Source: a virus
DNA: 22,473 bases
IMG/VR virus record: IMGVR_UViG_3300030389_001833
Span: 1-22,473 of that record
Reading direction: 5' to 3' (one strand)
The notes under the pieces were generated by a model that saw only the letters and a list, made by a program, of their open reading frames with translations, had not been told where the DNA came from and made no database searches. Shown here one piece after another: positions 1 through 22,473 of this stretch. How positions within the stretch are numbered: position 1 is the first letter of the stretch; each line of letters opens with the position of its first letter. The translations under genes and the position numbers were made by a program.

Positions 1-87
1 CATCGCGAATAACCTGCATAGCGTATACAGGTAAGTACCTATATGTACCCCCTATACTGTATATATAGAGACTTTCAAAGCTTTTTG

Positions 88-693
88 TCATTTTTTCGCT
101 GTCCTCATAGCCCTTTTGAAAGCTTTGGCAAGATTTCTACTATAAACACTGTTTATATATCCCTTACCAATCTTGTAAAAAGGAAAGGGTTTCTTGTCAT
201 AAGTAACACTATCCTCAAAGGCAATTATAAGTTTTAATTGTTTACCGCCTCTACCGCTTTTCTCAAATACACCTGACACTCCACCAATCTTTGTTATGAA
301 TTGTTTTGCTGGTCGTTTAATCAAACCTTTTCTTTTGTTTGGTATGTTACCAAACTTGTTTAGCCTAGCGTTCTCTGTGTATGGTACTGGTATCTTCTTA
401 CCAGTCTGCCTTGTGCCGCCATCAATCTGGTATTTCAAATAATCTGCTACGAAATCTTTAATAGCTAATACGCCTGACAGATTTCTTTTGTTAGCTTTTT
501 TAATTGTGAAACCTTTCTGTGTAGCTGGTGTAGGTCTGTCCAACTTCTTAACTGTTTGCTTACCCATTTCTTTTCGCAGACCAAATAATGTTGTATTGAT
601 TCCACTAGCTACAGCAAAAGGTATTTGTTTTTTCTCAAAGCTCGATAAACCTTTAGTGAATTGCTTAATATTGTCTTTGATCTTGATTTGCAT
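88..693 (-). CDS. Putative phage minor tail protein (gpZ/HK97 gp10-like)
   Basis: The gene encodes a 201-aa, strongly basic, Lys/Arg-rich protein without a signal peptide or membrane segment. The N-terminal pattern (a short helical start, then 'INTT..GLRKEM.KQ...LDRPTPATQKG') and the basic C-terminus resemble the minor tail protein Z / tail-completion proteins of siphophages, which sit at the head-tail junction or tail tube end. This is pattern recognition, not a confirmed match. Its start lies 29 nt inside the end of the DUF3310 gene, so it is probably translationally coupled to it. It lies at the opposite end of the window from the main tail cluster, which fits a circular or permuted map in which head genes lie further left. 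Function is moderately uncertain; a real gene is likely from its length and overlap. Confidence 0.6.
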   Translation of the reverse strand: MQIKIKDNIKQFTKGLSSFEKKQIPFAVASGINTTLFGLRKEMGKQTVKKLDRPTPATQKGFTIKKANKRNLSGVLAIKDFVADYLKYQIDGGTRQTGKKIPVPYTENARLNKFGNIPNKRKGLIKRPAKQFITKIGGVSGVFEKSGRGGKQLKLIIAFEDSVTYDKKPFPFYKIGKGYINSVYSRNLAKAFKRAMRTAKK

Positions 694-907
694 ATTCTAT
701 TTCTATTAGTAATTCTATATAGTGCTTGGCTTTTAGTAAATCATCTATGCCATTCTTATCTCTATGCCGACATAAGTATTTAATCGCTGCTGATTCACAA
801 TAGTTAAGTTTATTTCTCTGACAGAACTCTACAGGTTGCACCTCATAATTTTTATAATGCGATCCTGAGATTTGTTTTTCTAACGGATTATATTTTGTAT
901 CACTCAT
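665..907 (-). CDS. DUF3310 family protein
   Basis: This 80-aa protein carries the DUF3310 signature: 'GSHYKNYEVQPVEF', then a Cys-Glu pair, 'AIKYLCRHRDKNG' and 'DLLKAKHYIELLI'. DUF3310 proteins are common in tailed phages and are often labelled nucleotide-kinase-like, but the biochemical role is not settled. I chose the ATG at 907 rather than the upstream in-frame codon at 973 for two reasons. An AGAGGT Shine-Dalgarno sequence lies about 7 nt before 907, and the residues upstream of it look non-homologous and coincide with a hairpin leader. The 3' end overlaps the downstream minor-tail-like gene by 29 nt. It is the last metabolic or early-type gene of the leftward operon. Confidence 0.85.
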   Translation of the reverse strand: MSDTKYNPLEKQISGSHYKNYEVQPVEFCQRNKLNYCESAAIKYLCRHRDKNGIDDLLKAKHYIELLIEIEYANQDQRQY

Positions 908-926
908 TTTACTACCTCTGTTACAG

Positions 927-934
927 CCCCCTCT
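927..934 (-). repeat. Second copy of the GGGGG-type pairing segment
   Basis: The eight plus-strand bases CCCCCTCT here are perfectly complementary to AGAGGGGG at 985-992, the right arm of the nearby hairpin. In the minus-strand transcript this segment could therefore compete with the local hairpin arm at 977-983. It lies 20 nt ahead of the DUF3310 start codon. The complementarity is seen directly; any regulatory role is inference. Confidence 0.4.
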
Positions 935-963
935 GAAGCCCTTTATTCCTGAACATATTATTT

Positions 964-1003
964 GTATCATCATATACCCCTCTTAGAGGGGGATATATGA
1001 TAC
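964..1003 (-). other. Strong hairpin between the PAPS-reductase-like and DUF3310 genes
   Basis: An inverted repeat (left arm 964-983, right arm 985-1003) pairs GTATCAT with ATGATAC at the base and CCCCTC with GAGGGG at the tip, around a TTA loop, with one bulge and one mismatch in the AT-rich middle. In the leftward transcript it lies just after the PAPS-reductase-like stop and about 57 nt before the DUF3310 start. There is no U-tract after it on either strand, so it is not a standard intrinsic terminator. It could be an RNA-processing or mRNA-stabilising element. Confidence 0.6.
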
Positions 1004-1014
1004 ATATATATTCA

Positions 1015-1962
1015 CTAATTTTTATCATCAATTATTGTTATTGGTTGTTCATCTAAAAATGGTTCACAAGAATCTTCGCAACCATTAGTGATATGTAAAT
1101 GATGTAAATCTATAAATTTGTCGAAACCATCGTGAGCCATATCTCTTATGTCTTGCACAGACTTCCAGCCTCTAAAAAAACGCATACTGCTTTGATTCTT
1201 TAAGTAACCTCTTTTGCCTAAATTTTGTGCCATAGCCCCTGTCTGTCCGTATTTTTTTTCCATGCGTTCTGGAAAGTCAAAAGCCTGTGGATCTTCTAAC
1301 ATTATAGTCATTAGTTTTTTATAAGATTTTTTCCAACACCAAACACAGTTGCCAAAATGTTCTGGTATTTGCAGGTCGAAAATCTGCTCTTCCCACCAAT
1401 CTAAAACATCTTGCTTATCAATATCCCATTCTACTAAAGGGTAACAAAGATTTTCACTAACTGCATTTTTTGCCATACGGATTGCTTCATCAGACCTTAT
1501 GCCTATTGCCATCATTCTGTGCTCTTTTGGACATATATTTCGCAAATATGCTTGTATGGCATATTGTTTTAGCTCTCTTGTGCAAATTGGTGATTTGGAA
1601 AAAGGCATACCATACTTAGCTATCATTTTTTCAAAAGGCTCACCTTTTCTGGATGCTGTCTCGTAGTTGACTACTTTTGCTCTCGTACCTTTGCCTTTTT
1701 GTTTATTGATCTCAGCTTCTATCCAAACTGTATTGAACGCAAAATATTTATCGCATTTGTTGATGAAATTGTAAGTTTCTTCATGCTCTTGTCCTGTGTT
1801 TGCAAATATGACAATAACGTCTTTCCACTGATCTTTTTGTTGTAAAAGTTGATAGGTCATGTAGCCAGACGTACGACCACCACTGAAACTTACAATTAAA
1901 GTAGTGTCTTGGTTTGGCTCATATGTGTTAGCGCTTGGCAAATTTAAAGTCATTTGTTTCAT
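1015..1962 (-). CDS. PAPS reductase-like PP-loop (adenine nucleotide alpha hydrolase) protein
   Basis: This 315-aa protein has an N-terminal PP-loop, S27-G-G-R-T-S32, after a hydrophobic strand. 'VIVIFANTGQEHEETYNFI' follows, typical of phosphoadenosine phosphosulfate reductase and ATP-sulfurylase small-subunit folds. Later cysteines ('SPICTRE', 'CVWCWKKS', 'CEDSCEPF') could bind metal or an Fe-S cluster. Phage members of this family have been assigned sulfur metabolism or nucleic-acid modification roles (DndC is a relative), and the sequence does not tell which applies here. It starts at ATG 1962 with an AGGTGAG Shine-Dalgarno that overlaps the stop codon of the upstream methyltransferase gene, so the two are coupled. 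That pairing makes a DNA-modification role worth considering, but it is inference. Confidence 0.8.
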   Translation of the reverse strand: MKQMTLNLPSANTYEPNQDTTLIVSFSGGRTSGYMTYQLLQQKDQWKDVIVIFANTGQEHEETYNFINKCDKYFAFNTVWIEAEINKQKGKGTRAKVVNYETASRKGEPFEKMIAKYGMPFSKSPICTRELKQYAIQAYLRNICPKEHRMMAIGIRSDEAIRMAKNAVSENLCYPLVEWDIDKQDVLDWWEEQIFDLQIPEHFGNCVWCWKKSYKKLMTIMLEDPQAFDFPERMEKKYGQTGAMAQNLGKRGYLKNQSSMRFFRGWKSVQDIRDMAHDGFDKFIDLHHLHITNGCEDSCEPFLDEQPITIIDDKN

Positions 1963-1972
1963 TTCGTCGGTC

Positions 1973-2983
1973 TCACCTATCCTTATTTTTTATCAATATT
2001 CTTAAATACTTTTCCTTGCCATCAACTATTGGTCTCCCGTGAAGAGTGTCTGGATATCTTATTCCTTTATTTTCTTCACCAGTATTCATAATTCCATAAA
2101 TATCAAATTGATTTTTGTTGTGTTTATCCAAAAATGTTATTGGCACACCCATATATCCATCATAATCAAATGGAATCTCTGTTACCTTATCTACATTAAT
2201 AGCATTGTAGTTATCGTAAGCTGGGTATTCATTTTTTGTGTATTTTTTGTATAAAATTATTTCTTCTTTTCTTTTTTGAATTTCTAAATTTGTAAACCAA
2301 ACAACATTGCCCATACTGAAATATTTTTTACCATTTTCAGTTTTCTGGCGAGATTTTGTTTTTATTTCATAGTGATTCTTAACTTCGAACCATTTTGTAC
2401 CACCATTGTCATGGCCTAACCAAATTTTACCTTCTTTAATATAGGAGAAAATTTCTTTATATGTAATCGCGTTTTGGTGCCCCATAATTATAAATTTTTT
2501 ATCGTGTTCGATAAGTTGCTGCACATATTCTCTAAATAATGAGAATGGCGGGTTAGTTACAACTATGTCAGATTTTTCTAAGACTTCAATGCATTCACTA
2601 CTTCTAAAATCTCCATCTCCGTTAAGGTTGGTGATGCTGATTTCTTCTAAGTCTGGTATTTTATTATCGTTTTTGTCACCAGAATATTCCAACAATATTC
2701 CTTTTTCCTGATTATTGTTGCTGAAAAGATCTATTTGATTATTTTTGTATGCTGTTGAATATAGTTTTTTTAATTCTAGTTGTTTAAAGTTATAAGAAAA
2801 GTAATGAAAAAAATTGCTTATTCTTGGGTCATCGCAATTTAGATAGATAGTTTTGCCAATGAGGTGTTTTTTATAATGTTTAATTTCTTTTTCTATGTCA
2901 GATAAGGATGTGTAAAAGTCATCGTTTTTATTTTTTTTGGCGCTAACCATCCTCTGTCTGCTAACATTTCTTAATGCTTTCAT
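1973..2983 (-). CDS. EcoRI-type adenine-specific DNA methyltransferase
   Basis: The 336-aa protein matches the EcoRI methylase family. An N-terminal 'DDFYTSLSDIEKEI' block is followed by 'YLNCDDPRISNFFHYF', the catalytic motif IV N144-P-P-F147 ('VVTNPPFSLF'), 'KFIIMGHQNAIT', and a conserved C-terminal block with 'DGYMGVPITFLDKHN'. Known members transfer a methyl group from S-adenosylmethionine to adenine N6; M.EcoRI acts on GAATTC, but specificity here is untested. No partner endonuclease is visible, so a solitary protective or regulatory methylase is likely. The ATG overlaps the stop of the upstream ATPase gene (ATGA). I found no GAATTC in this window by eye. Confidence 0.9.
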   Translation of the reverse strand: MKALRNVSRQRMVSAKKNKNDDFYTSLSDIEKEIKHYKKHLIGKTIYLNCDDPRISNFFHYFSYNFKQLELKKLYSTAYKNNQIDLFSNNNQEKGILLEYSGDKNDNKIPDLEEISITNLNGDGDFRSSECIEVLEKSDIVVTNPPFSLFREYVQQLIEHDKKFIIMGHQNAITYKEIFSYIKEGKIWLGHDNGGTKWFEVKNHYEIKTKSRQKTENGKKYFSMGNVVWFTNLEIQKRKEEIILYKKYTKNEYPAYDNYNAINVDKVTEIPFDYDGYMGVPITFLDKHNKNQFDIYGIMNTGEENKGIRYPDTLHGRPIVDGKEKYLRILIKNKDR

Positions 2984-4080
2984 GTTATTGGTCTAACCCA
3001 TCCTTCTTTCTTCGCCCACCTGTTGATCTTACTATGTGAAACATTGTAGTTGATCTCCTCTAACAATGTTTCTTGTATCTTGCGCAGAGGCATACCTTGT
3101 TCGTAGTATTTCTTAGCCTCGGTCATTTGTTTCTTGTAAGGATTCTCAACCACCAATATATCACCATTCTTAATTTCAAACTCAACCTCTTCTTGCTCTA
3201 AGGCTGTCAAGTGTCTGGCTTTTTCAAATGTCCACTTGAAACCGAACTCTATGTCAGTGTCGTCATCGTAGTCTATTTCTTTCTTTTCTGATTCAACATT
3301 GATAAGCAAGTCTAAAGTCACAGTCTTAACCATAGTGCCATACAGGGCTGAGTTACCCCCTACACTTGAGGTTTTTCTAGCGTGATCCACAATCCAAACT
3401 GTGATGTTCTTTTGCCGACACCAGTTCAAAAAAGGTTGGACATGGATAAGCCACTCTGTTGGACTACTAAAATCCTCGAAAGCAAAGAGGGTAAAGATGT
3501 TATCCATGACCACTACTTCGTACTCATGTATGTCTATGGTGTTCATTAGTTGTTGCATATTCTCTTTGTCGTCTAAGGTTCTGAGCATCATCTCTGGATA
3601 TTGTCTGTACTCATATTGACCCGTCTCTATATTTAATTCTTTGAACTCAGGCTGAATAAACCTAGAACAGTAATGTAGATTCTCTAATGCTGTCACCCAA
3701 TCATCCATGTTAGACAACTTAGGTTTCATTTTAAGGTATCTGCTTTGTAAAGATGAAGGCAACATCTCGCCATCAACATACAAGATCTTGCAAGACTTAG
3801 GTATTTGATAGTAACCAAAGTCCAAACCCATAGCTAAGTGCAACATGAGCTTTTGGGTTATGTAAGACTTACCTGAACCAGACCGACCATACAGAATAGT
3901 TTGTGTACCACTATGCAGCAAACCCTCAATCAAAGGTTCAGGCTTGGGATATTTTTTATCTAAAATAGATCCTAAATTCTCAACCCATAGCTTAGTCTCA
4001 GAGCCATGCACCCTAGCAGTCTCAACACTTATAGGAGATATATCAGATACACCACTAGGGTTTTGGCTGTCTTTAGTCAT
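2980..4080 (-). CDS. RepA/AAA_25-like replicative ATPase (helicase-type)
   Basis: From the ATG at 4080 this is a 366-aa RecA-fold ATPase. The Walker A motif is G65-RSGSGKS72, 'ILYVDGEM' follows near residue 99, and the Walker B-like strand is 'VVVMDN' at 189-194. 'WIVDHARKTS' around 229-238 is followed by 'GGNSALYGT'. This order matches RepA-like (AAA_25) ATPases found in phage and plasmid replication modules, often in place of a DnaB-type helicase. The C-terminal 45 residues ('GMPLRKIQETL...VSHSKINRWAKKEGW') look like a helix-turn-helix. A TTG in the same frame at 4131 would add 17 residues but has poor spacing to the upstream Shine-Dalgarno. I prefer 4080, whose ATG overlaps the stop of a possible 20-aa leader ORF. 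It lies downstream of the SSB-like gene. Confidence 0.85.
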   Translation of the reverse strand: MTKDSQNPSGVSDISPISVETARVHGSETKLWVENLGSILDKKYPKPEPLIEGLLHSGTQTILYGRSGSGKSYITQKLMLHLAMGLDFGYYQIPKSCKILYVDGEMLPSSLQSRYLKMKPKLSNMDDWVTALENLHYCSRFIQPEFKELNIETGQYEYRQYPEMMLRTLDDKENMQQLMNTIDIHEYEVVVMDNIFTLFAFEDFSSPTEWLIHVQPFLNWCRQKNITVWIVDHARKTSSVGGNSALYGTMVKTVTLDLLINVESEKKEIDYDDDTDIEFGFKWTFEKARHLTALEQEEVEFEIKNGDILVVENPYKKQMTEAKKYYEQGMPLRKIQETLLEEINYNVSHSKINRWAKKEGWVRPIT

Positions 4081-4135
4081 AATAAGTGGTGAGTTGTATG
4101 GTTGATTGATAAGACAAGTTAGCAGGATCAACCAT
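4073..4135 (-). CDS. Possible 20-aa leader ORF coupled to the ATPase gene
   Basis: An ATG at 4135 opens a 20-codon ORF (begins MVDPANLSYQ, ends TTYYD). Its TAA overlaps the ATPase ATG within ATGACTAA. It has the best-placed Shine-Dalgarno in the region (AGGTGAGG, 9 nt upstream), whereas the ATPase ATG at 4080 has none. The same ATGACTAA junction joins the two small genes at 4986-4993. This could be a real leader peptide driving translational coupling, or simply the ribosome loading site. Coding status is uncertain. Confidence 0.35.
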   Translation of the reverse strand: MVDPANLSYQSTIQLTTYYD

Positions 4136-4182
4136 ACATATCGACCTCACCTAGCCGTTTACCATTAACTTCCTGCTAACTT
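4116..4182 (-). other. 12-bp perfect inverted repeat framing a ribosome binding site
   Basis: AAGTTAGCAGGA (4116-4127) and TCCTGCTAACTT (4171-4182) are perfect inverted repeats separated by 43 nt. The loop, in the minus-strand transcript, holds the AGGTGAGG Shine-Dalgarno and two ATG codons. The element starts just after the SSB-like stop codon (4186) and ends before the ATPase ATG (4080). It is similar in arm length and loop length to the element at 12229-12294. A role in translation control or RNA processing is inference. Confidence 0.5.
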
Positions 4183-4185
4183 TCA

Positions 4186-4734
4186 TTAGAAGGGTATCCC
4201 ATCTTCTAGGTCGTCTGATGGCTTGTCTTGCATCTCTACTGGCTCGTCAAAATCGGCTGGTTTATCAACCCATTTGACATATTCGAGCTTACCTTTGAAG
4301 CCACTAGCGCCGCCTGAAAAGGTAATCTTCTCTGACCCAGCATATTTGAAACAAGGCACTTTACCCTCTTCTTTATGCTTCCATGCAGCCGACATAGCTT
4401 CATCAAAAGTTTGACCTTCTAATAAACCAAACCTTTGCCAGAGATATACACCTTTATCTTTTATGTAGATTCTAGCTGAGAAAGCTCTCTTGTAATCTTG
4501 TGCCACAAGATCTTTAGCGTTATCAGGTTTGACACCTACCTGCTGATCCCAGACAAATTGATACTGACCATCGTATTTACCATAGCCAGTCTGAAAATCT
4601 GTATCAATTAACATATATTCAAAGTCCAAAGGCTCAACACCTTCAGCGTTATTTATTACGAATTTACCCAGCCTAAAGTCATGTTTAATATACATACCTA
4701 GACCTTCCTTATCGTCTAATTCTAAAAAAGACAT
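4186..4734 (-). CDS. Single-stranded DNA-binding-like protein
   Basis: This 182-aa soluble protein ends in an acidic tail, 'DDLEDGIPF'. That is the hallmark of bacterial-type SSB C-termini, whose terminal I-P-F binds replication and repair partners. The core contains aromatic-rich strand segments ('YMLIDTDFQTGYGKY', 'QFVWDQQVG', 'VYLWQRFGLLEGQTFDEAMSAAW') compatible with an OB-fold or divergent phage SSB, but I do not recognise a standard SSB sequence. A strong AAGGAG Shine-Dalgarno lies 5-6 nt before the ATG, inside the end of the preceding 56-aa gene. Its position directly upstream of a RepA-like ATPase and in the same operon as other early genes supports a replication or recombination role. 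Confidence 0.7.
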   Translation of the reverse strand: MSFLELDDKEGLGMYIKHDFRLGKFVINNAEGVEPLDFEYMLIDTDFQTGYGKYDGQYQFVWDQQVGVKPDNAKDLVAQDYKRAFSARIYIKDKGVYLWQRFGLLEGQTFDEAMSAAWKHKEEGKVPCFKYAGSEKITFSGGASGFKGKLEYVKWVDKPADFDEPVEMQDKPSDDLEDGIPF

Positions 4735-4736
4735 AA

Positions 4737-4907
4737 TTACTCCTTCTTCTCATTTAGCCAATCATCCAAAATATGTGGATAATGTTTAATAAAACTTTCA
4801 ACATCAGCGAACTCTGGTTCGCCATACTGAAAGCGTTCATAATTACACCAGATCATTTTGTTAATGGCATAACTTAAAAACTCTTTTTTGATGCTTTCTC
4901 TCTTCAT
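4737..4907 (-). CDS. Small hypothetical protein, 56 aa
   Basis: This short ORF encodes a charged soluble protein beginning MKRESIKKEFLSYAINKM and ending DDWLNEKKE, with several aromatic residues in the middle (W20, Y23, F26, Y28). I do not recognise a family. Support for coding comes from its tight fit. Its ATG overlaps the stop of the upstream 29-aa membrane peptide gene (ATGA), and its stop lies 2 nt before the SSB-like start while carrying that gene's Shine-Dalgarno. It is probably a translationally coupled early gene. Function unknown. Confidence 0.6.
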   Translation of the reverse strand: MKRESIKKEFLSYAINKMIWCNYERFQYGEPEFADVESFIKHYPHILDDWLNEKKE

Positions 4908-4993
4908 AACCCAAACATCATAATGATAATTAACGACCAGATCACAACTAAGAATATGCCACCAATAACATCGTATAAATCTTGCTTAGTCAT
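4904..4993 (-). CDS. Very small single-span membrane protein, 29 aa
   Basis: The ORF encodes a 29-aa peptide with a charged N-terminus (MTKQDLYD) and one hydrophobic stretch (residues 9-29, 'VIGGIFLVVIWSLIIIMMFGL'), a plausible single transmembrane helix. Its start overlaps the end of the upstream 57-aa gene (ATGACTAA), and its stop overlaps the next start (ATGA). That is the same coupling style used throughout the window and argues it is translated. The function is unknown; small early phage membrane peptides can affect host envelope enzymes or exclude other phages, but nothing here shows that. Confidence 0.5.
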   Translation of the reverse strand: MTKQDLYDVIGGIFLVVIWSLIIIMMFGL

Positions 4994-5159
4994 ACTTGTA
5001 CCCCACTATGTAATTGAATGCCTCATGGTGTCGGCACTTATCTCTCTGCATCACCAAGCGCTGAGCTTCTGCCCAGCACTTATCTCCTCTCTCTGTCTGC
5101 CCTTTGGCGAAACATTTATCTGATAAACGTATTAGTCTGTCAATTTTTTGATCTATCAT
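4986..5159 (-). CDS. Small hypothetical protein, 57 aa, first gene of the leftward operon
   Basis: The 57-aa ORF begins MIDQKIDRLIRLSDKCF and is rich in Arg, Lys, Cys (3) and His; it is probably helical and soluble. I do not recognise a family, and no CxxC metal-binding pair is present. A good Shine-Dalgarno (AGGAG, 6-7 nt from the ATG) precedes it. It is the first gene downstream of a plausible leftward promoter at 5194-5221 and overlaps the next gene by 8 nt. This position suggests an immediate-early product. Confidence 0.6.
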   Translation of the reverse strand: MIDQKIDRLIRLSDKCFAKGQTERGDKCWAEAQRLVMQRDKCRHHEAFNYIVGYKYD

Positions 5160-5193
5160 ATAATCTCCTATACCTACAACCCTAAACTAGCTT

Positions 5194-5221
5194 TGTATAA
5201 AAAACAATACTTTATTGTAAA
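5194..5221 (-). promoter_or_regulatory. Predicted leftward early promoter
   Basis: On the minus strand a TTTACA -35 box (5221-5216) and a TATACA -10 box (5199-5194) are separated by 16 bp, each one or two bases from the sigma70 consensus. It would drive the operon starting at 5159. The -35 box overlaps the first 3 bp of the 5219-5238 palindrome, as expected if that palindrome is an operator. Prediction from sequence only. Confidence 0.5.
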
Positions 5222-5238
5222 AAAGTATATACTTTTTT
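5219..5238. promoter_or_regulatory. Perfect 20-bp palindrome, candidate operator
   Basis: AAAAAAGTATATACTTTTTT is a perfect palindrome in the 102-bp region between divergent genes (5159 leftward, 5262 rightward). It overlaps the leftward -35 box and lies just upstream of the rightward -10 box. Symmetric sites of this type suit a dimeric or tetrameric repressor such as the ribbon-helix-helix-like protein encoded immediately to its right. The palindrome is seen directly; its binding protein is inferred. Confidence 0.55.
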
Positions 5239-5249
5239 ATTTATGCCCT

Positions 5250-5255
5250 TATACT
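5250..5255 (+). promoter_or_regulatory. Candidate rightward -10 box, possibly giving a leaderless mRNA
   Basis: TATACT (5250-5255) ends 6 nt before the ATG at 5262, and no Shine-Dalgarno is present before that ATG. A transcript initiated from this box would begin at or very near the start codon. No good -35 box is visible at the expected distance; that position lies inside the palindrome. Weak prediction. Confidence 0.35.
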
Positions 5256-5261
5256 ACTAGC

Positions 5262-5411
5262 ATGATTAAATTAAAAACCTTAATGATTACGGACAAGACA
5301 CACAAGAAACTAAAGTCGTATTGCCTAAAGAATAACCTCAAAATGAAAGGCATAGCGGACATGATTATTAACCAGTACCTAGCAAAACAAGATGGACAAA
5401 GCACTCGGTAA
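5262..5411 (+). CDS. Small ribbon-helix-helix-like DNA-binding protein
   Basis: From the ATG at 5262 the product is 49 aa. 'KLKTLMITDKTHKKLKSYCLKNNLKMKGIADMIINQYL' reads as a short beta strand, a helix, a turn and a second helix. That is the layout of ribbon-helix-helix (Arc/CopG-like) regulators, at about the usual minimal length. An in-frame codon at 5148 would extend the ORF through the promoter region and looks spurious. Directly upstream is a perfect palindrome overlapping a divergent promoter, so autoregulation and control of the leftward operon are plausible. The 3' end overlaps the exonuclease gene by 20 nt, linking it to that gene. The family call rests on pattern only. Confidence 0.6.
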   Translation: MIKLKTLMITDKTHKKLKSYCLKNNLKMKGIADMIINQYLAKQDGQSTR

Positions 5412-6348
5412 GTTATCCAGCGACAAACACGCTTCCTGTTCAGGCATACCAGTTTTGTTTGGTGTGTCACCTTATGAAACTAAGAATGAATACTTGAAGT
5501 CTAGGATAGATGCCAGAGCGGGTGTCGATGTTAGATCAGACAAAAACAATATGCCGATCGAGATTGGTAACATATTAGAGAAACCATTGATAGAGCTTTC
5601 TGCTGAAAAGTTAGGTTTGACTAATGTAGAAGTTAGCATAAACCAAGCTGTACAGCACTTAGATTTTCCCCTCGAAGGTTCTATTGATGGTACTGCTTAC
5701 GCCAAAAACCTAATCATCAAACCAGACAATGAGCTTACCTATACTGAAGATGACCAAGACATTTTGCTCGATGGTAAAGGCATTATTGAAATCAAAACAA
5801 CTAGACAATTACCAGAATCAGATGGTAAACCACCACTCTGGCGAGGTGTCCTACAAACGAAGGCGCTCTGCGCAATATGTGGGTATTCGTGGGGGCTTGT
5901 GTCAACCCTGCATAATACCAACGATTTTAAGATGTTCCTGTTGCGCAGAGACTTCGCCTTTGAAAAAGAACTCAAAGACATCATAACTGACTTTGAAAGA
6001 CGTATCAAAGAGCAAGACTGGTATGCACCCCAAGTCTTACCCGATCTACAGATTATGCACCCTGTTAGTAAACAAGAGGAAGTAGATCTAAGTGACGATG
6101 AATGTGGCTTCCATTTAGACAGAATCATGGACAATAAAGAAAAGATTAAGTTGCTCAATGAAGAAGTAGAGAAATCACAAATTTATATACAGAGTAAGAT
6201 GGGTGCTGCTGAAGTTGGTCGCAACTACAAATACAAAGTTACTTGGGGATCGACTACTTACAAACCCCAACCCGAGAAAGTTGTACCTGCCAAAGATGGC
6301 TATACCATCAGACGTAAGACGGCTAGTATTAAAAAGCTAGACCTCTGA
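5392..6348 (+). CDS. YqaJ-type (lambda exonuclease-like) viral recombinase nuclease
   Basis: This 318-aa protein shows the YqaJ/lambda-exonuclease PD-(D/E)XK layout. An N-terminal 'SASCSGIPVLFGVSPYET'-like block (residues 11-30) is followed by 'IEIGNILEKPL' with E57/E63, the acidic D99 in 'GSIDG', E133-x-K135 in 'GIIEIKTT', and the QTK helix at 155-157 ('WRGVLQTKALCAI'). Such enzymes degrade one strand of dsDNA ends and work with a single-strand annealing or SSB protein in phage recombination. No annealing protein is next to it, but an SSB-like gene lies in the divergent operon. The C-terminal part has a coiled segment (about 230-275). Its stop overlaps the convergent endolysin gene by 12 nt. 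Confidence 0.85.
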   Translation: MDKALGKLSSDKHASCSGIPVLFGVSPYETKNEYLKSRIDARAGVDVRSDKNNMPIEIGNILEKPLIELSAEKLGLTNVEVSINQAVQHLDFPLEGSIDGTAYAKNLIIKPDNELTYTEDDQDILLDGKGIIEIKTTRQLPESDGKPPLWRGVLQTKALCAICGYSWGLVSTLHNTNDFKMFLLRRDFAFEKELKDIITDFERRIKEQDWYAPQVLPDLQIMHPVSKQEEVDLSDDECGFHLDRIMDNKEKIKLLNEEVEKSQIYIQSKMGAAEVGRNYKYKVTWGSTTYKPQPEKVVPAKDGYTIRRKTASIKKLDL

Positions 6349-6780
6349 CCAGTCCTTGTTAGACCATAGCAGACTTTCTGCCAATCGCCTTCTGACAAGC
6401 CCCTCTAAAATTTCGCCATTAGCTTTGTTCCATCTTTTAATTTCATGTGGTACATCTTCGTACAAACCAGCATTGAGCTTAACCAACAAGGTTGAACTAA
6501 TTAAGTTACCAGCGCCCAAGTTATAGACCCAAGCCACCAAAGCATCGAACTGATGCTGTTCTAACTGCACATCAACCAGCTCATTGATGTAGCCCTCAAA
6601 CTCTTCTAGCTCTATATCTAACATTTCGTCAGCGTTAGCTTGTGACCAAATATCGCCCTGCTGTACGCCCTTAGTGTGTCCATAACCTATTGTCCAGACC
6701 CCTGCTGGACATTGATAGGCCTCTAACTCACAACCTTCAAACTTTTTTATAAGGGCTTTGCCCTCTTCTGATATTTTCAT
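6337..6780 (-). CDS. GH24 phage lysozyme (endolysin)
   Basis: From ATG 6780 the product is 147 aa, typical for T4/P22-type GH24 muramidases that cleave the MurNAc-GlcNAc bond of peptidoglycan. The catalytic pattern is clear. E15 lies in 'KKFEGCELEAY', C24 occupies the position usually held by Asp ('YQCPAG'), T30 follows in 'VWTIGYGHT', and the C-terminal 'RWNKANGEILEGLVRRRLAE' block is conserved. Cys in place of Asp is a known natural variant of the E-8-D/C-5-T motif. There is no signal peptide or SAR helix, so release should need a holin. ATG 6780 follows the nuclease stop by 1 nt; an 11-residue longer start at 6813 would overlap that gene and lacks homology. It is the last gene of the operon. 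Confidence 0.92.
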   Translation of the reverse strand: MKISEEGKALIKKFEGCELEAYQCPAGVWTIGYGHTKGVQQGDIWSQANADEMLDIELEEFEGYINELVDVQLEQHQFDALVAWVYNLGAGNLISSTLLVKLNAGLYEDVPHEIKRWNKANGEILEGLVRRRLAESLLWSNKDWSEV

Positions 6781-6781
6781 C

Positions 6782-7147
6782 TTACCCCCAGACTTTCTTT
6801 TTTGTGCCACCAAAGTATTCGACAGCGTGACCTTCTTCTATTAATTTTTGGCAAATATCTTCTCCGTCTTTGGTGTAAGGTATGCCTAAGATTCTACCAT
6901 ACTTGCCTTTGCCTAAACTCTTGACCAGCAACTCTTCACCGCATAACTCAGCTAATCTGGCTTTAGCTAATAGACCTAAAGCTTTCTCTGCTCTGTTTCT
7001 GGTTCTGGATTCTGGTGTGTCTATACCATGCAACCGTACTCTTTGTTTGTAGAGCCAAACTCCAAAGCCTAAATCAATGTGTACATCAATAGTATCACCA
7101 TCGACTACTCGATCTAATTCACAGTTATATATAAATGCTTCAACCAT
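6782..7147 (-). CDS. Thermonuclease (SNase-like) family nuclease
   Basis: The 121-aa protein has the staphylococcal nuclease (OB-fold) signature. 'RVVDGDTIDV' contains D16/D18, 'RVRLHGIDTPE' contains R38, D43 and E46, and 'GKYGRILG' contains R85, matching the Ca-binding and catalytic positions of SNase. These enzymes cleave DNA and RNA to 3'-phosphates. No signal peptide is visible, so it should act in the cytoplasm unless released at lysis. It overlaps the cyclase gene by 8 nt and lies 1 nt before the endolysin, so it belongs to the same operon. Possible jobs include host nucleic-acid degradation or viscosity reduction at lysis; this is inference. Confidence 0.88.
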   Translation of the reverse strand: MVEAFIYNCELDRVVDGDTIDVHIDLGFGVWLYKQRVRLHGIDTPESRTRNRAEKALGLLAKARLAELCGEELLVKSLGKGKYGRILGIPYTKDGEDICQKLIEEGHAVEYFGGTKKKVWG

Positions 7148-8879
7148 AAGTATATATTTTTAGCGGTTTTGCTTTGCCTTTCACTTTGATCGGCTTCAAT
7201 GATTGTAACTCATAATCAACTGCTTGTGCGGTACTTTCACCAATTAATAAATCTACTCCAACTTCTTTAGTAGCACTTTCTAATCGTGCTGCTGTATTTA
7301 CGGCATCACCTATGGCAGTATAGTCAAATCGTGCATCAGACCCCATATTACCTAACACAGCTTCTCCTGCATTTATCCCTATACCAATATCAATACCTAA
7401 CTGTGCTTCTTGCATTTCGTGTTTTATTTGTAGAGCAGCTTTGATTGCTGCCTCTTCATGTTTTGCTAAATCTATGGGCGCATTAAATATAGCCATCATC
7501 GCATCACCAATATACTTATCAACCATACCACCATGCTCTTGTACAGCTTTGGCTTGTATGGTTAATGCTTTGTTCATAATAGCTGTGACTTCCTCTGGTG
7601 ATTTAGTTTCTGACAACACAGTAAAACCCCTGACATCTGTAAATAAATATGTGCAATAACGCTTCTCGCCACCAAGCTTCAGCAAACTTGGATCGTCTTG
7701 CAGACGTTTGACTTGTCTTGGGTCAAGGTAATGCTCAAACTGTTTTTTGATTTGTTGACGTAATTTGTACTGTTTACGGAAGTTTAAATAGTAAGCGACA
7801 CTAGCTGTCACAAACTCTGATATCAAAGTGTAACTAAAATCCAGCAAAAGACCTGTTCTGATCGTGTAGTAGCCATATAAAGCTGTAGAGCAAAAGATTA
7901 CAGAACCAAGGGTGATAGACCAAGTAAGACCTAGAAAAGAGCTTACAAGCCAAATAAAGACACACAAAATCAGCAAAGCAGATAATTCAGCCACTAAATG
8001 CCAATATGGTATGTAAGGGCTGTTAGGTATAAGCATTGATTCAGCTAAAAAAGCTTGTATCTTGTGTGGCTCTAACAGACCGACTGGTGTAGCTAGTTGA
8101 GGCATAACCCCTTTAGCTGTCACACCAACAAACACAAACTTATCTTTGACAGCCATTTCTTGCAGTGTAGTTTGGGGTGTGTCAACCCAACTGATCCATT
8201 GTCGCCCTAAACTGTCCACTTTGGTCTGCGGTAAACCTCTAACCCTGATTTCTTCTATACCAGCTTGATTTGTTTTGATAATAAAAGTGTCAGCACCCAC
8301 TAGGCTTTTGAGTACCTGAGTGCCGAAACTAGGAATCCAGCCATCAGGTGTTTGCAGTAGCAAAGGTAATCGTCTTACTAAATTATCGGCATCAACTGGG
8401 GCTGAAACCATACCCTCAAGTGCCACGTCAGCTATCAAAGGTATGTTTGGCATATATCCTTGTAGCTGTATGCCTGTCGTTTCTTCACCTAATAAGACTG
8501 TACCTGTAGGTTTAGGATATAAGCCATTGTCAGTCTCGAAGGTGGCAACAACTGTACTATGCTGTTGTATGGAATTGAGGAACAAGCTGTCACCACCAAA
8601 CCGATCTTTGTCTATAAAGGATATAACAAAACCTACACCCAATGCGCCCTTTGCCATGATTTGCTCGTTGATTTCTGCCAATCTTTGTCTTGGAAAGGGA
8701 TAACCACCCTCTGCCCTAACATCACTGTCAGTTATATTTAAGATGGTAAAGTATTCGCTTGGTTTATGTTTCTCCACAAAAGTATCAAAGACTTTCAGCT
8801 TTAGAATCTCTAAGGGTGTGACTTGTAATGCTAGTGGTAAAGCTAACAAAGTTATGAGTGCCAAGCCTATTCTTATCAT
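7140..8879 (-). CDS. CHASE2-sensor class III adenylate cyclase
   Basis: The 579-aa membrane protein starts with a hydrophobic helix (1-20). A CHASE2-type extracytoplasmic domain (about 25-285) contains 'ILNITDSDVRAEGGYPFPRQRLAEI' and 'KFVFVGVTAKGV.....TPVG'. Two or three membrane helices follow (about 295-368), then a short linker and a C-terminal class III nucleotidyl cyclase domain (about 405-579). Metal-binding D415 and D459 are present. K455 and T521 occupy the substrate-selecting positions as in adenylate cyclases, and N528 and R532 are the transition-state residues, so it should be an active cAMP producer. The start overlaps the FecR stop (ATGA). The FecR-CHASE2-cyclase pairing suggests the periplasmic FecR-domain protein feeds this sensor. 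Finding it in a phage operon is unusual. Confidence 0.93.
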   Translation of the reverse strand: MIRIGLALITLLALPLALQVTPLEILKLKVFDTFVEKHKPSEYFTILNITDSDVRAEGGYPFPRQRLAEINEQIMAKGALGVGFVISFIDKDRFGGDSLFLNSIQQHSTVVATFETDNGLYPKPTGTVLLGEETTGIQLQGYMPNIPLIADVALEGMVSAPVDADNLVRRLPLLLQTPDGWIPSFGTQVLKSLVGADTFIIKTNQAGIEEIRVRGLPQTKVDSLGRQWISWVDTPQTTLQEMAVKDKFVFVGVTAKGVMPQLATPVGLLEPHKIQAFLAESMLIPNSPYIPYWHLVAELSALLILCVFIWLVSSFLGLTWSITLGSVIFCSTALYGYYTIRTGLLLDFSYTLISEFVTASVAYYLNFRKQYKLRQQIKKQFEHYLDPRQVKRLQDDPSLLKLGGEKRYCTYLFTDVRGFTVLSETKSPEEVTAIMNKALTIQAKAVQEHGGMVDKYIGDAMMAIFNAPIDLAKHEEAAIKAALQIKHEMQEAQLGIDIGIGINAGEAVLGNMGSDARFDYTAIGDAVNTAARLESATKEVGVDLLIGESTAQAVDYELQSLKPIKVKGKAKPLKIYTYG

Positions 8880-9952
8880 GGGTTTTGGGTAATGGTAATA
8901 CTAGATGATGACCCACCATTGATTTTGACAGTCTTACTGACCCCATCTTGGATGAAGATGACTGTGTATGCGCCACTGCTATCTAAATCAAGATAAGCCT
9001 GTTGATTGACTACCCTTTGCATAGACAAGCGTTCACCCTGTAAAAAGGTTGTAATCTGAGTTTCGGTATCTTGCCCTATGCTTGTTCCACTAATGTTGGC
9101 TGATTCTAGGTTGATGGCTAACTGATCTTGTTCCTCGCCTGTATCTAGTGCATCCAAGACATCTAACAGATCTTCTAAAAAGTTGACATCAAGATAATCT
9201 ATATCCAACTCAGTAAACTCAAAATCTTCATCAAGCTTGAGAAAATCTTCAGCCAATAAATCCACATCTAATTCGTTGTAATCCAAATAGTCAGTCTGTT
9301 GTCGGCTTTCTTCTTCTTGCACAACGACTTCTTTAGGCGGATTGATGATAAGCATATTGTCTATAAAATCCAACGTAATATCTAAGGTCACTGGCTTGGT
9401 GGGTGCTGATTCAAAGACACTGGTTGTGGTAGCTTGATAGGGTTGATTCAGGGTGACTTGCCCTGCTCCTGTCGAGACAATAATCTCACCACTAGCATTA
9501 CCGAATTGATCTGGCAATAAGATTATCAGACTAGAACCAAACTCTGTGGTTGTGACAGTAAAGTCTGTACCCAAAATGGCGATCTCAGCGCTGTCAGTCG
9601 TTAGTTTGACCTTTTGCTTATCCAACGCCCCACTAATGAATCTGATAGTGCCAGAAGCGAATTTAAGGGTCATAGAGCTGTTGTTTTGGTTGTAGATATA
9701 CTCGTCTATGACTAAATTAGAATGTTCTGTTAAACGGACTTGTGTGTTGTCTAAGAAGGTAATAGCGACACGACCTGCCCTAGTCTGTACGTTGTCGTAA
9801 GATTCTATGGCAAAATCTAAGACTGCTGGATAAGGTTGGTCTCGAACTATCTGTCCAAAGCCTTTAAGTTCTGAAATATCGCCTATCGTGTCAGCATGAA
9901 GTGGCAGTGCCACCATCATTTTGCACAATACAAAAAGTGCTATTCGAGCCAT
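8876..9952 (-). CDS. Secreted FecR-domain protein with acidic repeat region
   Basis: The 358-aa protein has a signal peptide (1-20, ending 'LPLHA') and a FecR domain (about 45-145: 'TRAGRVAITFLDNTQVRLTEHSNLVI', 'LKFASGTIRFISG', 'VKLTTDSAEIAILGTDFTV'). A very acidic Asp/Leu-rich stretch follows (about 212-275, with recurring 'LDxDxL' units), then a C-terminal beta-rich part ending 'SSSSITITQNP'. No membrane helix follows the signal peptide and no ECF sigma gene is nearby, so it is not a classical sigma regulator. It resembles FecR proteins encoded next to CHASE2 cyclases and is probably a periplasmic partner or ligand of that sensor. The first 62 nt overlap the end of the curlin gene in another frame. 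Confidence 0.87.
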   Translation of the reverse strand: MARIALFVLCKMMVALPLHADTIGDISELKGFGQIVRDQPYPAVLDFAIESYDNVQTRAGRVAITFLDNTQVRLTEHSNLVIDEYIYNQNNSSMTLKFASGTIRFISGALDKQKVKLTTDSAEIAILGTDFTVTTTEFGSSLIILLPDQFGNASGEIIVSTGAGQVTLNQPYQATTTSVFESAPTKPVTLDITLDFIDNMLIINPPKEVVVQEEESRQQTDYLDYNELDVDLLAEDFLKLDEDFEFTELDIDYLDVNFLEDLLDVLDALDTGEEQDQLAINLESANISGTSIGQDTETQITTFLQGERLSMQRVVNQQAYLDLDSSGAYTVIFIQDGVSKTVKINGGSSSSITITQNP

Positions 9953-10610
9953 TAGCAGTTATTTTAAGGTAATCTCTTGCTAGTGTCGAAGCCTGTGTAA
10001 TGTTGAAAGTGTTACTAGAACCATCTAAGTCTAGGTAAAAGTAGCCAGAATTTGTGGCAGAAGTACCAGCATAACCACTACCAGAGAATGTCAGTTCGTT
10101 GCTGTCACCTAAGATGTCCATGTAATTAGTAGCGTATTCGTAGTCTATGTCAAAATCAAATGTGTTGCTGTCACCATCAATAATCCAGTCTAAGTCTAGA
10201 TAACTGGCATCGCTATCTTCAGCAATGGCTAGATCAAAGGTGTTGCTACTACCTGTAGTTTGGACATTGAGGTTGACATAATCACTAGAGTTGGCTTCTA
10301 AGCTATTCATAACGACATCAAAGACGTTACTATCACCAGCAAAGTTCCAATAAGCTGTGACATTGTCACCATTGAAGTCATCTGCTCTAAAGATATTGCT
10401 TGAGCCTATTTGATTGATGGTGAGTGTCATATCGCTACCACTGAGACCCAAAGCAGTGAGGCTACCAGACGTTGCTTGTGTACCACCCATGAGGTTAGAA
10501 CTACCTAGCTGTTCCAACTTAATTGCAGCATTAGCCCCTGTCTGTGAGACAAAGATCTCATTATCTGCATATACACCAAATGAAATGAAAAATATAATTA
10601 AAAATCTCAT
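9891..10610 (-). CDS. Curlin-like (CsgA/CsgB-type) secreted repeat protein
   Basis: The 239-aa protein has a short signal peptide (1-15, cleavage near 'VYA-DN') and about eight imperfect repeats with a G-[SD]-S-N-x-F core. The cores start at residues 36, 69, 92, 120, 146, 168, 197 and 221, spaced 22-33 residues, with flanking 'ITQ/INQIG'-like strands. This is the pattern of curlin subunits, which stack as beta-solenoids into extracellular amyloid. The repeats are longer and richer in Asp than in E. coli CsgA. Two cysteines near the C-terminus (C227, C239) could form a disulfide. It starts on the csgG stop (ATGA), directly beside CsgG and CsgF, its expected export factors. Only one curlin is visible, so major subunit and nucleator roles cannot be separated. 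Confidence 0.85.
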   Translation of the reverse strand: MRFLIIFFISFGVYADNEIFVSQTGANAAIKLEQLGSSNLMGGTQATSGSLTALGLSGSDMTLTINQIGSSNIFRADDFNGDNVTAYWNFAGDSNVFDVVMNSLEANSSDYVNLNVQTTGSSNTFDLAIAEDSDASYLDLDWIIDGDSNTFDFDIDYEYATNYMDILGDSNELTFSGSGYAGTSATNSGYFYLDLDGSSNTFNITQASTLARDYLKITANGSNSTFCIVQNDGGTATSC

Positions 10611-11452
10611 AAGTTTTTCACCGACCAGTAGCCTCGTTCAATGCCCTGTTCAATAATATTTACTATACCTATTTCAATAGCACTTTGCAAAGCAATGGAT
10701 TTGCTTTCGTTCATAGCATTGCCTGTCTCGAACTCCACCAGCTTAGTGCCATCGGCAATATAGCGAAAAAAATCATTAGATAAACCAACCGATAAAATAG
10801 TTTTCGTAGTTAAGTTTTCTAGTAAAACTTCACCTGTACTAACTGAAACTATCCGCATAGCGACAATGACAGTATCTTCACGATATTGTTTGCTGTTGCC
10901 TATGCCTAGATACCTAGCACCAATACCACCTGACAAGAGGTTAGTGTTGTAGTCAATGATGCCACCCTCAAACAAAATACCTGCAAAGAGTAAAGGCAAC
11001 TCCTCAGTCTCGTCATCGAACTTCTGTCTAGTGGATCTGATGATTTGACGTTCTCTAGTAATATGATCTATGCCAACCCTCTCTACTACCCTAAAAAATT
11101 TAGATTGTTTCAAGGCACGAATCAAGTAAGTTTCTGGCGCTTGGGTCATAGCTGTCGAAAAACTAGCATAGCCATCTATAGATTTACGTTGCCCTGTCAA
11201 GTCTTGAAACTTATATACAGCCACTATGGGCTGCACATTTGCTACCCCAACTTTGGTGATGGCATCTGTAATAGGTTCATTAACAAAAGCAGATTTAGAA
11301 AAACACTCGGCTTTTCCTATGATAGTTACAACATCTTTATAGTCGTTGTCTGGGTTTGTTAAACAGGGTGAGATGTATTCTCTATGAGTTGCGCAACTAA
11401 TCAGTAAAACCGAAAGAGTTGACAGGAATAGTAATTTCAGTAGTTGTGCCAT
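10607..11452 (-). CDS. csgG: CsgG-like outer-membrane curli secretion lipoprotein
   Basis: From ATG 11452 the product is 281 aa, close to the usual CsgG length. A lipoprotein signal peptide ends in the lipobox L-I-S-C (C20). Conserved CsgG blocks follow: 'VAVYKFQDLTGQR', 'YLIRALKQSKFFRVVERVG', 'FAGILFEGGIIDYNTN', 'GGIGARYLGIG', 'TVIVAMRIVSVSTGEVL', 'KTILSVG' and the C-terminal 'IEIGIVNIIEQGIERGYW'. CsgG forms a nonameric outer-membrane channel that exports curli subunits from the periplasm. A TTG one codon upstream (11455) is also possible. The start lies 56 nt inside the csgF 3' end, and the stop overlaps the curlin ATG, so the three genes are coupled. Confidence 0.93.
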   Translation of the reverse strand: MAQLLKLLFLSTLSVLLISCATHREYISPCLTNPDNDYKDVVTIIGKAECFSKSAFVNEPITDAITKVGVANVQPIVAVYKFQDLTGQRKSIDGYASFSTAMTQAPETYLIRALKQSKFFRVVERVGIDHITRERQIIRSTRQKFDDETEELPLLFAGILFEGGIIDYNTNLLSGGIGARYLGIGNSKQYREDTVIVAMRIVSVSTGEVLLENLTTKTILSVGLSNDFFRYIADGTKLVEFETGNAMNESKSIALQSAIEIGIVNIIEQGIERGYWSVKNL

Positions 11453-11891
11453 CAAGAGTATTATATATGCTTAGAGTGATAAATTGTCCATCGCTATCCC
11501 AACTAATCACATTGTCAAACAACACAAACGACCCTGTTAGTTGTGGATCGTCAGAAAATAAAGAATCTGTAATCTGTCTGGAGATGTTTGATAGTATTCT
11601 GGATTGCAAGTTGTTTTTCCATCTTTCTAGTAAAGTATTGTTTTTTTCTCTGAGTTGTTCTTCTAGCTTCGCTTCCAGCTCAAGTCTAATAGTTTCGCTT
11701 CTGGTGAACTCTTGATTCTCTATTGTGAGATAATGCGCTGACGTGCCTAGGCCACTGAAAGACGGAGACTTGAATTGAAACTTGATTTCGTCAGCGAAGA
11801 GGGGCAGTGCTAGTAAAGGGATTAAAAATATCGCACAGCCCATTCGCTTGTGTTTGCTTGTATAGTAATCGTCAATCTTTTCTTTGGTCAT
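11397..11891 (-). CDS. csgF: CsgF-like curli assembly factor
   Basis: The 164-aa product carries a signal peptide (hydrophobic 'AIFLIPLLALPLFA', cleavage before DE). The mature N-terminus 'EIKFQFKSPSFSG' matches the CsgF segment ('FQF.NP.FGG') that inserts into the CsgG pore. Later blocks 'LQSRILSNISRQI' and 'ISWDSDGQFITLSIYNTLDGTTTEITIP' match the CsgF C-terminal domain that nucleates curlin at the cell surface. ATG 11891 gives a long n-region; ATG 11843 (MGCAIFL) would give a more ordinary signal peptide. Neither has a strong Shine-Dalgarno, so the start is uncertain. It overlaps both the holin-like gene (20 nt, if 11891 is used) and csgG. The central charged segment (about 60-100) is longer than in E. 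coli CsgF. Confidence 0.85.
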   Translation of the reverse strand: MTKEKIDDYYTSKHKRMGCAIFLIPLLALPLFADEIKFQFKSPSFSGLGTSAHYLTIENQEFTRSETIRLELEAKLEEQLREKNNTLLERWKNNLQSRILSNISRQITDSLFSDDPQLTGSFVLFDNVISWDSDGQFITLSIYNTLDGTTTEITIPVNSFGFTD

Positions 11892-12222
11892 CTCTATCTG
11901 CCTTGGCTATCTTGTTTGGCTCTATCAGTTGTGGCACACCCAAAATAGTCTTGATTAAAGTGTCCTGTCTTATAATCTCATTGTCAAGACTTCTGATTCT
12001 GTCAATCAGAGCTACCAAGATACCATGTTGTGAATCTAGCTTAGTACCCAACCTTTGTTCCATAGCACTAATCTGCTCTGCCACCTTTTCATCTACCACA
12101 TCTAACTTGCTTTCCATGCCATCTACTATCCGCATGATAAGCTTGTAGATAAAAAAACCTAAACCGACAGCAGCAGCTATCGGAAACCCTAACTGTTGTA
12201 TAACTAAAACTAGATCTTCCAT
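11872..12222 (-). CDS. Holin-like membrane protein (YvrJ/BhlA-like N-terminus, coiled coil)
   Basis: The 116-aa protein begins 'MEDLVLVIQQLGFPIAAAVGLGFFIYKLI', a single transmembrane segment (about 9-31). The 'QLGFPIA' start recalls YvrJ- and BhlA/UviB-type holin-like small phage proteins. A long coiled coil (about 36-95) and a charged, cytoplasmic-looking tail follow. It is the first gene of the operon that ends with the signal-less endolysin, and it fits as the holin. A phage structural or sensory membrane peptide is an alternative. No Shine-Dalgarno precedes the ATG; instead the leader forms one arm of an inverted repeat. Confidence 0.55.
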   Translation of the reverse strand: MEDLVLVIQQLGFPIAAAVGLGFFIYKLIMRIVDGMESKLDVVDEKVAEQISAMEQRLGTKLDSQHGILVALIDRIRSLDNEIIRQDTLIKTILGVPQLIEPNKIAKADRDDQRKD

Positions 12223-12228
12223 AACAAG

Positions 12229-12294
12229 AAAAGGGCTGGTCTCGAGAATATATTTAGGAAATCAATATGAATAAAAGGTTGTACCAGCCCTTTT
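12229..12294 (-). other. 12-bp perfect inverted repeat at the operon boundary
   Basis: AAAAGGGCTGGT (12229-12240) and ACCAGCCCTTTT (12283-12294) form a perfect 12-bp inverted repeat with a 42-nt AT-rich loop. The right arm covers the stop of the 52-aa gene (12293-12295), and the left arm lies 6 nt before the holin-like ATG. In the leftward transcript the second arm is followed by CTTGTT, a weak U-tract. It may act as a leaky terminator or sequester the start region. It resembles the 4116-4182 element in geometry. Confidence 0.55.
12247..12275 (-). promoter_or_regulatory. Weak candidate promoter inside the inverted-repeat loop
   Basis: On the minus strand TATATT (12252-12247) with TTTATT (12275-12270) at 17-bp spacing could form a weak sigma70-type promoter. 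Initiation would occur near 12240, so the transcript would contain only one arm of the inverted repeat and leave the holin-like start unpaired. AT-rich sequence makes false matches likely. Confidence 0.2.
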
Positions 12295-12451
12295 ACTTTT
12301 TCTTAGTTTTTACCCTTATTTCCTTGTAAGCCTCATTAACATCAGGTGTTGATTTGTCGTCACCTATATATTGACCTTTGTCGTTTCTAGCACGAACTTT
12401 TTTACGATGTGTGCCAGTCATCACGTCTATAAACTTTGCCCACCAACTCAT
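12293..12451 (-). CDS. Small basic hypothetical protein, 52 aa
   Basis: The ORF encodes a 52-aa basic protein beginning MSWWAKFIDVMTGTHRKK and ending in a Lys-rich tail. The amphipathic, Trp-containing N-terminus could associate with membranes. I do not recognise a named family. Coding is supported by a good Shine-Dalgarno (AAGGAG, about 6 nt before the ATG) and by ATGA overlap with the coiled-coil gene upstream. The stop codon falls within the right arm of the 12229-12294 inverted repeat. It is the last gene before the lysis/curli operon. Confidence 0.6.
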   Translation of the reverse strand: MSWWAKFIDVMTGTHRKKVRARNDKGQYIGDDKSTPDVNEAYKEIRVKTKKK

Positions 12452-12645
12452 GTTTGCTCCTTTTTCTCCATGACCATCTTTTGCTCAGATTGTGCCTTAT
12501 CAAGTATGCTTTGTTGTTCTAACATTAAACAACGATTTACATAATAATCAAGCAGTTTGCTACGAGCATCTAAAGTATCTTTTAGCTCTTTGTTGCTTTT
12601 TTCAAGCTCTTCGTAAGTAGGTTTTTTATTTTTTTCTTCTGCCAT
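12448..12645 (-). CDS. Small coiled-coil protein, 65 aa
   Basis: This 65-aa highly charged protein ('TYEELEKSNKELKDTLDARSKLLDYYVNRCLMLEQQSILDKAQSEQKM') is predicted to be almost entirely helical with heptad-like spacing, so it is probably a coiled coil. No family is recognised. A strong AAGGAG Shine-Dalgarno lies 6-7 nt before the ATG, which overlaps the 3' end of the membrane-protein gene. It is translationally coupled to the 52-aa gene downstream. It may be a minor virion or lysis accessory protein; nothing in the sequence decides this. Confidence 0.6.
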   Translation of the reverse strand: MAEEKNKKPTYEELEKSNKELKDTLDARSKLLDYYVNRCLMLEQQSILDKAQSEQKMVMEKKEQT

Positions 12646-12811
12646 TGGTAACTCCTTTTCTCAATGATAAATAATCTATAAAATCATAAAGCTTGATGTT
12701 CCAATTAGCTTTAGGTGTTGGATAAAGTCTGATAATAATGTTAGCTAATCCAACGAAAGCTAACACATAAATTACAATGTCTAAAATCCACATAAGTAAA
12801 TCATACAACAT
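12626..12811 (-). CDS. Small membrane protein, 61 aa
   Basis: The 61-aa protein has one long N-terminal hydrophobic helix (about 2-28, 'LYDLLMWILDIVIYVLAFVGLANIII') and a basic C-terminal tail ending GRRKK. The topology would place the basic tail in the cytoplasm. Its ATG overlaps the stop of the DUF7936-like gene by one base (TAATG). With the holin-like gene nearby it could be a second holin or antiholin, but small membrane proteins are common at the ends of tail modules and the role is unproven. Confidence 0.6.
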   Translation of the reverse strand: MLYDLLMWILDIVIYVLAFVGLANIIIRLYPTPKANWNIKLYDFIDYLSLRKGVTNGRRKK

Positions 12812-13170
12812 TAACTGCTGATTGTCTTAACGACAGATGTTGGTGTCACTTTCTCTGCTATTTGGGCATCTATATTAGCTTTCAAAGCAGTCACTTTGGT
12901 AGAGCCTATTGCTGCTTCTACCCAAGCTTGAACATCGGCTTGTTTCACGTCAGCAAAAGCTTTGAAGCTGGTGTGATCTGAAACATCTAGGCTTTGTGAG
13001 CCGTAAGTTTCTGCTGTGTGGAAGTTGCCCTCGGCATCCTTGTTAGTGTCATCTGTGCCTTTTAAACGCCAGTGGACATTGTAAATAACATCTGATTTGG
13101 TATTGCTACCATCTGAATGTGATGGGTAAGTATCGACTGTTGCTACATCCCATGTATATGCTATTGCCAT
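12811..13170 (-). CDS. DUF7936-like hypothetical phage protein
   Basis: The 119-aa soluble protein begins 'MAIAYTWDVATVDTYPSHSD' and continues 'VIYNVHWRLKGTDDTN...TAETYGSQSLDVSD'. I associate this pattern with a small conserved protein (DUF7936-like) frequent in marine tailed phages, placed near tail or fibre genes. The C-terminal half is helical ('ADVQAWVEAAIGSTKVTALKANIDAQIAEKV'). It follows the tail-tip gene by 14 nt with a weak AGGGT Shine-Dalgarno. A minor structural role is plausible from position alone. Confidence 0.6.
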   Translation of the reverse strand: MAIAYTWDVATVDTYPSHSDGSNTKSDVIYNVHWRLKGTDDTNKDAEGNFHTAETYGSQSLDVSDHTSFKAFADVKQADVQAWVEAAIGSTKVTALKANIDAQIAEKVTPTSVVKTISS

Positions 13171-13184
13171 ATCAGAATTGTACC

Positions 13185-16100
13185 CTATTGTTCAGTAATT
13201 ACCAATGCACCTGCATTACTAACTGTTAATTTGTATTCTGTACCATTTGCTGACAGTAGGTGTATGCCTTGACCCTCTTGATTGACGATTAAACTTCCAT
13301 TACTAATTAAAACGTCATTCGAAAAGGTCGCAGTATTAGAACTTCTATTCAGATCCAAAATATTTGTAGAACCATCAAAAAAGCTGAAGTTTTCACTTCC
13401 TGCACCAGTCATACCTATACGGAATATTTGATTATCACTTTCATCAGTAAAAGCCATTTGTGCTCGACCAGAACTTGAACTACGTTTTATTGTTAGGGCT
13501 GTTGCTGTAGTGCTTGAAGCTTTTATTCTAGTATCACCTACAATATCTAACTTAACTGCCGGACTGGTTGTACCGATACCAACATTACCTGCAAAGGTGG
13601 CATTATTGTTACTACCTAAAGTTAAAACTGGTGTACCTTCACTTGTTGCTGTCGTGCTTGAAGATTTAGATATAAATAAATCTCTGTCATTACCGAAAAC
13701 TATATGGGTATCTTTCCCTGACCCTGCTCCACTTAGAAATAAAGTGCCATCATCATCAGATGAAATAGCTGAAATAATCTTATCGCCTGATCCTGATGCT
13801 GTTATATCACCTACAACATCTAACTTAACTGCTGGATTGCTTGTGCCGACTCCCAAATTTCCTGAGCTATCAACCCTTAAACGCTCTGTGTCTGCTGTAA
13901 ATAATTTAATGGTCTTGGATTCCAAGTTGTTAATTAAGAAATCACCATCAGCATCTATACCTAGAACAGTACCATCTCCTGTTGTGTTGCCTGTAGTGTC
14001 ATTAGAGAATTGTTGATAGACTGCTGTGCTAGTGCCATCTTTCAGATGTAATTTAAAATTAGGACTGTTTGTACCTATACCAACTCTATCTGTACTTGCA
14101 TCAGCAAAAAAGAGATTATCATCATTTTGTCCAAAGACTTGAAAATCTTGATTAACACCTTCTTGATTAAATCTAACTAAGCTAGTTTGTATTTGAAATC
14201 TTGTGCTATTTCCTGTGACAAAACCTATTTGATTAGTGTCAAACTTCATAAATGTATCTGTATCACCAGAATGAATAAGTTTGTTTGTTATGGTTACATC
14301 ACCATTTACATCTAAAGTTGAAGATGGGCTGGTTGTGCCGATACCTACGTTGTCACCATAAGGATTCAATAGTAAAGGATCAGTTGTACCATTAGATCGA
14401 CCAGCTTGAATAGCACAAGCATCTGTCGAAGAATTAGCGTAACCCATATACAAACCATATTCATTAGAATGGTTTACAACAGACCTTAAGGTAGCGTTAG
14501 ATATAAAAGCACTAAAGTCAGATGGTGTTGATGTACTGCCACCTTTAACGTGTAGAGCGGAACTAGGACTGGACGTACCGATCCCCACATCTCCACCATT
14601 GAAGAAACTATCACCTGCTGTAGCTATTTGTACTGTTTGTGTAGCTGAAGCGTTTTTAAGCAATAGTGATAAACCTACCGAACCTGATTGGAAAAAACCG
14701 CCCCCATCAGTACCATCGTTATAATCTAAATTTACTAGATAACTACCTGAAGAACCGCTCACTATATTTAATTTACCTGTGGGGCTAGTTGTGCCGATTC
14801 CAAGACCTGTAGAAGTGAGTCGCATTATTTCAGAGCCGCCTGTAGTGAAGCCTAAAGTATCAGCAGCTGGTCTAAAAAGACCTACATTAGAATCTGAATC
14901 AAAACTTAAAATAGGTGATGAAGCACTACCATCAGGTAAATAAATACCATTATTTATATATGCAGAACCATTAACTGCAAATTTATAACTTGTAATGGTT
15001 GTGTAACCAATACCTACTCGTTGCGAACTGTCTATAGTTGCAGCAATTTGGTCGTTGGTTCTGAATGACATGCTGTTAGCAGTATGGTCATAAAATATCT
15101 CACCACTATTAGGGTCAGCATTATCACCAAAAGCAAGCACTCCGTAGCGTTTACCATTACCCCTTAGTGTAATACCCACACCATCATCTGCTGAGTTACC
15201 ACCTAAAACAACTAAATCTTCAGCAAAACTATAACCTTGTCCATTAGGGTCAGTAGTATTAATACCTACTCGGCCTGAACTATCTATCGTAACCCTATTA
15301 GCACCACCAGTCCTCAAAACAATATTATCGTTAAACCTTTGACCTGATGTAGAACCAATTACAATATCATCAGCATCTAAAACATTTATATTGGCTATAA
15401 GATTTATGTCATTTGCATTATCTGAGCTTCTTGCTGTAATAAAACTTTCATTTATTTTTATTGCTCCTGCACCACTACCGACAGTTAAAAGACCGCTTGT
15501 AGTTATTGCACCACAGTCAATCGTGCCACCACCTACATCAATACTACCTTGAAACAAAGCATCATTAGTAACTGTCAATTCATCAATAGTAGATGCACCT
15601 GATGTCTGTATAGATGGTGTGGTAATTTTATGAGAAAAATCGAACTCGTCATTTGTACTATCCCATAAGATAGTGGCATCAGTAGATGCGCTGACTGCAT
15701 CTTGGATCGTCAGACCAGCACCATTGGCTGTTGAGCTAGAATCTCCTGTTGAATAGTTCAGGGTTAGGTTGTTGTCTTTAACATTCGTGTTAGTTGTATC
15801 AACTGTAGTAGTTGTGCCTGAGACTGTTAGATCGCCACTAACTACGAGGTTTTGATTCAGGTTGAGATTACCTGAAGCATCGAAATTACCATAGTTAGTT
15901 GGTGTTGTACCATTAAATCCTTGAAAAGCGATTGCGCCATTAGAAGTATTGTTCCGAGACCTGATTGTCAGTTGTGTCTGACTTTGTTGCAGTGTGCCTA
16001 TAGCGTTGGTATGTTCAGTTGCTTGTATTTGTAACTCTGCTGGATAACCAGCACTAGCTCCACCTGAAGCTATTTTGACCGCCCCAGAGAAAGTAGTCAG

Positions 16101-18263
16101 ATAATTACTACTAGCTTGATCCGTAGCTGATATTAGATTGTCTAATGTTATACCACCAACCACGATCTTATCAGCAGTGATTGTGTTCTCTACTGTCAAG
16201 TTGCCTGAGATATTGAGCGTTGTGCCATTGAAAGACAGCTTATCTTTCAGTGAGAACTGTCCTGAACTATCAATATAGAAGCCTGTGTTGCTGTTGTTGA
16301 AAGTACCTGTGCCTTGATAAAGTTTGCCAGATTCTATGGTGATGCCACTAATAGTACCTGTAGTTAAAGTTACTTGACCGCCTGAAGTTGTCAGATCAAC
16401 AGTACCGGTGTAAGAACTACTAACGCCAGTATTAGTTATATGTCTAACCTTGACATTGTAGGTCGTTGCTGGTTCAACGTAAAAAGAAAAGCTGTTGCTT
16501 GGGTAACTGACATCTGCTGCATCGAAGTTAGAATCCGTTGACTTTTTGTAAGCTACCTCTGTCGTAACAATTTTATCATCAACATTATTTGTCCATGTTG
16601 CCCTAATAAAATGTAATCTGACTTGTGAATCTTTGACGAACTCAGCAAGTGACAGACCAGTCGGTGAGCCGACAGTATTGTCACCGCTTGGCGGTTCACT
16701 TGGCAGTGTAGGGTCTGCAACATAAGTAAAGAAGTCAAAGATAGTCGAGCTGTATTCTTTCAAACTCAAACGTAATGCTAGGTATTGGTCGTTCAAAAAC
16801 TCGAACGACATACCAATTATTTCAAAATCTTTGCCACTGTAACCTAGTCTATCGTTGTCAAGATTGACAATATCACCCACCTGATGACTGAGAAAATCCA
16901 AAGGTACAAGTACACTAAGGGTCTGATCTTGTCTTTCATAATTCAAAGCTATTCGTGCCAGTCTTTGCGCAGTGAAACTTGAATGAGTGTAAGGGAAAGC
17001 TAAATCCAAAAAGTTTTCATAATCGGCTGAAGCTTTACCTGTTGGGGTATCTTCTGTTAAGAAAGTACTGTCTTTATAAGGTGTGATTTCACCTGCTATA
17101 TATTTGTCATCTGGTCTGACATAAGTAGCTTTGACCCCATTGACTAAATCTTTACCAGAAGCTTTGGTTTGTATTTGGATAGGGGCTAAGATCTTATCGT
17201 CTGTGATTGTGCCTGATGCTGTTCGACCCTTACCAACGAAGAGTGAGAACTTACCATTGTTGTAGAGCAGTTGTCCTGCACAAGCTGACAACATAGTTTC
17301 TAACACACGTTGCGGTTCTTCTGTAGCCACAAACTCACCATTTAAAGTAAATCTACTTTCAGAGCCACCTGTAATACTGACACTATCGTTACAGTCGCTT
17401 CTAGCTTGAACGAACCCTGCCCCAGAAGCAGCATCGTTTATTTCATCAGCAACCGCACCGAAGCCATATGTGCTATCCATTAAATAATCCCTGATAATTA
17501 AGGCTGGGTTAGTAGAGTAAACAGTAGAGCTAGACACAGGATCAAAGACCTTTTTACCCTCAACCTCAAAACTGAAAGTAGGTATGGCAGTAAACTTTTC
17601 ACTGTCATAAATACAATTAACATAAACAAAAGCAATACCTAACATTTTGTGATCTGTTGTCCAGTTACTACTTGGTATTTGTGCTACTGCATAGGCATTT
17701 GCTGCTGTTTGATCGCCTTTTTCAAATGCTAATTTAATTAGACTACCGCCAGTATAAGCATCAGTGTTATCAGCGTTAACAAAATCAGAATTAGTGCAAC
17801 GAAAGACTGTGGTGCTGTTTTCAGTAGCTGAGGTAAAATCAGAACTTAAATCTAGTTCTACTGTGCCTTTACCACCATCTATAAAAACCTTTGTGATATT
17901 GTTTATTTCGTGTCCAGCGACAGCTATGACGTGGTGTAACACGTTCTGAGATGTCGAACCTGATTTACTGCTAACAGTTCTTTGGACAATAGTACCACCC
18001 ACTCTGGTCTTACCATAGACTACATTTCTGGGCGCTACTGGGTTTGTGACTGCTGTTTTGATACCTAAGTTTCTTTGTGCGGTATCTTCAGAACCTTTAC
18101 TTGTAATATAGCTAAGACCGAAATATAAAAAATTTTGTTGTACTGCGCCTATAAAAGTTGATACTACTTTTGTAAGTGGTACAGTACCTAAGACTAAACC
18201 TACAAGTGTAGAACCTGCTGCAAATCCAACTACAGCTTCAAAAAAATCTTTTAACTTTCCCAT
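13185..18263 (-). CDS. Tail-tip (host specificity, gpJ-type) protein fused to a repetitive fibre
   Basis: This 1692-aa protein is probably the central tail-tip protein. Residues 1-60 are hydrophobic and Gly-rich. Residues about 60-530 match phage-tail/GpJ-like blocks ('NPVAPRNVVYGKTRVGGTIV', 'PALIIRDYLMDSTYGFG', 'VNGVKATYVRPDDKYIAGEI'). About 535-635 looks like a fibronectin III-like domain ('ATWTNNVDDKIVTTEVAYKK...YNVKVRHIT'). The remainder is fibre-like, with 'GDLTVSGTTTTVDTTNTNV' and at least eight 'VGIGTTSP..KLDV' units between residues about 997 and 1570. No peptidase S74 chaperone domain is visible at the C-terminus, although such repeats often precede one. It starts 1 nt after the DUF2163-like stop. 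It probably decides host binding, with adhesin and tip in one polypeptide. Confidence 0.85.
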   Translation of the reverse strand: MGKLKDFFEAVVGFAAGSTLVGLVLGTVPLTKVVSTFIGAVQQNFLYFGLSYITSKGSEDTAQRNLGIKTAVTNPVAPRNVVYGKTRVGGTIVQRTVSSKSGSTSQNVLHHVIAVAGHEINNITKVFIDGGKGTVELDLSSDFTSATENSTTVFRCTNSDFVNADNTDAYTGGSLIKLAFEKGDQTAANAYAVAQIPSSNWTTDHKMLGIAFVYVNCIYDSEKFTAIPTFSFEVEGKKVFDPVSSSTVYSTNPALIIRDYLMDSTYGFGAVADEINDAASGAGFVQARSDCNDSVSITGGSESRFTLNGEFVATEEPQRVLETMLSACAGQLLYNNGKFSLFVGKGRTASGTITDDKILAPIQIQTKASGKDLVNGVKATYVRPDDKYIAGEITPYKDSTFLTEDTPTGKASADYENFLDLAFPYTHSSFTAQRLARIALNYERQDQTLSVLVPLDFLSHQVGDIVNLDNDRLGYSGKDFEIIGMSFEFLNDQYLALRLSLKEYSSTIFDFFTYVADPTLPSEPPSGDNTVGSPTGLSLAEFVKDSQVRLHFIRATWTNNVDDKIVTTEVAYKKSTDSNFDAADVSYPSNSFSFYVEPATTYNVKVRHITNTGVSSSYTGTVDLTTSGGQVTLTTGTISGITIESGKLYQGTGTFNNSNTGFYIDSSGQFSLKDKLSFNGTTLNISGNLTVENTITADKIVVGGITLDNLISATDQASSNYLTTFSGAVKIASGGASAGYPAELQIQATEHTNAIGTLQQSQTQLTIRSRNNTSNGAIAFQGFNGTTPTNYGNFDASGNLNLNQNLVVSGDLTVSGTTTTVDTTNTNVKDNNLTLNYSTGDSSSTANGAGLTIQDAVSASTDATILWDSTNDEFDFSHKITTPSIQTSGASTIDELTVTNDALFQGSIDVGGGTIDCGAITTSGLLTVGSGAGAIKINESFITARSSDNANDINLIANINVLDADDIVIGSTSGQRFNDNIVLRTGGANRVTIDSSGRVGINTTDPNGQGYSFAEDLVVLGGNSADDGVGITLRGNGKRYGVLAFGDNADPNSGEIFYDHTANSMSFRTNDQIAATIDSSQRVGIGYTTITSYKFAVNGSAYINNGIYLPDGSASSPILSFDSDSNVGLFRPAADTLGFTTGGSEIMRLTSTGLGIGTTSPTGKLNIVSGSSGSYLVNLDYNDGTDGGGFFQSGSVGLSLLLKNASATQTVQIATAGDSFFNGGDVGIGTSSPSSALHVKGGSTSTPSDFSAFISNATLRSVVNHSNEYGLYMGYANSSTDACAIQAGRSNGTTDPLLLNPYGDNVGIGTTSPSSTLDVNGDVTITNKLIHSGDTDTFMKFDTNQIGFVTGNSTRFQIQTSLVRFNQEGVNQDFQVFGQNDDNLFFADASTDRVGIGTNSPNFKLHLKDGTSTAVYQQFSNDTTGNTTGDGTVLGIDADGDFLINNLESKTIKLFTADTERLRVDSSGNLGVGTSNPAVKLDVVGDITASGSGDKIISAISSDDDGTLFLSGAGSGKDTHIVFGNDRDLFISKSSSTTATSEGTPVLTLGSNNNATFAGNVGIGTTSPAVKLDIVGDTRIKASSTTATALTIKRSSSSGRAQMAFTDESDNQIFRIGMTGAGSENFSFFDGSTNILDLNRSSNTATFSNDVLISNGSLIVNQEGQGIHLLSANGTEYKLTVSNAGALVITEQ
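13555..15275 (-). repeat. Eight VGIGTTSP-type fibre repeats within the tail-tip gene
   Basis: Units encoding variants of 'xVGIGTTSPxxKLxV' occur near 13555, 13833, 14062, 14324, 14562, 14781, 14995 and 15246, about 220-265 bp (73-88 aa) apart. The DNA of the core (on the plus strand, GGTTGTACCGATACC-like) is also conserved between units. Variants include 'GLGIGTTSPTGKL', 'RVGIGTNSPNFKL' and 'NLGVGTSNPAVKL'. Such units build trimeric beta-rich fibre shafts. Confidence 0.8.
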
Positions 18264-18264
18264 A

Positions 18265-18882
18265 CTAGAATCGTCGTGAAGGTGGTCTATCTCCTGCTGC
18301 TCGACCTGTACCGCCCCCTGTCAAACCACCCCAGTTGATAGTTTGTTCTTGTATTTTTGGTACAAACTCTAAGCCTTTGTCGCCTGAATGTAGAAATTCT
18401 TGGGTCTCAGGAGTGAAGAATAAATCTTTAGGTCTGGTCAAATCTATTAACTGATTTTCACAAGACACTACTACAGCAAAACTATTGCCTTCTGTGACAG
18501 TCAAAGTATCTATTCTGCCTTTGAACAAAATAACTTTATCAACCTCTTGAGTAGTATCAGGATGGAAGAAAAACATATTCAGCGTGACTGGTCTGCTTTG
18601 GTAGTTTTCTGTGGCAGCATAGCCAATTATTTTGTTGTTAAGACCTGAAATCGTGATTGTTAGATTGGTTGATGACAGTTCTGCACTTTCTTCGAGATTG
18701 GAAATATTTAAAAACTCACCAGCACCAACATAGGTCAAGCCATCGCTACCAGTGAAATCGCCTGTACCTGTCCAGAGATTGACAGCACCAGAATCAAAAG
18801 CTAGATTTACTGCAAAAGCTATTTGTTGTTTGTCATTAGTTAATCTATTGGTTATGTCTGTTGGTATATCTCTACTAGCCAT
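18265..18882 (-). CDS. DUF2163-like tail hub protein
   Basis: The 205-aa protein resembles DUF2163/baseplate-hub proteins of siphophages and gene transfer agents. It contains 'IAFAVNLAFDSGAVNLWTGTGDF', 'YVGAGEFLNISNLEESAELSSTNLTITISGL', 'RPVTLNMFFF', 'VILFKGRIDTLTV' and 'VVVSCENQLIDLTRP'. These proteins form a hub between the distal tail ring and the tail tip. The conserved block with paired Cys seen in some family members was not found. It overlaps the distal tail gene by 8 nt and ends 1 nt before the tail-tip gene. The order tape measure, distal tail, DUF2163-like, tip protein is the usual one. Confidence 0.72.
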   Translation of the reverse strand: MASRDIPTDITNRLTNDKQQIAFAVNLAFDSGAVNLWTGTGDFTGSDGLTYVGAGEFLNISNLEESAELSSTNLTITISGLNNKIIGYAATENYQSRPVTLNMFFFHPDTTQEVDKVILFKGRIDTLTVTEGNSFAVVVSCENQLIDLTRPKDLFFTPETQEFLHSGDKGLEFVPKIQEQTINWGGLTGGGTGRAAGDRPPSRRF

Positions 18883-19735
18883 TTATCACCTCTATCGCTG
18901 TGAAAGATATGCCATATAAACTAGCTTGATTAACAGACCAATTAGCTTCGTTAGAAGCTAATCTGAACTGTCCTTTAGGAGTTGCAAACTTTACATAATG
19001 TCCGTTGGTAATATCTTGTCTCAGTTTCGGTTCTGTTCTCACACCATAGTTCGTACTAGTCACAGTTGCATCTTCCACAGCTAATAGATACTGCACAGGA
19101 TCAGAGGTCGCTGAAGCTGCATTGTGTACCGCTAGATAGTCGCCTTTTTTGATTGTGCCTGTACCACTCGATAATCTGTTAAGTGATAGACCAGTTACAC
19201 CTTTGACGTTTTGCTGTACCTTACAACTTGCTGTAGATGATTCATCAACTAAAGCACGATCTACCACGACAGCAGTATTAGAAGTTTTTGAGGTAATCTT
19301 GAATGTACCATTATTTTCATCATTAGTAGCGCCTGAAACTAAAATAAATGCACCTGCTAAAGCAGAAGTGAAAATACTGTTGGCTGCTGAGATTGTTTTG
19401 CTTGAGGCTGTAAATGATAAAGTTTCACTGGTATCTGATATCAAATTGTCAGTTGCTAAAAAGGTTTCGTTGTATGTGCCAGAGTTGCTAGTATGTGATG
19501 GATCACCGAGCAAAAAGGTATTCTTTACTCCTTGTAGTCTCGTTAAGAATGTGACCCACTCTACCGCATCTGATCTCTGCAAGGGCGGTAATGTCAGTTG
19601 TGCTGTCCAAAAAACCCCATCGTATTCTTGTGTTCTTTGTCTGTTGGTAAATACTGATCTTGAAGCTGCTATGTTTCTGTTCAAGGTGAAAGTTACAGAA
19701 GCAAAATTAGTGTTAGTTGGTATATCTATAATCAT
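18875..19735 (-). CDS. Distal tail protein-like (DUF2460/Dit-type)
   Basis: The 286-aa protein has an N-terminal Dit-like core ('ITFTLNRNIAASRSVFTNRQRTQEYDGVFWTAQLTLPPL...WVTFLTRLQG') and a C-terminal strand typical of distal tail proteins ('YGISFTAIEVI'). Between them is an extra beta-rich insert (about 95-235). Distal tail proteins form the hexameric ring joining the tail tube to the tip. It is encoded directly after the tape measure gene (ATGA overlap) and before the DUF2163-like gene, the expected position. The exact family is not certain. Confidence 0.72.
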   Translation of the reverse strand: MIIDIPTNTNFASVTFTLNRNIAASRSVFTNRQRTQEYDGVFWTAQLTLPPLQRSDAVEWVTFLTRLQGVKNTFLLGDPSHTSNSGTYNETFLATDNLISDTSETLSFTASSKTISAANSIFTSALAGAFILVSGATNDENNGTFKITSKTSNTAVVVDRALVDESSTASCKVQQNVKGVTGLSLNRLSSGTGTIKKGDYLAVHNAASATSDPVQYLLAVEDATVTSTNYGVRTEPKLRQDITNGHYVKFATPKGQFRLASNEANWSVNQASLYGISFTAIEVING

Positions 19736-21540
19736 CGCATAGTTCTCCTAAAACTACCGCCTCTTTGCATAGCTTCTGCCACCGCATTTTTTGATGTTTC
19801 TGCAATATCAGGCAACATTTGTAGCACTTCGTTTCTGACTGTATCTTGCACACCTGTGGCAAAGTTCAGTGATTGATTAATAACAACACCACCTGATTGT
19901 CCTTGATGATGGTCTATAATGGTTTCGTTAGGGTGGAGTATAGCTGGGAAACCACCCTTACCATCTATACCCCCTGCTCTAGCTCCCATGCCAGTAAAAC
20001 CACCGCCTTCACCATCAAATCCGAAAAGTGTACCAAGACCATCGAAAAAAGATGAAAAGAAACCCCTACCACTATCTCTATTTGATTTAAAACTTTCGAA
20101 CATAGGTGTAATAAATTTTTGTCTGATTTCAAATCTTACTAAATCTGATAACAAAGAATCTATGAGGTCTTTGAAATCTAGTTTACCTGTTTTGACGAAA
20201 TCTACTAAAGCATCTTCTGCTTTCTTAAAAGCATTAACTGCTGTATTTTCAAAATCTTTGGTTCTGGTTTGTGCATTTGTGAGCTGATCTTCATAAACAT
20301 CTAACGGACTTTGTAAGTCTGTAATACCAGTTTCAATACCAGTAAATAAAGCTTTGTAAGAATCAACTAGGTTTGTAACTTCTTCGTTATTTTCACCTAG
20401 TATCTTGACTAATCTTTTTTGTAAGTCATCTGCAAAACCCCTTACAGCATCACCACCAGACACATTTGAATCTGCGAACTTTTGCATAGCTTCATCTGCA
20501 TCAACAATTCTATGACTTGCTACAAACATTTTGGTAGCTAATTTAGCCATCTCACCTACGTTACCAAGCGCTGCATGAGCCATAAATGCCAAAGCATTAC
20601 CAGCGGATTCTGCTCTGGTTGCCATGTTTGTTAAGTTAGCCTCAAGACCTACTAAACGTATTCTGAACTGATGGAAGCTATCTAGTATGTCGGCAATGCT
20701 TCTAAGAAAAGCATCAAACATATTTAACACTTTGTCTCTTATGTTCTCACCAAACTTCATAACACCAGCATCACCAGCTACAGTCGCGGCTGTCAATTCT
20801 TTGAAAGCTGTAGCTAGATGTTGCAAGATGGGTAAAAAAGCTATGGATATTGCTGCTGTAGCAGTTTTAAATTGCCTGTTTATAAAAGCTAAGGTGTCGT
20901 TAAATTTTTCTGACTGCCTTATGCCTTTTTCACTTAGTATCAAACCATAGTCCTTTGCTTTGTCTATGAAAGCATCGAACGAAGCACCGCCATTATCCAA
21001 AATATCTACTATTTGAATACCAGCACGACCAAATAAGTTCGCTGCTACTGTGGCTTTCTCTGATTGTGATTGCAAACCTGCCATACCATCTGATACTTCT
21101 CTGAGCAAGACATCCATACTCTTAGTAGCACCATTAGCATCTGTAATTGAAACTCCCAAGTCTTTAAAAATATCAGCTTGAGTTTTTAATCCTCTTTGCG
21201 CATCACCAACAGATCGTGTAAATTTTTCTAAGGATTTGTTGGCTATCTCAACAGAAGATCCTGATTCAACTGCTGCTATTTGAAAAGCTTGTACTGTATC
21301 TGTGGCTATACCTGTTCTAGTCGAGACTTTGCCGATAGCGTCTGCAAACTCAAAAGAACTTCGTGCTATAGCTGCAACTGCGACTGAGGCTGCTGTTAGA
21401 GCTACTGCTGCTGTTGCTACACCCTTAGTCAAACCACCGACAACTTTACTTGCGCCACCTGCTGCTTTGCCTAAGCTCTTAAATGTGCCACTGGCTTTAT
21501 CTTTTGCAGAGATTAGAATTTTGTAACTTTGACTAGCCAT
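19732..21540 (-). CDS. Tail tape measure protein
   Basis: The 602-aa protein has the usual tape-measure features. The N-terminus is Ala/Gly-rich and hydrophobic ('GGLTKGVATAAVALTAASVAVAAIA', about 33-58). A TP901-type core follows ('FADAIGKVSTRTGIATDTVQAFQIAAVESG', 'EKATVAANLFGRAGIQIVDIL'), then long helical stretches and a Gly-rich C-terminus with 'FPAILHPNETIIDHHQG', a motif common near the end of tape measures. It spans the tube lumen and sets tail length; at about 0.15 nm per residue this gives roughly 90 nm. It follows the G/GT chaperone frameshift pair and overlaps the T frame by 8 nt. No embedded lytic domain is visible. Confidence 0.9.
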   Translation of the reverse strand: MASQSYKILISAKDKASGTFKSLGKAAGGASKVVGGLTKGVATAAVALTAASVAVAAIARSSFEFADAIGKVSTRTGIATDTVQAFQIAAVESGSSVEIANKSLEKFTRSVGDAQRGLKTQADIFKDLGVSITDANGATKSMDVLLREVSDGMAGLQSQSEKATVAANLFGRAGIQIVDILDNGGASFDAFIDKAKDYGLILSEKGIRQSEKFNDTLAFINRQFKTATAAISIAFLPILQHLATAFKELTAATVAGDAGVMKFGENIRDKVLNMFDAFLRSIADILDSFHQFRIRLVGLEANLTNMATRAESAGNALAFMAHAALGNVGEMAKLATKMFVASHRIVDADEAMQKFADSNVSGGDAVRGFADDLQKRLVKILGENNEEVTNLVDSYKALFTGIETGITDLQSPLDVYEDQLTNAQTRTKDFENTAVNAFKKAEDALVDFVKTGKLDFKDLIDSLLSDLVRFEIRQKFITPMFESFKSNRDSGRGFFSSFFDGLGTLFGFDGEGGGFTGMGARAGGIDGKGGFPAILHPNETIIDHHQGQSGGVVINQSLNFATGVQDTVRNEVLQMLPDIAETSKNAVAEAMQRGGSFRRTMR

Positions 21541-22014
21541 TTTTTTGTCTTTCTGCTTTTATTCTAAAGTAAGCTGTCCATAATTGGTATTCTTCTATAG
21601 ACATTTGCTGTATCTCATGCAGAGACTTGCCTAGCAATTCAGCTAGTTGAAATTGGTTGTAGAGGTTGTGATCGTCTGTTAACTTTTTTTTACTTCTTCT
21701 TCTGGCTGCTCTGCCATGATTTCGTTAGATACTCTGATTAGGACATTGCGATCTACTTTGGTAAGCAGTGTTTGTTTATCTTCTAGAGAAAAGATTTGAT
21801 CGCCATTGGCATCTAGTGCTTTATATATTAAGACATAAGCTAACATAGTCATCTCATTGTCTTTCGCCATAGCATAAAGCTTTGAGGTTTCTTGCAGCGT
21901 AAGGGGTTTTGCGTAGATTTCTAGGGGTGCATTATCGTCACCCCACTCAGGTACAAGTATTTTTTTGACATCAAGACTGTCAAAATGCGCTTTAGCTCGT
22001 TCTATTGCTTTCAA
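21533..22014 (-). CDS. Tail assembly chaperone GT, made by -1 frameshift
   Basis: This is the predicted 160-aa fusion made when ribosomes slip -1 near the end of the G ORF. Residues 1-110 are G. The T part begins KLTDDHNLYN and continues 'LAELLGKSLHEIQQMSIEEYQLWTAYFRIKAERQKNG', with no stop codon until TAG at 21533-21535. 'LLGKS..EI..MS..EY..W.AYFRI' is the classic T-domain pattern. In lambda-like phages, G coats and GT bridges the tape measure for tube assembly. The T frame ends 8 nt inside the tape measure gene. I checked the frame codon by codon. Confidence 0.82.
21679..22014 (-). CDS. Tail assembly chaperone G
   Basis: The 111-aa unshifted product begins MKAIERAKAHFDSLDVKKI, contains 'APLEIYAKPLTLQETSKLYAMAKD' and ends 'EEEVKKS'. 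Its size, acidic character and position between tail tube and tape measure genes match gpG-type chaperones. The 'PLTLQE..KLY.MAK' block is typical of these proteins. Its last codons form the A AAA AAA slip site. It starts 2 nt upstream of the tail tube gene's stop-side boundary (22017) with no spacer. Confidence 0.82.
   Translation of the reverse strand: MKAIERAKAHFDSLDVKKILVPEWGDDNAPLEIYAKPLTLQETSKLYAMAKDNEMTMLAYVLIYKALDANGDQIFSLEDKQTLLTKVDRNVLIRVSNEIMAEQPEEEVKKS
21685..21691 (-). other. Programmed -1 frameshift slippery site A AAA AAA
   Basis: On the minus strand the codons GTA AAA AAA AGT TAA contain the heptamer A AAA AAA in the correct X XXY YYZ phase, 3 nt before the zero-frame stop. 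A Shine-Dalgarno-like GAAGAAG run lies just upstream and may stimulate slippage. Slippage joins the G ORF to an open T frame. Confidence 0.8.
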
Positions 22015-22016
22015 TA

Positions 22017-22403
22017 CTATGCAGTGCCGATAGTTAATGCGCCAGTACCTTGTACTGTGAATGACCTTTCTACTAAACCATCAAAGCTCTGTGATTGTGA
22101 TATCCCTGTCACGATCCCTGATCCTGATAGTTGGTATGCACCTGAACCACTGCCTTCTGGTTGGAACAAAAACGCTAGACTACTTCCGATTGTCATAGCG
22201 GTTTGTGCTGTATCTGTGTCATCGAAGAGCGCATCAATAGACGCTGTAAATGTATTTAGAGTAGGTACAAAGCTTCTTGAAGTATCGCCCATCGCCGTAT
22301 CTTCTACTGTGTCACCTGTTTGATCGACAGTGAAAGATCTGATTTCGCCAATAGCGTTACCACCTGCTTTTACCACACCTGCTGAACCTGAAAAAGTTGC
22401 CAT
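22017..22403 (-). CDS. Major tail tube protein
   Basis: The 128-aa protein has the compact beta-rich pattern of siphophage tail tube proteins: 'GVVKAGGNAIGEIRSFTVDQTGDTVEDTAMGD', a mid-region 'FTASIDALFDDTDTAQTAM', and C-terminal 'GIVTGISQSQSFDGLVERSFTVQGTGALTI'. The 'E.. SFTV.QTGDTVEDTAMGD' block followed by 'LVERSFTVQGTG' is characteristic. It stacks in hexameric rings to form the tail tube. An AAGGAAG Shine-Dalgarno lies about 11 nt before the ATG, within the end of the upstream gene. The G/GT chaperones follow immediately, the canonical order. Confidence 0.88.
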   Translation of the reverse strand: MATFSGSAGVVKAGGNAIGEIRSFTVDQTGDTVEDTAMGDTSRSFVPTLNTFTASIDALFDDTDTAQTAMTIGSSLAFLFQPEGSGSGAYQLSGSGIVTGISQSQSFDGLVERSFTVQGTGALTIGTA

Positions 22404-22405
22404 AA

Positions 22406-22473
22406 TTAAATACTTCCTTCTGTATGATGATAAGTTATTTGAAATGTCATTACAACAATTCCTAACGGATTAT
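22406..22473 (-). CDS. 3' end of a probable tail terminator/completion protein gene (partial)
   Basis: An open minus-strand frame enters from the right edge and stops at TAA 22408-22406. The visible C-terminus reads '..NPLGIVVMTFQITYHHTEGSI'. Its alternating hydrophobic strand and location 2-3 nt upstream of the tail tube gene suit a tail terminator or completion protein (gpU/DUF3168-like). Too little is visible to be certain. Confidence 0.5.
   Translation of the reverse strand, partial: NPLGIVVMTFQITYHHTEGSI

Follow-up and report, generated by a model that had tools for sequence, protein, structure and literature searches.

A curli-type gene cassette on a siphovirus-like phage backbone and a possible anchoring role for its FecR-fold protein

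Gene organization of the locus

The stretch of DNA analysed here (the window, 22,473 nucleotides of the IMG/VR record IMGVR_UViG_3300030389_001833) carries a genuine phage gene cassette of the curli type. Six genes form an overlapping run, which continues into a nuclease and a lysozyme gene:

11872-12222, minus strand: 116-aa membrane coiled-coil protein, first gene of the cassette, one predicted transmembrane segment near the N-terminus
11397-11891, minus strand: CsgF homologue, 164 aa, signal peptide (PF10614, E 1e-14)
10607-11455, minus strand: CsgG homologue, 282 aa, lipobox LISC (PF03783, E 3.8e-46)
9891-10610, minus strand: curlin-like secreted acidic repeat protein, 239 aa, predicted beta-solenoid (PF07012 weak)
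8876-9952, minus strand: FecR-fold secreted protein, 358 aa (PF04773, E 3e-11)
7140-8879, minus strand: CHASE2 and class III adenylate/guanylate cyclase (PF05226, E 1.1e-29; PF00211, E 2.5e-20)
6782-7147, minus strand: SNase-like nuclease, flanking phage gene (PF00565, E 5.5e-13)
6337-6813, minus strand: phage lysozyme (endolysin), end of the overlapping run (PF00959, E 3.4e-48)

The first-pass annotation had described a cassette of three genes (CsgF, CsgG and curlin) at 8876-11891. These genes are present on the minus strand, but the same span holds a fourth one, encoding the FecR-domain protein, and three partners had been missed in all (the FecR-fold protein, the CHASE2 cyclase and the 116-aa membrane protein). 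The overlaps of 59 nt (CsgF/CsgG), 4 nt (CsgG/curlin) and 62 nt (curlin/FecR), whose lengths depend on the start codons chosen in gene calling, are consistent with the translational coupling claimed for the genes; the cyclase and SNase genes overlap by 8 nt and the SNase and lysozyme genes by 32 nt. The flanking genes are of phage type, as had been stated, with tail genes at one end of the cassette and, at the opposite end, lysozyme and replication-type genes, which rules out a host fragment, while an artefact is ruled out by a six-gene order common to 164 of 234 viral loci. No tRNA and no Rfam match at the gathering threshold were found in the window, promoter and terminator scans did not rise above shuffled sequences, and blastn with part of the J gene matched no phage record.

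The export pair and the curlin-like protein

The CsgF assignment agrees with the PF10614 match, which is above the Pfam cut-off and covers residues 22-156 of 164. The protein keeps an N-terminal segment FxFK[SN]PxFxG, which we take to be the CsgG-binding peptide, and a profile built from ten phage CsgF sequences matches E. coli CsgF (6l7a; E 0.0012, domain 0.013), the aligned part being the signal peptide and this segment. The CsgG product also exceeds the cut-off of its family and matches the PDB CsgG 3x2r over residues 76-281 (E 6.1e-43). The product of 10607-11455 is thus, judged from sequence, a CsgG homologue and a putative outer-membrane lipoprotein channel, and the proposed CsgG-like lipoprotein with its lipobox is confirmed.

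The machine had also been called reduced. CsgE was matched at E<=0.001 in none of nine records, which include the full genomes of HTVC008M and Melnitz and seven contigs that are possibly fragments; the window itself is a fragment. CsgC and CsgD were not among the families found in a general Pfam scan of 20 window proteins. The description is half right: CsgE was not found in these records, but the cassette comprises six genes. The available text of PMC7029224 cites CsgE as helpful yet non-essential.

The curlin-like protein is acidic (30 D/E and 5 K/R among 239 residues). Instead of the "about eight" G-[SD]-S-N-x-F repeats reported before, we counted the motif G[SD]SN-x-[FLVIAE] six times, five of them with F, and the looser G-x(1,2)-N ten times. 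When the mature protein was shuffled 10,000 times, no shuffle reached six copies (mean 0.02), the motif having been picked after the protein had been inspected. The consensus of classical curlin repeats contains a Q, which most repeats of the window protein lack. When the protein was searched against Pfam, nothing reached E<=0.1; translating the window in all six frames gave two PF07012 matches, both below the cut-off (E 0.0022 and 0.0059), and the best NCBIfam matches, CsgB (0.005) and CsgA (0.08), were far under theirs. Among 14 relatives, PF07012 was the sole Pfam family, matched weakly by eight (best 5.3e-4). The family HMM recovers the first curlins of HTVC008M (1e-23) and Melnitz (1e-21) among 18 proteins; that of Melnitz matches PF07012 above the cut-off (8.6e-6), and that of HTVC008M has no such match at E<=1. 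The curlin identity proposed earlier is thus backed by weak PF07012 matches, in the window and among the relatives, but the window copy alone stays below every curated cut-off.

The protein is a predicted beta-solenoid, as the first-pass annotation had expected of the repeats. The AF2 model (pLDDT 77.8, pTM 0.75) aligns by VIA with chain 5awg_B of the SufB-SufD complex (Z 19.0, rmsd 2.2 over 201 residues), no curlin chain being among the matches listed, and the curlin alignment matched no curlin among PDB sequences.

The companion proteins

The 116-aa protein has one hydrophobic segment (residues 4-22) followed by a long part that is probably a coiled coil. CsgF lies at most 1.2 kb downstream of its gene in 76 of 79 loci, and relatives carry one or two copies. 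Across 50,697 phage records, HTVC008M and Melnitz alone gave a match to the family (tblastn, E<=0.01), and both bear csgFG. Two assignments were rejected: (i) a histidine kinase, as the protein lacks a HisKA/HATPase core and neither Pfam nor NCBIfam gave a kinase match at E<=1; and (ii) a holin, as no holin family was matched and, in the phage collection, the family turned up in csg phages only. From position and copy number, we infer that this family is the "histidine kinase" of PMC9599517.

The cyclase carries D415, K455, D459, D519, N528 and R532, presumably the two metal-binding Asp (D415 and D459), the base-recognizing pair (K455/D519) and the Asn/Arg pair (N528/R532). It thus has the residue set of a class III adenylate cyclase, with putative activity; in the Melnitz cyclase, S replaces both D519 and N528. 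The window protein also matches PycC models (best 2.4e-30) through its cyclase part, the best match spanning residues 405-535. A Pycsar system was rejected, the match being due to that part and, of six other proteins scanned, only the SNase having matched (C3a212, 1.6e-6).

The FecR-fold protein consists of a signal peptide, a FecR domain (about residues 20-200), a disordered acidic linker (about 201-285) and a C-terminal beta domain (about 286-358); Pfam sees FecR at 54-137 alone. FecR regulators of iron signalling have a cytoplasmic anti-sigma N-domain and a mid-protein transmembrane segment. The window protein does not show this layout, having no anti-sigma N-domain in the Pfam scan and a single hydrophobic segment, which is N-terminal. 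A search of PDB sequences with the FecR domain gave no relative, kinship being seen by fold only, in an AF2 model of moderate confidence (mean pLDDT 69.7). In the fold search, the signalling domain of the anti-sigma regulator PupR ranks first (6ovk, VIA Z 15.8). Residues 20-111, at the mature N-terminus, also match 5ix9, a "Cell surface anchoring domain" that we take to be part of an RTX adhesin (VIA Z 11.0, rmsd 2.6, 72 of 76 aa). That PupR ranks above the anchoring domain counts against an anchor. We nevertheless consider that this "FecR" looks like an anchor rather than an iron regulator.

At its C-terminus, the family ends in phi-x-phi-x-Q in 169 of 177 cases, an ending seen in 7 of 860 other ORFs, which speaks for the mechanism proposed below. 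Two results count against it: none of 181 curlins has this ending, and compared with the curlin profile the C-terminus gave no significant similarity (hhalign probability 3.7%, P 0.012; P 0.19 for the FecR N-domain as control).

FecR domains were also searched near CHASE2 cyclases of alphaproteobacteria. An initial rule (same strand, 300 nt) found none in 30 short loci, FecR matches being still present in four of them; after this negative count, the rule was loosened to flanks and 1.5 kb, with wider regions fetched for 20 places, two of them from those four. A FecR domain then occurred in the flanks in 8 of these 20 regions, which were drawn from the top CHASE2 scorers and of which two were already known to hold a match, and in 0 of 5 csgG regions, the sole control. 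Three of the eight FecR ORFs carry 5-8 RTX-type motifs. The proximity is loose, with FecR within 1.5 kb of the cyclase in 5 of the 20 regions, which counts against a pairing of the two.

Conservation of the cassette and phage backbones

A search of viral loci for the same gene order showed that the 164 loci sharing it lie on several unrelated backbones; they comprise 138 loci with the plain order, 24 that carry the small gene twice and two with two cyclase ORFs. The 234 loci are not independent, several being on one contig (L012, L135 and L212, for example); when CsgG proteins are clustered at 90% identity, the order is found in 76 of 92 clusters. A curlin precedes FecR for 77 of 80 FecR genes, the other three being at contig starts, and three of the 80 FecR loci are without a cyclase.

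The backbone of the window is siphovirus-like and akin to that of CRP-822-type roseophages. The tree of all 71 rows, which treats unlabelled bacterial-bin contigs as a group of their own although one of them (L086) has window-type tail matches, requires 10 changes of backbone label where 6 would be the minimum for 7 groups (S 4, T 3). Without the unlabelled contigs and the bacteria, the five groups left need 6 changes (minimum 4; S 3, T 2, P 2), and S, T and P alone give 4 (minimum 2). Because the count shrinks in this way, we claim only that the cassette appears to have switched backbone more than once, and not many times.

Proposed mechanism and alternative readings

That a phage encodes an export pair of curli type together with a curlin-like substrate is supported by profile matches, by predicted structure and by the conserved order of the genes, and the cassette probably makes the infected cell build amyloid-like surface fibres. 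For the six genes together, we propose, with a confidence evenly divided between yes and no, a reduced type VIII (curli) cassette in which the fibre leaves through CsgG, the FecR-fold protein is an anchoring plug and the cyclase reads its state. CsgG, with the N-terminal peptide of CsgF in its barrel, would form the outer-membrane channel, through which the curlin-like protein would be exported to form surface fibres, presumably late in infection. The FecR-fold protein would be an anchor and not a transcription regulator: its N-terminal domain would be folded and retained in the periplasm, its acidic unstructured linker would thread the CsgG pore and its C-terminal beta strands would lie outside, docking or nucleating the curlin. 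It is read as an anchor because of its anchoring-domain fold and the FecR domains near CHASE2 cyclases, three of them of RTX type. Since CsgE was not found in the nine records, the plug could take its place, and the fibre anchor would then itself act as the gate of the secretion channel. The CHASE2 cyclase, whose catalytic residues are present, may sense the periplasmic FecR domain and produce cAMP. The fibre could lead to cell aggregation or shield the cell surface from other phages; cells infected by Melnitz did not clump under the conditions given in the available text of PMC9004378, which counts against aggregation.

A tentative extension, to which we attach little confidence, is that the plug is a fibre sensor. 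The periplasm-anchored FecR plug, capped by curlin in CsgG, would report the state of the fibre to the cyclase, the resulting cAMP would tune the infection or lysis programme, and the arrangement would descend from a FecR/CHASE2 pair serving RTX adhesins.

The same export cassette and fibre could also be controlled by FecR, the cyclase and the small membrane protein as a regulatory circuit, which is the reading in the available part of PMC9599517, where they appear as an iron-dependent regulator, a cyclase and a histidine kinase. The co-location of the six genes, the PF04773 match, the closeness of the fold to the PupR domain and the catalytic residues of the cyclase would all suit it, but a kinase domain is missing from the 116-aa protein, the topology of the FecR-fold protein and its lack of an anti-sigma N-domain do not fit, and the Pfam scan of 20 window proteins showed no sigma factor, so that we find this circuit unlikely.

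The cassette frequently adjoins a lysozyme gene. Among 29 cluster representatives with sufficient flank, a lysozyme lies within 2.5 kb in 19 and the membrane protein phrog_1544 in 14, and at least one of them is present in 28. Together with the overlap into SNase and lysozyme in the window, these counts fit a repurposed outer-membrane pore, pinholin- or secretin-like, that times or completes lysis, as considered for Melnitz in the available text of PMC9004378. Such a pore is doubtful, however, as a secreted curlin-like gene keeps the same place at 77 of 80 FecR genes, Melnitz has two annotated curlin-repeat genes, phrog_1544 has no assigned PHROGs function, and neither HTVC008M nor Melnitz has an annotated lysis gene within the 13-14 kb stretches viewed. 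phrog_1544 resembles a holin, but this assignment was dropped, no Pfam match being obtained at E<=0.01 for L173. Finally, a pore through which large nutrients or cofactors are taken up while infection proceeds (PMC7029224 and PMC9599517, in their available parts) agrees with the missing CsgE gate in nine records but leaves the conserved secreted curlin, CsgF and the FecR-fold protein unexplained, and is very improbable.

Comparison with known systems

Gene sets of this kind had been described in marine viruses before, and the window extends them to a siphovirus-like type. The available text of PMC9599517 describes CsgF, CsgG, CsgA/B, FecR, a cyclase and a "histidine kinase" in podo- and myovirus pelagiphages, with phage curli modules at all 65 ocean stations studied, and the available parts of PMC7029224 and PMC9004378 mention csgF together with csgG for pelagimyophages and for Melnitz; the suggestion that the full cassette was new does not stand. 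These modules share with the window the order small gene (one or two), CsgF, CsgG, curlin, FecR, (curlin), cyclase. The window differs by its siphovirus-like backbone, by the absence of a second curlin between FecR and the cyclase, which is frequent but not constant in the modules, and by a 116-aa membrane protein without kinase domain at the "HK" position. Our data suggest new roles for two companion proteins, the FecR-fold and the 116-aa protein.

HTVC008M (147 kb) and Melnitz (142 kb), filed under Kyanoviridae whereas the window phage is siphovirus-like, have homologues of all six genes in the window order, with CsgG 42% and 38% identical, respectively, and, unlike the window, a second repeat gene between FecR and the cyclase. 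The two curlin-repeat genes annotated in the Melnitz record differ from the statement, in the available text of PMC9004378, that Melnitz lacks csgA and csgB.

In five alphaproteobacterial regions, CsgF and CsgG adjoin curlin-type repeat ORFs as in the window, whereas no FecR, cyclase or small membrane protein was matched there; in contrast to the bacterial curli operon, CsgE was not found in the phage records searched (n=9). The N-terminal fold of the FecR-fold protein is like the adhesin retention domain 5ix9 (Z 11.0 over 72 residues), whose principle of retention and anchoring is treated in PMC12077191, but the phage protein has only 358 aa and a classical signal peptide, and would be exported by CsgG.

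CRP-822-type roseophages have a head and tail gene order similar to that of window-type phages, and in a phage closely related to that of the window the terminase is 50% identical to that of CRP-811 over 92%. They gave no csg matches (tblastn with CsgG over the phage collection), whereas the window phage has the cassette, and the available main text of PMC12629253 does not mention curli, CsgG or FecR. Because these relatives are cultured and no csg genes were found in them, a comparison of phages with and without csg genes on this siphovirus-like backbone is conceivable.

Gene organization and extent of the cassette

The csg cassette of the window is a real module of a published kind, carried here on a further phage backbone. 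The first-pass annotation had described a three-gene cassette at 8876-11891. The three genes (CsgF, CsgG and curlin-like) are present within these limits, which also take in a fourth, FecR-domain gene, and the cassette holds six genes in total. The window is a virus record of 22,473 bases. All genes listed here lie on its minus strand, in order of transcription:

major tail protein (first)
tail assembly chaperone
tape measure
distal tail protein
gp84-like protein
J-position protein, 1,692 aa, named by position
DUF7936 protein
two short ORFs
11872-12222, minus strand, 116-aa membrane protein
11397-11891, minus strand, CsgF
10607-11455, minus strand, CsgG
9891-10610, minus strand, curlin-like protein
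8876-9952, minus strand, FecR-domain protein
7140-8879, minus strand, CHASE2 cyclase
6782-7147, minus strand, SNase
6337-6813, minus strand, lysozyme

From the 116-aa gene through the lysozyme the overlaps are unbroken (20, 59, 4, 62, 4, 8 and 32 nt, depending on the called starts). The window also encodes an EcoRI-type adenine methyltransferase (1973-2983; PF13651, E 2.9e-124), with no restriction enzyme among ten window proteins scanned alongside it, and an adjoining PAPS-reductase-like protein (1015-1962; PF01507, E 1.3e-7).

Proteins of the cassette

Profile searches confirmed the identities assigned earlier to CsgF (PF10614, E 1e-14) and CsgG (PF03783, E 3.8e-46; PDB CsgG, E 6.1e-43). When ten phage CsgF proteins were combined in a profile, it matched E. 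coli CsgF (6l7a; E 0.0012, domain 0.013) over the signal peptide together with the segment F-[KR]-x-P-x-F-x-G, whereas a single-sequence search gave no CsgF match. In the CsgG-CsgF structures this segment is seated in the CsgG barrel. Its retention speaks against a lost CsgF-CsgG pairing and does not in itself prove pairing; PMC9004378 argues from models that phage CsgF may have lost it. In CsgG of the window type (10607-11455), an additional stretch that contains Cys follows the lipid Cys and precedes the CsgG domain; the csg phages HTVC008M and Melnitz lack it. A CsgG match at 37% was also obtained in OR851715, a short, unannotated 'Salmonella phage' record of 1,499 bp that is probably host DNA.

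The repeats, the curlin-profile matches, the AlphaFold2 model and the VIA-align matches together indicate that the repeat protein is a curlin-like beta-solenoid, as predicted by modelling. Six copies of the motif G[SD]SN-x-[FLVIAE] are present, a number reached in 0 of 10,000 shuffles. The protein matched no Pfam family at E<=0.1, its best NCBIfam matches were CsgB (0.005) and CsgA (0.08), and the curlin profile PF07012, found in 8 of 14 relatives as their sole Pfam family, stayed sub-threshold in the search of the window (E 0.0022 and 0.0059). In a set of 18 proteins, a curlin family HMM matched the first curlins of HTVC008M (1e-23) and Melnitz (1e-21); the latter is above the PF07012 cut-off, and the former has no PF07012 match at E<=1. 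The AlphaFold2 model, from 14 rows, is a solenoid of 15 strands (pLDDT 77.8, pTM 0.75), which fits the curlin reading of the first-pass annotation. Foldseek returned nothing at E<=0.001 for it; VIA-align placed SufB-SufD and similar chains in its top six rows, at Z 16.8-19.0 (best match, rmsd 2.2 over 201 residues), with the next row at 13.5. The protein is acidic (30 D/E vs 5 K/R), and two C-terminal Cys are invariant across the 14 rows of alignment A3. The second curlin of HTVC008M (L082:6639-7964) also has a PA14 domain (PF07691, E 2.7e-6), possibly a sugar-binding part.

The FecR protein has a single, N-terminal hydrophobic segment. Its model (mean pLDDT 69.7) begins with a beta domain that reaches to near residue 200; residues 201-285 form an unstructured linker (28 D/E, 3 K/R), and seven short strands occupy residues 293-356. 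VIA-align matched it to PupR 6ovk (Z 15.8, 137 aligned), 4m0n (Z 14.2) and the 'Cell surface anchoring domain' 5ix9 (Z 11.0, rmsd 2.6, 72/76 aligned). The ice-binding RTX adhesin of Marinomonas has 5ix9 as its retention domain. According to PMC12077191, such adhesins stay attached because this kind of domain folds on the inside and is then unable to traverse the channel. The PupR match of the predicted fold leaves a signalling role open. The last strand ends in phi-x-phi-x-Q in 169 of 177 FecR proteins, which are related and not independent, vs 7 of 860 other ORFs. This end resembles that of a curlin repeat; hhalign of the FecR C-terminus with curlin was not significant, and the FecR-type end was found in 0 of 181 curlins.

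The small membrane protein and its family members are 83-117 aa long and are encoded in one or two copies in the window and its relatives; the family includes HTVC008M gp011 and gp012 and Melnitz 97 and 98 (E 6e-23 to 5e-26, set of 18 proteins). No kinase domain was found in this family, which probably corresponds to the 'histidine kinase' reported at this position in PMC9599517.

Distribution and backbones

The six genes are complete in 138 of the 234 listed viral loci, with two small genes in another 24 and with two cyclase ORFs in 2, and part of the same gene order occurs in 70. The CsgG scan covered the best 80 of 157 relatives; when CsgG is clustered at 90% identity, all six genes stand in order in at least one member of 76 of the 92 clusters. 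Among the best 80 of at least 596 FecR relatives, 77 follow a curlin and 3 stand at a contig start, and the cyclase comes directly after FecR in 71, past an insert in 6 and is absent in 3. The best 80 of at least 572 small-protein relatives gave 79 new loci: CsgF lies within 1.2 kb in 76, two end there, and at the last (L173, 916-2707) the 116-aa gene is accompanied by a phrog_1544 protein, SNase and lysozyme but by no csg cassette, which makes this locus an allele without the module. Of 20 loci in a bacterial genome collection, 16 (L084-L098, L101) have CsgF-CsgG-curlin. The small gene accompanies it in 14 of these, whereas L097 has none in 4.7 kb upstream. Their bins (Pelagibacter, Maricaulis, Flavobacteriaceae, others) probably contain misbinned phage contigs.

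Backbone labels were assigned from marker proteins of the window (type S) and three other locus types to 80 of the 215 CsgG-bearing loci (S 20, P 32, T 26, Q 2; none mixed), and 135 have no label. The CsgG tree of 71 rows has several long branches and open forks; once its unlabelled and bacterial rows are left out, the five remaining groups show 6 label changes for a minimum of 4, and S, T and P alone show 4 for a minimum of 2. Since label changes exceed the minimum, the module appears, on this sequence tree, to have switched backbone more often than a single origin per type requires; PMC9599517 inferred a transfer between two virus families.

In the relative G395, whose tail protein is 95% identical, a terminase, a portal, a protease fused to the major head protein and a tail terminator are encoded. 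Its terminase is 47-50% identical to those of Roseobacter phages CRP-811, -821, -822, -823, -831 and -406, and PMC12629253 assigns siphovirus morphology by TEM to CRP-822 and CRP-406. No tail sheath was seen in the partial genomes annotated for the window type, whose G+C is 32-41%. Hosts predicted for the group in that paper are Roseobacter, SAR11, SAR86, KI89A and Flavobacteriales.

Lysis genes were counted in those representatives of the same 92 CsgG clusters that have 2.5 kb on both sides, 29 in all; the other 63 lack such flanks. Within 2.5 kb of the cassette lie a lysozyme in 19 and a phrog_1544 membrane protein, a family with no assigned function, in 14; five representatives have both and one has neither. 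A late, lysis-linked expression of the cassette is plausible.

Comparison with known systems

The module had been thought possibly new; its kind is already published in PMC9599517. In the openly accessible papers searched, we found no report of a siphovirus-like backbone for it, of the small protein as a non-kinase, or of the anchor-like FecR fold or its link to CHASE2 and RTX proteins.

Melnitz has two annotated curlin-repeat genes (L083:5016-5735 and 6794-7810), both above the PF07012 cut-off, whereas csgA and csgB are both absent from it according to PMC9004378. Its cyclase (L083:7826-9877) has S at the positions of window D519 and N528, unlike HTVC008M and the window, and may therefore be inactive, judging from these residues. 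The window phage type carries the csg cassette, whereas CsgG tblastn gave no match in the CRP Roseobacter phages, and curli, CsgG and FecR do not occur in the main text of PMC12629253.

In bacteria, CHASE2 matched in 186 of 385 alphaproteobacterial genomes. Twenty regions were taken around high-scoring matches, with flanks of about 6 kb or less where a contig ended. A FecR domain was found in the flanks of 8, and in 5 it lay within 1.5 kb; none was present in five csgG control regions of 19.9 kb. Three of the 8 FecR ORFs have 5, 7 and 8 GGxGxD motifs and five have none. These flank counts and motifs suggest that FecR and CHASE2 are associated outside phages too, where the pair may serve surface adhesins. 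The five alphaproteobacterial csgG regions (L127-L131) encode CsgF, CsgG and curlin-like repeat ORFs with no match to FecR, the cyclase or the 116-aa family, whereas the phage cassette has all three.
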